Part shown: in pieces, positions 1 to 64,000 of the stretch | Position numbering within the stretch: the stretch's first letter is position 1 | How the letters are laid out: the number at the start of each line of letters is the position of its first letter | Origin: Lachnospiraceae bacterium | Lineage (GTDB): Bacteria; Bacillota; Clostridia; Lachnospirales; Lachnospiraceae | Assembly (NCBI GenBank): GCA_017427775.1 | Contig: JAFRSD010000012.1 | Span: 1 to 64,000 of the forward strand | DNA: 64,000 nt | Direction of reading: 5' to 3' | Notes under the pieces: generated by a model | The model's database searches: none | What the model saw: only the letters and a program-made list of their open reading frames with translations | What the model was told of the DNA's origin: nothing | Position numbers and translations under genes: made by a program

Positions 1-168
1 AACATCTGACTTATTAATAAGCCTGTGTTTCCTGAAATTTACATTTGTTAAAGTTCGCTTCTCTTCATTGAAATGAAGGAAACATTTCAAACGAATCTTC
101 AAGGTTGTTTCACTATTCAGTTTTCAAAGTTCATTGCGCTGAAAACGCGCCCTCTGGGGCGTCAGCAA
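1..168 (-). other. rRNA operon leader (boxB/boxA), 16S presumably just beyond the left edge
   Basis: Read on the minus strand, the transcript from the promoter at 174-202 first forms a GC-rich hairpin (138-166, arms GCTGA/TCAGC and GCCC/GGGC). It then carries a boxA-like stretch at 116-133 (TGAACTTTGAAAACTGAA), the sequence typical of Firmicutes rrn leaders and spacers. An A/T-rich leader with a small inverted repeat near 63-78 continues to position 1. The rRNA gene itself is not in the window, so its identity as 16S is inferred. No protein gene is visible in 1-424. Confidence 0.75.
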
Positions 169-173
169 AAGTG

Positions 174-202
174 ATTATAACACCGCACATAGGCAATGTC
201 AA
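174..202 (-). promoter_or_regulatory. Consensus rRNA-type promoter with UP element
   Basis: On the minus strand TTGACA (197-202) and TATAAT (174-179) are separated by exactly 17 bp, with an extended -10 (TGT before TATAAT). A/T tracts at about 203-245 upstream of the -35 look like an UP element. This is a full-consensus sigma-A promoter, as expected for stable RNA, and fires towards position 1. Confidence 0.9.
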
Positions 203-370
203 CAACTATTTTAATCTTTTTTTATGCCTTTTTTCAATGCTTTTTTCGCACCACAATATCTTGTTTCAAATCACCCTGACAGACCACAAGAGTACAGAAA
301 AAATGCCGTAAAAACGAGGCATTTTCCGACATTTCCCGGCTTCCGATATTCTTTTCGGAAAGTCCGTCAC

Positions 371-398
371 AAAAAGGGGCAGCCAGAATCGGCTGCCC
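371..398 (-). terminator. Intrinsic terminator after the XRE gene
   Basis: An 8-bp GC stem (377-384 with 391-398, arms GGGCAGCC/GGCTGCCC) with a 6-nt loop is followed on the minus strand by C and T5. It sits 27 bp after the stop of the XRE gene. Confidence 0.85.
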
Positions 399-424
399 AC
401 CCGATACCCCGCTTTTCCACACGC

Positions 425-1480
425 CTACTTTGCCGCCAATTCCTCCAACTGCTTTCTTAAGGCAGCAAACCAATCCTCCCCTCGAACCGGATCATACCGA
501 TCGCTGTTCAGATACGGCAGAAAATACCATGCAATATTATGGGGCTTGTCGTTCACCGACGGTCTTTCACAGACTCTTTCAACATAAGATAACATGTCCG
601 TAAGACTGTCGCGGGTTTCATTCTTCTTTCCCTGTGCCACATAGTAAGTAGAGAGATACCGGCACAGTACCGCAACGGCCGCATCGGTCTCTTCGCTGTT
701 CTCCCCGCCGGTCCACTCTGACACCCATCCGGTAAAATCAATCAGCCGCCTGAGCGAAACAATTTTTGCATCCCAGTCCTTCTCCTCATTCGGAAGGGAA
801 TAAGCCACATAATCGCGGAGGATGTTGACCGTTTTACGGGCAAGTGTGCGAACGGACTCCCGGACTTCGTCCTGTTTCCGGACCGCCCCGTTAAAGCAGT
901 CGGTGATAAACACCTCCCTGCAGGAATCGATGCCCGGAAGCAGTTTGACAACCTCATCGTAACCCGCTTCGTCTTTCCACGCTTCCTTATAAAGAATTGC
1001 CAGTTCCTTAATGCAGGCAAAGCGGAAGTCATTGTCATCCGCCTGCCGGATCAGATCCCGCAGCATCTTCTCCGCTTCCCGAAGAAGCGTACGGTCCGGC
1101 TCCTCTTCCCACATCACGGAGCATAATGCCTTTGCAAGGGAAAGACTTATCTTTCGGTCCCCCGGGAACTCTGCATGCGCCTCTCTTAAGAGCTCAATCG
1201 CAGTCGGATTATACCCGCAGTCCTCAATATGATTGATCGTGGCATAGATTTCCTCCCGTCTCGCTTCTCTCTCCGAGAGCTTTACGCCAAGCAGTTCGTC
1301 CACGCTGACCCCGAAGAACCCCGCAAGATCCGGAAGGTATTCTATCGCCGGGTACCCCGCGCCGGACTCCCACCGGCTGATTGCCTGAGGCGTAACCCCT
1401 AAGCCCTCTGCCAGTCTTTCCTGGGTAATCCCCTTCTGATTTCTCATTTTCTTTATGTTTTCACCTATTGAAATATTCAT
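425..1480 (-). CDS. XRE-family transcriptional regulator with helical C-terminal region
   Basis: A 351-residue protein. Residues about 1-60 are a Cro/C1-type helix-turn-helix (IGENIKKMRNQKGITQERLA, then VTPQAISRWESG). The rest is mainly helical and rich in Leu/Glu, resembling the TPR-like C-termini of RRNPP-type or other long XRE regulators; that assignment is tentative. The start is ATG 1480, which has GGGAG about 9 nt upstream; an upstream in-frame ATG at 1510 lacks such a site. It is monocistronic, with its own promoter (1546-1574) and terminator (371-398). A 13-bp direct repeat lies upstream of the promoter. The ligand and targets are unknown. Confidence 0.85.
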   Translation of the reverse strand: MNISIGENIKKMRNQKGITQERLAEGLGVTPQAISRWESGAGYPAIEYLPDLAGFFGVSVDELLGVKLSEREARREEIYATINHIEDCGYNPTAIELLREAHAEFPGDRKISLSLAKALCSVMWEEEPDRTLLREAEKMLRDLIRQADDNDFRFACIKELAILYKEAWKDEAGYDEVVKLLPGIDSCREVFITDCFNGAVRKQDEVRESVRTLARKTVNILRDYVAYSLPNEEKDWDAKIVSLRRLIDFTGWVSEWTGGENSEETDAAVAVLCRYLSTYYVAQGKKNETRDSLTDMLSYVERVCERPSVNDKPHNIAWYFLPYLNSDRYDPVRGEDWFAALRKQLEELAAK

Positions 1481-1545
1481 TCCGATCACTCTCCCATCAA
1501 ACCTTATCACTTTGTCTTTTGTTTCATTTGTAAGCTTACAACCAT

Positions 1546-1574
1546 ACTATAGCGGGAGGTTACGGCAAATACAA
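1546..1574 (-). promoter_or_regulatory. Probable promoter of the XRE gene
   Basis: On the minus strand TTGTAT (1569-1574) and TATAGT (1546-1551) have a 17-bp spacer. The predicted 5' leader is about 60 nt. Confidence 0.55.
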
Positions 1575-1587
1575 TTATCAATTTATT

Positions 1588-1619
1588 GTTGTCTTATAAA
1601 CGATTCGTTGTCTTATAAA
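1588..1619. repeat. 13-bp direct repeat upstream of the XRE gene
   Basis: GTTGTCTTATAAA occurs at 1588-1600 and again at 1607-1619, a 19-bp period (almost two helical turns). It lies just upstream of the likely -35 box of the XRE gene and could be an operator. The second copy overlaps the T-run of the terminator of the aldolase gene. Confidence 0.6.
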
Positions 1620-1653
1620 AAAAGCAACACCGGAACCTTTCGGCGTCCGGTGT
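1617..1653 (-). terminator. Intrinsic terminator of the aldolase fusion gene
   Basis: Arms ACACCGGA (1627-1634) and TCCGGTGT (1646-1653) form an 8-bp stem, followed on the minus strand by GC and T7. It ends the leftward transcript 35 bp after the stop at 1688. Confidence 0.85.
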
Positions 1654-1687
1654 CTGCAGTATCTCACCGCTGATTATTTCATCTTCC

Positions 1688-2650
1688 TTACCATCTTGCG
1701 AGATGCACGGCGAATCCGCCGAAATCCTGCTTCAGATAGATGAGCTTGATCTTTCCTTTGTCATCAAGCATAACCGAATCATAATCGAGCTCGATGCCCT
1801 TCCGTTCCAGATATGCGATCGCACGATCCATATAGTTGGTCGCAACGGCAATATGACCGAGCCGTCCCTCGCCGTCATACTTCATTACTTCCACTCCCGT
1901 TCCGCAGAAATACGAAATCGGGATTTCATGGATGTCAAATCCGAAGATTGTTGCGAACAGGTCTGCCGTCTTCTTCGCTTCCGCCTCGTCCGCAGAATTA
2001 ATACCGATATGCTTTACGCCAAAGCCAAGCATGCCGCGTACGGCTTCCTTTGTCAGCGCGGTAATTCCCGCAAAATCGCCGGCATTGATCATGTCACCCT
2101 TTACCATCCAGCTTCCGCCACAGGCAAGCACTTTGCCGAAATCCAGATAACTCTTCAGGTTCGAAGCGCTGATACCGCCCGTAGGCATAAACATAAGCTT
2201 TCCGTAAGGTGCCGACATCGCTTTGATCATGGCAAGTCCTCCGCTCGCCTCAGCGGGGAAGAATTTTACCACTTCAAGACCGAGCTCAAGCGCCTGCTCA
2301 ATCTGGGACGGATTGTTCACGCCGGGAATGATCGGAACACCGATTTCTTTACAATAGGAAACAACTTTCGGATTCAGTCCGGGGCTGACGATGAATTTGG
2401 CTCCCGCCTTTACCGCTGCATCCACCTGCTCCGTCGTAAGAACGGTACCCGCTCCGACAAGCATCTCCGGATATGCTTTGCACATCGCCGCAATCGCTTC
2501 GCCTGCGGCATCCGTGCGGAAAGTCACCTCGGCAACCGGCAGCCCTCCGTCGATCAATGCCTTTGCAAGCGGCACTGCATCTTCCGCGCGATCAATCTTC
2601 ACTACCGGGATAACGCCCAGGTTTCCTACCTGCTTCATAAAACCATTCAT
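1688..2650 (-). CDS. eda: KDPG/KHG aldolase fused to a VOC (glyoxalase-like) domain
   Basis: A 320-residue fusion. Residues about 1-205 are a class I 2-keto-3-deoxy-6-phosphogluconate/2-keto-4-hydroxyglutarate aldolase: the EVTFRT strand, GAGTVLT, and the VVKFFPAE strand with the Schiff-base lysine. This family splits KDPG to pyruvate and glyceraldehyde-3-phosphate. Residues about 210-320 match a vicinal-oxygen-chelate domain (KHIGINSADEAEAKKTADLF, then GHIAVATNYMDRAIAYLERKG). Eda proteins are normally about 205-215 residues, so the C-terminal domain is extra; its substrate is unknown. The start at ATG 2650 has GGAGG upstream. It is the last gene of the dnaX cluster, 85 bp after cvpA. No kdgK or other uronate gene is adjacent. 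Confidence 0.85.
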   Translation of the reverse strand: MNGFMKQVGNLGVIPVVKIDRAEDAVPLAKALIDGGLPVAEVTFRTDAAGEAIAAMCKAYPEMLVGAGTVLTTEQVDAAVKAGAKFIVSPGLNPKVVSYCKEIGVPIIPGVNNPSQIEQALELGLEVVKFFPAEASGGLAMIKAMSAPYGKLMFMPTGGISASNLKSYLDFGKVLACGGSWMVKGDMINAGDFAGITALTKEAVRGMLGFGVKHIGINSADEAEAKKTADLFATIFGFDIHEIPISYFCGTGVEVMKYDGEGRLGHIAVATNYMDRAIAYLERKGIELDYDSVMLDDKGKIKLIYLKQDFGGFAVHLARW

Positions 2651-2735
2651 TCCGTAAATCCTCCGAAAACAACTTTTAAAATGTACAAGCAAGCGGCATT
2701 TCCGTCCGAAAACGCCGCTACTGCCTTCTCTTTCC

Positions 2736-3437
2736 TTATTTCTTCACGAGGGAAGAAATATATACGAATCCGCCGTTCAACGGGTTATTGTCATACCAGA
2801 ACCGCAGTACGGAATTGTCGTTAATCTGCTGTAGCATATCCTGTCCGACCGGCATGCTCGACATTGCCGTCACCAAAACGAAGAACAGGAAGATCACGCA
2901 CGCGCCCATCAACAGTCCGACCGTCATTCCTGCAAGGCGGTTGATCATCCGGAGTCCCGGCACCTTGTCGATCAGGTTAATCGTCTGGAATACAAGGAAC
3001 ACGATCAGGAAGATCAGGACAAATACGACAATATAGACCACCGCCTGCAGAATAACCGCCGCAACGGATGTCGCAATGTAATCCTTTGCGCCGTCCACGC
3101 CCATTGACTTATATACATCCACCGCATTGAAGGTCTTGAGTTCATCGCGAATGGAATCCGGCAGTTCAATCTTCTCCAAAGCCTCGTTGATATCAAACTT
3201 TTCATAGTCGATGTCGTCCAGGTGAAGCGTTTTTACCACCTTTTCCTTCATCCTGTCCATACGGGGGGAATCGGTCTTCACGAATGATTTGGCAATCGGC
3301 GGTGCAAGAAGCGCCGTCAGAATCAGTGCCAAGGCAAATGCGGCAAGATGATACAGCATTTTCACCACGCCGAGTTTCAGCCCTACCAGTCCAAGTACAA
3401 CGAGAATTGCTATACAAACAATCAATACCCAGCTCAT
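2736..3437 (-). CDS. CvpA-family membrane protein
   Basis: A 233-residue protein with hydrophobic segments at about 3-23, 28-48, 135-158 and 175-200, and a soluble loop between segments 2 and 3. It starts with the typical CvpA pattern (W..D-like first helix, then GxKxGxVKML). CvpA proteins are linked to colicin V production and envelope homeostasis; the molecular role is unknown. The start at ATG 3437 has AAAGGAGG. It lies 12 bp after the beta-propeller-like membrane protein, in the same leftward operon as dnaX-ybaB-recR. Confidence 0.75.
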   Translation of the reverse strand: MSWVLIVCIAILVVLGLVGLKLGVVKMLYHLAAFALALILTALLAPPIAKSFVKTDSPRMDRMKEKVVKTLHLDDIDYEKFDINEALEKIELPDSIRDELKTFNAVDVYKSMGVDGAKDYIATSVAAVILQAVVYIVVFVLIFLIVFLVFQTINLIDKVPGLRMINRLAGMTVGLLMGACVIFLFFVLVTAMSSMPVGQDMLQQINDNSVLRFWYDNNPLNGGFVYISSLVKK

Positions 3438-3449
3438 AGTCTGCCTCCT

Positions 3450-4592
3450 TTATCTTTTCTCTCCTACGAGACGAATCCGTTCCAGATACGTCTCTCCCAC
3501 AAACACAAATTCATTGACACCGTCCACGGGTGCCACATAACAGAGGTTCTTCCGCATTTCCACGCGGATCTTGTCGCGTCCGCCGATGCGGTAGATATAA
3601 AGCTCCTTTTCGTTAAACAGGATCACGTCGCCGCCCTGCAGCTGAAAATGATCATAGCTTTCCGTGATACTCTTCTCGTCGGTCTGCTTGCCGTCGAGGT
3701 CATATACACGCACAAGATAGTTGCCGCCCTTTTCATGGCTTTCCACGATCAGTCCGATATTCTTATCGGAGCAGGCAACCGACCGGATCTTCTCCTTTAT
3801 CGTCAGCTCCTTCTTCAGATCCGCGATCTCTTCCATATCAAAGATGCGAACCACGGAGTCTCCGTAAGCCACGACGGTATTGTTATCGGCAAATTCGATG
3901 TCGGCGATCATCTCTCCCTCGAACATCCGGACCGCAACGATGCCGTCTACATAGTTTCCGCCGACAGGGCCGAAGTTATAGAACGTAAGCTTTGTCTGAA
4001 TCTTCTCGTTCTCGAAATACGTATATGCCGTAACAAGCTTGGTTCCGTCATTCGAAAGCGTAATGTCTACCGGAAAACCGTCCTTCGTAACAAGCGTATT
4101 GGCAGAAGCGATCGTGGATCCCTCGCTGTCATACAGATCGAGAAAATCCTGCTTTCCGTCATTCATCAAAACCGCGGTAACACCCTGTGACGCAACCTTT
4201 ACCATAACAATCGGATAAGGTGTCGTCAAAGGCGTAACATTTCCCTTATGATCAACGATGACCAGCGATTTGCCGCCGATCTCGCCGATTGCCGCCGCAT
4301 TTCCGCAGGTGGCGCCGTACGGCTTATTCATATTGTAAGAAACGGTTACAAGGCTCTTTCCTTTCTTGTCGATGATCTCGCCGCCGTCTCTCGTATAGCG
4401 GAACACGCCCTTCCCGGAAGGAAGGTAATGCACTTCGCTTGTCTCGCCGAACTCAACCGTCTTTCCGATGACGTCGAAGTTCACGTAGGTTCTCCGGTTC
4501 TTCTTGTTCTTCCCGATCCATGCGGCGAGAAGAACCGACAGAAGAATCACCGCTGCGGCACCCGCCGCAATCAGCCACTTATACTTCTTCAT
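3450..4592 (-). CDS. Single-pass membrane protein with predicted beta-propeller ectodomain (DUF5711-like)
   Basis: A 380-residue protein. A short basic N-terminus and one membrane helix (about 7-27, LIAAGAAAVILLSVLLAAWI) are followed by an extracellular region of repeated beta strands with WD/NHL-like phrases (DKKGKSLVTVSY, DHKGNVTPLTTP, DSEGSTIASA, DLDGKQTDEKSI). Length and layout fit the uncharacterised DUF5711 group of clostridia; that name is from memory and not checked. It lies between recR (29 bp) and cvpA (12 bp), so it is probably cotranscribed. The function is unknown. Confidence 0.65.
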   Translation of the reverse strand: MKKYKWLIAAGAAAVILLSVLLAAWIGKNKKNRRTYVNFDVIGKTVEFGETSEVHYLPSGKGVFRYTRDGGEIIDKKGKSLVTVSYNMNKPYGATCGNAAAIGEIGGKSLVIVDHKGNVTPLTTPYPIVMVKVASQGVTAVLMNDGKQDFLDLYDSEGSTIASANTLVTKDGFPVDITLSNDGTKLVTAYTYFENEKIQTKLTFYNFGPVGGNYVDGIVAVRMFEGEMIADIEFADNNTVVAYGDSVVRIFDMEEIADLKKELTIKEKIRSVACSDKNIGLIVESHEKGGNYLVRVYDLDGKQTDEKSITESYDHFQLQGGDVILFNEKELYIYRIGGRDKIRVEMRKNLCYVAPVDGVNEFVFVGETYLERIRLVGEKR

Positions 4593-4621
4593 TCTATTCT
4601 TACCTTACTGTGCGTATCGCA

Positions 4622-5218
4622 CTAAAGCTCCCGACGACCCTCAAGAGCGCGCAGAAGCGTCACTTCATCGATATACTCCAAATCTCCTCCTACCGGAACG
4701 CCGTTCGCGATACGCGTCACACGGATTCCGGTCGGCTTGATCAGACGGCTGATATACATCGCCGTTGCCTCGCCTTCCACACCTGAATTGGTTGCGATAA
4801 TTACCTCATCCACATCTCCTTCGAGACGAACCATCAATTCCTTCAGCTTAATATCCGCCGGTCCGATGCCGAGCATCGGGGAAATTGCCCCGTGCAGGAC
4901 ATGATATACGCCGTCGTACTGCCCGGTCTTCTCATAAGCGGCAAGATCACGCGGATTCTCCACCACCATGATAACCTTATGATTCCGCTTCAGGCTGCTG
5001 CAGATCGGGCACTCCTCCTGATCCGTCAGTGTAAAGCAGGTTTTGCAGTACTTCACGTTGTTCCGTGCGGAAAGGATGGATTCGGTCAGCTTTTCCACTT
5101 GCTCTTTCGGCTGATTGATCAGAAAAAAAGCAAGCCGCTGTGCCGATTTGGTTCCGATTCCCGGAAGATGTCCGAGTTCCGCAATCAATTTGCTGATATG
5201 ATCACTGTAATACTCCAT
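4622..5218 (-). CDS. recR: Recombination mediator RecR
   Basis: 198 residues, full length for the family. A helix-hairpin-helix is visible near the N-terminus ([16 protein letters not shown]), then a C4 zinc finger (CKTC...CPIC, about residues 57-72), then a Toprim domain starting [17 protein letters not shown] and a conserved C-terminal ARGVP-type loop (here [12 protein letters not shown]). RecR acts with RecF/RecO to load RecA at gaps. It lies downstream of ybaB and dnaX, the usual bacterial order. Confidence 0.97.
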
Positions 5219-5250
5219 ACCTGTCCGATTCCTCTCGGGATTGGTGCGCT

Positions 5251-5601
5251 TTAGAACAGGCCGCCGAAATTGCCGAGTCCGCCTGCGATGTCATTCATCA
5301 TCTCCGCGCTCTCAGCCTCCATGTTGCGGAATGCTTCGTTGGCTGCGGTCATGATAAGATCCTGGAGCATCTCCACATCGTCCGGATCCACAACCTCGGG
5401 AGCGATCTCGATCCCGACAATCTCCTTATGTCCGGAAACGCGTACTTTAACGGCTCCGCCTCCCGAAGTAGCCTCCCAGATCTTCTCCTCAAGTTCCTTC
5501 TGCTTTTCCTCCATCTGACGCTGCATCTTCTGTGCCTGCTTCATCAGATTGTTCATGTTGCCGGGCATCATTCCGCCGCCGTATCCGCCTCTTTTAGCCA
5601 T
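5251..5601 (-). CDS. ybaB: YbaB/EbfC nucleoid-associated protein
   Basis: 116 residues. A Gly/Met-rich N-terminus ([19 protein letters not shown]) leads into a long helix, then the [21 protein letters not shown] strand pair diagnostic of YbaB. The protein is a dimeric DNA-binding nucleoid factor. ATG 5601 is only 3 bp after the dnaX stop and its GGAGG lies inside the end of dnaX, so translation is probably coupled. Confidence 0.95.
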
Positions 5602-5604
5602 TTC

Positions 5605-7176
5605 TTATTCCTCCGTAACTTTGATTTTTATGTTTTTGAGCCGCTCATTCAGTGTGACAATATCGGCAACCGCCGATTTCTTCTCTCCGGGGCTCAGCAA
5701 TTTCATGTCCACATCCGCCTGCACGCCGACAAGGCTCGAGATCAGTTTCACGAGTCGTGCCTTCTTCTCATCGGTGTTGATCAGCAGATAGTCCGTTATG
5801 TTGTCAAATACAAGTAAAAGCTTTCCGTTGTCGGAAACGCTCGGGACGCAACTCTCAAGACAGAACCTTCCGGGCTGCGGGTACTGGCCGACAATTCCCT
5901 TCCAGTCCTCCGCAATCTTTCGGATATCTTCGGGAAGTGCCGTCGGAATTTCCTTTTCCGGCTCCTCTTCCGCAACATCCGGGCTGTCATTCACGGAAGG
6001 AAGCGCCACTCCGTTCCTCTTAAGCGATTCGATCTCCGATTCCAGTCTGCGGATCCGCTCCAGAACCGCGCCGTTGTCCTCGTCCATCTGCGGACGGCAC
6101 AAGCGTATGAATTCCATCTCCGCAATAACACGCTTCTGCGTCGCATAACGGAGCCGGTTGGTCAGCTCGCAGCAGACCGTGATATACTTCATCAGCTGCT
6201 CGGCGCTGAACACCTTTGCTTCATGACGAAGCACTTCCATCTGCTCACTGGATACTTCCAGAACCTCGCTTACATCTTCGCCGCTTCCGGCAAGAAGGAG
6301 GTTCCGCATGTACCAGGTAAAATCCACTACGAAACGCGTAATCTCGCGTCCCGAAAGGATCAGCTCGTCGAGAAGATTCATGCACTCGGTTACTTTTCCG
6401 TCCCGTACATAGCGGAGCATGCGTCCGAACACTTCAATATCGACGGTTCCGAGGATGTCCAGTATACGGTCGTAAGTCAGTTCCTGTTCATAGTAGAAGG
6501 ACACGCACCGCTCCAGAAGACTCAGCGCGTCACGCATCGAACCATCCGCGACTTTCGCAACGTAGAACATTGCCCGTTCCTCAGCCTCAATCCCCTCCCG
6601 CCTGCACAGGTCAAGCAGCCGGTCCGCGATCGTCTCGATCCGGATTCGCTTGAAATCGTATCTCTGGCAACGCGACAGGATCGTGATCGGAATCTTATGT
6701 GCTTCGGTCGTCGCGAGGATAAATACGACATACGACGGAGGTTCTTCCAACGTTTTCAATAGGGCGTTGAACGCACCGGGCGAAAGCATGTGAACCTCAT
6801 CGATGATATATACGCGGAAACGGCCTTCGGTCGGCGAATACCGCACCTCGTCTACGATTTCACGTATGTTTTCAACGCCGTTGTTGCTGGCCGCATCGAT
6901 TTCCACGACATTCATCGAGGCACCCGCAGCGATTGCTTTACAGGTCGCGCACTCATTACAGGGATTGCCGTTCTGCGGATTCTCGCAGTTGATCGCGCGA
7001 GCCAGGATCTTAGCGACCGAAGTCTTTCCGGTTCCGCGCGTTCCGCAAAACAGATATGCATGGCCGATCCGGTCGGACAGAATCTGGTTTCTGAGCGTAC
7101 GGACAATATCGTCCTGTCCCTTTACCTCGTCAAATGTGTCCGGTCGGAATTTCCGGTATAACGCCGTATATGCCAT
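5605..7176 (-). CDS. dnaX: DNA polymerase III subunit gamma/tau
   Basis: 523 residues from ATG 7176 (GAGGAAG upstream; the longer in-frame start at 7212 is not needed). The N-terminus MAYTALYRKFRP is canonical. Walker A is GTRGTGKTS (45-53), a C4 zinc module uses Cys 64, 73, 76 and 79, Walker B is IIDEVHML, and the SRC arginine-finger motif is ILSRCQRYDF. It is the clamp-loader ATPase. The C-terminal tau region is short, as in many clostridia. No SRP RNA gene was recognised upstream, where many Firmicutes carry one; only 78 bp separate it from rfbB. Confidence 0.97.
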   Translation of the reverse strand: MAYTALYRKFRPDTFDEVKGQDDIVRTLRNQILSDRIGHAYLFCGTRGTGKTSVAKILARAINCENPQNGNPCNECATCKAIAAGASMNVVEIDAASNNGVENIREIVDEVRYSPTEGRFRVYIIDEVHMLSPGAFNALLKTLEEPPSYVVFILATTEAHKIPITILSRCQRYDFKRIRIETIADRLLDLCRREGIEAEERAMFYVAKVADGSMRDALSLLERCVSFYYEQELTYDRILDILGTVDIEVFGRMLRYVRDGKVTECMNLLDELILSGREITRFVVDFTWYMRNLLLAGSGEDVSEVLEVSSEQMEVLRHEAKVFSAEQLMKYITVCCELTNRLRYATQKRVIAEMEFIRLCRPQMDEDNGAVLERIRRLESEIESLKRNGVALPSVNDSPDVAEEEPEKEIPTALPEDIRKIAEDWKGIVGQYPQPGRFCLESCVPSVSDNGKLLLVFDNITDYLLINTDEKKARLVKLISSLVGVQADVDMKLLSPGEKKSAVADIVTLNERLKNIKIKVTEE

Positions 7177-7254
7177 ATCCTTCTTCCTCTCTGCCGCGGG
7201 TTCTTCCCGCACCGCGTTTCCGCCCTGCCCGGGAATCCCATCTAACCTGCCGTT

Positions 7255-8274
7255 CTATCTGGAAGCGTACATCTTCTCGTAATAATTCTGATAATCGCCG
7301 CTGATGATTTCTTCCCACCATTCGCGGTTGTCGAGATACCAGCGGATTGTCTTTTTGATGCCGTCCGCAAACTTCGTCTCCGGAAGCCATCCGAGTTCGT
7401 TATGGATCTTCGTCGGGTCAATCGCGTAACGCATATCGTGACCCTTACGGTCGGTAACATAAGTGATCAGCGACTCGGGAGCACCGAGTTCCTTTACGAT
7501 CAGCTTAACGATATCGATATTCTTCATCTCGTTGTGACCGCCGACATTGTAAACCTCGCCGACACGTCCGTTCCGGATGATCAGGTCGATCGCGCGGCAA
7601 TGATCCTCAACATAGAGCCAGTCACGAACGTTGAGTCCCTCGCCGTATACCGGAAGAGGCTTGTTATGCAGGCAGTTTACGATCATCAGCGGGATCAGTT
7701 TCTCCGGAAAATGATACGGCCCGTAATTGTTCGAGCAGCGGGAGATCGTTACCGGAAGGCCGAAGGTACGGTGATAAGCCATAACGAGAAGGTCCGCACC
7801 GGCCTTCGAGGACGAGTAGGGGCTCGACGTATGGATTGGCGTCTCCTCGGTAAAGAACAGGTCGGGACGGTCAAGCGGCAGATCGCCGTAAACCTCGTCC
7901 GTCGATACCTGATGGTAACGCTTGATGCCGTATTTGCGGCAGGCATCCATCAAAACCGCGGTTCCGAGAATGTTGGTCTGAAGGAAGATGCCCGGATCCT
8001 CGATCGAGCGGTCCACATGGCTCTCCGCGGCAAAGTTCACAACGATGTCGGGATGCTCCTCCTCAAACAGTTTGTATACCGCTTCGCGGTCACAGATGTC
8101 GGCCTTTACGAAGCGGAACTTCGGATTGTCGAGAACCGGCTTTAAGGTGCTCAGATTACCGGCATAAGTAAGCTTGTCAAGACAAATGATACGGTCTTCG
8201 GGGTGCTTGTCAAGCATATGGAATACGAAGTTCGAGCCGATAAAACCGGCGCCTCCGGTTACAATTATATTCAT
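7255..8274 (-). CDS. rfbB: dTDP-glucose 4,6-dehydratase
   Basis: 339 residues from ATG 8274 (AGGAGG upstream). An N-terminal Rossmann motif TGGAGFIGSNF and the SDR catalytic pair in YSSSKAGAD, with the family's DE motif in VSTDEVYG. It converts dTDP-glucose to dTDP-4-keto-6-deoxyglucose, the second step towards dTDP-L-rhamnose. It is the last gene of the operon GT2-GT-rfbA-rfbC-rfbB; 13 bp separate it from rfbC. Confidence 0.96.
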   Translation of the reverse strand: MNIIVTGGAGFIGSNFVFHMLDKHPEDRIICLDKLTYAGNLSTLKPVLDNPKFRFVKADICDREAVYKLFEEEHPDIVVNFAAESHVDRSIEDPGIFLQTNILGTAVLMDACRKYGIKRYHQVSTDEVYGDLPLDRPDLFFTEETPIHTSSPYSSSKAGADLLVMAYHRTFGLPVTISRCSNNYGPYHFPEKLIPLMIVNCLHNKPLPVYGEGLNVRDWLYVEDHCRAIDLIIRNGRVGEVYNVGGHNEMKNIDIVKLIVKELGAPESLITYVTDRKGHDMRYAIDPTKIHNELGWLPETKFADGIKKTIRWYLDNREWWEEIISGDYQNYYEKMYASR

Positions 8275-8287
8275 GTGTTGTATCCTC

Positions 8288-8851
8288 CTAAATCTCTCCG
8301 TAAACGAAATTGCAGTCGCTGTCATCATAAAGCGGGGATTCCGTATCCTTCTTCGAAAGAAGTTCGTCAATCACTTCGCCCCACTCCACGCCGATGGTCG
8401 GGTCATTGTAGCGGATCCCGCGGTCGCATTCCTTGCTGTAAAGGTTGTCCACCTTGTAGCAGAACTCAACATCATCAGTTAAAGTCTTAAATCCATGACC
8501 GAACCCGCGCGGGATATAGAACATCCGCTTGTTATCCGCGCTCAGTTCAACTGCAACCCACTGCTTGTAGGTCGGGCTTCCTTTCCGAAGATCTACGGCC
8601 ACATCAATAACCGCGCCCTTCGTTACACGGACCAGCTTGGCCTGCGCATACGGCGCATTTTGAAAATGGATTCCGCGAAGTGTTCCCTTCTGCGCGGAAA
8701 ATGACTGGTTATCCTGTACAAAAACCGTATCGATTCCGATTTCCGCGAAAGCCTTCGTGGAATAAGTTTCCATAAAATAGCCCCTGTGATCGCCGAATAC
8801 AACCGGCTCCACGATACATACACCGGGGATTTTCGTGTCAATTCTCTTCAT
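8288..8851 (-). CDS. rfbC: dTDP-4-dehydrorhamnose 3,5-epimerase
   Basis: 187 residues, normal length. Cupin-fold RmlC signatures are present: DHRGYFMETY, the catalytic-histidine segment GTLRGIHFQ, and IPRGFGHGFKTL. It makes dTDP-4-keto-L-rhamnose. Its ATG at 8851 shares one base with the rfbA stop (TAATG), so the two are translationally coupled. Confidence 0.96.
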   Translation of the reverse strand: MKRIDTKIPGVCIVEPVVFGDHRGYFMETYSTKAFAEIGIDTVFVQDNQSFSAQKGTLRGIHFQNAPYAQAKLVRVTKGAVIDVAVDLRKGSPTYKQWVAVELSADNKRMFYIPRGFGHGFKTLTDDVEFCYKVDNLYSKECDRGIRYNDPTIGVEWGEVIDELLSKKDTESPLYDDSDCNFVYGEI

Positions 8852-9738
8852 TAGTATCTGACCTTCCCTTCCGCAACCGCGCGGAGATGCATTCCGTACG
8901 GGCTCTTTCCGTACCGCTCTGCGGATTCCATCAGCTTCTCCGTGGAAATCCACCGGTTCCGGTATGCAATCTCTTCCGGAGCGCTGATCTTGATGCCTTG
9001 GCGCTGCTCGATCATGCGGACAAAATCGGCCGCATCCACGAGACTGTCCATCGTTCCGGTATCAAGCCATGCAAAGCCTCGGCCGAGCAACTGGACATCC
9101 AGGTCGCCCTTCCTCAGGTACATATCGTTTAATGTCGTGATCTCCAGTTCCCCGCGGGCACTCGGCTTCACTTCATGCGCCATTGCGCTGACTCCCTTCG
9201 GGTAGAAGTACAGACCGGTGATCGCGTAATTGCTCTTCGGATTCTTCGGCTTTTCCTCAACGGAAATCACCTTACCGTTTTCATCAAATTCAACGATTCC
9301 GAAACGCTCCGGATCATTCACGTAATAACCGAACACGGTCGCACGTCCGTTTCCTTCGGCGTTCTCAACAGCCGAACGCAGAATCTTGCTGAACCCGTTA
9401 CCGTAGAAAATGTTATCGCCGAGTACCATCGCGCACGCATCGTCGCCGATGAATTCCTCGCCGAGCAGGAATGCCTGCGCAAGTCCGTCCGGTGACGGCT
9501 GAACCTTATACTGCAGGGAAACGCCGAACTGGCTTCCGTCCTTCAGAAGATTCTCGAAACGAGGCGTATCTTCCGGGGTGGATATGATCAGAATATCCTT
9601 GATCCCGGCAAGCATCAGTGTTGACAGCGGATAATAGATCATCGGCTTATCATACACGGGAAGCAGCTGCTTCGACGTTACCATGGTAAGCGGATACAGT
9701 CTGGTTCCCGCTCCTCCGGCCAGAATAATACCTTTCAT
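8851..9738 (-). CDS. rfbA: Glucose-1-phosphate thymidylyltransferase
   Basis: 295 residues. N-terminal nucleotidyltransferase signature [11 protein letters not shown] and [11 protein letters not shown]; further motifs GDNIFYG and [12 protein letters not shown]. It makes dTDP-glucose, the first step of dTDP-rhamnose synthesis. rfbD, the final reductase, is not in this window, so it must lie elsewhere or the pathway stops at a 4-keto sugar. Confidence 0.96.
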
Positions 9739-9779
9739 GCGTACAACTCTCCTTTATTCATCCGTTACAGTGGCAGATC

Positions 9780-10943
9780 TCATCCTTTTCCGCCGATATG
9801 CAACAGTTTCATGATCTTTCTTTTAAGGCTTCCGCTCTTCACGGAAATTACGAAACGCTTCCAGAGATTGACCGCCTTGCAGTAGAACAGCGGTATCTTA
9901 ACAAGGGTGCCTTCGACTTTCTTAGACGGAAGCTCCCGGAGCATCTGCTCGACGGCATTTGCGGCTTCGCGCACGGACAACGGCCCGGCAGCTGCACGGG
10001 AGGCGTTCTCCCGCATCATCTCACGGCCTTCCGGATTGTCAATCAGAAGCGAGATTGCCTCAAACCATGACTGTTCCGAATTCTCACATAAGATAACGCA
10101 GTCCTGATAATCCGTCAAGCGCGAATACGGCGAAACATCCGAAAAGATTCCCGCGATACCCGCGGCTGCGTACTCTACAAACTTATTATAATGCTTGCAG
10201 GCGTGAAACGCCGTCTGCGGCATCGGCGCCAGACCGATATCCCACTCAAGCAGGTTCAGAACGCCGCGGTACTCGTCATACGAATCGGTATATTCATAGC
10301 AGGTTGCCTGCAATTCTTCGGCAAAGGAAGGTATCGCGCCGAAAAATTCGAACGCTACACGGTCACCGTACTCCCGCTTGATCCGAAGTAAAGCGCCTCT
10401 GAGAATGGTTTCCAGGTCTTCTGTCCGGTCTACGGAACCGGCAAAGCCGATCTTCACGGGTGCATCCGGGTCATGCGGCGTGTATGGGACCGGATCGATC
10501 GCCGGCTCTTCAATGAGGAACCCCTTCCGGCCGTCCGTGGCGTATTTGTCTAAAAGTATCGGGGACGGGGAAAGGATTCCGTCGCTCATTCCGATCATGC
10601 CGCGGATATACATCTGAATGTCTTTCCGCCCGTAATACGAAGCGCTGCTGATCTCCGGCGGGATATTCAGAAGGTCGTCATCCAGAATGTATAATATCTT
10701 CTTGCCGCCCTTGAAAAGCGCATCGGCCAGCCGGCTCTCATACCAGCTGTCCGTCCTGCCGAGCAGCACGATGTCGGCCCATTCCAGGTCCTTCTTTGTG
10801 ATCTTCGTCTCCGGAACCGCCCGGTAGGCAATGAGACCCTCCTCCGCCAGCACTTCCATCTGGCTGTGCCCGCAAAGACGGATGGACGGGATCATCACCC
10901 GATAGATCAAAAGCACGTTTCTCTTTATTTCCGTTTCCTGCAT
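9780..10943 (-). CDS. Glycosyltransferase, GT1/GT4-like
   Basis: 387 residues from ATG 10943 (GGGAGG upstream). The C-terminal half has the GT-B donor-domain pattern: FAGSVDRTEDLETIL, then a segment on peripheral sites (LAPMPQTAFHACKHYNKFVEYAAAG) and DYQDCVILCENSEQSW, as in GT4-like enzymes. Donor and acceptor are unknown. The operon position before rfbACB suggests a role in rhamnose-containing cell-wall glycan. The basic C-terminus (KSGSLKRKIMKLL) could hold the protein at the membrane. Confidence 0.75.
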   Translation of the reverse strand: MQETEIKRNVLLIYRVMIPSIRLCGHSQMEVLAEEGLIAYRAVPETKITKKDLEWADIVLLGRTDSWYESRLADALFKGGKKILYILDDDLLNIPPEISSASYYGRKDIQMYIRGMIGMSDGILSPSPILLDKYATDGRKGFLIEEPAIDPVPYTPHDPDAPVKIGFAGSVDRTEDLETILRGALLRIKREYGDRVAFEFFGAIPSFAEELQATCYEYTDSYDEYRGVLNLLEWDIGLAPMPQTAFHACKHYNKFVEYAAAGIAGIFSDVSPYSRLTDYQDCVILCENSEQSWFEAISLLIDNPEGREMMRENASRAAAGPLSVREAANAVEQMLRELPSKKVEGTLVKIPLFYCKAVNLWKRFVISVKSGSLKRKIMKLLHIGGKG

Positions 10944-10986
10944 TGTCCGACCTCCCGTTGTGTATGTTTCCGGTCTTCGCCCGGCC

Positions 10987-11907
10987 TCAGCCGAGTATCA
11001 TCATTCCGAGCTTACGCTCAAAGCCATGCAGCAATTTCCGATATTTCAGGTAGAAGAAAACGCCGCTCCTCCGCTTGGTAAATCCGCTGAGGAACTTCCG
11101 GTCACCGTCATTCAGACGCTCTTTATAAGTCGCCCGGAACAGGACGGCCTGTGTTTTCTTCTTAACGATGGTTTCTCTCACGTCTTTCAGGGAACCGAGC
11201 CGGTTTCGGATATATCCCGCACTGCCGAGATGCTTGGCTCCGACTGCGTTTCCGCCGTGCTGGCGGTAATAGCCGAGCGGCTCTCTGATAAAAACAATCC
11301 TGCCGAACCGTGCAGCAACCGCGGCCATCCACCAGTCATGCATGATCATGGAGGAGTTCTTCCGGCTCTCGCCGGCCAGTTTCACAAGCGGCCGGTTCGC
11401 CGCCATGGCACCGCCCGTCACCGCGTTCTGCATCAGAAGGCTGCGGTAATCAAAACGTTCCGTGTACAGTTTCTGATACCGCACAAGAGAATCCGAAAGC
11501 GGTTTCAGTTTTTCATCGGCCGGCACCTGGTCACTGAAGACAAGTAACGGCTTATCCGCCCCATATTCTCCTTCTGCCTCGCGAATGGCTTTCCGGATCG
11601 TCTCAACCTTGTTCGGGAACCAGACATCGTCCTGGTCGCAGAAAAGCATCCATTCCGCCGTACAGGCTTCCTTCATCAGGTGCAGAAAATGATCCCGCGC
11701 ATTTCCGAACCGCCTGCCCGCATGGTACCTGATAATCTTATCCGGATAACGCTCCGCATAGGAATCTATAATCTCTTCCGTTCCGTCCTCCGAACCGTCG
11801 TCTGAAACCGTCAGATGCCACCCGGTGTCCGTTTGCGCCAGTATCGAATCCAACTGTTCCCGCAGGAACGAAGCGCCGTTATAGGTTGCCATCAATATTT
11901 CAATCAT
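10987..11907 (-). CDS. Family 2 glycosyltransferase, rhamnosyltransferase-like
   Basis: 306 residues. A GT-A domain begins at once (MIEILMATYNGASFLREQLDSI, DDGSEDGT), with the extended DXD motif in FCDQDDVWFPNK. The CDQDDVW form is typical of rhamnan-type GT2 enzymes, and the neighbouring dTDP-rhamnose genes make a rhamnosyl donor plausible; this is inference. It is the first gene of the operon, about 85 nt downstream of the promoter at 11997-12025, with GGGAGAAG before ATG 11907. Confidence 0.85.
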   Translation of the reverse strand: MIEILMATYNGASFLREQLDSILAQTDTGWHLTVSDDGSEDGTEEIIDSYAERYPDKIIRYHAGRRFGNARDHFLHLMKEACTAEWMLFCDQDDVWFPNKVETIRKAIREAEGEYGADKPLLVFSDQVPADEKLKPLSDSLVRYQKLYTERFDYRSLLMQNAVTGGAMAANRPLVKLAGESRKNSSMIMHDWWMAAVAARFGRIVFIREPLGYYRQHGGNAVGAKHLGSAGYIRNRLGSLKDVRETIVKKKTQAVLFRATYKERLNDGDRKFLSGFTKRRSGVFFYLKYRKLLHGFERKLGMMILG

Positions 11908-11996
11908 CGGCTTCTCCCGGATTATTCACACGCATCCCCTGAATGCATGTCCCGTTTTAGGGCATACTTCCCCCAGGACATACTACCACAACTTTT

Positions 11997-12025
11997 ATTA
12001 TACCAAAATATCGATAGACTGTCCA
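11997..12025 (-). promoter_or_regulatory. Promoter of the glycosyltransferase-rfbACB operon
   Basis: On the minus strand TGGACA (12020-12025) and TATAAT (11997-12002) are 17 bp apart. The rest of 11908-12297 holds the leader of this operon, the mscS promoter, and an inverted repeat CGGAAAATG/CATTTTCCG (12119-12127 and 12150-12158) of unknown role. No gene is seen in that 390-bp gap. Confidence 0.8.
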
Positions 12026-12198
12026 TAGAAAAAGCACCTGCCGGACCTTCGCCGTCCTTCCGTAAAGACCGACCGGGCACCTCCTTCGGCGCGCATCCCG
12101 TAACAGTCACGAATTGTACGGAAAATGCAATGTTTTCTTGCGATTTTCACATTTTCCGAAGCCTGTCACGTTTTTATGCGGGATGACTGACAGATAAC

Positions 12199-12227
12199 TT
12201 GCCTGCCCTTTTTATTTGCGCTATACT
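12199..12227 (+). promoter_or_regulatory. Promoter of the MscS-family gene
   Basis: TTGCCT (12199-12204), a 17-bp spacer and TATACT (12222-12227), about 70 bp upstream of the ATG. Confidence 0.7.
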
Positions 12228-12297
12228 GATTTTATAAACAGGAATTCCAGCCGGAGTCCCGCTTGCGGGCACGGCAGATGTAAAAGGAGGTAGTACC

Positions 12298-13194
12298 ATG
12301 AAGAGCAAGAAACCCCTGTTGATCCGTCTTATCGTCCTGTTTGTGATCATGCTGATCGCATTTATCATCGGATGGGCAAGAGACGTCATCGATTTTGACA
12401 ATCTCGAGGAGACCTTCGGAGAATTCAACGGCACGAAGCTACTTTGTCTCATCTGTATGATTGCCGGCGTTTTGTTCGTTGAAACCCTGATTGTAATCGT
12501 GCTCGATCTGTTTAAGCCGGAGAATCACCGTGCACGCTCGGTACTCTCCATTATCTCGAGCATGCTGAAATATGTGACCGCGATCGTCATCCTCTGCTGG
12601 GGACTGTCGATTCTCGGGGCAAATGTATCGACTATCGTCGCCAGCGTCGGAATTCTGGCTCTGGTTATCGGCTTCAGTGCAGAAAGCCTGATTGCAGATG
12701 TGGTAACCGGAACATTTATGCTGTTTGAAAACCAGTATAACGTAGGCGACATCGTAGAAGTTGACGGGTTCCGCGGCACCGTTACCAATATCGGAATCCG
12801 TACCACGAGCATTACCGATCCCGGCGGAAACGTTAAGATCGTCAACAATTCCTCCATGCAGAATATTCTGAACCGTTCCAACAAGACATCCCGGAGCATC
12901 TGCAATATCGGTATTCCGTATGCAACTGACCTCGAGGGTCTCGAGGCCGAGATCCCCGCTTTGATGGAGCGGATCTACGCGGCACACCCGGATGTTATGA
13001 AGGCCGCACCGCGATATCTCGGTGTTCAGGAACTGGCGGATAGCGCCGTGGTCCTTCGCTTTGTGGTTGATGTAGACGAGAATGACATTTATTCCGGTGC
13101 CCGCCTTTTGAACCACGACCTTCTTCTCGGTTTCCGCAAACTGAAAGTGGAAGTTCCTTTCCCGCAGTTAGACGTTCACATGGATAAGCAGTAA
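12298..13194 (+). CDS. MscS-family mechanosensitive ion channel
   Basis: 298 residues with AAAGGAGG before the ATG. Hydrophobic helices lie at about 8-28, 50-72 and 82-108, followed by the pore helix and beta domain signature (GILALVIGFSAESLIADVVTG, then GDIVEVDGFRGTVTNIGIRT). The C-terminus forms the cytoplasmic vestibule (RFVVDVDENDIYSGARLLN). It is a small-conductance stretch channel protecting against hypo-osmotic shock. It is followed 66 bp later by a same-strand surface protein gene. Confidence 0.92.
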   Translation: MKSKKPLLIRLIVLFVIMLIAFIIGWARDVIDFDNLEETFGEFNGTKLLCLICMIAGVLFVETLIVIVLDLFKPENHRARSVLSIISSMLKYVTAIVILCWGLSILGANVSTIVASVGILALVIGFSAESLIADVVTGTFMLFENQYNVGDIVEVDGFRGTVTNIGIRTTSITDPGGNVKIVNNSSMQNILNRSNKTSRSICNIGIPYATDLEGLEAEIPALMERIYAAHPDVMKAAPRYLGVQELADSAVVLRFVVDVDENDIYSGARLLNHDLLLGFRKLKVEVPFPQLDVHMDKQ

Positions 13195-13260
13195 TCGAAG
13201 GTCGCCTTTGCAGACGTTGTTATTGTTACTGCTTTGTAACTCCGATACAAGGAGGAACCT

Positions 13261-14694
13261 ATGGAATTTAGCCGTATACCGGATGAATACAATCGATTAC
13301 CGGAAGAAGACCATCTTGTTCCCGAAATAGCTTCCCCGGCACCGGAATGTCCTCCTATGAGACCTGAAAGCAATTCGATCCCCGAGGAATTCCTCATCCG
13401 TGCGGAAGCCGGCGTAAACGATCCGAAAACGGGTAAGGGCAAAAGCCGGAATATTCTTAAGAAGCTTTTCAAAAGTTTTCAGATGCCGGTTGCCGCAACC
13501 CTTGCGGCCGCAACGGTGTTTCTTGCCGCAGCAGGCGCCGATCCGCTTGGCAACGACTTTGTGACCAGCGGTGAGGATGACCCGATTGCCGTTGTCCTTT
13601 CGACGCCGACACCGACACCGACGCCCACGCCCACGCCCACGCCGACTCCGGAACCCGAGTATCTGAATTATCCGGAAGGCTCCGTTCCGGGCGCAACCGA
13701 TAAGATCCTGACCGTGATCCATGCTTCCAACGAGCCGGACTACATCTTCGCTTCCTCGCCGTGCGAGACCGAAGAAGAGGCCATGGCGGAAGTTAAAGCA
13801 TGGCTGAAAACCTGGGGCGGCAATCCGAAGTATCTGCCGGAAACCTCCAGAACCAGAACATGGCTCGGTTATCAGCTGAGTGATGACGCCATCATTTCGG
13901 GCAGCGGTGACAGTCCCGAAAAGATTGTGATCCTAGGCGGAGCCATCTATGCCGTATATCAAGTGGATATTTACTGCGACGCTTATCTGAGGAGCCACAG
14001 TGAAGGCTATTACGAGTTCGGCGACGACACGCTTCCGATTCTTCCGAACCTCGATCCCGACTTTGCCGGCACAATGGCCTGGAACGACGATCATTATCCG
14101 GAGGAATATGTCCGCATGGCCCTTGAGGGCGACAGAACCTATCGCTACCTCGAAATGGGAGCAGCCTGGTCGAATTATTACCGCGCAGAGCTGGGCGAGA
14201 TTCCGGGCGCATCCTATGACCCGAATACCAATGTCTTAACGCTTGAAAACTGTACGGCAGATGCCTTGGACGTCAACCTGATGGGCAACGGTTTCACAGT
14301 CAACCTGATTGGTGAAAACCATATCGGCTCCATCAGTGCATGGGGCGCCATGTACGGAGGCAGCATCACATTTGCCGGAACCGGTTCGCTGATCGTCAAC
14401 GAGAGTCAGACACGCGAATTCGGTCTAACGCTGAACGCGGAGTACAGCTCAAGCGCCATCATCGTTAAGGGCGGGGTTGAGATTGAGATCTACGGATCGT
14501 CGCAGGCCATATATATTACGGATTCCGCTCTGGAAAAGCCGATCTGCTTCCTTGCCGAGCACACTCTTCTTGCCGGCGGCGTACGCCAGTCGACCGAAAC
14601 GACTGCTTCCGACGGAAGTACCTACTATAACGCGACTGTCGTGATCCCGGACGGAACGCCCGCGACCTTCGTCGGGTTCGAGTCCCTCGATTAA
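13261..14694 (+). CDS. Membrane-anchored surface protein with (TP)8 stalk, function unknown
   Basis: 477 residues, with AGGAGG upstream of the ATG. Residues 1-72 are hydrophilic, with repeated (I/L/V)PEE/D phrases, and probably cytoplasmic. One membrane helix (about 75-93) follows, then eight consecutive Thr-Pro pairs (about 115-130), a wall-spanning stalk. The outside part (about 135-477) has no family I recognise. Its C-terminal third reads like stacked short beta strands (YDPNTNVLTLENC, GGSITFAGTGSLIVNES, SSAIIVKGGVEIEI), as in beta-helix proteins. There is no cleaved signal and no LPXTG. A terminator follows at 14711. Confidence 0.7.
   Translation: MEFSRIPDEYNRLPEEDHLVPEIASPAPECPPMRPESNSIPEEFLIRAEAGVNDPKTGKGKSRNILKKLFKSFQMPVAATLAAATVFLAAAGADPLGNDFVTSGEDDPIAVVLSTPTPTPTPTPTPTPTPEPEYLNYPEGSVPGATDKILTVIHASNEPDYIFASSPCETEEEAMAEVKAWLKTWGGNPKYLPETSRTRTWLGYQLSDDAIISGSGDSPEKIVILGGAIYAVYQVDIYCDAYLRSHSEGYYEFGDDTLPILPNLDPDFAGTMAWNDDHYPEEYVRMALEGDRTYRYLEMGAAWSNYYRAELGEIPGASYDPNTNVLTLENCTADALDVNLMGNGFTVNLIGENHIGSISAWGAMYGGSITFAGTGSLIVNESQTREFGLTLNAEYSSSAIIVKGGVEIEIYGSSQAIYITDSALEKPICFLAEHTLLAGGVRQSTETTASDGSTYYNATVVIPDGTPATFVGFESLD
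13603..13650 (+). repeat. Six-base repeat encoding (Thr-Pro)8
   Basis: Eight imperfect 6-bp units (ACG CCG, ACA CCG, ACG CCC, ACT CCG) encode the Thr-Pro stalk. Slippage could change stalk length in steps of two residues without a frameshift. Confidence 0.9.
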
Positions 14695-14710
14695 ACTTCA
14701 TCAAAGAGAA

Positions 14711-14739
14711 AGTCGGTCTCTGACGAGGCCGGCTTTTTT
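14711..14739 (+). terminator. Terminator of the mscS/surface-protein transcript
   Basis: A 10-bp stem with two G-U pairs (14711-14720 with 14725-14734), a TGAC tetraloop and T6. Confidence 0.85.
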
Positions 14740-14754
14740 CATGTGTCGGAATAC

Positions 14755-14781
14755 AAAAAGAGGGGACTCTGACAGTCCCCT
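14755..14781 (-). terminator. Terminator of groES-groEL
   Basis: Arms 14761-14768 and 14774-14781 (AGGGGACT/AGTCCCCT) with a 5-nt loop, then C and T5 on the minus strand. It lies 120 bp after the groEL stop. Confidence 0.85.
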
Positions 14782-14815
14782 CCTGATAAACGGAACTTTA
14801 CCGCGGCCTACGGGT

Positions 14816-14855
14816 AGTGCACGCATTTTAATTTGCTTCGCAAAGGGCGTGCACT
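14816..14855. repeat. Inverted repeat in the groEL 3' region
   Basis: Perfect 9-bp arms AGTGCACGC (14816-14824) and GCGTGCACT (14847-14855) around a 22-nt A/T-rich middle. A second small hairpin (CCCGC/GCGGG, about 14872-14886) lies between it and the groEL stop. Neither has a T-run. Confidence 0.6.
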
Positions 14856-14901
14856 TCGCAATAAGGAATCCTCCCGCTACGCGGGTTCCTCCTTTTTGCC
14901 A

Positions 14902-16521
<1,620 letters not shown>

Positions 16522-16535
16522 TCATTCCCTCTTCC

Positions 16536-16877
<342 letters not shown>

Positions 16878-16925
16878 CTATAATCATTGCGGTTCACATT
16901 ATCTCATGTTCCCGCTGCACACTCT

Positions 16926-16954
16926 GTTATAGCACGAAACAGTATGCTTGTCAA
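16926..16954 (-). promoter_or_regulatory. groES-groEL sigma-A promoter
   Basis: On the minus strand TTGACA (16949-16954), a 17-bp spacer and TATAAC (16926-16931). Confidence 0.85.
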
Positions 16955-16961
16955 CAAAAAA

Positions 16962-16988
16962 TTAGCACTCAGGCACAAAGAGTGCTAA
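16962..16988. promoter_or_regulatory. CIRCE operator (HrcA binding site)
   Basis: TTAGCACTC (16962-16970), 9 bp, GAGTGCTAA (16980-16988): a perfect match to the CIRCE inverted repeat bound by HrcA. It lies 7 bp upstream of the groES -35 box rather than at the start site, and about 70 bp upstream of the divergent dus promoter. Confidence 0.97.
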
Positions 16989-17058
16989 CAATATGGCGCG
17001 TACATTTCCCTTGCTCCTCCGGTTCTCGTTTTCTTTCCTTTTTTGAGACAAATCCCAC

Positions 17059-17087
17059 TTGGCAACCACAACCCGAGATGGTATAAT
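17059..17087 (+). promoter_or_regulatory. dus promoter
   Basis: TTGGCA (17059-17064), a 17-bp spacer and TATAAT (17082-17087). The leader to ATG 17157 is about 63 nt. It contains a strong GGAAAGGAG 37 nt before the ATG and a CGGAC/GTCCG hairpin in between. Confidence 0.85.
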
Positions 17088-17156
17088 CGGTCCGACTCGG
17101 CACATTTGTGCCGGAAAGGAGACCCTCGGGCGGACTTCCCGTCCGGCCGATAAAAC

Positions 17157-18065
17157 ATGGAACTTTATATGGCCCCGCTTGAGGGGATCACGGGATCGCT
17201 GTTCCGTAACATTTATCATAAGCATTTTCCGGGCTTTGACCGGTTTTATACGCCGTTCTTCGGAAATACCGGCTTCAATACGAGAGAAATTTGCGACATC
17301 GGTCCGGAAGCCAACCGCGATATGCCGGTAATCCCGCAGATCCTCTCGAACCATGCGGAAGACTTTCTGCAGATTGCGCAGCGGATGAAGGATTACGGCT
17401 ACACCTCCGTCAATTTGAATCTCGGCTGTCCTTCCGGGACGGTAACCTCGAAAGGACGAGGCTCCGGTTTTCTAAAAGATCCGAAGGCGCTTGACGCTTT
17501 CTTTTCGGAGATTTCCGATAAGAGTCCGCTTCCATTTTCCGTAAAAACAAGGATAGGCTTCGAGGACGAAAGCCTCTGGCCGGAAATCCTTGCCGTATAC
17601 AACCGGTATCCGGTCACCGAACTGATCATACATCCCCGTCTTAAAACCGACATGTATCGTCCGGGGCTCAGGATGGAAACCTTTGCCTACGCATACCGGA
17701 ACGCATCCATGCCCCTGATTTATAACGGGGACGTCAATACGGTGGAGGACTACCGGCGGATTGTCGAAGAATACCCGGATATTCAAGCCGTCATGATCGG
17801 GCGCGGAATTCTTCGGAATCCGGGACTCATCGGCGAGATCCTCGGGCAGGCTCCGGCCACCGACCGGAAGATTGAAGACTGGCTCCGCGACCTTGCCGGA
17901 CAGAACCTGGCAGCCTATACGGAAACGCCGACATTATATAAACTAAAAGAGATCTGGACCTATCTGCAGGAGCGTTATCCGGGTCACAGGAAAGAACTGA
18001 AACAATTATTTAAAGCAAAGAAACTGTATGAATATGAAAATGCCGCGGCGGCCATCTTCCGATGA
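17157..18065 (+). CDS. dus: tRNA-dihydrouridine synthase
   Basis: 302 residues. An FMN TIM barrel starts with YMAPLEGITGSLFRN. The catalytic cysteine is Cys91 in NLGCPSGTVTSKGRGSGFL, and the FMN-phosphate region is NGDVNTVEDY...VMIGRGIL. It reduces uridine to dihydrouridine in tRNA D-loops; the exact position is not predictable. A TAA two codons before ATG 17157 fixes the start there or at Met5, although the best Shine-Dalgarno is 37 nt away. The 3' end overlaps a terminator stem. Confidence 0.93.
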   Translation: MELYMAPLEGITGSLFRNIYHKHFPGFDRFYTPFFGNTGFNTREICDIGPEANRDMPVIPQILSNHAEDFLQIAQRMKDYGYTSVNLNLGCPSGTVTSKGRGSGFLKDPKALDAFFSEISDKSPLPFSVKTRIGFEDESLWPEILAVYNRYPVTELIIHPRLKTDMYRPGLRMETFAYAYRNASMPLIYNGDVNTVEDYRRIVEEYPDIQAVMIGRGILRNPGLIGEILGQAPATDRKIEDWLRDLAGQNLAAYTETPTLYKLKEIWTYLQERYPGHRKELKQLFKAKKLYEYENAAAAIFR

Positions 18066-18086
18066 CTGCTGCGGCATTCTTTTATT
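18039..18086 (+). terminator. Terminator overlapping the end of dus
   Basis: Arms 18039-18049 and 18068-18078 (11 bp, one G-U) are followed by CTTTTATTT. The left arm lies inside the dus coding sequence. It separates dus from the convergent thioesterase gene. Confidence 0.7.
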
Positions 18087-18789
18087 TGCGTATCATAAAT
18101 TCGATATTGGTACGGGTCTCCCCTCCGGAACAGAGAGAAACAACAACCCGTTCACCTTCGTTCTTGTAAAGCGGGACCAGCGTTTCGCCTTGCTTGGTCT
18201 GGGCTTTGTACTCAACGCGGAACCCCGCGAGACTTTCCGCGGGAATATATTCCCGTACCATCCCCAGATAACGGCTGTTGTTCACATGCCCGTGGAAATC
18301 AATATGCTCCGCAAGAACCGGTATCGGCTCTCCTTCCGCCGTATCCTCGGGAACTTGAATCCTGCGCCCGAGATAATCCATCGGAAGCGGTTCCTCAACT
18401 TCATACGCCGCGCCTACAAAATCCGGTATCGGAACAATCCGGCCATGGACTTTGTCCATCATCGCCCAGATGCTGTCCGCCTTGGCGAGATATTCTCCGT
18501 CGGGCGTTCTCAAGTAACAGTTACGGTTTCCGAAACGTCCGTGAAAACGGTACGGGAACGTTCCGACTATAACCTTCTCGGCATGCGACGGCATGCGCAT
18601 GATCTCCACATTCCAGGATACAAGGAACCACCCGAGACCGTGACTGTTCAGGACATTCACGCCGACGCCGGCCTCTTCCGCCTGAAAAGTTGCCGCATCC
18701 TGAAAAAAGTCCAATAACGCAGGAACAGTCAGACGGAGATTTCCATCCGTCTGACTGTAGCGTATCGTTTCTTCAAATTCAAACTTCAT
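18082..18789 (-). CDS. Acyl-ACP thioesterase (FatA/B family)
   Basis: 235 residues with two hotdog halves. The N-terminal half shows YSQTDGNLRLTVPALLDFFQDAA and WFLVSWNVEIMRMP. The C-terminal half holds HIDFHGHVNNSRYLGMVREY, which carries the conserved Asn/His of this family. It releases free fatty acids from acyl carrier protein in the cytosol. The gene stands between dus (convergent) and the NADAR/macro gene, 20 bp downstream of the latter, so it may be cotranscribed with it. Confidence 0.88.
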   Translation of the reverse strand: MKFEFEETIRYSQTDGNLRLTVPALLDFFQDAATFQAEEAGVGVNVLNSHGLGWFLVSWNVEIMRMPSHAEKVIVGTFPYRFHGRFGNRNCYLRTPDGEYLAKADSIWAMMDKVHGRIVPIPDFVGAAYEVEEPLPMDYLGRRIQVPEDTAEGEPIPVLAEHIDFHGHVNNSRYLGMVREYIPAESLAGFRVEYKAQTKQGETLVPLYKNEGERVVVSLCSGGETRTNIEFMIRK

Positions 18790-18809
18790 CTGCCTAAAAG
18801 AACTCCCGG

Positions 18810-20978
18810 TTATTTTCTCATGCTAAGAAACATTGCTTCCGTTCTCTGATCCGGGCAGACAAATGTTATCTTTAGCGGGTAGTCGGCATGCTTCAGCATC
18901 CACCGGTCTACCGTCTGGCTTGCTACGATCGCGCATTCACGTAACGGGTAACCGAAGTAACCGGCTCCGATCGGCGGCATGGCAATATCATGAATGTTAT
19001 TGGCCATCGCAAGATCCATGACGCTTGTGTAGCATTTTTCCAGATATTTCTTATCCGAGCCGTCTCCGCCGAAACGGGGACATGCCGTATGAATAACATA
19101 TTTCGCGGGAAGGCCGCCTCCGATGGTGAGAACCGCTTTACCGGTCTCGCATCCCTTAAGGCTCATGCAGGCGCGCTTCAGTTCCGCGCCGCCCTTCTCA
19201 TAAAACTCCTCGTCGACGCCCTTTCCGATGGAAAGCGTCTGTGTTGTCACGTTTACCAGGCCTTCACAGCGGGTATCCACCAGCTTGCCCTGGATAACCG
19301 CAACCTGTCTGCGGCTTCCGCCCTTCGTGAACTCTTCCACGCGGCGAACCTTTTCTTCAGCGCTCTCTCTGACCTTCTCGACCTCGGCCTGCGCTTCGGC
19401 AATCTTACGGTCACGCTCCATTGCCTCAATTCGTGCCTTTGCCTCTGCCTCAATCTGCGCCTTCTCAAATGCGGCCTGAGCACGCGCCTTCATCTGCTCG
19501 GCACGGTACTTCGCGGCAACAGCCGCCTGGCGGGCAGCCTCCGCTCTAGCCTTAGCCGCCGCTTCCTCGGCTTTCGCCTTGGCAATGATCGACTTCAGTT
19601 CATCATCCTCGATCGGGGACGTCTGCTTAGGAGCAGGCGCAACAGGCGTCTTCACAACGGGTTTAACTGCAGGTTCTGCGGGTGCAGCTGTCTTGGCTGC
19701 CGGTTTCGCAACCGGCGCTGCAGACTTTGCTGCAGGAGCAGGCTTTACGGCAGGCGTAACAGGCTTCGGTGCAGGTGCCGGTTTCTCGGGCGTCGCAACT
19801 TTCGCAGCAATCGGAGATACCAGTCTTGCCGCATCTGCTTCTGACATCGGAGCTATCGGAACAACGGGCTCTTCTTTGGCTGCCGCTGCAAGCGGGGATA
19901 CCAGTCTTGCTGCCTCCGCCTCAGACATCACGGCAATAGATACGGCAGGTTCTTCTTGGGCTTCCGGAACAACCGGTACGACCGGCTCCTCTTTCGTTTC
20001 CGGAACAACCGGTATGGCCGGCTCCTCTTTCATTTCCGGAACAACCGGTATAGCCGGCTGCTCAGCCTCGTCCGCATCCTTCGGCCTTGCAAGGATGGAC
20101 GCCGGGTTACGAAGTCCACCCTGATAACGCATCAGGTCGAACAGATCCTGCTTCATTTCATAGAAACCGGCGAACGGAATACCATTGATCCGCTCGTTCC
20201 GGAACATCTGCTCCAAGCTTTCAAATGTATAGTTCGTAATTCCGAGGTCTTCATAGGAATGTCCGTGACGCACGTCATAGAACACTTCCTCAAGCCATGT
20301 GGAAACGATTTCGGAAACATACGGCAGCATGCATGCCTCATAAATCCGCATGCTCCAGATGGAAACGTCGTCTTTCTGCGGCGCGGGTTCATAATCATCC
20401 CCACCTCTGCCGCGACGCCGGTTCTTAATCTGTTTCGGCTGTTTTAAATCAACGGCATCGACGTACTCGGTTACCTTTTCGCCTGCGACCGCGCTCCACG
20501 CACGAAGATCTTCACGCACACGCATCAGCGCACGTCCGAGAAGGTTCCGTCCGCGCCATTCCTTGGTGTCCTCGCTTCTCGGATCGTCAATTCCGAGACC
20601 GATCCCCCAGATCGCGTCTCTCGGCGCGCATTCCGCAAGAATCGCGTTGCCGGTACCGAGAAGTTTCAGAAGAAGTTCCGGGTTCTGTTGGAATTTGGCC
20701 CGAAGACCGCGACGCATTACCTGCGGGCGGATCGTCTTCCAAAGGTTCTCATTATAACGCGCAACCTGCTTTCCGAGACGCTTGATCTCCGTAAGATTCT
20801 TGGACTTCATAATCTTTTCGGCGATTTCATCGTCCCCGAAGGTAAGCGCTTTCTGCTCCATCAGGTACTGTTCGCAGGAAAAATAATCCCTGCCCGCATA
20901 AGAAAACGGTGAGATAAACCAATTGCTCAGGTATCCGTTCTCCTTATGCGGATCGTAAAACCGTATGATTGTTCCCAT
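18810..20978 (-). CDS. NADAR domain-coiled coil-macro domain fusion, predicted ADP-ribose enzyme
   Basis: 722 residues. Residues 1-165 are a NADAR (YbiA-like N-glycosidase) domain: LSNWFISPFSYAGRDYFSCE, the EQYLMEQKA helix, LLGTGNAILAECAPRDAIWGIGL and GRNLLGRALMRVRE. About 200-300 is an unassigned helical domain. Then come a Pro/Ala/Glu-rich linker with repeats (305-455), an Ala/Glu/Lys/Arg coiled coil (460-552) and a C-terminal macro domain (557-722: VNVTTQTLSIGKGVDEEF, LPAKYVIHTACP, IAMPPIGAGYFGYPLREC). The macro loop has GKGVD for the usual GGGVD. Both ends belong to folds that bind or cleave ADP-ribose derivatives. No ADP-ribosyltransferase gene is adjacent. The start at ATG 20978 has GAGGAGG. 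The substrate is unknown. Confidence 0.85.
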   Translation of the reverse strand: MGTIIRFYDPHKENGYLSNWFISPFSYAGRDYFSCEQYLMEQKALTFGDDEIAEKIMKSKNLTEIKRLGKQVARYNENLWKTIRPQVMRRGLRAKFQQNPELLLKLLGTGNAILAECAPRDAIWGIGLGIDDPRSEDTKEWRGRNLLGRALMRVREDLRAWSAVAGEKVTEYVDAVDLKQPKQIKNRRRGRGGDDYEPAPQKDDVSIWSMRIYEACMLPYVSEIVSTWLEEVFYDVRHGHSYEDLGITNYTFESLEQMFRNERINGIPFAGFYEMKQDLFDLMRYQGGLRNPASILARPKDADEAEQPAIPVVPEMKEEPAIPVVPETKEEPVVPVVPEAQEEPAVSIAVMSEAEAARLVSPLAAAAKEEPVVPIAPMSEADAARLVSPIAAKVATPEKPAPAPKPVTPAVKPAPAAKSAAPVAKPAAKTAAPAEPAVKPVVKTPVAPAPKQTSPIEDDELKSIIAKAKAEEAAAKARAEAARQAAVAAKYRAEQMKARAQAAFEKAQIEAEAKARIEAMERDRKIAEAQAEVEKVRESAEEKVRRVEEFTKGGSRRQVAVIQGKLVDTRCEGLVNVTTQTLSIGKGVDEEFYEKGGAELKRACMSLKGCETGKAVLTIGGGLPAKYVIHTACPRFGGDGSDKKYLEKCYTSVMDLAMANNIHDIAMPPIGAGYFGYPLRECAIVASQTVDRWMLKHADYPLKITFVCPDQRTEAMFLSMRK
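19839..20063 (-). repeat. Protein repeats in the linker of the NADAR-macro gene
   Basis: Codes for residues about 306-380. There are three 12-13-residue units of the EEPAIPVVPE type in a row, then a longer unit present twice (MSEAEAARLVSPLAA and MSEADAARLVSPIAA, each near an EEPVVP-type phrase). DNA similarity between units suggests recent expansion. Confidence 0.8.
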
Positions 20979-21027
20979 AGTATCCTCCTCTTATGCTGCT
21001 GCGGGCAGCAACCCCGTTTACAAACCG

Positions 21028-22698
21028 TTATGCGTTACTTTTTGCTTCGTCCTCCTTGCGGATCTGTGCCCGCTTGATCTTGCCTCCGAGCGTCTTCGGA
21101 AGCTCGTCCACGAATTCCACGATTCGCGGATATTTATAAGGCGCCGTCGCCTTCTTTACATGATTCTGCAATTCCTTAACCAGCTCGTCCGAAGGCGTGT
21201 AGCCTTTGGCGAGAACGACCGTAGCCTTAACAACCTGGCCGCGGATCGGGTCGGGTGCCGCCGTAATGGCACACTCGACAACTGCCGGATGCTCGATCAG
21301 AGCGCTCTCAACCTCGAACGGTCCGATACGGTAACCGGAGCACTTGATAACGTCGTCATGGCGTCCCACAAACCATACATAGCCGTTATTGTCGCGCCAT
21401 GCAACATCCTTCAGGTTATAATTGCCGCCGGCAAATGCCTCGTCGGTCTGCTCTTTGTTCTGGTAATATCCGATGAAAAGTCCGATCGGATGATTGTTGA
21501 TCACGTCGCAGATGGTAATTTCACCTTCTGCACCGTTCTCTACCTCAACGCCGTCCATCATCAGCTTGATATCATAGATCGGAGACATCTTTCCGAGTGC
21601 TCCGGGAATCGGCTCGAACCACGGGAAGTCCGCAAACAGAACGGTTCCCTCGGTCTGGCCGAAACCGCTGTGGATCTTTCCGCCCGTAAGGGAAAGCCAG
21701 CGGTTGAAAACCTCCGGATTGAGCGGCTCGCCTGCCGTCGCATAGTTCTGAATGCTCGAAAGATCGTACTTCGCAACATCCTCCTGTAGCATGAACCGAT
21801 ACATTGTCGGCGGCGCACAGAACGTTGTCAGCTTGTACTGGGACATCTTCTCAAGAAGCTTGTCCGGATGGAATTTGATCATATCATAGGCGAAAATCGT
21901 CGCGCCGCAGATCCACTGGCCGTAAATCTTGCCCCAGCCGAACTTTGCCCAGCCGGAATCGGAAACGCTCATGTGGAGCTTGCCCTTCTGAACCTGCTGC
22001 CAGTACTTCGCGGTTACGATGTGACCGAGCGGATGATGATAATTGTGCGTTACCATCTTCGGCATGCCGGTCGTACCGGAAGTGAAATAAATCTGCATGA
22101 TATCGGTTCCCTTGGTCACCGCATCGCCCGTGGGGCGTTCCAAAGTATCCGGGAACTGCATGAATTCCTTATTAAAGTTGATCCAGCCGTCACGTTCTAC
22201 ATTGTCAACCACGGCGCGGTACTGTACGCCGGGCATCTCGGGCGCCGCAAGCTCCATCTGCTGCATAACGTACTCATCATCCACGCATACGAACATCTTT
22301 ACGTTGGCCGCATTGGCGCGGTACGCGATATCCTTCTTCGTAAGCTGGAGCGTTCCGGGGATTATGATCACGCCGAGTTTGATGAGCGCAACTGCGCAAA
22401 CCCAGTATTCCCAGCGGCGGCGGAGGATCAGCATTACCACGTCGCCCTTCTTCAAACCGAGCGACTTAAAATAGTTCGCCGCGCGGTTGCTCAACTTACT
22501 GATATCGGTAAATGTAAACGTCTTCTCGTTGCCGAAATCATCGCACCACAAAAGCGCTCTCAGGTCGGGCTCTTCCTGTGCCCAGCCGTCTACGATGTCA
22601 AATCCGAAGTTGAAATACTCGGGTGCGATTACTTTATAATTCTTCTTGAAATCCTCGTACGAACTGAACTCGGTACGGGGAAGGTACTTCTCTAACAT
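21028..22698 (-). CDS. Acyl-CoA synthetase (AMP-forming), medium-chain type
   Basis: 556 residues. Adenylation motifs: phosphate loop FTSGTTGMPKMVTH, A5-type GFGQTEG, and the hinge and C-terminal lysine region GRHDDVIKCSGYRIGPFEVE...PRIVEFVDELPKTLGGKIKR. It activates a carboxylic acid to acyl-AMP, then acyl-CoA. It resembles ACSM-type medium or branched-chain enzymes; the chain length is not determined. The start at ATG 22698 has AAAGGAG. It lies 36 bp downstream of the XRE-cupin gene and is probably in the same operon. Confidence 0.93.
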   Translation of the reverse strand: MLEKYLPRTEFSSYEDFKKNYKVIAPEYFNFGFDIVDGWAQEEPDLRALLWCDDFGNEKTFTFTDISKLSNRAANYFKSLGLKKGDVVMLILRRRWEYWVCAVALIKLGVIIIPGTLQLTKKDIAYRANAANVKMFVCVDDEYVMQQMELAAPEMPGVQYRAVVDNVERDGWINFNKEFMQFPDTLERPTGDAVTKGTDIMQIYFTSGTTGMPKMVTHNYHHPLGHIVTAKYWQQVQKGKLHMSVSDSGWAKFGWGKIYGQWICGATIFAYDMIKFHPDKLLEKMSQYKLTTFCAPPTMYRFMLQEDVAKYDLSSIQNYATAGEPLNPEVFNRWLSLTGGKIHSGFGQTEGTVLFADFPWFEPIPGALGKMSPIYDIKLMMDGVEVENGAEGEITICDVINNHPIGLFIGYYQNKEQTDEAFAGGNYNLKDVAWRDNNGYVWFVGRHDDVIKCSGYRIGPFEVESALIEHPAVVECAITAAPDPIRGQVVKATVVLAKGYTPSDELVKELQNHVKKATAPYKYPRIVEFVDELPKTLGGKIKRAQIRKEDEAKSNA

Positions 22699-22734
22699 GT
22701 CTATAAATCTCCTTTAATCGCGGGCTTCCGCTTA

Positions 22735-23283
22735 TTATTCCGCAATCATCGTAAGGAAAGTGCCGGGCTCATTGCCGTAGCACTTCTGGCCGTGCGGATG
22801 CGTAGGGTTAAAGTAAATGCTGTCACCTTTATGAAGGACGATCTCCTGATCGTCGAAGACGACGACAATACTGCCCTCGATTACAAGGTTGAATTCCTCA
22901 CCGCCGTGCTGCACAAGCGCTGCCGGCTTATCGGACGGATCAAGCGTAACCAGAAACGGCTGCATGATCTTATTGGTAAAATGGAACGCAAGATTCTGGA
23001 AACGGTATCCCGGATAACGGTCTGCAGGCTGTCCCTGTCCGGCACGCACGACCTGATAAGTCCGAAGCTTTGCTCCGGTTCCGGTCATGATCTCCGAAAA
23101 ATCCACATGGAACTTCTTCGCGATCGAATAGATTACGCTGATCGGAACGTCCTCCGCGCACTCTTCGTATTTCTTATAGGTTTCGGGATCCACATAAATC
23201 TCCCGCGCCAGTTCTTCCTGCGTATATCCGCAGACTTCCCGCAATTCGCGGATTCGCGCTGCCAGCTCTTTTAATTCGTCCAT
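22735..23283 (-). CDS. XRE-cupin transcriptional regulator
   Basis: 182 residues. An N-terminal helix-turn-helix (RIRELREVCGYTQEELAREI, VDPETYKKYE) is joined to a C-terminal cupin (GEEFNLVIEGSIVVVFDDQEIVLHKGDSIYFNPTHPHGQKC). Such proteins sense a small ligand and usually control adjacent metabolic genes. Here the cotranscribed acyl-CoA synthetase makes an acid or acyl-CoA a reasonable ligand guess. AGAGG precedes ATG 23283. Confidence 0.92.
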   Translation of the reverse strand: MDELKELAARIRELREVCGYTQEELAREIYVDPETYKKYEECAEDVPISVIYSIAKKFHVDFSEIMTGTGAKLRTYQVVRAGQGQPADRYPGYRFQNLAFHFTNKIMQPFLVTLDPSDKPAALVQHGGEEFNLVIEGSIVVVFDDQEIVLHKGDSIYFNPTHPHGQKCYGNEPGTFLTMIAE

Positions 23284-23363
23284 AAGGTACCTCTTGCTTT
23301 AATAAATACAGAACCCGCGTGCCATGCGGCGTCAGGTTCTGACAGTTTTCCATAGGTAGTAAG

Positions 23364-23393
23364 ATTATATACCCCTTTTTCGGAAAATGTCAA
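23364..23393 (-). promoter_or_regulatory. Promoter of the XRE-cupin/acyl-CoA synthetase operon
   Basis: On the minus strand TTGACA (23388-23393) and TATAAT (23364-23369), 18-bp spacer. A second TTGACA lies about 20 bp further upstream. The leader contains the inverted repeat AGAACC...GGTTCT (about 23311-23337). Confidence 0.8.
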
Positions 23394-23463
23394 TGTTTCA
23401 CTTGCATTTGTCAACGGAAATCGGTAAACTGATGGCAGGATTTTGAACATAGGAGTATATATC

Positions 23464-23805
23464 ATGCCTTATTTCCGTGAATTGCCTTTGAAAAAGATTC
23501 TTCAGATGAACTTTATCCTCGGTCTTGCGACCGGATGGTTTTTCATACAGGGAATCAAGCTGACTCTCGGTCTCGCAGTCTTCGGCGGGAAGCAGCTGAC
23601 GCCCTTCTTCTACCGTATGCTCGGCGTACAATTGTCCTTCCTCGTTTTCATCATCGTATGGTTCATCGATCAGAAATACTGGGAGAAGCATCGGACGCCA
23701 ACGCCCCCTCAGAAGCCGGGCAAGACCGAATACGGACGCCTTTTCCTGACGCTTCTCGTATACGCGGCAGGCGCCGGAATCATCAACCTGGTAAGATTCC
23801 TGTAG
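23464..23805 (+). CDS. Small three-helix membrane protein, function unknown
   Basis: 113 residues from ATG 23464 (AGGAG 8 nt upstream). Hydrophobic segments lie at about 15-37, 50-70 and 92-112, with a hydrophilic Pro-rich loop (EKHRTPTPPQKPGK) between the last two. No family is recognised. It is monocistronic and followed directly by a strong terminator. Confidence 0.65.
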   Translation: MPYFRELPLKKILQMNFILGLATGWFFIQGIKLTLGLAVFGGKQLTPFFYRMLGVQLSFLVFIIVWFIDQKYWEKHRTPTPPQKPGKTEYGRLFLTLLVYAAGAGIINLVRFL

Positions 23806-23810
23806 ATTCG

Positions 23811-23842
23811 AAAACGGATGGGTCATCCCCATCCGTTTTTTC
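23811..23842. terminator. Strong terminator, probably bidirectional
   Basis: A perfect 12-bp stem (23811-23822 with 23828-23839, AAAACGGATGGG/CCCATCCGTTTT), a 5-nt loop and T6 on the plus strand. The A4 at the left arm gives a shorter T-run for leftward transcripts from the ABC operon. Confidence 0.9.
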
Positions 23843-23888
23843 ATTCTCCCCTTTGCACATGAAAGACTTGCCCTTGTTCGGTTCATCC

Positions 23889-23915
23889 CGAAAGGGAATC
23901 CCTTTCGTGTTTTTT
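23889..23915 (+). terminator. Second plus-strand terminator-like hairpin
   Basis: CGAAAGGG (23889-23896), AAT, CCCTTTCG (23900-23907), then TGTTTTTT. It stops just at the end of the opposing permease gene. Confidence 0.7.
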
Positions 23916-25110
23916 ACAACGCCGCATACAGCTGCGTCAGGCCGATCAGTACAGCGCCCAGAAGCATTCCCGCCCAAGCCTTCCAAAACTTATAGACGTT
24001 CTTTTGATAGATCATTTCCCAGATAACCGCGACTGAGAGCATAACGGAAAGCCACGCCAGCGTGTCCCCGGGAAACAACTTATATTGCAGATTCATGTTC
24101 CAAAAAGACGACTCCGAATCAACCATAATCTGTCCGATTCCGCGAGCACCCGGCTCATCCCGACAGAAATCGACGGAAACCTGAAAGGTATACCACGACG
24201 AAAGATTCAAAAACGTCATTGCCCAGATGAGCGCGCCCTGAAGTGCGATATGCATTCCGCGGCACTTGTTCAGTCCCTCCACCCGTTCGGCTCTTCTTTT
24301 AACAAAAGCCAGATATCCGAACGCGATACACGCCAACGCAATCAGCAGGAACCACGGAATCACCTGCCAGAAGTATGTGCCGGCCTTCCCGGGATCGTCC
24401 GTCAGGTCGGAACTCGTTCCGAGAAGCCTCAATACTCTTTCCGTCGTATAGAAAAACTTGGCAGGTCCCTTTCCGGCAACTTGGGAATACCACATCTCCC
24501 GCGTAAGATCCTTACGGAACAGATACCGCCATATCGGAAGCATCTGTATGGACAGGTATCCCACATAAAATGTCAGCATCCACCCGCCGTAGAGCACAAC
24601 ATACACCAGCCCTCCGGATGACAGCGAAAAGCAGATCATCGCCAGCCCATAGTAAAACAGGAATACCGTAGCAATCAAAACAATCCGCGTCGGAAAGTAG
24701 CCGGCATCCACGCTGAGATATTTGGAGCAGGCAAATACAATTGCCATCACGGCGGTCTCCGCAAGAAGAAATACCGCAAGATATGCACCGGCAATGATCG
24801 TCGCGCTTCCGAAGATGCTCCTTCTGGTTGTCGGAAGACTGTAAAACACATCCACGCCTTCCGCCGAGTTATACTGCGAAAGCAGTCTCCACATGATGAC
24901 AAACGGAGCAAACACGGCGAATGCCATTCCGACATTCGTGTTGTTGAACAGCTTGACGTGATAGATGTCCGAAGGGTTCCCTCCGGTTTTTAAAACAAGG
25001 AACTGTACCGCTTCCCACATCAGAAGAAGCAGCAGTATCAGCAGATAAAACGTATAATCCCGTTCAAGCATATCGCGTAGGACATTTTTCTGCCAAAACG
25101 GTTTCTTCAT
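23914..25110 (-). CDS. ABC transporter permease (ABC-2 type)
   Basis: 398 residues from ATG 25110, which overlaps the stop of the upstream permease by four bases (ATGA). The N-terminus KKPFWQKNVLRDMLERDYTFY is cytoplasmic; about eight hydrophobic helices follow (first at about 22-42). A hydrophilic stretch (about 300-340) separates the last two. It pairs with the 25107-27239 permease and the 27220-28155 ATPase. The substrate is unknown; GntR/YtrA-type operons of this build often respond to cell-wall antibiotics. Confidence 0.8.
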   Translation of the reverse strand: MKKPFWQKNVLRDMLERDYTFYLLILLLLLMWEAVQFLVLKTGGNPSDIYHVKLFNNTNVGMAFAVFAPFVIMWRLLSQYNSAEGVDVFYSLPTTRRSIFGSATIIAGAYLAVFLLAETAVMAIVFACSKYLSVDAGYFPTRIVLIATVFLFYYGLAMICFSLSSGGLVYVVLYGGWMLTFYVGYLSIQMLPIWRYLFRKDLTREMWYSQVAGKGPAKFFYTTERVLRLLGTSSDLTDDPGKAGTYFWQVIPWFLLIALACIAFGYLAFVKRRAERVEGLNKCRGMHIALQGALIWAMTFLNLSSWYTFQVSVDFCRDEPGARGIGQIMVDSESSFWNMNLQYKLFPGDTLAWLSVMLSVAVIWEMIYQKNVYKFWKAWAGMLLGAVLIGLTQLYAAL

Positions 25111-27239
25111 GATCCTTCTCCCTCCTCTTCCTGTTGCGGGGTCTCCTGCTGCCGGGACTCTTCCTGCCTCTTCTTCCACTCTTCCTCGCGTTGTCGGTTC
25201 TCCTCCGCCCGGATGTCTCCGTAGAATTTCATTATCTCTTTGAGCTTTTCCGCAGGAACAAAGAATGTATATGTCGCTTTCGGGTAGTCCTCTACATACG
25301 CTCTGCTCTTCTCATAAAGATGAACAACCGCCTCCGCCGTTTCCATCCCCGCGGTAATCGGCTCCTCCGGTCCCAGGATCAGATCATAGATCGTCTGCAG
25401 GTATTCCTCGGGGAAAGCAGGGTTGTCTGCCTTTTGTTGAAATGTCCCGTTAACGATATTTCCTCCGACGGAGAATCTGGTGTAAAGCCATCTTTCATCG
25501 TATGTCTCTCTGTCATAAGTATCTTCTTCCTTAAAGAAAACCACAGTAAGATATGCTTTCGGATTCTCCCGGATTGCTTCCGCAAAAGCCTTTCTCTGAG
25601 GACGGCACACCTTTTCATGATAGTAAACTGCCGCCTCGGTATCCGGCGGGAACGCGCATTCGATGGAATTCTGGGGCTCAAAACTGTTCTCCATACTCAT
25701 GTATACGCGAAACTGGGCCCTGTAGTAATCAATGATACCGACAGTGACCGTCTGTCCGCTCTTCGAAAGACCGCCGAGCGCATTCACATAATAAACCGGA
25801 AGTTCCTTCTTACACCAGTCCGGCAGCAAAGCGGCAAATTCCTCGTACTCCTCATACGTTTCAAACTCCGAGGAAATCTTCGGTTTCTTTCCGAAGGAAC
25901 AGAAGATTCCGGTCGGAACGATTCTTCTTTTCGGAAGAAACTCCGTTGCTTCCGTGATATCCCTGTTGATATAGAACTGACGGCACCCGCTTTTCGTATA
26001 AAGGCTGATCTTCATCTCATGATACTCATACCGTTCCGTGACGGGATTATCGTGTTCATTTTCCAGGAAGCTATACAACTTATCCATGATTTCCTTATCG
26101 GAGACCATACCGGGGAAGTAATAATCACACCGCATCGCGATCACTTCTTCTCTCGCGGGAAGCGTCCTTCCGAAACGTGCATAAAGAAGCGTCGCTGCCG
26201 AGATAATACCTGCCAGGATGACCGACAGTCCGACGCAGCACAGAAACTTTTTGCTTAACTTCTCGCGGAACAGCCGTAACAGGAAGTAGACAATTAATCC
26301 GATCAAAACGGGAACAAGAAGAATATTTGTTTTGTATTCTCCTCCGAGTACCACGATATAGGTGATCAGTAAAAGCGGGAACAGGTTCAAAAGGACGGTC
26401 AGCACATAGAACATAGGCTTGTTCCGGTATTCCGCGCCGATAAATTCCACTCTGGAACGGTCCGAAAGACGTCTTCCGAACAATAGCAGCAGAACGGCAA
26501 GGAACAGATTAACCAGGATTGCAAGTGTATCATATGCGGTGACAAGAACATCCGTCACACTTGAAACACTCTCTGTGGACATCAGCCGGTGGAACAGCCT
26601 CATTCGGTAGAATAAGGACATATACACCGAGACAAAGTTGCCGGAATACGATCTGACCACCCCCGGAACCAAGGCGAGGATTACCCAATAACCGCCCACA
26701 ATGCCGAGTAGCAGAACGAAATACGATGCCGGGGTATGCGCCAGTTCCCGGATAACGGAAAGAACCGCGAGAAATACAAGCCCGATCACAAAAAGGAGGA
26801 TTACCCTGTGTATGTGCTCCGACGGATAGAAACGAAGCTTTCCGGGCATCAGATTATCCATGCTGCGGCGTTCCATTCGGAAGCTCGCAATGACAACTGC
26901 CGCTTCCGTAACCAGTATATACAGAACCATATTGGTCATCTCCGCAAGCAGCGAAGTCCAGTACCACTCCGCCTTGCTCGCGGGCAGGGTTCTGAAAAAG
27001 TCCCATTTTCTCTTACGTCGGTAGCCATGAATTATCATCTCTCCGAGCAGAAGAAATGCGAGCATTCCCGTAGCCTGCGTTGCCATCATTACAATTCCCG
27101 TCGAAACAATGGCGTCTCCGCCGGGGAAATCCACCGCGTTCACGGTCATAATGATCCCGACCAGAAGCGATACGATCCGGATGATTCTTGTGCGTCGCAG
27201 TGCATCCCGATATACCTTTTTATTGATTGGAAGTTTCAT
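25107..27239 (-). CDS. ABC transporter permease with large C-terminal soluble domain
   Basis: 710 residues, unusually long for an ABC-2 permease. Residues about 15-365 contain roughly ten hydrophobic helices. Residues about 370-680 form a hydrophilic domain (LPAREEVIAMRCDYYFPGMVSDKE onwards), followed by a Gln/Glu-rich tail. The tail lacks a further membrane helix, so the soluble domain follows the last helix. The layout recalls permeases annotated with DUF6449, from memory. GGAGGG precedes ATG 27239 inside the end of the ATPase gene (20-bp overlap). Confidence 0.8.
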   Translation of the reverse strand: MKLPINKKVYRDALRRTRIIRIVSLLVGIIMTVNAVDFPGGDAIVSTGIVMMATQATGMLAFLLLGEMIIHGYRRKRKWDFFRTLPASKAEWYWTSLLAEMTNMVLYILVTEAAVVIASFRMERRSMDNLMPGKLRFYPSEHIHRVILLFVIGLVFLAVLSVIRELAHTPASYFVLLLGIVGGYWVILALVPGVVRSYSGNFVSVYMSLFYRMRLFHRLMSTESVSSVTDVLVTAYDTLAILVNLFLAVLLLLFGRRLSDRSRVEFIGAEYRNKPMFYVLTVLLNLFPLLLITYIVVLGGEYKTNILLVPVLIGLIVYFLLRLFREKLSKKFLCCVGLSVILAGIISAATLLYARFGRTLPAREEVIAMRCDYYFPGMVSDKEIMDKLYSFLENEHDNPVTERYEYHEMKISLYTKSGCRQFYINRDITEATEFLPKRRIVPTGIFCSFGKKPKISSEFETYEEYEEFAALLPDWCKKELPVYYVNALGGLSKSGQTVTVGIIDYYRAQFRVYMSMENSFEPQNSIECAFPPDTEAAVYYHEKVCRPQRKAFAEAIRENPKAYLTVVFFKEEDTYDRETYDERWLYTRFSVGGNIVNGTFQQKADNPAFPEEYLQTIYDLILGPEEPITAGMETAEAVVHLYEKSRAYVEDYPKATYTFFVPAEKLKEIMKFYGDIRAEENRQREEEWKKRQEESRQQETPQQEEEGEGS

Positions 27240-28155
27240 CGGTGCCCTCCTTTCCGTTCGTATCGAAGGAGTACCCGAGTGCCTCCATCTCGTACGTGAA
27301 GATTTCCTCCAGGCTTAGCGGAAGGATCTCGAGAAGTACCGGATTCTTTTCACGGATTCTTGCTTCCGTCTCCTCCGCACCCTTGTTGAGAATCGCCTGT
27401 ACAACGCGTCCCTCGCAGCGGACGGACAGGGCTTTGCCGTTACAAAGCTCCATAAACTCTTCCTTTGTAACATTTTCGGCAAATGCGACCTGTACCTTCT
27501 TCGCGGCTGTTTTAATGTCCTCTACCTCATGGGAGAATACAATCTTTCCCTGGTGAAGAAGCGCCAGCTCGTCACAGGTGTTGTCAAGTTCCCGCAGTGA
27601 ATGGCTTGTAAGAACTGCTGTCACGCCGCGCTCGCAAATATCTTCGTAGATCAGCTTCTTTACGGTATCCCGCATGATCTGATCCAATCCGTCAAATGTC
27701 TCATCGAAGAAATAGTATTTCGGACGGCAGGACAACGCCAGCACGGTTGCTGCCTGCCGGCGCATGCCTTTACTGAATCCGCTCAACGCCTTGCCGGTAT
27801 TCAGTTTCAGTACGTTTGTCAGGTGTTCGAAGCGCTCCATGGAAAAGTTCGGATAGAAGTTCTTGTAGAACTTTGCCATCCGCTTCATATTTGCCCCCGG
27901 AAGGAAATAGAGATCGTCCGGAACGAAGATGAACTGCTCCTTTACCGCCGGATTATCGAATACCGGCACCCCGTCGTAATCCACCTCGCCGCTATCCGGC
28001 TTGAAAATACCCGCCATAATTCGGAGAAGCGTACTCTTTCCGGCTCCGTTGCTGCCCACAAGTCCGTATATCCGGCCATCCGGAATCTCACAGCTGAGGT
28101 TTGCAAGGGCCGTCTGTCCGTCAAATGTCTTTGTTATGTTCTTAACCGTTATCAT
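27220..28155 (-). CDS. ABC transporter ATP-binding protein
   Basis: 311 residues. Walker A is GSNGAGKST, the signature is SGFSKGMRRQ, Walker B is YYFFDETFDGLD and the H-loop is LTSHSLREL. A C-terminal extension of about 90 residues follows the ATPase fold. The signature FSKGM departs from LSGGQ, as is usual in YtrB/BcrA-like exporters. It forms an operon with the upstream GntR gene (44 bp) and the two downstream permeases. Confidence 0.93.
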   Translation of the reverse strand: MITVKNITKTFDGQTALANLSCEIPDGRIYGLVGSNGAGKSTLLRIMAGIFKPDSGEVDYDGVPVFDNPAVKEQFIFVPDDLYFLPGANMKRMAKFYKNFYPNFSMERFEHLTNVLKLNTGKALSGFSKGMRRQAATVLALSCRPKYYFFDETFDGLDQIMRDTVKKLIYEDICERGVTAVLTSHSLRELDNTCDELALLHQGKIVFSHEVEDIKTAAKKVQVAFAENVTKEEFMELCNGKALSVRCEGRVVQAILNKGAEETEARIREKNPVLLEILPLSLEEIFTYEMEALGYSFDTNGKEGTDETSNQ

Positions 28156-28199
28156 ACTGATTCCTCCGCAATTATTTTATTCTGTCGCTTTATTCCCCG

Positions 28200-28592
28200 T
28201 CAGTTGTTGTCATCCGTATCGTCCTTCGGTACGTTCTGATAAATCCTCTGCACTCTTTCCGTAATCTCCGAAAGCGGTATTTCGGCGCGTTTCAGGAGCT
28301 CCACGGCCCTTTGAAGCAGGCCCTCTGCCTCACTGAGATCCTTCTTTAAGATGGCTGCGCCTTCTCTCGCCACGAACCTGCCCACACCGGGGACCGAATA
28401 TGTGATTCCCATACGTTCCAGTTCCAGGTATGCCTTTTGCACGGTATTCGGATTAATCCCGAGTTCCACCGAGAGATTCCGTACCGAAGGAATCATACTG
28501 TCCGGCTCCCGTATTCCGAGAATGATTTCTTTTTTAAATTCCTCCACCAGCTGTTCATACACCGGTATCTTACTTTGCTTTTCTATAATCAT
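28200..28592 (-). CDS. GntR-family regulator (YtrA type)
   Basis: 130 residues from ATG 28592 (GAGGAG 6 nt upstream). An N-terminal winged helix: IPVYEQLVEEFKKEII, MIPSVRNLSVELGINPNTVQKAYLELERMGI. Only a short helical tail (about 60 residues) replaces the large ligand domain, the hallmark of the YtrA subfamily. It probably represses its own operon through the palindrome at 28657-28677. Confidence 0.93.
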   Translation of the reverse strand: MIIEKQSKIPVYEQLVEEFKKEIILGIREPDSMIPSVRNLSVELGINPNTVQKAYLELERMGITYSVPGVGRFVAREGAAILKKDLSEAEGLLQRAVELLKRAEIPLSEITERVQRIYQNVPKDDTDDNN

Positions 28593-28656
28593 CAGGTACT
28601 CCTCTTTATTCAAATCCCTGCATCGCCGATCCTGTGTGAATCATTTTCTTTCCTAC

Positions 28657-28677
28657 TGTACTATTCATACTAGTACA
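28657..28677. promoter_or_regulatory. Probable operator of the GntR regulator
   Basis: TGTACT, 9 bp, AGTACA: an inverted repeat immediately downstream of the -10 box, over the expected start site. It fits YtrA-type operators of the TGTACTA..TAGTACA kind. Confidence 0.75.
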
Positions 28678-28680
28678 CCT

Positions 28681-28709
28681 AATATAGCATGGTTCCCGAG
28701 GCTTGTCAA
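28681..28709 (-). promoter_or_regulatory. Promoter of the GntR-ABC operon
   Basis: On the minus strand TTGACA (28704-28709), a 17-bp spacer and TATATT (28681-28686). Confidence 0.85.
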
Positions 28710-28781
28710 TAGAGAGGTTGAAAGTTTTTTATGCCGTTCGCTCGGTTGACGCAGGATTGGTTTTGCTCGTCTATATCAAGC

Positions 28782-28814
28782 AAAAAAGAACCGCCGCATT
28801 CCTGCGACGGTTCT
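28782..28814 (-). terminator. Terminator of the coiled-coil SHOCT gene
   Basis: An 11-bp stem (28787-28797 with 28804-28814, one G-U) and T6 on the minus strand, 23 bp after the stop at 28837. Confidence 0.9.
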
Positions 28815-28836
28815 AAAATACTCTGCTATATTCGGT

Positions 28837-30537
28837 TTACAGTCCGAGGATCTTAGCCTTTCTTGCTTCGAACTCTTCCTTCGTGATAAGTCCGGCGGAA
28901 AGTGCCATCTGAAGGGTTTCCAGTTTCTTCTTGGTCTCTTCTTCAGCGGACTGACGAAGTTCCTCCTCCGCTCTGCGGTATGCTTCCACTTCACGGAGAG
29001 CCTCGGCTCTTGCTTCCTCATCGGCCTTACGAAGCGCTTCTTCCTGCTCCATCAGTGCTTTCTCTTCTTCGTAGATCTTGCGCTCTTCCGGAGTCATCAT
29101 AGCAAGCGCTTCCTCTTCCAGTCTGCGCTGCTCAGCCTCAAGTCTGCGCTGTGCTTCCTTCTCTCTGCGACGAGCTTCAAGCTCTGCCTTACGGCGCTCA
29201 AGCTCTTCATTCTTAGCCTTTTCTTCTTCGTCTATACGAACCTGCTCAGCCTTGGCAGCAGCCTCAGCGGCCTGTTTCTTACGAATCTCTTCCTCTTTCT
29301 TGGCTGCCTCAGCCTTAGCAGCTTCAGCCTTACGAAGTGCGCTCTCACGGAGTGCCTCAGCCTTACGACGGGCCTCTTCCTGATCGGCCTTAGCGGATTC
29401 AGCCTTACGAAGTGCATCCTGACGGAGCTGTTCAGCTCTGCGGCGTGCCTCTTCCTGAGCTTCCTGAGCCTTACGAACCTCTTCCTCAGCCTTACGGCGG
29501 GCTTCCTCAGCTGCCTCTGCAGCTCTTCTCGCCTCTTCTTCAGCTCTGCGCTGTGCCTCTTCAGCAGCCTTCTGTGCTTCCTCAAGCTGACGCTTGATCT
29601 CTTCCTGTCTGCGGATTTCTTCTTCGGCAGCTCTCTTGGCCTGCTCCTCTGCCTCTCTTGCTTCGGCTTCGGCCTTCTCCTTTGCCTTCTGAACCTCTAA
29701 TTCGGCAGCTCTCTTCTCGGCTTCGATACGAGCCTGCTTCTCTTCTTCGAGACGACGCTTTGCAGCAGCTTCCTTCTCGGCGATCTCTTCTTCTTTTCTT
29801 CTACGCTCTGCAGCCTTCGCAGCGGTTTCCTTGTTGTAACGCTCGGTAGCTCTCTGCGCCTCGGCGATCTTAACGGCCTGTCTCTCTGCTACACGAACCT
29901 GGGCAACTTCGTTATCGGTGAAGGGTTCGGTCAGACGGTCACAGAACCAGAGGATTGCTGCGGGAAGAACGAACATAAGCGCATGCGCGCCGGCACTGGT
30001 GAACTTCTCCAGAGCCGTGATCTTACAAGTCTCGGGTTCACCCTTTGCCTCATAGAGGATAAGCAGAACGCCTGCGATCAAACCGAGCACAGCCAAAGCG
30101 GCCAGCACGAGCTGATCATAACGCATGTTAAAATACTTCTTCTTAATATCAAAGAACAGGAATACACAATAGAACAAGCCGAGGATACTGAAGAAAACGC
30201 TCGCACCCATGGCGAGAACGCTCATCGTATCCGTAACTTTCATGAAAAGGGAAATACCTGCCAGAATCTGTGTGAAAAAGAAAACGGCATAGGCAATGTG
30301 CGCATACATCAGGTATTTCTGCAGCTGTTCACGGATACCATAACGGCCGATAATGATAAAGATCACGCCGCCTACGGCAAGCGCTAAAAACCCGAAGGTT
30401 CTCCATCCGGGGAAACCGTATTTCGCTGCCTTGGCACTGCGAGTTCCGATCACTGCGGCGATTGACAGAATCGTCAGCAGGATTCCGCCTCCGGCTACCA
30501 GAATACATGTTTGTTCAGTCTTTTTGTTCGGATACAT
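28837..30537 (-). CDS. Membrane protein with long charged coiled coil and C-terminal SHOCT domain
   Basis: 566 residues. About six hydrophobic helices fill residues 10-215. A very long Ala/Glu/Lys/Arg region follows (about 220-530), with heptad-like runs (EEARRKAEE, AEEQAKRAAEEE) and almost no Gly/Pro. The last 32 residues match a SHOCT module (LETLQMALSAGLITKEEFEARKAKILGL). SHOCT is a short oligomerisation motif usually found at protein ends. No enzyme domain is seen; a scaffold at the membrane is the reasonable guess. The start codon lies inside the end of the upstream gene (23-bp overlap), so the two are coupled. Confidence 0.75.
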   Translation of the reverse strand: MYPNKKTEQTCILVAGGGILLTILSIAAVIGTRSAKAAKYGFPGWRTFGFLALAVGGVIFIIIGRYGIREQLQKYLMYAHIAYAVFFFTQILAGISLFMKVTDTMSVLAMGASVFFSILGLFYCVFLFFDIKKKYFNMRYDQLVLAALAVLGLIAGVLLILYEAKGEPETCKITALEKFTSAGAHALMFVLPAAILWFCDRLTEPFTDNEVAQVRVAERQAVKIAEAQRATERYNKETAAKAAERRRKEEEIAEKEAAAKRRLEEEKQARIEAEKRAAELEVQKAKEKAEAEAREAEEQAKRAAEEEIRRQEEIKRQLEEAQKAAEEAQRRAEEEARRAAEAAEEARRKAEEEVRKAQEAQEEARRRAEQLRQDALRKAESAKADQEEARRKAEALRESALRKAEAAKAEAAKKEEEIRKKQAAEAAAKAEQVRIDEEEKAKNEELERRKAELEARRREKEAQRRLEAEQRRLEEEALAMMTPEERKIYEEEKALMEQEEALRKADEEARAEALREVEAYRRAEEELRQSAEEETKKKLETLQMALSAGLITKEEFEARKAKILGL

Positions 30538-31261
30538 ACCCCTTCATATCCTCCTTGTTATTATTCCCCTGCGGTTCTTCGGTCTCGTCGGTGCCGGGCG
30601 ATTCCGCCGGATAATCTCCGGTCTCGCCCTCCGCTTCGTCCTCCGCCTCCGCAAGGTCTTCATCCAATACGTCTTTGCGTTTCTTTTTAGGCTCTCCGGA
30701 CCGGTCACGAAGCGGTCCGTTAAGCTTTTTTACCAACATCTGCAGGCCATCCACCAGAAAATCCTTGGATACGATCCCGCCGCTCCATCCGCCGTAATCC
30801 AGTTTTGACAGATAAAACCGATCTCCGAGATCGGTTGCATCTTCCAGTAACGGTAATGAGGCTTTCGTGAAAGCATCGATAAATTCATCCTCTTCCATCG
30901 GGAGGGGGATGTCTGACATCGCCCTTGAAAGACGATTCCAAAACTGCCGTGTGGACTTACTGCTTCCGACACGCGGCAATTCCTGAAACAGCTCCCAGAC
31001 ATAATGTGTTCCGCGCTCGAGAGGCAACAGAAACGGCCGTTCCTCATCAAGCTTATCCAGTTCCTCCGAGGCATCGGAGAGAACCGTATAGGAATCATAA
31101 TTTCCTTCCGCCGGCTCATCCAACGATCCGTAATGGAGCGCTTCAAACCGGTCGAAATCCCAGCTCGGGTCTTTCTTCTTCTGGACTGCTGTCATTCTCT
31201 CGCAGGACGCTTTCTCCAAAATCAGGAGATCCATGTCCATTTTTCTTCTGGGATATGACAT
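30515..31261 (-). CDS. Unknown acidic soluble protein, coupled to the coiled-coil gene
   Basis: 248 residues. About 1-195 look like a mixed alpha/beta domain with WDFDRFEALHYGSLDEP and a GDRFYLSKLDYGGWSGGI segment. The last 50 residues are a disordered acidic tail after a basic patch (KKKRKD). No family is recognised, and no signal peptide or membrane helix is seen. Starts at 31261 (after a weak site) or at Met8/Met10 are all possible. It shares a promoter (31296-31324) and 23 bp of sequence with the SHOCT-protein gene. Confidence 0.6.
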   Translation of the reverse strand: MSYPRRKMDMDLLILEKASCERMTAVQKKKDPSWDFDRFEALHYGSLDEPAEGNYDSYTVLSDASEELDKLDEERPFLLPLERGTHYVWELFQELPRVGSSKSTRQFWNRLSRAMSDIPLPMEEDEFIDAFTKASLPLLEDATDLGDRFYLSKLDYGGWSGGIVSKDFLVDGLQMLVKKLNGPLRDRSGEPKKKRKDVLDEDLAEAEDEAEGETGDYPAESPGTDETEEPQGNNNKEDMKGYVSEQKD

Positions 31262-31295
31262 ACCTACAGTTCTTTCATTTTATTCTTATGAAAAA

Positions 31296-31324
31296 AATAT
31301 ATCACGAGATTTGTAATTCGTCAA
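31296..31324 (-). promoter_or_regulatory. Promoter of the acidic protein/coiled-coil operon
   Basis: On the minus strand TTGACG (31319-31324), a 17-bp spacer and TATATT (31296-31301), 35 bp before the start codon. No equally clear promoter was found for the divergent ABC genes. Confidence 0.75.
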
Positions 31325-31469
31325 TAAAAGAGAAAGATAATACATTGAAGTTTTTGGGGTAAAAATGGTATTCTTAATGAAGTGTATAACAAATATTGAA
31401 AGAAAATCCGTCGATTATAGAATTTTCCGCTTTGTGCGCATGGTTCCGGCGGTCTCAAAAGGTGCAAAT

Positions 31470-33221
31470 ATGAAGCTCATTCTGTCTTACTTACGGCGAT
31501 ACAAATGGCAGGTTGCCTGGAGTGTCACCATCAAATTCTTCGGCTCGATGGGCGAGCTGTTCATTCCGTTTCTGTTGAAATATATGGTCGATGACATCGC
31601 GCCGACCAAGGATGCCGGAAGCGTCATTCTGTTCGGATGCGCCATGGTGCTCTGCGCCGTGCTCGTTCTCCTGTTTAATGTCAAAGCTAACCAGCGCGCG
31701 TCCGCCGTTGCGAAGATGTGCACGCGCGACCTCCGTCATGACCTCTTCTCTGTCACGACCAACCTCACCGGTTCACAGTTTGACGGCGTAACGCTTCCTT
31801 CGCTGATCTCCCGGATGACCGCCGACAGTTACAATGTGCAGAACTTCATCGGCATGATCCAGCGTATGGGTATCCGCGCCCCGATTCTTCTGATCGGCGG
31901 CGTTATTCTGGCGGCAATCCTCGACCCGAAACTCTCTCTCGTGCTTCTGTGCATGGTTCCGCTGATGGCCTGCGTCGTTCTCTTCGTCTCCCGCCACGGC
32001 ATTCCGCTCTATAACGTCGTGCAGGAAAATGTGGACCGCGTGACACGCATCCTCCGGGAAAATATCACGGGTATCCGCGTTGTTAAGGCGCTCTCCCGCG
32101 AAGAGTACGAAACCGAACGGTACGATGAAGCCAACGAAGCCCTGGCGAAATCGGATTTCCGTGCAGGTGCGACGATGGCGCTGCCGAATCCGCTCATGAA
32201 CCTGTTTCTGAACATCGGCCTTGTCCTTGTGATCCTGTTCGGCGCTTACCGCGTCAACAGCGGCGATATCATGTCAGGTGTTATCATCACTTTCCTTGTT
32301 TACTTCAACATTATTCTCGGTGCCGTGCTCGGCCTCAACCGTATCTTCATCATGTATACGAAGGCCGGTGCTTCCGCCAACCGTATTGCCCGCGTTCTGG
32401 TGCTCGGCGAGAGCCGTCCCGAGATCATTTCCTGCGAACGAGATGAGAATGTACCTTTCATCCGTTTCGAAAACGTCAGCTTTTCCTACCCGCATCTGCA
32501 GGAAACTGCCGAATCGAACGAGCGTGAGCATGCCGTCTCCCGTATTTCCTTTGACATAAACCGCGGCGAATCGCTCGGTATCATCGGCGCAACGGGCTGT
32601 GGAAAGACGACGCTTCTCAATCTCCTGATGCGTTTTTACGATGTAACAGAGGGCCGTATTCTTGTGGACGGTATCGATGTCCGCGCTTACGAGCCCGAAG
32701 ACCTGCGGCGTAAGATGGGCGTAGTCTTCCAGAACGACACCGTATTTGCCGATACCATCCGGGAAAATGTGGCATTTGGCCGCGGCATTTCCGACGAAGG
32801 CATCCGTGCGGCGCTCGATGACGCCAACATTCTTTCTTATATCGACAGCCATGAAGAAGGGCTTGATTACCGTGCAACCAAGGCCGGCGCGAACCTGAGC
32901 GGCGGCGAGAAGCAGCGTGTCATCATTGCACGCGCGCTTGCCGGCAATCCGGAGATCCTTCTGCTCGATGATGCCTCCAGCGCACTCGATTACAAGACCG
33001 ACGCGGCGCTTCGTAAGGCAATCCGCGCACACCATGCCGATACGACAAGCATTACCGTCGCGCAGCGGATCAGTTCCGTCCGCGGCATGAATAAGATTCT
33101 TGTCATGGAGGCCGGGGAAGCGGTCGGCTACGGGACGCATGAAGAACTGATGGAGTCCTGCGAAATCTACCGGGATATTTATCATTCCCAGATGGGAGGT
33201 GCCGGCAATGCCTCCGCTTAG
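31470..33221 (+). CDS. ABC exporter half-transporter (degenerate ATPase site)
   Basis: 583 residues from ATG 31470 (AAAGGTG upstream; the frame is open further 5' with weaker starts). A six-helix type IV exporter membrane domain (about 10-310) is followed by an ATPase domain: Walker A GATGCGKTT, signature LSGGEKQR, Walker B LLLDDASSALD. Asp replaces the catalytic Glu after Walker B, marking the non-catalytic half of BmrCD/TM287-288-type heterodimers. The partner gene overlaps the 3' end by 14 bp. The substrate is unknown. Confidence 0.9.
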   Translation: MKLILSYLRRYKWQVAWSVTIKFFGSMGELFIPFLLKYMVDDIAPTKDAGSVILFGCAMVLCAVLVLLFNVKANQRASAVAKMCTRDLRHDLFSVTTNLTGSQFDGVTLPSLISRMTADSYNVQNFIGMIQRMGIRAPILLIGGVILAAILDPKLSLVLLCMVPLMACVVLFVSRHGIPLYNVVQENVDRVTRILRENITGIRVVKALSREEYETERYDEANEALAKSDFRAGATMALPNPLMNLFLNIGLVLVILFGAYRVNSGDIMSGVIITFLVYFNIILGAVLGLNRIFIMYTKAGASANRIARVLVLGESRPEIISCERDENVPFIRFENVSFSYPHLQETAESNEREHAVSRISFDINRGESLGIIGATGCGKTTLLNLLMRFYDVTEGRILVDGIDVRAYEPEDLRRKMGVVFQNDTVFADTIRENVAFGRGISDEGIRAALDDANILSYIDSHEEGLDYRATKAGANLSGGEKQRVIIARALAGNPEILLLDDASSALDYKTDAALRKAIRAHHADTTSITVAQRISSVRGMNKILVMEAGEAVGYGTHEELMESCEIYRDIYHSQMGGAGNASA

Positions 33222-34977
33222 TACGAAAACCGATAAACCGAAGGATACCAAGGGTACGCTCCTCCGCCTGCTTTCCTATCTCGGGCGCTATAAAATCTTC
33301 ATCCTCTGCGGCGTGCTCCTTTCGCTTGCGGCCAACATTCTGTCCCTCATCGGGCCGGAACTGGCCGGTCTTGCCATCTCCGCCATGGAGGGCGGCAAAG
33401 GAAAAGTCGATTTCGACCTTGTGTTCCATTACGCAAAGCTCATGCTCATCATTTACGTGTGTTCGTCCGTCGTAACCTACCTGCTGTCATTCCTGATGAT
33501 GAATGTGGGGCGCTCGGTCGGAAAGAAGCTCCGCTCCGATGTCATGAACAAACTGATGAAGCTTCCCGTCGGATACTTTGACACCCATCAGACCGGAGAT
33601 ATCATCAGCCGCGTTTCCTACGATATCGATGTCATCAGCAACTCGCTCTCAACCGATATCACGCAGATCCTTTCTTCGCTGATCACCGTTACGGGCGCAT
33701 TTGTCATGATGCTTCGCGTTTCCGCGCCGCTTGTTGTCGTCATCCTCGTTATGATTCCGCTGTATATCCTGTACACGCGCCACATGATGCGGAAGACCCG
33801 CCCGCTGATGTCCGCCCGGTCCGCCATGTACGGCGCACTGAACGGCTTTGCCGAGGAAATGTTCTCCGGGCAGAAGACGATCCAGGCATATGCGCACGAG
33901 GAGCAGTCGCTGAAGGATTTCGACGTTCACAACGACAACGCCTGCAACGCCTATTACCGCGCGGATTACCAGGCAGCCAAGATCGGCCCGACCGTAGGTT
34001 TCTTTACGAATACGTCTCTCGCGCTTTCCGCGACTGTCGGTTCGCTGTTCTATATGAAGAATATCCTTAACCTCGGGCAGATTGCTTCCTTCATTCTGTA
34101 TTCCAGGAAATTCTCCGGCCCGATCAATGAGGTCGCCAATATTTCGAACGAGATTCTCTCGGCGCTTGCTGCTGCGGAGCGCGTATTCCGCCTCTTGAAC
34201 GAGCCTGAGGAAACGGCCGATCTGCCGGAGGCAACCGAACTTACCGACGCCGAAGGTCACGTGCAGCTTAAGGACGTTCATTTCTCCTATGTTCCCGAGA
34301 AACCGATTCTCGAAGGACTCAACCTCGATGCGGAAGCCGGCAAACTGATTGCCATCGTCGGTCCTACCGGCGCAGGCAAGACAACGATCATCAACCTGCT
34401 GATGCGTTTCTATGATCCCGTGAGCGGCGAGATCCTCGTCGATGGGAAGGAACAGCGGCAATACACGATGACTTCACTAAGAAAGGCCTACGCAATGGTT
34501 CTTCAGGATACCTGGGTATTCCACGGAACCATATACGACAACATCGCCTACGGACGAAACGATGCTACCCGCGAAGAAGTCATCGCTGCTGCCAAAGCCG
34601 CACACATACACAAATATATCATGTGCCTCTCAAACGGTTATGAGACGGTTATTACCGAAGACGGCGGCAATATTTCGAAAGGGCAGAAACAGCTTCTTAC
34701 CATTGCCCGCGCCATGCTCTATGACGCCCGCATGCTGATCCTTGACGAAGCCACTTCCAACGTTGATACCCGCACCGAGCGGCAGATACAGTCCGCTATG
34801 CGGACCCTAATGAAGGGCAAGACCTGCTTTGTGATAGCCCATCGTCTTTCCACAATCCAGAATGCCGACCTCATCCTCGTTATCGGCGGCGGAAATATCG
34901 CCGAGCAGGGCACCCACGACGAACTGATGGCAAAAAAAGGCGCCTACTACCGGCTCTACATGAGCCAATGGGAGTAG
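33208..34977 (+). CDS. ABC exporter half-transporter (catalytic partner)
   Basis: 589 residues from ATG 33208, with GGGAGG inside the upstream gene. The membrane domain is at about 15-320. The ATPase domain has Walker A GPTGAGKTT, signature ISKGQKQ, Walker B LILDEATSNVD and H-loop IAHRLS. Walker B keeps the catalytic Glu while the signature has Lys for the second Gly, complementary to the partner. A heterodimeric multidrug or lipid exporter is likely. Confidence 0.92.
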   Translation: MPPLSTKTDKPKDTKGTLLRLLSYLGRYKIFILCGVLLSLAANILSLIGPELAGLAISAMEGGKGKVDFDLVFHYAKLMLIIYVCSSVVTYLLSFLMMNVGRSVGKKLRSDVMNKLMKLPVGYFDTHQTGDIISRVSYDIDVISNSLSTDITQILSSLITVTGAFVMMLRVSAPLVVVILVMIPLYILYTRHMMRKTRPLMSARSAMYGALNGFAEEMFSGQKTIQAYAHEEQSLKDFDVHNDNACNAYYRADYQAAKIGPTVGFFTNTSLALSATVGSLFYMKNILNLGQIASFILYSRKFSGPINEVANISNEILSALAAAERVFRLLNEPEETADLPEATELTDAEGHVQLKDVHFSYVPEKPILEGLNLDAEAGKLIAIVGPTGAGKTTIINLLMRFYDPVSGEILVDGKEQRQYTMTSLRKAYAMVLQDTWVFHGTIYDNIAYGRNDATREEVIAAAKAAHIHKYIMCLSNGYETVITEDGGNISKGQKQLLTIARAMLYDARMLILDEATSNVDTRTERQIQSAMRTLMKGKTCFVIAHRLSTIQNADLILVIGGGNIAEQGTHDELMAKKGAYYRLYMSQWE

Positions 34978-35015
34978 GCACGCAAGCGTCGCTTATTATA
35001 TTGTTGTTACCTTAT

Positions 35016-35070
35016 CCCGGAAGCATCGGATCCGTTATTCTCGAATCCGCCGCTTCCGGGTTGTTATTTT
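35016..35070 (+). terminator. Terminator of the ABC exporter pair
   Basis: Arms CCCGGAAGC (35016-35024) and GCTTCCGGG (35052-35060) with an internal GGAT/ATCC pair, followed by the T-rich TTGTTATTTT. Confidence 0.8.
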
Positions 35071-35115
35071 CGGATTTGTTGTTTTCGCGTCTGTTGTGGC
35101 TTCAGATTCACGCAG

Positions 35116-36363
35116 CTACTCCGCCGGAGTAACCAGCCCGTCTTCGGCTATTTTAATCTTGTTGCCGGAAATCTTCAGCATATTCGCGACTTCCTTGTCC
35201 CGGTCAGCCCCGAGTAAAATCGTTGTCGTGACATTCTTCTGTCTGGCCGGCGTGTAGTAAAGGTCCACTTTCTTCTCGCCGGTCGCATCATCACCGTGAA
35301 TCCGCAGCTCGATCAGCATTGAACCGAGATCCTTATCATTAAACCAGAAGTTGCTGTAACCGTATACGATCGGCTTTCCGTTATAAAAGTCGATGGGGTC
35401 CGGCTTATGCGAATGTCCTCCGATGATCGCGTCGGCACCTGCATCCAGATAAAGCTTGGCGGTATCGATCTGCACCTGCTCCAGTTTCTCCTGGTAGTCC
35501 GCTCCCCAATGCACGATGGCGATTACGAAATCCGCATGCTGCCTTGCTTCCCGGATGGATTCCACAAAGATTGCTTCCTCGTCAATGTTCGAAGCCTCGC
35601 CCTTTTTATAGCAGCGAAGGATTCCCGGCTTTGTCTCGGTCGCCATGGGGGTTTTGATATTCTTTTCGGCACGGCTTGCCGCGACAAATGCGATCGTCTT
35701 CCCCTGAATCTCAACATAAAGCGGTGCTTTCGCTTCATCCAGGTTGTATCCTGCTCCGACATAGGCGATTCCGGCGTTTTTCAGCATCTCCATCGTATCG
35801 GTCAGGGATACTTCGCCGTAATCATATGCGTGATTGTTGGCAAGAATTGCCACATCGACACCCATCTCATGAAGAAGCGACACGCGCGAAGGATTAGCCC
35901 GGAACGTCCATGCCTTACCGGAAAGGGCGGTTCCTCTCGTCGTATAGGTAAACTCATTGTTGATGATCGTCAGATCCGCGTCGTTCATCTTCTTGAGAAG
36001 CTCGGGAGAGATGCACTTTGTCAGGTCATTTCCCTCTTTCTCAAGCTTCGTCATCGGAATTCCGCCGTCCTGAAAGTTGATGTCTCCGCAGAAGCAGAGG
36101 CATATATCATAGGATAGGTCCGGGGTCGGCGTGGGCGATGGTTCCTCCGTAGGGGTCTCTCCTGTCGGAACTGCGGTCGGATTCTTCTCTGATCCGGTCG
36201 GATTCTTGGCAACTTCCCGCGTCGGTTCGGCAATATCGGCCGGACTTTTCTTGTTTTTACAAATGGAGATAACGCAGAAAACGGCAACAATCATACAGAT
36301 TATTGCCACGATCATCAATCCGGTCTGATTTCGTCTGCCTTTGCGTCCGCGCTTTACACTCAT
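35116..36363 (-). CDS. CapA-family extracellular phosphoesterase-like protein
   Basis: 415 residues with GAGGAG before ATG 36363. A basic N-terminus and one membrane helix (about 15-36) precede a Pro/Thr/Glu linker (about 45-80) and a PGA_cap metallophosphatase-like domain. Its metal-site motifs are CFCGDINF, NNEFTY, LANNHAYDYG, IVHWGADYQ and GGHSHKPDPI. The family is named for CapA of poly-gamma-glutamate capsules, but many members are not in capsule loci; no capB/capC is nearby. It lies 18 bp after a small unknown gene at the end of the Tad operon. Confidence 0.85.
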   Translation of the reverse strand: MSVKRGRKGRRNQTGLMIVAIICMIVAVFCVISICKNKKSPADIAEPTREVAKNPTGSEKNPTAVPTGETPTEEPSPTPTPDLSYDICLCFCGDINFQDGGIPMTKLEKEGNDLTKCISPELLKKMNDADLTIINNEFTYTTRGTALSGKAWTFRANPSRVSLLHEMGVDVAILANNHAYDYGEVSLTDTMEMLKNAGIAYVGAGYNLDEAKAPLYVEIQGKTIAFVAASRAEKNIKTPMATETKPGILRCYKKGEASNIDEEAIFVESIREARQHADFVIAIVHWGADYQEKLEQVQIDTAKLYLDAGADAIIGGHSHKPDPIDFYNGKPIVYGYSNFWFNDKDLGSMLIELRIHGDDATGEKKVDLYYTPARQKNVTTTILLGADRDKEVANMLKISGNKIKIAEDGLVTPAE

Positions 36364-36381
36364 CGTTCTCTCCTCGTAACC

Positions 36382-36663
36382 TTACAGCTTCCAAAGGTCT
36401 TTCTGCTTTTCCGACTGCTCATTCAGGAAGTCCGCAATCTGCACAAGCCCGTCTTCCGAGAACGGGAACTCATAATACTGTTTCAGCGACTCATCGGTCT
36501 TCTCAAAGCACAGCTCGTCCGGATACAGAACGACCTGAAACGTTTCCTGCTCCGGCTCCTCTGCTTTCTTGAGCGCGATCCGGTAACGCATGCCGTTGAG
36601 ACTTCCCGTAAACACCTCTTTACGGTAGAAGGCAAGCGCCATTAAATCTATTCTGCGTAACAT
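36382..36663 (-). CDS. Small unknown protein
   Basis: 93 residues from ATG 36663, chosen because AAGGAGG lies 7 nt upstream. The sequence is soluble, with beta-rich middle phrases (MRYRIALKKAEEP, FQVVLYPDELCFEKT) and an acidic C-terminal helix. No family is recognised. It is sandwiched in the operon between another small gene (16 bp) and capA. Confidence 0.65.
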   Translation of the reverse strand: MLRRIDLMALAFYRKEVFTGSLNGMRYRIALKKAEEPEQETFQVVLYPDELCFEKTDESLKQYYEFPFSEDGLVQIADFLNEQSEKQKDLWKL

Positions 36664-36679
36664 ATATCCTCCTTCGAAA

Positions 36680-36946
36680 CTAATCTTCTTCAATCACCTG
36701 GATCTCCAAATAATCGAAGTCGATCGTTTCGGCAAAACAATCCTGTCCGAACCGCGTTCGGGAATGCTTCTTAAACTCTTTCACATTGGCATCGAGCCAG
36801 ATCGGCCGGGCCAAATCCCACTCGCCGCACAATTTATCAACCGCGTCGAATATCTTCCTTGTCCGGTTGACATCCGTGTCGTTGCAGATAGTCGTATGCT
36901 TTATGAGGCGGGCATCCTTCCACATCTTACACCATATGCGAAACAT
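36680..36946 (-). CDS. Small unknown protein
   Basis: 88 residues from ATG 36946, one base after the rhomboid stop (TGATATG), with GGAGG inside the rhomboid gene. The sequence starts FRIWCKMWKDARLIKHTTICND, is soluble and has no recognised family. The tight coupling to the rhomboid gene suggests a shared transcript; the function is unknown. Confidence 0.65.
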   Translation of the reverse strand: MFRIWCKMWKDARLIKHTTICNDTDVNRTRKIFDAVDKLCGEWDLARPIWLDANVKEFKKHSRTRFGQDCFAETIDFDYLEIQVIEED

Positions 36947-36947
36947 A

Positions 36948-38165
36948 TCAGTCCTGCCTCCATTTCCGCTGTCTTCTGTGACCGGACAGTTTTTGAAAAG
37001 CCATCCAAAGGAGTCCGAAAACGGTACCGAATACAAAACCTCCGACATGTGCCGCATAATCAATCGTACTCTCGGAATTGGTCAATCCGCGGAACACGCC
37101 AAGCTGGCTGACGGTCAGCACCAGAAACAGTCCGATCCGGACCGGCGAGATCCTCGCTCTCTGCTCCGGGCTTAAAAGAAGCCATATGACGAATATCCCG
37201 GTAATTCCGAAAATTGCTCCCGACGCACCGATGGAATAGGTGTACTCCCCCGCCATCCGGTAATAACAGCAAGACGTTATGCTTGCGGTAATTCCCGAAA
37301 GGAAGTAGGCTATCAGGTATTTCCAATGTCCGAGGCTTTCCTCTAGGATTGAACCGATCACATAAAGCGAAAGCATATTATTGACAAGATGCTCGATATT
37401 GGCATGCAGAAACATACAGGTAAAAAGCCTGTAATACTCCTGTTTATCAAAAATCCGTGTCCATGCGTTGGCTCCGAGGCTGCGCCACGATTCATTGAAC
37501 GATTGGAGGATGAACATAATGACCGTTACCGCCACAAGCGCAGTTGTCATATAGGGCTTTCCGACAAGCGCCTTGCGGACTCCTGCCGTAAAACGGGCAT
37601 CTCCCGAAGGCCTGCGGATTCCGCCCTTCTTCACGCCGAACTGCACTCCTGCAGTCTTCGCGCCTTTAATCTGAACCCCCGTAACGGTATTCGCAGATTC
37701 CGCGAGCACGCCTTTCTTCTGCATCCCGTCCTCGTTCCGGATATCCGCGCCGAAATGAAGGTTCTGCTCAATGACGCTTCGTATTCCCAGATAATCCGCC
37801 ATCTGATCCTCGTAAATGATCAGGCGGCCGTATGCCTCGTCAACAATCCAGAAGGAAGTATCCGCAGCAATTTCGCGAGCCTTTTCGGGTCTCTTCGTGA
37901 ACAGAAGCGCAAGAACATGCACATCCTGAAAGGTCCCGCCCGTAAATGTTTTGCGGATCGTTTCCAATCTTTTTTGATACAGCTCTTTCGTCATTTCTTC
38001 GACTGCTTCGGGCATAATCATCCAGACGAGATACGCGCTCGCATCCGTACCGGTATAATAGATTTTCATACTTTCCGTGTGTGTTTCTACGCGCAGAAAA
38101 CCGCGGCCGGTAAAATACCTGCCGAGTCTCTCCGCCAACGTTTCCTTTTGAACCGAATCGCTCAT
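36948..38165 (-). CDS. Rhomboid-family intramembrane serine protease with N-terminal soluble domain
   Basis: 405 residues from ATG 38165 (ATG 38177 is also possible). About 1-180 is a cytoplasmic domain without a recognised family. About 195-400 is a rhomboid core: a first helix after VGKPYMTTALVAV, FTCMFLHANIEHLVNNM, the catalytic serine in IGASGAIFGITG and the catalytic histidine in YAAHVGGFVFG. Long rhomboids of this kind cleave membrane proteins. Here it follows the Tad genes, so a pilin-related substrate is possible but unproven. Confidence 0.88.
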   Translation of the reverse strand: MSDSVQKETLAERLGRYFTGRGFLRVETHTESMKIYYTGTDASAYLVWMIMPEAVEEMTKELYQKRLETIRKTFTGGTFQDVHVLALLFTKRPEKAREIAADTSFWIVDEAYGRLIIYEDQMADYLGIRSVIEQNLHFGADIRNEDGMQKKGVLAESANTVTGVQIKGAKTAGVQFGVKKGGIRRPSGDARFTAGVRKALVGKPYMTTALVAVTVIMFILQSFNESWRSLGANAWTRIFDKQEYYRLFTCMFLHANIEHLVNNMLSLYVIGSILEESLGHWKYLIAYFLSGITASITSCCYYRMAGEYTYSIGASGAIFGITGIFVIWLLLSPEQRARISPVRIGLFLVLTVSQLGVFRGLTNSESTIDYAAHVGGFVFGTVFGLLWMAFQKLSGHRRQRKWRQD

Positions 38166-38253
38166 CCGATGCCTCATGTCTCTTTCATTACGGAAGTCCC
38201 GACGGACTGCCGCACACATGATTGTATCATATATCCGGCTGAGATTCAACGAT

Positions 38254-38997
38254 TCAACGCATCGCGAAAAACAGAAGCGCCCCGATCCACGCAAGAAAGA
38301 CCAGGCTGCCGCCGACCCAGAAACCGCCGTGTCGCTTCTTCTTCGGTTCCGGAATGATCTCCTCCCCGTCATCCAGAATGGCGCTGATCTCCGGAAGTGC
38401 CGGCCGCTCCTCCAGAATCCCCGATATGGACTGGAAAGTACAGGAATCCCCATGGCAAAGAACATGAAACGCGTATCCGTTATACACTGCCCTCTCATCA
38501 TTCGGATCTAAAAAAGAAAGCATCCAACTGGATAGGGAACGCATCTGCTCAATCAGCGGGTAATGCATTTCCGGATAATAACAAAGGAATATTTCCTTGG
38601 TCTGCTCGTTCAGATAGATGCTTTCCGGCGATATCCAGAATCCGTCCTCCCGTAAAAGATATTCCTTTGCCTCCCGTATCTCGGCGAAAACGCCCATAAT
38701 AATCGTTTCAAACTGCGCTCCGGATATCTTCTTCCCCGCCAGGTATTTCGTCAGACAAAGCATCCCCGAAATCCGATAGCGGTGGTATTTGGCTCCCGAC
38801 ATCCAGCCCGTTTCCATCTTAAGAAGACCGGGGATCGCATTATAAAGCAGCATTTCTTCTTCAAAACTCTCTTCCTCCGGAACATTATTGATGTATAAGT
38901 ACCGTTCCTCCATGGAATTGATCTCTCTTGCGTCGGGCTGCATAATCGTCTCTCCTTCCCTGGCACCCCCATTATATTTTCGCAATACTTCCGTCAT
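38254..38997 (-). CDS. Tad-locus protein with C-terminal membrane anchor (DUF6382-like)
   Basis: 247 residues. A soluble domain with YLYINNVPEEESFEEEMLLYN, the basal phrase KMETGWMSGAKYHRYRISG, and NEQTKEIFLCYYPEMHYPL is followed by a single membrane helix at the end (about 224-245). The N-terminal part resembles the DUF6382 domain that often precedes an FHA domain in clostridial Tad loci; here a membrane helix replaces FHA (from memory). ATG 38997 overlaps the TadE stop (ATGA). ATG 38943, with GGAGAG, is an alternative start. Confidence 0.6.
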   Translation of the reverse strand: MTEVLRKYNGGAREGETIMQPDAREINSMEERYLYINNVPEEESFEEEMLLYNAIPGLLKMETGWMSGAKYHRYRISGMLCLTKYLAGKKISGAQFETIIMGVFAEIREAKEYLLREDGFWISPESIYLNEQTKEIFLCYYPEMHYPLIEQMRSLSSWMLSFLDPNDERAVYNGYAFHVLCHGDSCTFQSISGILEERPALPEISAILDDGEEIIPEPKKKRHGGFWVGGSLVFLAWIGALLFFAMR

Positions 38998-39584
38998 TTA
39001 AATACCTTCTCCATCAGTGTCTCAATCTTTCCGAGGAATTCGGAGACTCCTTTCGTCTTCTCGCCGGTTTTCCACGCCGCAATAAGGAGACGGTTGGTTC
39101 CCGGCGCATCATGCCCGTATTCGGTCACTGAAATATTGCGGTGAAACAATCCGATATTCAACGGGCGGAACACCGCCAAAATGTCATCTTGTGCCAAAAG
39201 CATAAACGATACTCTCACTTCATCCCCGTCTATCTCGGCCGTAACCGGCCCGGCAACGGCAAACCAGAGCGACTCCTCCAGTTTCTTTGATGCATATTCC
39301 TCAATTTTATATTTATCCTTATTCGTGTTATATCGAAGCAATGTCCGCCCCACCCCGGCTTCGGTCAGATGGGAATAGTCCCAGTCCGCTTTCCCGAGCG
39401 ATGCATCATTCAGGGAATAACGGAGTCCGTTCTCAGCCGCGCTCATCGCAACCCGTTCGGCCGTCAGTATGTCACGATAAAACAGCGTCTCCGAAATCAG
39501 GAGTACCACGATCATAGTCACGATGGGAACAATGAATGTCGCCTCAACGGTATAGGAAGCAGAAAACCTCTTTTGTTTTCCCAT
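38994..39584 (-). CDS. TadE-like minor pseudopilin
   Basis: 196 residues. A TadE-type N-terminus (FSASYTVEATFIVPIVTMIVVLLI) contains the single hydrophobic helix with the Glu near its start; an extracytoplasmic domain follows. Such proteins are inserted as minor components or assembly factors of Flp pili. AAGGAGGAAGG precedes ATG 39584. It lies 45 bp after the prepilin peptidase gene. Confidence 0.8.
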   Translation of the reverse strand: MGKQKRFSASYTVEATFIVPIVTMIVVLLISETLFYRDILTAERVAMSAAENGLRYSLNDASLGKADWDYSHLTEAGVGRTLLRYNTNKDKYKIEEYASKKLEESLWFAVAGPVTAEIDGDEVRVSFMLLAQDDILAVFRPLNIGLFHRNISVTEYGHDAPGTNRLLIAAWKTGEKTKGVSEFLGKIETLMEKVFK

Positions 39585-39629
39585 ATTTCTCCTTCCTCCT
39601 TTACATTATTCGAAAAGTCCTTCCCTTTC

Positions 39630-40064
39630 TCAGAACAACACAAGAAATGCCGCTGATAACTCCCCCAAAGCAAGAAACGGATAAAACGGGATACGTGTCT
39701 TTCTCCCGGCCTTTCGAAAGCACAGCAGTGCTAGCGACACGATCGACGAGAAGACCAGTCCGATGCATAGCATCATTACGGTTGCGGAAAATCCCATGGC
39801 TGCTCCGCAGATACCTATCATCGCCGCATCACCTCTCCCGACCGCTTCTCTCGTCAGAAAACTGACGAGAAAGAATACCGCACCGAGCAGTATCCCCATA
39901 ATCCGGGCCGGAAGCGGAACGTTTCGCTCCCACAGTGCTATCGGAATTACACCCGCCGCAGCAATCAGCAAATACAGCAGCGATACGCTTTTCCTTCGGA
40001 TATCCGATATGCTTCCTAAGACGGTCATTCCGATAATATACCAATACATCACACCCAGTTTCAC
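39630..40064 (-). CDS. A24 prepilin peptidase (TadV/CpaA type)
   Basis: 144 residues from GTG 40064, which overlaps the upstream stop as GTGA and has GGAGGAG 7 nt before it. Four to five membrane helices. The two catalytic aspartates are in SISDIRRKSV and in the GxGD-type motif GRGDAAMIG. It cleaves the short leader of the Flp pilin and pseudopilins at the inner face of the membrane. It lacks the methylase domain, as in other TadV proteins. Confidence 0.88.
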   Translation of the reverse strand: MKLGVMYWYIIGMTVLGSISDIRRKSVSLLYLLIAAAGVIPIALWERNVPLPARIMGILLGAVFFLVSFLTREAVGRGDAAMIGICGAAMGFSATVMMLCIGLVFSSIVSLALLCFRKAGRKTRIPFYPFLALGELSAAFLVLF

Positions 40065-40897
40065 TCCGACTCTCCTCCGCATTTGCTGCACGCACGAAGA
40101 CCTTTCTCAATTGCTTCCTCTTCCGTGATTTCCGTCACGCTCCTTCGCAAGGCCCTGCAGGCAACCGTTTTATGGTAACGATCTCCGTATTCGGCGATAT
40201 AATATATGCTTCCGGGGGCGTCCCCACAGTATTCACAGGGATAGTATTTCCCGCCGGAGGAGTTTCGTTCTCCCGGGAGCTGTTCTGCGGTAACAGGACG
40301 AACGGTAATCTTCAGATAAGTACAGTCCTGGCTTCGATGAAACACCGTCCCGTTTTCAGCGACATAGACCGCCGTTTCATCATCTTCGTCTTCCTCCTCT
40401 TTCTGCTTTGCGGGAACTCTTCCCGCCCCGCTGAAGCCCCTTGCCACAATCTGCTGCTTCACGGATATTCCGCCCCATCGGAATATCCCGCTCTCCGGCG
40501 CATAAGAATAATCGGCCAGTATCCGGATATCCATACCGCCCTCGTAGATAGAGGAACCGGCAAAAGATATTCCGTCTGTTCCTCCCCGAATCAGGCGGAG
40601 CCATTTTTCGCCTTTCAACCGCTGTCCGATCCGCAAGGTCAGATACCCTTCCGTTCCGAGTTGTCGGAGCAGTTTCTCCACTCCGTCCTTTTCCTCCGAT
40701 GCGGAATCCTTCTTTTCCGTAGCTTTGGAAAGAATGGTTCCCACAGGCATCAGTTCCCTGCAGATTTCCGCCAGTTCTTTCTCCATTCGTACCTGGACTT
40801 CCAGAAACAGAAACAGATTAAAGAAGAGGATTACTGCGAGGAAAGAGACCGGCACCACAAGCGCCGCCTCAACCGTTAAAGATCCTTTTCTTCGCAT
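40061..40897 (-). CDS. TadE-like protein with C-terminal cysteine-rich (zinc-ribbon-like) domain
   Basis: 278 residues. The N-terminus GSLTVEAALVVPVSFLAVILFF is a TadE-type membrane anchor. The middle carries RMEKELAEICRELM and an acidic linker (KEEEDEDDE). The last 90 residues hold two CxxC pairs (CEYCGD and CSKCGG) plus two single cysteines (QDCTYLK, VACRAL), so the outer domain may bind zinc or form disulfides. GGAGGTGAT precedes ATG 40897. It follows the structured spacer at 40898-41066. Confidence 0.7.
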   Translation of the reverse strand: MRRKGSLTVEAALVVPVSFLAVILFFNLFLFLEVQVRMEKELAEICRELMPVGTILSKATEKKDSASEEKDGVEKLLRQLGTEGYLTLRIGQRLKGEKWLRLIRGGTDGISFAGSSIYEGGMDIRILADYSYAPESGIFRWGGISVKQQIVARGFSGAGRVPAKQKEEEDEDDETAVYVAENGTVFHRSQDCTYLKITVRPVTAEQLPGERNSSGGKYYPCEYCGDAPGSIYYIAEYGDRYHKTVACRALRRSVTEITEEEAIEKGLRACSKCGGESE

Positions 40898-40911
40898 ATC
40901 GATATCACCTC

Positions 40912-40978
40912 CGATAACCGCTCCGGTCCGGTCCCGGAGAGAATATGGTTATTGTGCCCCAAACCAAAGCGGTTATCG
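40912..40978 (-). other. Long inverted repeat in the Tad operon leader of the TadE-like gene
   Basis: Arms CGATAACCGCT (40912-40922) and AGCGGTTATCG (40968-40978), 11 bp perfect, 45-nt loop. On the minus strand the second arm ends where the ribosome-binding site of the TadE-like gene begins. Confidence 0.65.
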
Positions 40979-41005
40979 CAAATGACGTTCCGTCCTGCCG
41001 GTTCC

Positions 41006-41036
41006 GCCCCGGTCCGCAAACCTTTCGGGCCGGGGC
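41006..41036 (-). other. GC-rich hairpin between the DUF5702-like and TadE-like genes
   Basis: Arms GCCCCGG (41006-41012) and CCGGGGC (41030-41036) in the 169-bp spacer. No T-run follows, so it is more likely a processing or stability element than a terminator. Confidence 0.55.
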
Positions 41037-41066
41037 TTCCGCGCAGGATGGTTCAATCAGGAGACT

Positions 41067-43307
41067 CTAATATAGGAAAGTCCCGGTTGCTTCCACGGTA
41101 CAACCGTCATATTCACCGGGACCGATCATCGGAATGCCGGTATATTTGCCCGGAAGCCGGGCTCGAACAGAAACGGCAAGTCCGCACAGACAGTCGGCCA
41201 TCCGAAAGTCCGGATTATCCGACCGGCAGATCTGCTCCTGCATCAGATCCATGGAACGAAATACAATATTCCGCTCTCTGAAAAGAAGCAGAAACAGCGT
41301 AAGATATGTCCCATACCCCGGAGCAACGCCTTTTGCATCTTCATATTGCTCCGCTCTCTCCATCCGCTTTTCCTTGCTCATGGAGAGAATCTCGTCATAA
41401 GAAACCTGGAAAGAAGAGGTTGTCACCAGAAACGGAACCCGCTTCCCCTTCAGTATTTCCGCAGCCTCCAGTCTGGTGTTCTGTAACGCCCAGGTAAACA
41501 GAATTATGTAAGTACATGCTTTGATCAGGAACGGAAACGAATCACCGAATATCTCGATTGCCGTTGTCATCGCCTGGTTCTTCTTTATCGGATTCGTGAA
41601 CGTATGGATTACATTCAACAGAAACCGGATGCCGAGAATACTTGCCGCCGCACGGCGCAAATTCTCCGGATCGCTCTTCTTCCCGAACAGGATATATTCA
41701 ATCTGATAATCCAGAACATTTTCTTCTTCATTCACGATTTCCGTCATATAATCAGGAAATGTCGTCTTTACATATCCTGCAAGAAGAACCTTCTCCGTCA
41801 GCGCCTCCGCGCCCTGCCTCAGCAGTGATGCTATTTCGGAGAAGCGGAATTCTTTTATGGCTTTCCAAAAGTTCGTTTCCCCGACTCCTCCGATATTGTC
41901 AAAGGAAAGGTCGAACAGGTCAAAAGCGTCCAGTCCGAACGTGTTCGACGGAAGCTGCCATGCCGTCATCTTTTTTACTGACATTCCGTCAGAATCAAGA
42001 ATTCCGGAGGTAAGCCCCTGCAGGAGGATATTCTTGAAACCATTCCATAGACTTTCCTTTACCGACATGGACTTGCGCATTCCCGTGTAGTGAATCGTAA
42101 GACCTTCAAAGGAAAGCTTTTTTGCTTCCTCCTCCGTCCGCTCCAGTTTTTCACGCCAGTTCTCCGTCGTGCTTTCCGCATACTCTTCGAAACAATTCCG
42201 GACATTTTTCAGAATATCCCGGTTCTTTTCTACCCGCAGACGCATGGCACGAAAATCATAGAAGTCATTCTTTCCTGCGTATTTCTGCATGGTGTCAATG
42301 CTTTCACCGAGTGCTTCCTTCCACTCATCGGACAGCATGCCGTCAGCCTCCTCCAGCTTCTCGCGATACTCCGAAAGTAACGGCTTCAATTCCTCCTGCA
42401 AGAGGATCAGCTGGCTCAATATCGAAATCGTCTCTTCATTCTTTTTAATGGTGCGGTCAAGCATCGAACGGATTGTGTCACGCTCCGCAAAACGCCAATC
42501 CGTCTGTTCCTCCCCGGACCGGTTCTCCTCATAGTCTTCCCGGTCCTCCCGCAATAACTCTGTCAGCGTCAGTAGGTTATTATATTCCGGAAGCAGATAC
42601 ATAAACATGGCAAAAGAATCCACTGCAACCGATTGACGCGTCGGTTCAAACGCGACAAGCGTTTTCGCGAAGTATCTCTCGGGCTTCACCTTCCCGTCCT
42701 GATCACAAACGATTCCTCCGTAATTGGTCGGGATGCCGTCCAATGCCGTGATCAGCTTCATGATAAGAAGATCCATCGCCGTCAGTTTTTCTTCGGATTT
42801 GGCCTTCTCCTCGAACAGCAGCATTCCCGTTTCCTGTTCTTTTAATATTCCGAGAGTCTCTAACAGTTCTTCGACAAGGTCTTCTGCCCCGTTCACCGCG
42901 CCGGCGGAGATCATCTGATTCCTTACCAGATCCCCATCCAGGTCAAGCATGTGTAGCTGTTTACTGATATTTATCTCGGTTCCGGAAAATGCGAAGCCGT
43001 ATCCCGACGAACGGTCCCCGGAATAATCCTCCGGCAGATCGGCCAACGGATTGACGCTTCCCTTCAAATATGCTTCCAGTGATTTCTTCGCATCCTCCCC
43101 GTATATGCCGTATATCCCGTAGCGGTCAAATAACGGCGTATAGTATTGTCCGGCCAGCGAGTCCATTGCCAGCGAGACCTCTGTCTGCAGCACTGCTGCC
43201 GCCGCCTGTTGCCTGGCTGATTCCACACTTACCAGAACAAGCGACAACAGGAGCACCAGTACAAAGGAGAACAGCACCGTGACCGCTCCGTTCAGACGCT
43301 TCTTCAT
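41067..43307 (-). CDS. Tad-locus TadG-like membrane protein (DUF5702-like)
   Basis: 746 residues. A TadG/TadE-like N-terminus (GAVTVLFSFVLVLLLSLVLVSVESARQQ) is followed by a large mainly helical extracytoplasmic region with an IYGIYGEDAKK segment. A helical stretch from about 590 to 660 includes one or two hydrophobic helices. The size and motif fit the DUF5702 proteins of clostridial Tad loci, from memory. ATG 43307 overlaps the pilin stop (ATGA), so translation is coupled to the pilin gene. Confidence 0.75.
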   Translation of the reverse strand: MKKRLNGAVTVLFSFVLVLLLSLVLVSVESARQQAAAAVLQTEVSLAMDSLAGQYYTPLFDRYGIYGIYGEDAKKSLEAYLKGSVNPLADLPEDYSGDRSSGYGFAFSGTEINISKQLHMLDLDGDLVRNQMISAGAVNGAEDLVEELLETLGILKEQETGMLLFEEKAKSEEKLTAMDLLIMKLITALDGIPTNYGGIVCDQDGKVKPERYFAKTLVAFEPTRQSVAVDSFAMFMYLLPEYNNLLTLTELLREDREDYEENRSGEEQTDWRFAERDTIRSMLDRTIKKNEETISILSQLILLQEELKPLLSEYREKLEEADGMLSDEWKEALGESIDTMQKYAGKNDFYDFRAMRLRVEKNRDILKNVRNCFEEYAESTTENWREKLERTEEEAKKLSFEGLTIHYTGMRKSMSVKESLWNGFKNILLQGLTSGILDSDGMSVKKMTAWQLPSNTFGLDAFDLFDLSFDNIGGVGETNFWKAIKEFRFSEIASLLRQGAEALTEKVLLAGYVKTTFPDYMTEIVNEEENVLDYQIEYILFGKKSDPENLRRAAASILGIRFLLNVIHTFTNPIKKNQAMTTAIEIFGDSFPFLIKACTYIILFTWALQNTRLEAAEILKGKRVPFLVTTSSFQVSYDEILSMSKEKRMERAEQYEDAKGVAPGYGTYLTLFLLLFRERNIVFRSMDLMQEQICRSDNPDFRMADCLCGLAVSVRARLPGKYTGIPMIGPGEYDGCTVEATGTFLY

Positions 43308-43501
43308 CGCAGGATTGCGCCGGAATCCGATTTGATGGAATCAAATGCACTGTTGATAATGGATGTGATCTCGTTCTTAAATATGAGGACCAATCCGATA
43401 ACAATCACCAGTATCAAAATTATCTCGACAACTCCAATACCGCTCTGGTCTTCCATGAGACCTTTGAACGTGTCTTTTATCTTCTGCAGTCTCTTTTTCA
43501 T
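43304..43501 (-). CDS. Flp1-family type IVb pilin
   Basis: 65 residues. A basic leader of about 21 residues ends in QSG, then IGVVEIILILVIVIGLVLIF: cleavage after Gly would place Glu at +5, the type IVb pilin rule. A short polar tail follows. It is the likely major subunit of the Tad pilus, and AAAGGA precedes the ATG. It sits between tadC and the DUF5702-like gene. Confidence 0.9.
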   Translation of the reverse strand: MKKRLQKIKDTFKGLMEDQSGIGVVEIILILVIVIGLVLIFKNEITSIINSAFDSIKSDSGAILR

Positions 43502-43520
43502 AATGTGTTCCTTTCCCCGG

Positions 43521-44972
43521 CTAGAAACTCATAAAAGCCGGAATCATAATGATCGCGAGGATAAGGACCAGAATACCGGCCATCGGGACAAGCAGTTTCG
43601 TTCCTGCCTCCTCGCCGCTTTGCTTGACCCGCTCTCTGCGGTCGGCAAAAGCCTCCGCCGCCTCTTTTCGAAGTAGCGGCACCAATCCGCCGGTTCCTTT
43701 CTTCAGATTCTGGACAAGGACCGACGATAATCTTAAATAACGGATATTTCCGCAGTTCCGGCCAAACTCCTCATAAGCCGTCTCCTCCGGAACGCCGGCA
43801 TTAAGCCGGTTTCTTGTATTTCTCATTTCCTCATAAACATATCTTGTCGTATCGTTCTTTCGGGAAGACATATAATCTTCCGTGATTCTGTCCCAGGCGG
43901 ATCTTAAAGTAAGACCCGCCTGCATTAACAGTGTGATTTTGCTGACCAGATCAGGATAGTCTCGCAGTAACTGATCCTCCCGCTCCTTTCGCATCTGTTT
44001 CTCCTCGGACACCCACTTTGCTGAAATTCCGATCAGAAACACGATCAGGAGACCCGCGAAAAGCCATGGTGTTCTGCTCTTCTTTTTATAAAATGTGATC
44101 GGGGATTCCCCCATGTCGGTCGGCAACTCCATGGTTGCTTCGTAAATCTGGTCTGCGTCGCTTTTCGCCAGTTGTTCCTGCAGCATCTCGCCGATGTCCG
44201 TCACTCCGTTCTCTTTAACCACCCGGATCGGAATATCGAAGAATTCCGTTAACTCCCTATACTTTAAGCGTGCGGTCACGGTAACAACATGTCCCTCCGC
44301 CGGCACATTCGCAGGGTATACCCTTCCGTCATGGTCTACAATCCGGTAGTCAGAGGACATCCATATCAGGTCCACATTGGTTCCGGGCAGTTTCTTCGGC
44401 AGACTCAGCCGCGAACTCACCTCATCCGGACCCGGATTCTGTCCGAGTATTTCATCCGGCAGTGTCAGCTTTGCCTTCTCCCAGGCAGTACGAATCTCAC
44501 TCTCCGTGAGTGTTCTTTCCCGAACCGGAAGATCCATTTCATACTCTTCGTCCTGATATACTGCTTTCAGATGATATATTTCGGTTCCGCTTCCGGGTCT
44601 TTGAAAGGCTTCCACTCTCACATCGGAAAATGTGCCTCGCACCGCCATCAGCAGCATCAAGCCGCCGAATCCCGCCAACAGTCCGAAGACTGCCAGACCC
44701 TGTCTGCATTCCCTGCAAAGCCTTCGAAACATCGGATTCTCATTCACATACATGGAACGATAGAATTGCTCTTCCCGCTTCTGTAACTGGACTTTCCGAA
44801 GAAAACGTCTCTTCCACAGACAAAGCAGATAGCCCCCACCCAGATATCCTGCCTTCGCGTCCCGAAGCACTTCCCAGTCCCGGTTGCCCCTCCGAAGCAG
44901 GACGGCATATCCGGCAAGAATAAATGAAACTCCGAGACACGCGGTTAAGGCTGCTGTCAGGATAACTGTCAT
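43521..44972 (-). CDS. TadC-type platform protein with inserted Ig-like extracytoplasmic domain
   Basis: 483 residues, long for TadC (about 300). The hydrophobic helices are at 3-25, 92-110, 302-320 and 461-481. Residues 325-460 carry the type II secretion F fold (DYPDLVSKITLLMQAGLTLRSAW, GNIRYLRLSSVLVQNLKKG). Residues about 115-295 face outside and include an Ig-like unit (about 164-253: LSLPKKLPGTNVDLIWMSSD, HDGRVYPANV, HVVTVTARLKY). It matches the atrophied bacterial Ig pattern. TadC with TadB forms the inner-membrane platform of the pilus. Confidence 0.85.
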   Translation of the reverse strand: MTVILTAALTACLGVSFILAGYAVLLRRGNRDWEVLRDAKAGYLGGGYLLCLWKRRFLRKVQLQKREEQFYRSMYVNENPMFRRLCRECRQGLAVFGLLAGFGGLMLLMAVRGTFSDVRVEAFQRPGSGTEIYHLKAVYQDEEYEMDLPVRERTLTESEIRTAWEKAKLTLPDEILGQNPGPDEVSSRLSLPKKLPGTNVDLIWMSSDYRIVDHDGRVYPANVPAEGHVVTVTARLKYRELTEFFDIPIRVVKENGVTDIGEMLQEQLAKSDADQIYEATMELPTDMGESPITFYKKKSRTPWLFAGLLIVFLIGISAKWVSEEKQMRKEREDQLLRDYPDLVSKITLLMQAGLTLRSAWDRITEDYMSSRKNDTTRYVYEEMRNTRNRLNAGVPEETAYEEFGRNCGNIRYLRLSSVLVQNLKKGTGGLVPLLRKEAAEAFADRRERVKQSGEEAGTKLLVPMAGILVLILAIIMIPAFMSF

Positions 44973-44992
44973 AAATCAGCACTCCCTCCTCC

Positions 44993-45706
44993 CTAAAATG
45001 ATATTTCCGCTATCTTCTCCGCGTAACGACAGCAGAACAGATAGCAAATATAAACAACCAGCATGATCAATCTGCCGATTATTCCCTCATACAACGGCTC
45101 AAGAAAGGCCGGCGCAAATAATCCGAAATAAGCAAGTATGGCGAACGGCATCCATTTCATGATCGTCACTTCCAGCTGTTTCGCCAAAAGCACGGTCTGA
45201 ATCTCCCGGACAACCTCCTGCTTTCGATACAGCGTATCATTGACCGACCGGATGACATAAACCAGATCCCCGCCCGAGCGGTTCGCGATGGCGAAGACTA
45301 CGGAGAAACTCCGTATGTCTTCCACCCCGCTTTGCTCTCCGAATTCGCGGATAACCGTCTCCGCGTCTTCGCCGTTTTTGAGCCTGTGGCTCATTCGCCG
45401 GAATGCCACCGCAATCGGGGCATTCTCGTCAAACATTACACGTAGGTCCGAAACAGCATTGTTTACGCTGTTCTCAATGCTGTATCCCGCTTCCAGCGAC
45501 GAAAGCATACATTGCAGTCCGTCCCGGAATTGGGACGCGAGCAGCTGCCGGCGGCGGACCTCCACCGCTTTCCGGTCTTGGTGAAGGCGGTACAGAAAAT
45601 AAGGACCCAGCCAAAGAATGCACCAAGGCGTCCGAAAGAACAGAAAACCGGAAGCCGTTATAAAAAGTAGGTTTATTACTATTATTCTCAGATAATCGGT
45701 AAACAT
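44993..45706 (-). CDS. TadB-type platform protein
   Basis: 237 residues. N-terminal helices (about 7-45) are followed by the F-domain pattern QFRDGLQCMLSSLEAGYSIENSV and FSVVFAIANRSGGDLVYVI, then two C-terminal membrane helices. It partners TadC under the TadA ATPase. GGGAGGG precedes ATG 45706 inside the end of tadA (19-bp overlap). A frame-mate sequence on the opposite strand is not a gene. Confidence 0.87.
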   Translation of the reverse strand: MFTDYLRIIVINLLFITASGFLFFRTPWCILWLGPYFLYRLHQDRKAVEVRRRQLLASQFRDGLQCMLSSLEAGYSIENSVNNAVSDLRVMFDENAPIAVAFRRMSHRLKNGEDAETVIREFGEQSGVEDIRSFSVVFAIANRSGGDLVYVIRSVNDTLYRKQEVVREIQTVLLAKQLEVTIMKWMPFAILAYFGLFAPAFLEPLYEGIIGRLIMLVVYICYLFCCRYAEKIAEISF

Positions 45707-46932
45707 TCTCCCTCCCCGGCGGCAAGCAGTTTGCCGCGTCTTACGAGTTTTCTCCCAAGGTGCTGAAGTTTGCCGATGATCCTTCCGTTCTCATCTTCCC
45801 CTTCCTCGCGGAACCGGAACAAAGGACTCAGTTCGATCTCCCCGTTCACACACGCCGTTACCTCAACAATTTCCGTCACGCGGCGCGTCTTATCCCGCAA
45901 GCGGGAAAGCTGAATGATAATATCAATCGCCGAAGCAATCTGTTTCCTGATTGCCAGCAGCGGTATTTCCTCGCCCAGCAATACCATCGTCTCAATTCTT
46001 GAAAGCATGTCCGCAGGGGAATTCGCGTGTCCCGTGCTCATACCGTTATGTCCCGTATTAAGAGACTGCAGCATATCAATGGATGCCGCATCACGTACCT
46101 CGCCGACGATTATCCTGCTGGGTCTCATTCGCAGAGAGGTCTTGATCAGATCACGGATCGTGACAGCATGATTGCCCTCCATATTGGCATTCCGCATCTC
46201 CATGCGGACCAGATTCGGGATATTGGAAATCTGAAGTTCCGCCGAATCTTCTATCGTGATGATCCGCTCCGTCGGAGGAATATAATCGGAGAGCACATTC
46301 AAAAAAGTTGTCTTCCCGACTCCGGTCCCGCCAGACACAAATATGTTATAACCGGCCCGCACAAGTACTTTGAGGTATTCCGCCGCCTCGACGGTAATGG
46401 ATTCCATCTCGATCAGGCGGTCCATGGTGATCCGGTCCTTCGGAAACTTCCGGATTGTCAGCGCCGGACCCGACAGGGATACCGGCGGGAGAACGGCATT
46501 TACTCTCGAACCGTCATCGAGCCTTGCATCCACGATCGGATTAGCTTCATTTACGACACGATTCACGCCTGCCGCTATCTTCTGAATAACATCCTCTAAC
46601 CGCTTTCGGTCAAAGAAGTGCCTATCGCTCTGATAGAGACTTCCCTCTTTCTCGAAGAAGATGCCCTCCGGGCCGTTTACCATGATTTCGGTGATGGCAG
46701 GATCCTCCATAAGATCCTGCAGGACATCCAAACCTCGCAACGAATCAAAAACATCCTTCTTCGTCTCGCGTCTCTCTCGCACGCTGAGCCGTTCGCCGCC
46801 TTCAGCGGAATCCCGGATCACCCGTTCGATCAGCAGTCTCATATCACCGTCACTCAATTCAACGGATCCGTCCACCTTCTGAAGCACGAGCATCCGGAAC
46901 CGGTTTCTGCGTTCTTCACGCGTTAGTGCCAT
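45688..46932 (-). CDS. tadA: Pilus assembly ATPase TadA/CpaF
   Basis: 414 residues from ATG 46932 (GGAGG upstream, 17-bp overlap with the TadZ-like gene). Type II/IV secretion ATPase: NGPEGIFFEKEG and DDGSRVNAVLPP in the N-domain, Walker A SGGTGVGKTTFLNVL, Asp box ERIITIEDSAEL, Walker B SRIIVGEVRDAASIDML, His box HNGMSTGHANS. It powers pilus extension and retraction in Tad systems. Confidence 0.95.
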   Translation of the reverse strand: MALTREERRNRFRMLVLQKVDGSVELSDGDMRLLIERVIRDSAEGGERLSVRERRETKKDVFDSLRGLDVLQDLMEDPAITEIMVNGPEGIFFEKEGSLYQSDRHFFDRKRLEDVIQKIAAGVNRVVNEANPIVDARLDDGSRVNAVLPPVSLSGPALTIRKFPKDRITMDRLIEMESITVEAAEYLKVLVRAGYNIFVSGGTGVGKTTFLNVLSDYIPPTERIITIEDSAELQISNIPNLVRMEMRNANMEGNHAVTIRDLIKTSLRMRPSRIIVGEVRDAASIDMLQSLNTGHNGMSTGHANSPADMLSRIETMVLLGEEIPLLAIRKQIASAIDIIIQLSRLRDKTRRVTEIVEVTACVNGEIELSPLFRFREEGEDENGRIIGKLQHLGRKLVRRGKLLAAGEGECLPII

Positions 46933-47803
46933 CCGCCTTTTCCTCCGTAAAATCCCCCACCGGACGCAGGCGGTCACGGAAACCTCCGTATTCCGCCTGC
47001 CGCTCCAGTGCACGCAGCTTCTCTTTATTTCTCCCCCCACATGACCAGATCACGTCGCACCGCGTAAGCAGTTCCTCCGTTCCTCCGGTTCCGAAATCGA
47101 TGATCAGATTCCGGTATTCCTTCTCCCTGAGTCCGGTAAGAAAAGCCTTCGCCTCTTCTTCTCCGAACAGGGATGCATCATCCATTCTGCGTACGCCGGA
47201 GAATACCGTAAGTGCTCCAATCGGCTTTGAGCAGTATTTCATATGATCCGTCCAGGATTTTCCATATTCCTGAAGCAAATACACCAGTTCACTGACGCCG
47301 CCGTCCTGCTCCGGCAATTCCGCAATCCCGGGCGTCCGGTTCATACTGAGAAAGGCCGTCTTTCCGGCGGCTGCCATTAGAACCGCTTTCCGATACGCTT
47401 CCGTGGTGCAACCGCACCCGCCCTCCGCTGCGGCAAAACCCAGTACCTTGAGTGCCTGTTCTCCGGTGTCCCGTACGGCTGGTCCGTCCGGACCGTCGCA
47501 TGCCTGCTGCACGCGCTCGGCTATGGCAGAGATTGTGCTGTACATAAATACCTCATCCGCTTTGCACTCCTTGCGGTCCGAAAGCCACAAAACCGTGCTT
47601 CCTTCCCATCGGCCGGCAAATGCGGAACGATTCTCCTCGGGTACCTGCGCAAGCACTGCCGTCACGCCTCCCCTTCCCGCCCGGATTTCCTCTTCATTCT
47701 CATATCCCGCAACTGTCCATTCTCTCGAAAAATACTTCGGGAATACATCCATCAGCTGCTTTAAGTACGAAATATTCTGACAAATCACAACCAGTTTTTT
47801 CAT
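46916..47803 (-). CDS. TadZ/CpaE-like protein with degenerate P-loop
   Basis: 295 residues. About 1-100 is a receiver-like N-domain (KLVVICQNISYLKQLMDVF). The second half resembles a MinD/ParA-type domain, but the expected KGGxGKT(T/S) motif reads EGGCGCTT at 127-134, so both lysines are lost. A later strand, NLIIDFGTG, fits the Walker B position. TadZ proteins place the Tad machinery at a pole and are known to be atypical. It is the first gene of the Tad operon. Confidence 0.75.
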   Translation of the reverse strand: MKKLVVICQNISYLKQLMDVFPKYFSREWTVAGYENEEEIRAGRGGVTAVLAQVPEENRSAFAGRWEGSTVLWLSDRKECKADEVFMYSTISAIAERVQQACDGPDGPAVRDTGEQALKVLGFAAAEGGCGCTTEAYRKAVLMAAAGKTAFLSMNRTPGIAELPEQDGGVSELVYLLQEYGKSWTDHMKYCSKPIGALTVFSGVRRMDDASLFGEEEAKAFLTGLREKEYRNLIIDFGTGGTEELLTRCDVIWSCGGRNKEKLRALERQAEYGGFRDRLRPVGDFTEEKADGTNA

Positions 47804-47968
47804 CGCTTTTCACGCCCCTTCCCTTTGGTGGCGCCATGATACTTCGCCCCAATACGAAAAGTCAACGAAAAAATCGCTCCGCAACGCATTTTCTACACGC
47901 TCGAAGCCTTCCGCCGATTTCTCCGTCATTTTGCATAAGAGAAATTGCACAAAGGCTTTCAAAGCACC

Positions 47969-48010
47969 CGAAAAAGGTGCACAAAACAGTTTCCCGTTTT
48001 TGTGCACCTT
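47969..48010 (-). terminator. Hairpin with T-run in the Tad operon leader (possible attenuator)
   Basis: Perfect 13-bp arms AAGGTGCACAAAA (47974-47986) and TTTTGTGCACCTT (47998-48010) with an 11-nt loop; on the minus strand the stem runs into T5. It lies between the candidate -10 box at 48035-48040 and the first Tad gene (ATG 47803). Confidence 0.65.
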
Positions 48011-48034
48011 GTCCGAAAAGTCCGCCGAACATAA

Positions 48035-48040
48035 ATTATA
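48035..48040 (-). promoter_or_regulatory. Candidate -10 box of the Tad operon
   Basis: TATAAT on the minus strand, about 235 bp before ATG 47803. No good -35 box is 16-18 bp upstream, so an activator or another sigma factor may be involved. The 328-bp gap 47804-48131 contains only this, the hairpin and the plus-strand -10 box. Confidence 0.45.
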
Positions 48041-48084
48041 AGAAAAATCAGACAATTCCGCTGTCTCCTTTTCCGTCGTTATGC

Positions 48085-48090
48085 TATAAT
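48085..48090 (+). promoter_or_regulatory. Candidate -10 box of the modular surface-protein transcript
   Basis: TATAAT, 42 bp before ATG 48132. The -35 region (CTGTCT or TGTCTC) is poor. GGAGG (48114-48118) is the ribosome-binding site. Confidence 0.5.
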
Positions 48091-48131
48091 AAACTAACAT
48101 ACATCCTTTATACGGAGGCGGGATCGTTGAA

Positions 48132-50065
48132 ATGAAAAAGAATATGTTACTGCTGCTTATCCTGATTCTGGTTGCCGCTTCGGCCGTATTTTGCAGAACG
48201 TGCCATGCGGAAGGAGAAGACGAATGTAAAATAACCGTGGAGGGAGGCTACGCAAGCGAGCCTACTTCCTATGGAAACGTGGATTATTGCTGGGATTTGC
48301 CGAAGGATCAGCGAATCGTCAGTGTTACGCTCAGAAAAAAAACTTACAAAGGCACGTACAGGGAAGAAACCCGTGCTTGGAACGCTATCGCTTACAAGGG
48401 CGAAACCCCAGATGGCAGGATTACCTGGCAAAGCCGCGATGTCATCAGCGACGACGTCACGGAATGTACCGTTACAGCGGTTATCGAAACCCGCCCGACT
48501 ATGTCGCCGATTGTTTTCGATCTGCAGAAAGGTGCCTGTGTTGCCCCGCAAAATGAGCCGGAAGGTCTTCTCTATGAGTGGACCCATTATAGTTTGAGCC
48601 AGCTCCTTGCGAACAGCGGCCTTAAGCATAATGACCGGGTCTTTCCGTATACCTCTTATGACCTTGACGGGGACGGGACCTGGGATGTAGCTCTTTCTTC
48701 AACGGGTTATTTCTCGAACAACTACGGCGAAACCGCTTATATTTGCAAAGGCCTTCTGATCCCGCTTCCGGGACGGAGCGTTTCGGGCAGCACGACGGTC
48801 AGCCTGAAGTTAAATCCGAATCGATTTTTAGACTGGTACTATCAATACGGGGACGCGGTTCCGGTTACCTTCCTGTTCGGCGAAGCAGAAACCAGACCGG
48901 AGTATACGATTACGGTTTCCGGCGGGTATGCCGAAAGCTCCAACGAAGACCGAACCGTCTTCACGAAAGTTATAAAAGCCGCGCCCGGAACCCCCATACG
49001 GCTCACGGGAGATGTTCATGAAGGTGAATATGTTTCCTCCTGGACCGGTGATTACTGGTCATTCCTCAGCCAAACGGAGTGTCGGGAATATGCGGGTACC
49101 TGGTTTTACATGCCGGCTGCGGATGTCACAATGACTGCAGTTTGCAAAAAGCAGCAGCCATGTGCAGTCAGCCTGTCAGGCGGTTATTTCCGCTCCGACG
49201 CGAACGCCATGATAAACGGGCGTTCCGTTTGGTTATCCATGACGGATTCCTTTGGCCTCGATCCGGAAACTACTTACAGAACCGCAGATGTGGACGGAAA
49301 CGGGACTCCGGATATTGCCATCGCAAATTTTAACGCTTCGTCAGAAGTCCTTTACGGAGAGTCGCCTTTCTATATCGTTCCGCTTGGTACGTGCAGCATT
49401 ACGGACGAATATACCGTTACCGCTCTGAATCGCGGCCCTTATTGGCCGATCACGTTCCGCTTCGCAAAGGAGCCTCCGGCGCGGGAATATAAACTGACGG
49501 TCAGAGGCGGCTATGCGCAGAACCGGCATAATGAAACCGTTTCGCAAACCGTCGCTCCGGGCACACCGCTCAAAGTTGTCTATGATAATTATGATGACAC
49601 CTATTATTACAACAGTTACTTTCATGATGATAAGAACTACTTATATCCCGAGGGTCACCCGAGGAGAAACACCTGACCGTGCCAGGCGAAGACTACGGGC
49701 AGCCATTTACCGCCAACTTTGTTATGCCGGCCTTTGATATTACGCTGACTTTTGCGGACTGGGATGGCGAGGATGATCCCCCGTCCGTGACACCCACACC
49801 CAACAATATAACCCCGGCGCCGACCGAGCCGGCCGTATCGCCGACACCGACGGACGTCCCGACAGTCACAACAGAGGCCACGCCTTCCCCTCTTCCGGCT
49901 GACGCGGTAACTCCCGAAGCGGACACGATGGCGGCGGACCGTACCGATTCGGATCAAAAGAACGGTAATCTGCTGTTATGGCTGCTCATTCCGTGTGCCG
50001 CCGTCCTAACCGGACTCGGTGCATTTGCCTTATGGAAACTCGAAAGAAAACGAACAACGAATTAG
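48132..50065 (+). pseudogene. Modular surface protein interrupted by a one-base frameshift
   Basis: The first frame (48132-49676, 514 codons) has a signal peptide (about 1-26, KKNMLLLLILILVAASAVFC) and four copies of a beta-rich unit beginning ITVEGGYA, ITVSGGYA, VSLSGGYF and LTVRGGYA. It stops in the middle of the fourth unit. Sequence finishing that unit (PEEKHLTV...FTANFVMPAFDITLTF) is in the -1 frame and runs to 50065 through a Thr/Pro-rich stalk and a C-terminal membrane helix with KLERKRTTN. One extra G in the GGG at 49652-49654 would join them into about 644 residues. It may be a real pseudogene, a phase-variable gene or a sequencing error. No LPXTG is seen. MoxR follows 9 bp later. 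Confidence 0.75.
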
Positions 50066-50074
50066 GAGGCTCTT

Positions 50075-50995
50075 ATGATTCAGAAGCTGAAAACGCAGAT
50101 CAATAAAGTATTCGTCGGCAAAGAAGAGGTTGTTGACCTCGTCCTCTGCTGTCTCCTGGGCGGCGGACACGTCCTTTTGGAGGATGTGCCGGGTGTCGGA
50201 AAGACTACTCTTGCCCGCACGCTTGCGAAGAGCATCAAATGCAGCTTCGGACGGATTCAGTTCACCCCCGATACGCTTCCGTCCGACGTGGTGGGCGTAA
50301 CCGTCTACAATATGAAAACATCCAAATTTGATTTCCACGAAGGCGTTATCATGCACCAGATCCTTCTCGCAGATGAGATCAACCGTACCTCGCCGAAGAC
50401 GCAGTCCAGCCTTCTTGAAGCGATGGCAGAAGGTCAGGTAACGGTCGACGGGACACGCTATGTTCTGCCTGAACCGTTCCTCGTTATCGCGACGCAGAAC
50501 CCAATCGAATTTGTCGGCACATATCCGCTCCCCGAGGCGCAGCTTGACCGGTTCATGATGCGCATCTCCGTCGGCTATCCCGCAAAGGAACAGGAACTCC
50601 TGATGGCCCGCAATTTCCTCGCCGGCGCCGAAGCGGAGGATATCGAAAGCGTCTGCACCGCAGAGGATATTATCAAAATGCGCAAGCAGGTAACCGAAGT
50701 ACACGTCAGCGAAGGCGTACTCGGATATCTGCAGGAGATTATCGACCTCACGAGACAGGATTCCAAACTGATGCTCGGCGCCAGTCCGCGTGCATTGCTT
50801 GCCCTTCTGCGCGCTTCGCAGGCCCGCGCCTTCCTTTCCGGCAGGGATTTCCTGAAACCCGATGATATCCGCGATGTCGCCGTTCCGGTGCTGCATCACC
50901 GTATCCTGCTGACCGCCGAAGCACGTATCGGCGGAGAGAGTACCGACAGTATCCTTACTACACTGATCCGTCAGGCCAAGATTCCGAAGGAATGA
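50075..50995 (+). CDS. MoxR-family AAA+ ATPase
   Basis: 306 residues with AGGAGG before the ATG. Walker A is EDVPGVGKTTLA, Walker B is ILLADEINRTSPKTQSSLLEAM, sensor 1 is IATQNPIE, and the LASPRALLAL-type lid (GASPRALLALLRASQA) is present. MoxR ATPases act as chaperones for partner proteins, typically encoded next door with DUF58 and transglutaminase genes, as here. Confidence 0.95.
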   Translation: MIQKLKTQINKVFVGKEEVVDLVLCCLLGGGHVLLEDVPGVGKTTLARTLAKSIKCSFGRIQFTPDTLPSDVVGVTVYNMKTSKFDFHEGVIMHQILLADEINRTSPKTQSSLLEAMAEGQVTVDGTRYVLPEPFLVIATQNPIEFVGTYPLPEAQLDRFMMRISVGYPAKEQELLMARNFLAGAEAEDIESVCTAEDIIKMRKQVTEVHVSEGVLGYLQEIIDLTRQDSKLMLGASPRALLALLRASQARAFLSGRDFLKPDDIRDVAVPVLHHRILLTAEARIGGESTDSILTTLIRQAKIPKE

Positions 50996-51089
50996 TGCCG
51001 GCAGCCGGCATAACACGGCACATCGAACAACTTATTCCGCGGCTATCCGCCGCAACTCCAGACAACATCTTTTGAAAGCAGGCAACCGT

Positions 51090-52253
51090 TTGAAACGCAA
51101 CCGAATCATTTTAAGCCTATTATGGATTCTCTCCGTGGTCGGGATTTCCTTCTACGGAGGGCCGGTTACGTACGGCTTTTTTATCATGATGACCATGATC
51201 CCCGTGCTGTCCTACGGGTATCTCTTTGCGGTTCGGTTTCGCTTTTCAATCTATCAGCGGCTGGAAGGCAAGACCTTCGTCAGCAATCACGCGATTCCCT
51301 TCTATTTTACGCTGCAAAATGAGGACTGGTTCGCATTTGCCTCGGTCCGCGTGCATTTCTACAGTGATTTTTCGTCCGTTCTCGACCTGAAGGACGGCGA
51401 GGAATGCGAGCTGCTCCCGGAAGATGAGATTACCCGCGATACGACACTGATCTGTAAATACCGCGGCACTTATATGGTCGGCATCCGTTCCGTCGAGATC
51501 ACGGATTTTCTGCGCCTGTTCCGCATGACCTATAAAAACCCCGAGCCGCTCGAGGTTACCATCAACCCGCAGACGGTTACGCTAGCAGAACTTCGAAGCA
51601 TTAACCTTTCCCGCGTTCTGTCCCGCGAATACCCTGCCGGCCGCTCTGTTCCGGACCTGACCGTGCGGGACTATATCCCGGGCGATGACCGGCGCCGCAT
51701 CCACTGGAAGGCGACCGCGCGTACCAATCAGCTGATGACGCGTTTGGAGACCGGCGAAGAGCAGCAGAATATCAGCATTATTCTGAGTACCTGCCGGTAC
51801 AGCTCCAAGCAGGCGGAATATCTTCCGACAGAGAACCGCATGCTCGAGATTGCGCTCGCCCTGTCCCGCTATTTTGTGCTGCAAGGCATTCCGGTCCGCG
51901 CTTATCACCGCGCCGACACTCCGGTTGACACGGCGGTAAATGACAACGCTTCCTTTGCTTCCTATTATGAACTCCTTTGCCGGATTTCGTTCTTCCCGAC
52001 CGAAAAGGATAAACTTCTCTTTGATTCCCTCTGCAGCGCCGAATCCGTTCTTTCCGGCCGTGCCGCTTTCCTGATCCTTGCCCGGTGGACTGCCGCGGCT
52101 GAGGATTTCGTACGCCTTTTGAACGCGAACGGCGTCTCGGTTGTCGTATATCTTGTTTCCGACAGTTCCGCAGATCTTCCGAACGGGCTCACGCTGCCCC
52201 GTACGGAAATCGTTACGGTTTCGCCGGACGTAAAGCTTGAGGAGGTGCTGTGA
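51090..52253 (+). CDS. DUF58 membrane protein
   Basis: 387 residues if TTG 51090 is the start (GCAGG 7 nt upstream); TTG 51072 in the same frame is possible and no ATG is near. Two N-terminal membrane helices (about 5-45) are followed by a soluble region with the DUF58 signature DYIPGDDRRRIHWKATARTN and a vWA-like end. It is the usual partner of MoxR and transglutaminase proteins in cell-surface or stress functions. Its stop overlaps the next ATG by one base. Confidence 0.88.
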   Translation: MKRNRIILSLLWILSVVGISFYGGPVTYGFFIMMTMIPVLSYGYLFAVRFRFSIYQRLEGKTFVSNHAIPFYFTLQNEDWFAFASVRVHFYSDFSSVLDLKDGEECELLPEDEITRDTTLICKYRGTYMVGIRSVEITDFLRLFRMTYKNPEPLEVTINPQTVTLAELRSINLSRVLSREYPAGRSVPDLTVRDYIPGDDRRRIHWKATARTNQLMTRLETGEEQQNISIILSTCRYSSKQAEYLPTENRMLEIALALSRYFVLQGIPVRAYHRADTPVDTAVNDNASFASYYELLCRISFFPTEKDKLLFDSLCSAESVLSGRAAFLILARWTAAAEDFVRLLNANGVSVVVYLVSDSSADLPNGLTLPRTEIVTVSPDVKLEEVL

Positions 52254-54466
52254 TGGGAAAATACGGCCGTTACCTCTATGAATGCGTCCTCGCCGTTCCG
52301 CTTTCGATTGCCGTGCTTCTTCTTTGCTATGAGGATCTCGGTCTCAACAAAGCCGGGTTCTTTCCGTGCTGCTATGCCGCCGCTTCCTGCGGAGCATGCG
52401 CATTTCTCCTCTATCTGAAGGGGAAAGACCGCCTCCTTGCCGCGGGAACGATTGCCGTGTTGCTCGGGCTTGCCGGTGCTTACGGCCTGATCACCGATGA
52501 CAAGCAATACTACTCCTCCCACAGTTACATCTGGCTCATCCCCGCCATCTCGGCCGGATGCTTCCTCGGCGGCTTTCTCTGTAAAAAGCTCCGCCTGTTC
52601 CGTTATCTCGCAGCTGTCGGCGTAATTGCCTCGCTTGTTTCGTTTCTGGTATTCGATTTTTATGTCACTAAACTCTGCGTGATGCTTTTTCTGTCCGTTC
52701 TCATCCTCCTTCTCGCCGATGAGACGCAGGTTATGTGGAAACGGAGCGGACGTACCGATCACGCGCTGCACCTGACCTTTGTCGCCCCGTTCGTATTTCT
52801 GTGGCTCCTGTTCTGCCTGCTGTTTCCGGTCGGAAAGGATCCCTATAACTGGAATATCATACGGAATCTTTGGAATAAGATCACGGATATCGGCATCTCG
52901 ATCTCCCAGTGGGGAAGCGGCAAAGGAGATGACTTCGACTCCTTCTCTCCCGGCTTTTCGGAAAGCGCCCGCATCATCGGCGGACGCATGAAGGACAATT
53001 CGGCGGTTCTGCTACGCGTCGAGCCGGTCATGGGCACGCCCCCTTCCTTCCGTCTTGCCGGAGAGGCCTGCGATACTTTCCGCAACATGGAATGGACAGC
53101 CACGATCACCGACAGCAAGCGCGAACCGGAATTCGACACGCTCGAGACCCGTTGTGCTTTGGAGAAAGTCCGGAATGCTACGGATTACATGCAGTCGATG
53201 GAAATCCGCGTGACATACCGTAAATTTACCTCCCGCCATCTCTTCGTTCCGGATAAGGTTGTCATCCGCGGCACCACGCTCGCGGCTTTGACCGTATCCG
53301 AACAGGGCCGTAACCTTGTTTACGCTAAGAAGAAAGGCCTCAACAACCAGTACGTCGTAAACGGATACCGGGTAAACCTGCTGCATTCCGCATTTTCCGA
53401 CCTGATCAGGAACGCTCCCGCCATCACTGAGGAGGATTGGAAGCAGCTCACATCAAGGGCCGATGTCTCCGCCTACGCAAAGAGCTATGATAACTTTCTC
53501 CGCTACCGGGAGAACATCAGGAAAGACTACCTCAAGCCGATTACGCTTCCGGATTCCGCGAAGGCTTTCGTCGAGGAAGTCACCGCAGGTGCGGAAACAC
53601 CTTTCGAGCGTATGCTCCGCATCGGACAGGCGCTGAACGGCTTTTCCTACACGGCTTCGCCCGGCCGCTTCCCTTCCTATGTGAAAGACGCTTCGTCTTT
53701 CTTAGAGTATTTCCTTTCCGCCAGACGCGGTTACTGTTCGCATTTTGCTACCGCGATGACGCTTTTCGCCTGGTCGGAAGGTCTGCCCGCCCGTTATGTG
53801 CACGGCTTCAGCGTAACCTTAAACGACCGTGCCTCGGTTGACGTGACCGGTGATAACGCGCACGCATGGTGCGAGATTTATTTCGAAAACATCGGCTGGA
53901 TCCCGTTCGATATTACGCCCGGCTTTACGAATGACGCCTACTGGGCGACAAGCAGCGAGCGGAACGACCGGATCTGGGATTCCGGCTCGACCCCTTCCAC
54001 TCCACGAACACCGGCACAGGAACCTGAAGAGGAGGAGAAGACGCCTGTTCCCATCAAGGAAATCCTGTTCCTTGTTCTGATCGGAATCGCAATCCTGTTT
54101 GCATTTACCGTCCTCGTGCTTCTTGCCGACCGCGTGATCACCCTGAGCCGCTTTGCAAGGCTGTCCGACACGGACAAAGTGTCCGCTTTGTACCGGCGCA
54201 ACTGCAGGGTTCTCTCGTACCTCGGTCTGCCGATGAAGAAAGAGGAAACGCTTTCGGATTACAAAGCCCGGTTATCCGCTTCGCTTCCGAAGAAAGCGAT
54301 TTCCTGGATTGATTCCTACGAGCAGTTCCTTTACGGCACCCCGGACGACATGCCGCGTATCGTAAAATCCCTGGCTTCCGGCAACCGCAGCCTGATCGAA
54401 GTCTTCCGGAAACAGCACCGCAGAAAATACCTGCTGTACGTGATCGGAAACCGGCTGATCCATTGA
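52253..54466 (+). CDS. Membrane transglutaminase-like protein with C-terminal DUF4129-like domain
   Basis: 737 residues from ATG 52253 (TGATG overlap with DUF58; GGAGG 7 nt upstream). Five to six membrane helices in about 5-195 are followed by an outside region with a transglutaminase core: catalytic Cys in RRGYCSHFATAMTLFAW, His in DNAHAWCEIYF and Asp in FDITPGF. A last membrane helix (about 605-628) leads to a cytoplasmic tail resembling DUF4129 (DKVSALYRRNCRVLSYLG). It completes the MoxR-DUF58-transglutaminase set. Confidence 0.92.
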   Translation: MGKYGRYLYECVLAVPLSIAVLLLCYEDLGLNKAGFFPCCYAAASCGACAFLLYLKGKDRLLAAGTIAVLLGLAGAYGLITDDKQYYSSHSYIWLIPAISAGCFLGGFLCKKLRLFRYLAAVGVIASLVSFLVFDFYVTKLCVMLFLSVLILLLADETQVMWKRSGRTDHALHLTFVAPFVFLWLLFCLLFPVGKDPYNWNIIRNLWNKITDIGISISQWGSGKGDDFDSFSPGFSESARIIGGRMKDNSAVLLRVEPVMGTPPSFRLAGEACDTFRNMEWTATITDSKREPEFDTLETRCALEKVRNATDYMQSMEIRVTYRKFTSRHLFVPDKVVIRGTTLAALTVSEQGRNLVYAKKKGLNNQYVVNGYRVNLLHSAFSDLIRNAPAITEEDWKQLTSRADVSAYAKSYDNFLRYRENIRKDYLKPITLPDSAKAFVEEVTAGAETPFERMLRIGQALNGFSYTASPGRFPSYVKDASSFLEYFLSARRGYCSHFATAMTLFAWSEGLPARYVHGFSVTLNDRASVDVTGDNAHAWCEIYFENIGWIPFDITPGFTNDAYWATSSERNDRIWDSGSTPSTPRTPAQEPEEEEKTPVPIKEILFLVLIGIAILFAFTVLVLLADRVITLSRFARLSDTDKVSALYRRNCRVLSYLGLPMKKEETLSDYKARLSASLPKKAISWIDSYEQFLYGTPDDMPRIVKSLASGNRSLIEVFRKQHRRKYLLYVIGNRLIH

Positions 54467-54502
54467 TCCAATCCTTCCGTAATCTGTTCTTTCCGCAAAA
54501 TA

Positions 54503-54546
54503 CAGCACCCTCTCTGCCCGACGGCAAAGAGGGTGCTGCTTCTTTA
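54503..54546. terminator. Bidirectional terminator between convergent operons
   Basis: Arms CAGCACCCTCT (54503-54513) and AGAGGGTGCTG (54528-54538), with an inner TGCC/GGCA pair, flanked by T-rich tracts on both strands (CTTCTTT rightwards, TATTTTG leftwards). Confidence 0.85.
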
Positions 54547-54559
54547 GAGGAGATCATTC

Positions 54560-55603
54560 TTATGAATTGTTCGCGCTTTTCTTTTTCGACCGCCGTCCGA
54601 GTACAACGCTCTGCAACAGGATGAAGAAGCAAAGCATTCCGCCGGTGGTGATACTCTGCCACCAGGGGTCATTCAGACCGCTCGATACAACGATTTTCTT
54701 AATGGTGGTAAGGCTCAAAGCTCCGAAAAACGTGCCGATCACATTTCCGACACCGCCCGTAAGGAGCGTACCGCCGATGATGGAGGAAGCAATCGCGTTC
54801 ATTTCCATACCGGCCGCGTTGGTGGCATTTCCCGCTGCCGTATGCATCAGAAACACATATCCCGAGATTCCGCTCAGAAGTCCGCAGATCACATAACTCA
54901 GGAAACGGGTTCTCTTCACATTGATGCCGAGCATCAGTGCGCTTTGCTGGTTACCGCCCATCGCGTAGAAATTCCGTCCGAGCCGGCCGTACTTTAACAG
55001 GAGAAATACGAAGATCACAACGGTCAATGCTATGATCACCCCGATTTCCATCTCCGCGGGAATCACGTTGCCGTTCGGAACGCGGTGCCCGAGCCAGCGG
55101 ATTTTAATCTCTTTGTTATTGTGAAGCTGAAGGAAGCCTTTATGGGTAACCTTCTGCGGATCAACCGAAAGAATCGTCGTCATTCCTCTAGCGAAGAACA
55201 TTCCCGCGAGCGTTACGATAAACGGCTGAATCTCAAGGTAACTGATCAGGAATCCCTGAACCAGCCCGAATGCAAGCCCGATTCCCACCGCAAGCAATAC
55301 GGAAAGGAAAATGTTACCGCCCTTATTCAAGTATATGGCGCAGCTCATAACGACAAAGGAAGTAACGGCGCCGACACTGATATCGATACCTCCGCCGATC
55401 ATGACAATGGTCAGTCCGCAAGATACGATGATCAGACTGGCGTTATCGTTTAACATATCGAAGATCTGCTGGGGGCGAAGGAATCCGCCGCCGAGGAAGA
55501 TCATCGCAAAAACATACATGATGCAGAAGATCCCGATGGTGATTGTCATCAGAAGCTGCGTATCGGTAAGCGGTTCTCTTCTCTTAAAAAGGTTCTTCAT
55601 CAT
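54560..55603 (-). CDS. Sugar ABC transporter permease (YjfF/RbsC family)
   Basis: 347 residues from ATG 55603, overlapping the upstream stop as ATGA, with AAGGAG before it. About eight to ten membrane helices. The family's signature is in GLTIVMIGGGIDISVGAVTSF, with GGNQQSALMLGINVKRTRFL later. It works with the 55600-56682 permease, the double ATPase and the lipoprotein as a ribose/galactofuranose-type importer. A terminator follows at 54503-54546. Confidence 0.92.
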   Translation of the reverse strand: MMKNLFKRREPLTDTQLLMTITIGIFCIMYVFAMIFLGGGFLRPQQIFDMLNDNASLIIVSCGLTIVMIGGGIDISVGAVTSFVVMSCAIYLNKGGNIFLSVLLAVGIGLAFGLVQGFLISYLEIQPFIVTLAGMFFARGMTTILSVDPQKVTHKGFLQLHNNKEIKIRWLGHRVPNGNVIPAEMEIGVIIALTVVIFVFLLLKYGRLGRNFYAMGGNQQSALMLGINVKRTRFLSYVICGLLSGISGYVFLMHTAAGNATNAAGMEMNAIASSIIGGTLLTGGVGNVIGTFFGALSLTTIKKIVVSSGLNDPWWQSITTGGMLCFFILLQSVVLGRRSKKKSANNS

Positions 55604-56682
55604 TCTTCCGCTCCTTTCGCCGATACTTTCTTCCGGTTCTCCGAAAGTCGCATCATGAGCTTTGTGAACCACTGTTTCACCACCGGTGAGCCGATGACAA
55701 CAAGAAGCACGATAACGATGGCTTTATAAGCCTTTACGTTCGTGGAGGAAACCTTCATCGCGTAAAGCGTTATGGTAAGCGTTTGAATGATATAGGCGCC
55801 GAGTATGCTTCCGATGATTTTGAACCGGCCTCCGCCGAGGCTGTTTCCGCCGATTGCAACGGCTAAGATCGCGTCCATCTCGACATCGAGAAGCAACGTC
55901 TCATGGTTGATCAATCCGAGGCGGGATACGCCGATGCAGCCTGCCGCCGATACGCACGCACCGAGCAGCACAAAGCTTAACAGTTTGATAAATGTCGGAT
56001 CGACTCCGTTCAGCCGGGCCGCCGCACCGTTGATTCCGACGGACTGCGTGAACAGTTCAAGCGACGTAAACCGGAACAGCAGCTTAAACAGAATTGCCAT
56101 TACAACCACAATGATTACGGGGGTCGGTATCGGAATTCCCGGGATAAATCCGCCGATTGCGGAAAGAATCGGGTTCGAGATCGTAGGCGTCGCCCCGCCG
56201 TTGATCCAGTATGCGATGGACCGTCCGCATGTATATAAGATCAGCGTTGCGATCATCGGCTGAATCTTAAACACCGCCACCAGCGTCCCGTTGAACGCGC
56301 CGAACAGCATTGCCACGACGCAGGAAAGGAGGAATGCCAGCAAAACCGTTCCTCCGGAAACCGAAGAGGCGGATTTCAATACCTTGACGAATACGCTTCC
56401 GGCGATGGCCGCTGCCGCTCCGACACTGATATCCTGGCCGCCGCAGGCCGCCGTTACAAGCGTCATTCCGATTGCGAGGATCGCCAGCTCACTCGCCCCG
56501 TTGATGATACTGATGATGTTGCCTGACAATACGGCGTTTCCGTCACTGTTATGTGCGATACCGATGCTGAAGAAGCCCGGGTCGCGGATCAGATTGAATA
56601 CCGCGAGAAGCGCTATCGCAATGATCGGGATGGTCAACTGTCCGAGCCCGCCGCGAAAGAGTTTTCTGCCGATTTTCTTCAT
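55600..56682 (-). CDS. Sugar ABC transporter permease (YtfT/RbsC family)
   Basis: 360 residues from ATG 56682, whose first base is shared with the ATPase stop (GTG 56685 is an alternative). The signature is GMTLVTAACGGQDISVGAAAAI, with GINGAAARLNGVDPTFIK later. There are roughly ten membrane helices. It is the second membrane half of the importer. Confidence 0.92.
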   Translation of the reverse strand: MKKIGRKLFRGGLGQLTIPIIAIALLAVFNLIRDPGFFSIGIAHNSDGNAVLSGNIISIINGASELAILAIGMTLVTAACGGQDISVGAAAAIAGSVFVKVLKSASSVSGGTVLLAFLLSCVVAMLFGAFNGTLVAVFKIQPMIATLILYTCGRSIAYWINGGATPTISNPILSAIGGFIPGIPIPTPVIIVVVMAILFKLLFRFTSLELFTQSVGINGAAARLNGVDPTFIKLLSFVLLGACVSAAGCIGVSRLGLINHETLLLDVEMDAILAVAIGGNSLGGGRFKIIGSILGAYIIQTLTITLYAMKVSSTNVKAYKAIVIVLLVVIGSPVVKQWFTKLMMRLSENRKKVSAKGAEE

Positions 56683-58181
56683 CACGCTTCACCTCCCGCG
56701 ATGGTCTTCATTACCTGTGTCTGATTCAGATCCTTTCCGGTCAGCTCGCCCACAATATGCCGGTCACGCATGACAATCAGCCGGCTGCAGGTCCGAAGCA
56801 TCTCCTCAACCTCGGAAGAGATAAATGTAATACTCATTCCTTCCTCGGAAAGTTTCAGAACGAGTTTCTGAATCTCCAGTTTGGTTCCCACGTCGATTCC
56901 TCTCGTGGGCTCATCAAGGATCAGATAATCGGGATGCGTCAGAAGCCATCTCGCAAGAATTACCTTCTGCTGGTTTCCGCCGGAGAGAGACCCGACCGGC
57001 GTCTCCCTGCTTGCGGTCTTGATGTTTAACGCTTTTATGTATTCGTCTGCGAACGCCTCCGATTCGCTTCGGCTGATCGGCTTAAAGATGCCGTTCATGA
57101 CCTGAAGCGCGAGGATGATGTTCTCGCGAACGCTTAAATCCGCAATAATACCGTCACGTTTACGGTCCTCGGCAAGATATCCGATGCCGTGTTTCATCGC
57201 TTCGATCGGACGCGTGATCTTAACCGGCTTTCCTTTGACGGTTACCGTGCCGCCGTTCACTTTGTCGGCACCGAAGATGGCGCGGACGCTTTCGCTTCTT
57301 CCCGAACCGAGAAGTCCCGTAAACCCGTTGACTTCACCCCTTCGGATGGAAAAGTCAAACGGCATTGCTTCGGAACTCGAAAGCTCCTTTGCCTCATAGA
57401 AAACTTCCTGCTGCATGATTTTTACATCTTCGCTGTCGCCCAGGTTACTGAGTTCTTCGAGCTCTTTGCCGATCATCTTCGACACAAGCTGCACCTGCGG
57501 CAGCTCTTCGGTCAGGTATTCACCGACGAGTTCTCCGTTTCGAAGTACCGTGATCCGGTCACTGACCTCATAAACCTGCTCCAAGAAGTGGGTGACAAAT
57601 ATGATGCCGACGCCCTGTCCGCGAAGATCCCTCATCAGTTTGAACAACATCTTCACTTCGTTATCATCGAGGGATGAGGTCGGCTCGTCGAGAATTAAAA
57701 CCTTACACTGCATGTCCACCGCGCGGGCAATGGCTACCATCTGCTGAACGGCAAGGGAACAGTTTCCGAGAAGCTGCGTGCTTCTTGCCGGGATTCCGAG
57801 TTTTTGAAGAATCTCATCCGCGCGTTTCTCACGGTCCTTGTGACGAATCACAATGCCGCTCTTTCTGCCGATGAACATGTTCTCGGAAACGGTTAGATTC
57901 GGGCACAGGGTAATCTCCTGATACACCGTGCTGATTCCTTTATTCTGGGCGTCTTCCGGCGAGCGGATCACGATACTTTCCCCATCAAGCCGGATTTCAC
58001 CGCCGTCCATCTGATACACGCCCGTCAGCACCTTGATCAGGGTGGATTTGCCGGCTCCGTTTTCTCCCATCAACGCATGAATTTCTCCCCTTCTTAAGGA
58101 AAAGTCCACGCCGTTCAAGGCATGAACGCCCGGAAATCGTTTATCGATGCCGCGCATCGTCAGTAAACATTCTTCCTGCAT
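56682..58181 (-). CDS. Sugar ABC transporter double ATPase (RbsA/MglA/YtfR type)
   Basis: 499 residues with two nucleotide-binding halves. The first is canonical: GENGAGKST, then LSVAVQQ-like signature NCSLAVQQM, LILDEPTSSLD. The second has the degenerate P-loop GLLGSGRSE, a strong LSGGNQQKV signature and LILDEPTRGID, as in all RbsA-type proteins. It drives import of a pentose or hexose. GGAGG precedes ATG 58181. A hairpin terminator separates it from the binding-protein gene. Confidence 0.95.
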   Translation of the reverse strand: MQEECLLTMRGIDKRFPGVHALNGVDFSLRRGEIHALMGENGAGKSTLIKVLTGVYQMDGGEIRLDGESIVIRSPEDAQNKGISTVYQEITLCPNLTVSENMFIGRKSGIVIRHKDREKRADEILQKLGIPARSTQLLGNCSLAVQQMVAIARAVDMQCKVLILDEPTSSLDDNEVKMLFKLMRDLRGQGVGIIFVTHFLEQVYEVSDRITVLRNGELVGEYLTEELPQVQLVSKMIGKELEELSNLGDSEDVKIMQQEVFYEAKELSSSEAMPFDFSIRRGEVNGFTGLLGSGRSESVRAIFGADKVNGGTVTVKGKPVKITRPIEAMKHGIGYLAEDRKRDGIIADLSVRENIILALQVMNGIFKPISRSESEAFADEYIKALNIKTASRETPVGSLSGGNQQKVILARWLLTHPDYLILDEPTRGIDVGTKLEIQKLVLKLSEEGMSITFISSEVEEMLRTCSRLIVMRDRHIVGELTGKDLNQTQVMKTIAGGEA

Positions 58182-58210
58182 GCCAATCCTCCATTTCCAT
58201 ACGATTCCCG

Positions 58211-58252
58211 AAAAAAGCGCAGCCGAAGCTGATTGCCTCAGCCCAGCTGCGC
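58211..58252 (-). terminator. Hairpin terminator between the binding protein and ATPase genes
   Basis: Arms GCGCAGC (58217-58223) and GCTGCGC (58246-58252) and T6 on the minus strand. Partial readthrough would make the binding-protein mRNA more abundant than that of the transporter. Confidence 0.8.
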
Positions 58253-58271
58253 GATTTCGCCGGATTATCGA

Positions 58272-59231
58272 TCATTCACCAAGACCGTAGGTATTGATGT
58301 CATTTTCCGTAATGGTCTTCGCGTCGAAGCCCTTCTCTTCGTTGATAATAAGCTTCTGGGAAGGAGCCTTTCCGCTCTTGATCAAATCGTTGATGATCTT
58401 AGCCTGGAACGGGCTGCACTGTCCGTCGTAGTTCCATTTTCCTGCAAGGAGCTCACGAAGTGCCCACTTGTTGCAGTCAAAACCGATAACGATAACCTTG
58501 CCGTCCACACCGTGCGTAATGCCTGCTTCGTCAAGTGCCGCTACGGCACCTTTTGCCATGCCGTCGTTCTCAGCATAGATTACGTTGAAATCTTCGCCGC
58601 TGTTGATAACGGTCTCAACGATCTTCTTTGCTTCTGCTTCATCCCAAGCTGCCGTCTGCTGAACAACCTTCTTCATCTTGCCGGAAGCAAACTGTGCATC
58701 AAGAGCACCGGTACGTCCAACCTGAGCGTCGGAACCCATGTAACCCTGGATGTGGATAACCCTGTATTCCGGAAGGTTCTGGGAAAGGAGCCAGTTTACG
58801 GCGGTGTCGCCTTCTTTGGCCATGTCGGAAACAACGGCTGCCTCGTAAAGGCTCTCGTCAACGGCAATCATACGGTCAAAGATGTAAACCTTAACGCCTG
58901 CATCCTTTGCCTTCTTGAGAACGTCATCCCAACCGGTTGTCTCAGCTGCGGAGATCAGGAGGTAATCAACGCCGTCCGTGATGAATCCCTTCGCTGCCTG
59001 AAGCTGCTCGTCATTAACCTTGCTGTAGAAGGTCTTGAGCTCGTATCCGTTCTCAGCAGAGAAAACAGTCTCAATGTCCTTTACATTTGCTTCACGGTAA
59101 CCGGACTCTGACGGCGGGTTGTTAACAACGCCGATCTTGATCTTGCCGTCTCCTTCCTTTTTACCGCAGGCTGTCGCCATACAGCAGACAACAAGCGCAA
59201 ACACCAATAACAAAGCTTTAATCTTTCGCAT
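58272..59231 (-). CDS. Sugar-binding lipoprotein of the ABC importer (YtfQ-like)
   Basis: 319 residues with AAGGAGG before ATG 59231. Signal peptide with lipobox ATAC at Cys22. Type I periplasmic-binding fold: IKIGVVNNPPSESGYREAN, DYLLISAAETTGWDDVLKKAKDAG, NVIYAENDGMAKGAVAALDEAG. The closest recognisable group is YtfQ (galactofuranose and related sugars); the true sugar is unknown. It is the first gene of the transport operon, directly downstream of the YesMN genes. Confidence 0.9.
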   Translation of the reverse strand: MRKIKALLLVFALVVCCMATACGKKEGDGKIKIGVVNNPPSESGYREANVKDIETVFSAENGYELKTFYSKVNDEQLQAAKGFITDGVDYLLISAAETTGWDDVLKKAKDAGVKVYIFDRMIAVDESLYEAAVVSDMAKEGDTAVNWLLSQNLPEYRVIHIQGYMGSDAQVGRTGALDAQFASGKMKKVVQQTAAWDEAEAKKIVETVINSGEDFNVIYAENDGMAKGAVAALDEAGITHGVDGKVIVIGFDCNKWALRELLAGKWNYDGQCSPFQAKIINDLIKSGKAPSQKLIINEEKGFDAKTITENDINTYGLGE

Positions 59232-59334
59232 TTTTGCTATCCTCCTTCTGATATAAGGCCGTCATCGACCTTCCGAGGATAAGGATAGCTTATTTCGAAG
59301 AAGCGGTAAATCAAGGTTCATTTCGACTTGGTTC

Positions 59335-59374
59335 AAAATAAAACCGCGTTTGGATCGGTTTATCCAAACGCGGT
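59335..59374 (-). terminator. Terminator of the sensor-regulator operon
   Basis: A perfect 12-bp stem (59343-59354 with 59363-59374, ACCGCGTTTGGA/TCCAAACGCGGT), an 8-nt loop, then TTTATTTT on the minus strand. It lies 11 bp after the response-regulator stop. Confidence 0.9.
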
Positions 59375-59384
59375 AAGAATCTTT

Positions 59385-60644
59385 TTATTCCGGTTGATTT
59401 TGATATTGCGCCCGGTATTCCGAGGGCGTCATTCCGGTGTTTTTCTTGAAAATGTAGCTGAAATAATGTGCGTCGTTGTACCCGACCTCACCCGCAATCT
59501 GCGAACTTCTTTCGTTGGTGGTCCGCAGCAGTTCCTTGGCTTTATTCAGACGAAGATAGATCAGATACTCGGTAAACGTCTGTCCCTTCTGCTGGGAGAA
59601 GACCGTCGAAAACCGGCTGCTGCTCATGTTAACGGCTTTCGCGACATCCTGAAGCATCAGATTCGGATTCGTAAAATGAAGCGACATATACAGTTTCGCT
59701 TCACTGATGACGGCAGGCGTCTTCTCATCCGCCGAGTCTCCCATCTCTCTCACGCCTAGAATGATCGAATTTTCATCCGTCCGTTCAACAAGCAAATGGC
59801 GGATATGCCTCGCGGTTTTAAAGCTGCGATAGATTTCTTCCGGCTTTTCGACGATCTCTCCGATCCCGACACGGATCTCTTTCAATCCCGTATGCTCTAG
59901 CTCCCGGGCAAGCGTTGTGGCAAATGCATACGCTCTTTCTTCCACATCTTCCGAGGTATCTCCCGTGATCAAAAACCTCGTTCCGACCCTTCCGGGAGAC
60001 GGCAGAGCAAACCCGCCGCTCGATTCCGACAGTTCTCCGGCCACTGCCTGTCCCTCAGCCGTCGGGGAAAATGCCGCGTCAATTACCGTATAAAACGGTG
60101 CCGGAACGGAACACCCCATCGAGGCAAGCTGCGTAAGAACATCCGGCGCATCCTCTTCGGCCGCCTCGTTCGAAAAGAGCGACCCGATCAGCTTTTCCTT
60201 TACCAGCTTACCGCCGCTTTCCATTCTCGCACGCAGACTGGCCGCATGTTCAAAGGTATTGCGTTCCGCCGTCAGCTGTGCGCTCACTTTATCCAGTACT
60301 TCTTTCAGATTGCCCGCATTGATGGGCTTCAGCATGTACTCGCGAACTCCCAGCTGGATACACTGGCGGGCATATTCAAACTCATCATAACCGCTTAAGA
60401 CGATGACGCCGATCCACGGCATCTGTTTCTGCATGATCCGGCAAAGCTCGATCCCGTCCATAAACGGCATTCTTATGTCGGTTATGACAATATCGGGGTT
60501 GGTGTCCCGTATCATCGGAAGCGCCATTTCACCGTCCGGTGCTTCTCCGACCAGAACGTACGGCGTATCCTCCCAGGGAAAAGACTCCCGGATTCCCTCT
60601 CTGACAACGATTTCGTCATCAACCAGAAATACTTTCATTTTCAT
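59385..60644 (-). CDS. AraC-type response regulator (YesN family)
   Basis: 419 residues. REC domain 1-120: acidic pair D9/D10, phosphoacceptor D56 in VITDIRMPFMDG, Lys in YMLKPIN. A middle region (about 140-310) is of the YesN kind. The C-terminal AraC helix-turn-helix (about 315-415) has LQDVAKAVNMSSSRFSTVFSQQKGQTF and VGYNDAHYFSYIFKKNTGMTPSEYR. It probably switches on the adjacent sugar transport operon. Its start lies 26 bp inside the kinase gene. Confidence 0.95.
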   Translation of the reverse strand: MKMKVFLVDDEIVVREGIRESFPWEDTPYVLVGEAPDGEMALPMIRDTNPDIVITDIRMPFMDGIELCRIMQKQMPWIGVIVLSGYDEFEYARQCIQLGVREYMLKPINAGNLKEVLDKVSAQLTAERNTFEHAASLRARMESGGKLVKEKLIGSLFSNEAAEEDAPDVLTQLASMGCSVPAPFYTVIDAAFSPTAEGQAVAGELSESSGGFALPSPGRVGTRFLITGDTSEDVEERAYAFATTLARELEHTGLKEIRVGIGEIVEKPEEIYRSFKTARHIRHLLVERTDENSIILGVREMGDSADEKTPAVISEAKLYMSLHFTNPNLMLQDVAKAVNMSSSRFSTVFSQQKGQTFTEYLIYLRLNKAKELLRTTNERSSQIAGEVGYNDAHYFSYIFKKNTGMTPSEYRAQYQNQPE

Positions 60645-62085
60645 CTATCTCCTCTCTGGTTCTGCAAGGTACCATAAAGCTTACCGAAGTCCCTTCCGCA
60701 CCGCTCTCAATCTTTAAGTCGTCGGTCTGATTATAATACAACCGGATACGCATATTGACATTAACAAGACCGAACCCTCCGCTGCCTTCACTGACCGTCG
60801 GCTGTCCCTTCTTCATTCTGTCATTCAGATCATGAAGCTGTTCCGGACTCATCCCAAGCCCCGTATCGGTAACGGAAAAGTACAGGAATCCGTCCTCCAG
60901 TCTCCCCTTAACGCGGATTGTTCCGCCACCGCGCTTGATCTTGATCCCATGGTACAGCGCGTTCTCGACAAGCGGCTGCAGCAGAAGTTTCAGAATATAG
61001 TATTCGCCGATCTCATCCGGTATATCGATTTCATAATTCATGATATCGCGGTATCTTGTCTGCTGTATCTTCAGATAACCTTCGATATGCTTCTTCTCCT
61101 GGCTGATGGGGATCCAATCGGCTCCGGAGGAAAGACTGATCCGGAAGAAATCGCTCAAAGCGCTTGCCAGCTGAATGACCTCGTCCTTTTCGCCTGCTTC
61201 CGCCTTCCACACGATGGCATCCAGTGTATTGTAGAGAAAATGAGGATTGATCTGTGCCTGCAGCGTTCGGAGCTCAGCCTTTCGGAGGTTTCTCGCATCC
61301 TGGTTGCTCTTTTTCATCATATTCTTCAGGCGGTCAGCCATCGTATTTACCTGAATCGTCAGATTGCGCAGTTCGGTCACGTTGGTATCTTCGATTTTCG
61401 CATCCAATGATCCTTCGGCGATCTGCGCGGCGGCCTCCTCCAGGCGTTCAATCGGAAGCCTTACGGACGATGCGGTTGCCTTAACCGTCTTGTTCCGGAC
61501 AAGCAGTGCGATGATAACGATCAGCACTTCCGCGATCGCGGTGATAAGCACCCATATCCGGAGGCTCAGGCTCATTCTGGCAGCTGAGTTGATCTCCTTT
61601 GCGATATATTCCGTGAGCATGCTGTCAACAAGTGACGCCACTCCGCGCACCTCTTCCACAACCGCTTCATTCTGCACAACCGGGACTTCCGCATCGATAT
61701 TTTCCTTTATGCGGTCTACGTAGTTCTCTAACGTCTGCATGGTCCGCCTTGCCACGATCAGTGAAAGACGGCTTTCCTCATCGGTCTGTTCCGTAATGCT
61801 GTCGATGGTATCGTTCACCTTCCGGATCAGCATATAAATGCTGCTGTCGGAAAATGTGTTGCGTCCGCTTACGATGTTCCATGCGCTCTCCGGGATTTCC
61901 TCCGTCACAACCGTCTTCAGATCGGCAACGGTTTTCATACGGTCAATCGAGTTATGGTATTTGCCCGCGTAAAAGAGCATCAGAATAAGGCTTATGATGA
62001 TCGGAATCACAAGCATGAACACAAGGCGGTGGCTCAGGTCGCTGATCTGCCTGAGAATACTTTTTTCTTTTTTTACTTTACCCAT
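60619..62085 (-). CDS. Sensor histidine kinase (YesM/LytS-like)
   Basis: 488 residues from ATG 62085. Membrane helix 1 (about 21-41), a helical outside domain of about 140 residues, membrane helix 2 (about 176-198), a HAMP-like linker, then a His_kinase domain with the phospho-His in QINPHFLYNTLDAI and an ATPase with QPLVENALYHGIK, DTGLGMSPEQL and GSGGFGLVNVNMRI. It lies 22 bp after a sugar-binding lipoprotein gene, so ligand-loaded lipoprotein may be its input. Confidence 0.93.
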   Translation of the reverse strand: MGKVKKEKSILRQISDLSHRLVFMLVIPIIISLILMLFYAGKYHNSIDRMKTVADLKTVVTEEIPESAWNIVSGRNTFSDSSIYMLIRKVNDTIDSITEQTDEESRLSLIVARRTMQTLENYVDRIKENIDAEVPVVQNEAVVEEVRGVASLVDSMLTEYIAKEINSAARMSLSLRIWVLITAIAEVLIVIIALLVRNKTVKATASSVRLPIERLEEAAAQIAEGSLDAKIEDTNVTELRNLTIQVNTMADRLKNMMKKSNQDARNLRKAELRTLQAQINPHFLYNTLDAIVWKAEAGEKDEVIQLASALSDFFRISLSSGADWIPISQEKKHIEGYLKIQQTRYRDIMNYEIDIPDEIGEYYILKLLLQPLVENALYHGIKIKRGGGTIRVKGRLEDGFLYFSVTDTGLGMSPEQLHDLNDRMKKGQPTVSEGSGGFGLVNVNMRIRLYYNQTDDLKIESGAEGTSVSFMVPCRTREEIDENESISG

Positions 62086-62107
62086 TTCATGCCGCCTTTC
62101 CGCAGCC

Positions 62108-63082
62108 TTAATACCCTCTCGGTGCAATCGCGGAAACGTTCATCTCGTCGCTGAACACCTGCTCTTCGGGGTGAATTACCGCGTCCACACTTTCTCCGTT
62201 CTTCAGTTTGAGTGCCGTTTCCATCAAAGCTTTCCCGAGTTTCGGCGTGCATTCCACCACACAGTTGATCTTTCCGGACTTCAGTACATCAATGGCCTCC
62301 TGTCCTCCGTCAATCGAAATGATCAGAATGTCTTTCCCGGGGATTAGATTTGCTTTTTCTATCTCGGGAATCGCTCCGATCGTCATCTCATCATTATGGG
62401 AGAACACAACGTCAATCGATTCGCCGTACCTGTCGAGAAGATATCTCATGCATTCCGCGCCGCGGCTCTTCAAAAAGTCTCCGTCGATACTCTCTAAAAT
62501 GCTCATGCGGTCGTCATCTTTGATCGTGTCGAAAAAGCCTGCCTGCCTTTGGCGCATGGGCGTGGAATTTTCCGTTCCGGTGATTTCCACAATATTAATA
62601 TGCTCCAATCCGAGGCTGTCCGCTTTCCGGATCAGGTATTCCGCCGCCATGACGCCTTCTTTATAAAAGTCGGCGCCGATCAGGCATGTCGTAAGGCCGT
62701 CCTGCTCGGTATTGATGTCGCGGTCCACCAGTATTACCGGGATTCCGGCATCCTTGGCTTCCTTGAGCACATTGTCCCAGCCTTCTTCAACGACCGGAGA
62801 GAATGCGATCGCATCAACCTTATAAGCGATAAACCGTCGTATGGCGGCTATCTGATTCTCCTGCTTCTGGTTGGCGTTCTCTAGCATCAGGCCGATTCCG
62901 TAAACCTCAGCCTGTTCTTCGATATCACGCGTATTGCCGATACGCCACGCACTCTCGCTTCCGATCTGGCTGAACCCCAAAACCAGTCTCGTATCGCTTT
63001 GTTCGTCGCCTTTCCGCCCGCATCCCGCAACCGCAAGCATCAGGGCGATAACGATAACGCCCAATAAGATTTTCCTATCCAT
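62108..63082 (-). CDS. Sugar-binding lipoprotein of the sensor operon (YtfQ/XylFII-like)
   Basis: 324 residues. Lipobox VAGC with Cys21, then a type I binding fold: LVLGFSQIGSESAWRIGNTRDI, VDAIAFSPVVEEGWDNVLKEAKDAG, DVVFSHNDEMTIGAIPEIEKA. It precedes kinase and regulator genes rather than permeases, the arrangement known for XylFII-LytS-YesN systems of clostridia, where the binding protein feeds the sensor. The ligand is unknown. AGAAGG precedes ATG 63082. Confidence 0.9.
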   Translation of the reverse strand: MDRKILLGVIVIALMLAVAGCGRKGDEQSDTRLVLGFSQIGSESAWRIGNTRDIEEQAEVYGIGLMLENANQKQENQIAAIRRFIAYKVDAIAFSPVVEEGWDNVLKEAKDAGIPVILVDRDINTEQDGLTTCLIGADFYKEGVMAAEYLIRKADSLGLEHINIVEITGTENSTPMRQRQAGFFDTIKDDDRMSILESIDGDFLKSRGAECMRYLLDRYGESIDVVFSHNDEMTIGAIPEIEKANLIPGKDILIISIDGGQEAIDVLKSGKINCVVECTPKLGKALMETALKLKNGESVDAVIHPEEQVFSDEMNVSAIAPRGY

Positions 63083-63100
63083 AAGCCTTCTCTTTTCTTT

Positions 63101-63137
63101 TAGAAAAGCCGATACTTTTTATATCGGTATCGGCTTT
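63101..63137 (-). terminator. Terminator-like hairpin before the sensor operon
   Basis: Perfect 11-bp arms (63105-63115 with 63127-63137, AAAGCCGATAC/GTATCGGCTTT) and an 11-nt loop. The tail on the minus strand is CTTTTCTAAAAG. It may end the upstream ABC gene (stop at 63249) and lies only 22 bp before the lipoprotein ATG. Confidence 0.65.
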
Positions 63138-63248
63138 CGTTCTCTTTCCGCTGCGCCTTCGCTTGTGCAGGGAAGTGGTATTCCCTGCACCGGACGGCAC
63201 TTTACGTATTCTGAGGATCCCGCCTGCAGAAAAACGATAATCGGTAAA

Positions 63249-64000
63249 TTAATCCAGTTCCCTGGTTCCCATGTAGAGCTCGTAATATCTGCCCTTCTGC
63301 GCGAGCAGATCGTCATGGTCGCCGCGCTCGATGATCTCGCCGTGCTCCAATACCATGATGGCATTGGCGTTACGAACCGTCGAAAGGCGGTGCGCGATGA
63401 CAAATGTGGTGCGGTCCTTCATCAGACGGTCCATACCGTGCTCAATGTGACGCTCGGTACGGGTGTCGACCGAACTGGTTGCTTCGTCAAGCACCAGGAT
63501 CGGTGCCTTGGAAAGCGCTGCTCTTGCAATATTGAGAAGCTGTCTCTGGCCTTGCGAAAGGTTTGCGCCGTCGCCTTCAAGCTTCGTCTGATATCCGTCA
63601 GACAGACGCATGATAAAGCTGTGTGCGCTGGCCGTCTTCGCTGCCGCGATAACTTCCTCATCGGTCGCATCCAGACGCCCGTAACGGATATTTTCCATAA
63701 CCGTTCCGGAGAACAGGTGCGTATCCTGAAGTACCATTGCGATATTCTTACGAAGCACGTCTCTTTCAATCTGCTTAACGTCTACGCCGTCAATCGTAAT
63801 CTTACCTTCGTTAATGTCATAGAAACGGTTCAGAAGGTTCGTGATCGTCGTCTTGCCGGCACCGGTGGAGCCGACAAATGCAATCTTCTGTCCAGGCTTC
63901 GCATACAGATTGATGTCCTTGAGAACAACCTTGTCAGGGTTGTAACCGAAGGTTACATGCTCCATGACAACATGGCCTTTCATCGCGGGCATCGGATCGG
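63249..64000 (-). CDS. ABC exporter half-transporter, C-terminal ATPase part (cut by window edge)
   Basis: The frame is open to the right edge; about 250 residues are visible, so the N-terminal membrane domain lies outside. Walker A is GSTGAGKTT, the signature is LSQGQRQ, Walker B is LVLDEATSSVD with the catalytic Glu, and the H-loop is IAHRLSTVRNA. The sequence is close to the catalytic half at 33208-34977. It belongs to the type IV exporter family and is probably one half of a heterodimer. Confidence 0.9.
   Translation of the reverse strand, partial: DPMPAMKGHVVMEHVTFGYNPDKVVLKDINLYAKPGQKIAFVGSTGAGKTTITNLLNRFYDINEGKITIDGVDVKQIERDVLRKNIAMVLQDTHLFSGTVMENIRYGRLDATDEEVIAAAKTASAHSFIMRLSDGYQTKLEGDGANLSQGQRQLLNIARAALSKAPILVLDEATSSVDTRTERHIEHGMDRLMKDRTTFVIAHRLSTVRNANAIMVLEHGEIIERGDHDDLLAQKGRYYELYMGTRELD

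Follow-up and report, generated by a model that had tools for sequence, protein, structure and literature searches.

An immunoglobulin-like insert in the outer loop of the Tad platform protein TadC of Lachnospiraceae and its possible role at the pilus exit

To our knowledge, the way in which a type IV filament is steered or anchored through the thick wall of a monoderm bacterium, where there is no secretin, is poorly understood. The locus described here raises a question within that larger one, namely, what an immunoglobulin (Ig)-like domain might be doing in the predicted outer loop of a pilus platform protein. It lies in a stretch of 64,000 nucleotides from a Lachnospiraceae bacterium (contig JAFRSD010000012.1, positions 1 to 64,000), referred to here as the window. 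An Ig module on the outer face of the platform may bear on the means by which a pilus passes the thick monoderm wall, and the presence of the insert across most of one bacterial family, together with its absence from a few members, provides a direct handle on its function. In the available parts of the open-licence literature searched, no description of an Ig insert or outer domain of TadC was found; the accessible sections of a study on the superfamily of type IV filaments, which discusses secretin loss in monoderm Tad systems (PMC6668835), and of a survey of Gram-positive pili, in which Tad operons were most widely distributed among Clostridia (PMC3244431), contain no mention of such an insert.

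The platform protein and its membrane layout

The open reading frame (ORF) under study occupies positions 43521 to 44972 of the minus strand, encodes 483 amino acids and is, on sequence grounds, the Tad pilus platform protein TadC, with a predicted role in pilus assembly. The original prediction had made the same assignment, and it is borne out by a T2SSF match to residues 348 to 478 (Pfam, E 2.1e-7, 31.4 bits against a curated cut-off of 25.2), by a helical fold of the GspF type in the predicted model, in which residues 334 to 461 match the solved cytoplasmic domains of EpsF, PilC and OutF with Z scores of 11.1 to 11.5, and by the neighboring genes for TadA, TadB and Flp. TadC itself matched no NCBIfam family. 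The locus is composed as follows.

46916..47803, minus strand: ORF at the TadZ position of the locus, assigned by position only; no Pfam family matched
45688..47040, minus strand: TadA ATPase (T2SSE, E 5.7e-53; TIGR03819, E 2.2e-81, below the TIGR03819 cut-off)
44993..45706, minus strand: TadB-type platform protein, 237 aa (Pfam T2SSF, E 4.1e-9)
43521..44972, minus strand: TadC-type platform protein bearing the aBig insert, 483 aa (ORF, Pfam and AlphaFold2 model)
43304..43501, minus strand: Flp pilin precursor, 65 aa (Pfam Flp1_like, E 6.4e-21)
41067..43307, minus strand: DUF5702 protein, 746 aa, adjoining Flp (Pfam, E 9.6e-52)
39630..40091, minus strand: prepilin peptidase (Peptidase_A24; Pfam, E 4.7e-8)

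The same set of TadA, TadB, Flp and prepilin peptidase is found in Tad/Flp (type IVc) loci, and the TadC (CpaH) protein of these systems has the same single T2SSF domain and transmembrane layout; TadC of other families is mostly about 290 to 310 residues long, whereas the protein described here has an additional Ig-type insert of about 188 residues in an outer loop. Its parts, in order from the N terminus, are given below.

44892..44972, minus strand: hydrophobic segment 1, residues 1-27 (hydropathy; model helix 2-27)
44700..44891, minus strand: basic N-terminal loop, residues 28-91, predicted to be cytoplasmic (mean net charge +6.0)
44634..44702, minus strand: hydrophobic segment 2, residues 91-113 (hydropathy; model helix 80-111)
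44070..44633, minus strand: insert, residues 114-301, predicted to be extracytoplasmic (absent from nearly all TadC rows of other families; acidic; insert-only model pLDDT 93.1)
44517..44621, minus strand: putative second aBig unit, tail half, residues about 118-152 (family-level profile alignment; hairpin 131-139/142-150 in the model)
44214..44507, minus strand: complete aBig domain, residues 156-253 (Pfam aBig_2; AbnA Z 11.0; AbnA sequence E 9.8e-8)
44076..44198, minus strand: putative head half of the second aBig unit, residues about 259-299 (family-level profile alignment; L283 and P284)
44004..44075, minus strand: hydrophobic segment 3, residues 300-323 (hydropathy)
43593..43991, minus strand: T2SSF (GspF/PilC) domain, residues 328-460, cytoplasmic (Pfam T2SSF; EpsF/PilC/OutF Z 11.1-11.5)
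43524..43601, minus strand: hydrophobic segment 4, about residues 455-483, the coordinates being those of residues 458-483 (hydropathy)

Cytoplasmic domains of solved structure are homologous to the T2SSF part, and only hydrophobic segment 3 separates this part from the insert, which puts the insert outside the membrane; the order of charges along the protein agrees with this placement. The loop at residues 28 to 91 has a mean net charge of +6.0 (range 0 to +13, none negative, 70 rows), the insert one of -18.3 (-31 to 0, none positive, 79 rows) and the T2SSF part one of +5.2 (+1 to +12, 79 rows). The extracytoplasmic location that had been proposed for the extra segment is therefore the one predicted by both homology and charge bias, which favor the outside over the cytoplasm.

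Two other regions of the window deserve mention. On the minus strand, at 40061 to 40897, an ORF has a TadE-like N terminus (Pfam TadE at only E 0.56) and, toward its C terminus, two stretches with paired cysteines (FHRSQDCTYLK...CEYC and YHKTVACRALR...CSKC) that resemble small metal-binding modules carried by a pilin-like protein. On the plus strand, at 48132 to 50065, a secreted-type ORF of 514 amino acids with repeats ends at 49676, and a 128-amino-acid ORF at 49679, in another frame and with a hydrophobic segment at its end, seems to carry on the same repeats; the pair is possibly a single gene broken by a frameshift or an assembly error.

The Ig-like domain and a second, apparently divided unit

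The original prediction had put about 180 extra residues between helices 2 and 3; such a stretch is indeed present between hydrophobic segments 2 and 3, and it amounts to about 188 residues (114 to 301). It contains a match to aBig_2 (Pfam PF20578) at residues 181 to 253, with an E value of 1e-5 and 25.7 bits, just below the curated threshold of 27, in the scan of the protein, and with 29 bits, above the cut-off, in the scan of the whole genome, where no other aBig_2 match was found at E values up to 0.001. Every member of an alignment of relatives (32 of 47 listed TadC loci) matched both T2SSF and aBig_2 at E values up to 1, the best aBig_2 value among them being 3.5e-11. AlphaFold2, supplied with 79 sequences, gave a mean pLDDT of 89.4 for the whole of TadC and of 93.1 for the insert alone, and the insert-only model matched the Ig-like part of the arabinanase AbnA with a Z score of 11.0 (rmsd 2.7 over 91 residues, 156 to 253), followed by matches with Z scores of 7.7 and 7.5 to an Akkermansia hexosaminidase. 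With Foldseek, AbnA was recovered at E 3.7e-6 and only AbnA entries fell under 0.001; the library consisted of solved structures only, and no claim on the rarity of the fold is attached to these rankings. At the sequence level, a profile of the insert recovered this part of AbnA with an E value of 9.8e-8. The aBig_2 domain of AbnA (5ho0, 5ho2, 5ho9 and 5hp6, residues about 548 to 638) is thus like the insert in both sequence and predicted fold, but the aBig domain of TadC sits inside a polytopic membrane protein and is flanked by what appear to be half units in swapped order. An Ig fold had been anticipated from a sequence pattern; structure prediction returned an Ig-type beta sandwich rather than some other fold, and with the aBig_2 matches we regard a TadC bearing an outer Ig insert as an almost certain architecture.

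Across the family, the flanks of the complete domain fit the two halves of a second aBig unit, such that the insert would read as tail half, full domain and head half, an out-of-phase slice, two periods long, of a tandem Ig array. The spacing of aBig repeats in arrays has a median of 97 residues (76 spacings under 130), and the median insert length of 197 corresponds to two such periods. The putative head half comprises a helix (residues 261 to 274), an LP motif (283 and 284) and a strand (293 to 296). The ends were scored against an independent aBig profile built from 90 repeats that came from ten loci outside the family; these repeats had been located with the TadC core, but no TadC sequences were included in the final profile. 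Mean scores were 8.6 bits for the ends joined in swapped order, with the C end placed ahead of the N end, 4.8 for natural order, -3.2 for reversed sequences and -3.3 for shuffled ones (79, 79, 79 and 395 sequences, respectively), and the swapped order outscored the natural order in 71 of 79 sequences, which are related rows and not independent tests. The N end aligned to profile positions 54 to 81 and the C end to positions 17.5 to 47 (medians), with 46/79 and 36/79 sequences, respectively, scoring over 3 bits. When whole sequences were aligned in one pass, three ORFs from outside the family displayed the tail-full-head order, with weak single halves (bits for the three parts: L199, 19.0/70.5/0.1; L200, 12.9/64.0/1.0; L201, 3.4/49.9/8.1). 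The family ORF L142 gave the tail and the full domain only, and the window protein scored above 0 bits for the complete domain alone, neither end having a positive score. Profile-profile comparison with hhalign gave a weak match of the core with the halves in swapped order (P 0.0034, 13 columns; the best among 40 shuffles reached 0.044), and in global mode the natural order scored 14.3 (52 columns), above the swapped order at 11.2 (best of 100 shuffles, 10.6). Covariation between the half units, with 5/840 pairs over a z score of 3 against 7/2555 and 9/1752 in controls, was not clearly above background. The case for a split unit is based on the scores against the independent profile rather than on hhalign; its halves could together form a further Ig domain next to the membrane.

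Distribution and history of the insert

The Ig-insert TadC is the usual form of the protein in its family and not an oddity of one genome. The sampled family is taken to be Lachnospiraceae, since the named loci are mostly titled as Lachnospiraceae or genera within it. A query with the insert-bearing TadC found a match in 19 of 22 genomes of the genus and, for the family, in 387 of the 396 genomes sampled, the source genome included; positions are known for 150 listed matches among the 387 matched genomes, and all 150 start at residue 169 or earlier, so that they include most of the complete Ig domain. Alignments were used to re-examine 29 genomes, namely, the 9 of the family and 3 of the genus without a match and 17 with weak matches: 12 remained without a match, 12 of the weak ones bore the insert and 5 encoded a TadC without it. 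The original prediction had treated such an insert as something unfamiliar among Tad systems, a view that this distribution does not sustain within the family; the architecture is a family-wide variant of a known platform protein.

Outside the family the picture is different. In a class sample of 246 genomes, 9 of them from the family, the insert was seen among the matches listed in 3 of the 237 outside genomes (two from family f158 and one from f7). The other TadC-type rows of the class, among the matches listed, range from 214 to 557 amino acids and match from residue 269 or later, and TadC proteins outside the family, among the matches listed, are mostly about 290 to 310 amino acids long and lack the Ig insert. 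Three genomes from outside the family but within its order gave no match. In a phylum sample of 398 genomes, 5 of them from the family, 78 of the other 393 had any match, and no TadC-type row in those 393 started before residue 287. Viral contigs yielded no relative with the patterns tried. The insert part alone matched ORFs of other families that range from about 370 to 6,400 amino acids and are mostly over 1,000, many of these ORFs carrying repeated aBig units.

Long TadC-type ORFs also occur outside the family (542 to 557 amino acids in f173 and 690 to 704 in f19), and the possibility that they carry another outer insert was rejected for those inspected (L228 to L232), none of which has an aBig match. 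The f19 ORFs look, by eye, like run-through of a frame in GC-rich DNA. Three of the f173 ORFs (L228 to L230, 544 to 557 amino acids) have T2SSF at the end and a front that is TadB-like by eye, and may be TadB-TadC fusions.

A tree of the T2SSF part only, comprising 74 chosen rows and rooted at the midpoint, gathered 37 of the 39 insert-bearing rows into a single group with support of 99/93, values that come from a short domain and a bootstrap that had not settled. Three insert-less rows (L180, L181 and L183) are nested within this group, L183 as sister to the insert-bearing L142 (100/92) and the other two at an unresolved fork, and two further insert-less family members (L182 and L186) group with other families. 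A constraint that held the insert-bearing rows together with the three nested rows was not rejected (p 0.2), whereas one that excluded the three was rejected (p 8e-6); the simplest reading of this outcome is loss within the family, and these three members appear, on the evidence of the tree, to have lost the insert. Their neighboring ORFs are kept at the TadA, TadB and DUF5702 positions, as read from translations. Flp-like ORFs, identified by eye in the translations, are also retained, so that loss of the pilin along with the insert was rejected; since the three keep Flp-like and platform ORFs, the insert is not strictly required. A search for an insert that had split off into a neighboring gene, with the core profile at E values up to 10 across 18 to 18.5 kb around TadC in the genomes with the loss (L210, L211 and L212), found no aBig-like ORF of at least 60 amino acids, and fission was likewise set aside. 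The three nested rows lie on long branches (1.31 to 1.41 changes per column), and the platform may change faster where the insert has been lost.

The two insert-bearing f158 rows stand apart from the main group in the tree. Two independent gains, in the main clade and in the f158 pair, were considered and not adopted: the tree separates the two, yet one origin followed by losses is not rejected. The f158 and main-clade inserts share the tail-full-head order and, by eye, a similar RP..G stretch after segment 2, which argue for one origin, by descent or transfer, and a single gain is a possible history of these sequences. One genome (G957, with L214 and L220) encodes both an insert-bearing TadC and a 6,391-amino-acid ORF with at least five aBig matches; an array of that kind could have been the donor of the insert.

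A possible role at the pilus exit

We suggest that the insert serves as a collar or docking module. An Ig module of the aBig type would be built into the short outer loop between segments 2 and 3, and its tail-full-head order, about two repeat periods long, would return both ends to the membrane; the two half units would together make up an Ig domain close to the membrane, on top of which the complete domain would sit. With about three copies of TadC around the pilus exit, the inserts would make up a short collar on the outside of the membrane. This vestibule would be structural and would also offer a surface for docking, supporting the Flp filament as it emerges and keeping pilin-like partners, or the platform itself, in position beneath the peptidoglycan. 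That about three inserts could surround the exit follows from published models of the Tad motor with three TadB/TadC pairs, in which one or two pairs are also considered (PMC11300603 and PMC12307814), and from the trimer of PulF, which is backed by cross-linking (PMC10790770). The collar would partly do the job of separate outer-face subunits in other systems. The accessible text on RcpC describes a periplasmic conduit in diderm Tad systems (PMC12307814), likewise an outer-face structure around the filament path, but RcpC is a separate dodecameric protein that reaches a secretin; that on FlaF (ArlF) of archaella describes an Ig-like outer domain with S-layer binding and a proposed part in forming a channel (PMC4307647). 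The likeness to TadC is one of description, both type IV filament machines having an Ig-like domain at their outer face, and FlaF is a separate single-span subunit. The explanation as a whole, combining the Ig-insert TadC, its split-unit construction and the collar or docking role, is the best that we can offer and is almost as likely to hold as to fail; the predicted function taken by itself is put forward more tentatively. The tail-full-head construction suggests a route by which a repeat array could be accommodated in a short membrane loop while its two ends stay at the membrane. In its boldest version, a surface protein would have supplied a tandem Ig array, cut out of phase at a length of two repeat periods and grafted into the outer loop of the platform, its halves closing a composite domain at the membrane and its copies forming a collar that took over the guiding or anchoring performed by RcpC or FlaF and became standard in one large monoderm family, a scenario that we regard as doubtful.

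The collar or docking function is the reading to which we commit ourselves, and anchoring to the wall is ranked second. Here, the Ig module would act as a stator: by attaching to peptidoglycan or a wall polymer, it would hold the platform in place while the pilus pulls. FlaF offers a precedent, and the lower-ranking structural matches of the insert model include the Ig domains of the S-layer proteins SbsB (Z 5.9) and Sap (Z 5.6), although matches at this level and below may reflect only a shared fold arrangement. No wall-binding Pfam family was matched in the TadC protein, the insert is acidic and aBig units recur as repeats in many large ORFs, and we consider wall anchoring unlikely. An old harmless insertion or folding aid for the platform, serving no dedicated partner, is improbable: its loss seems to be tolerated in three family members, and it changes faster than the T2SSF part (mean pairwise identity, 0.264 and 0.484, respectively), but most of the Ig domain is present in all 150 listed family matches, insert length is held within 190 to 216 residues (79 rows) and several residues are nearly invariant (R125 and N179, each in 78/79 rows; G216, L283 and P284, each in 79/79). 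In a monoderm wall, an insert of 190 to 216 residues tethered at both ends would sit under the peptidoglycan and not at the cell surface. This expected position speaks against an adhesive module, as entertained in the original prediction, that would contact the host, food particles or other cells. The aBig units found elsewhere do occur in ORFs that are in many cases likely surface proteins, but there was no sign of ligand binding and, beyond the generic aBig fold, no adhesin family was matched in TadC by Pfam; an adhesin was dropped as the leading reading on the strength of its expected place beneath the wall and seems very improbable. An artefact of gene fusion, assembly or reading frame is refuted by open frames in many separate genomes, by the insert in all 80 named loci, which had been ranked by their likeness to a query that carries it, and by an internal stop in only two of the 150 listed family matches.

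Replacement of RcpC by the insert was also considered. The genome of origin has no RcpC match, and RcpC exceeded its cut-off in 2/12 insert-bearing and 13/32 insert-less genomes, a comparison confounded by family; the five insert-less members of the family also lack RcpC. Presence and absence across these 44 genomes give no clean association, and replacement was not adopted, except as an element of the boldest version given above. Separately, the same genome carries, outside the window (C15:77400-78377), a second platform gene, an ORF of 410 amino acids with two T2SSF domains, and it probably has another system of the type IV filament type.
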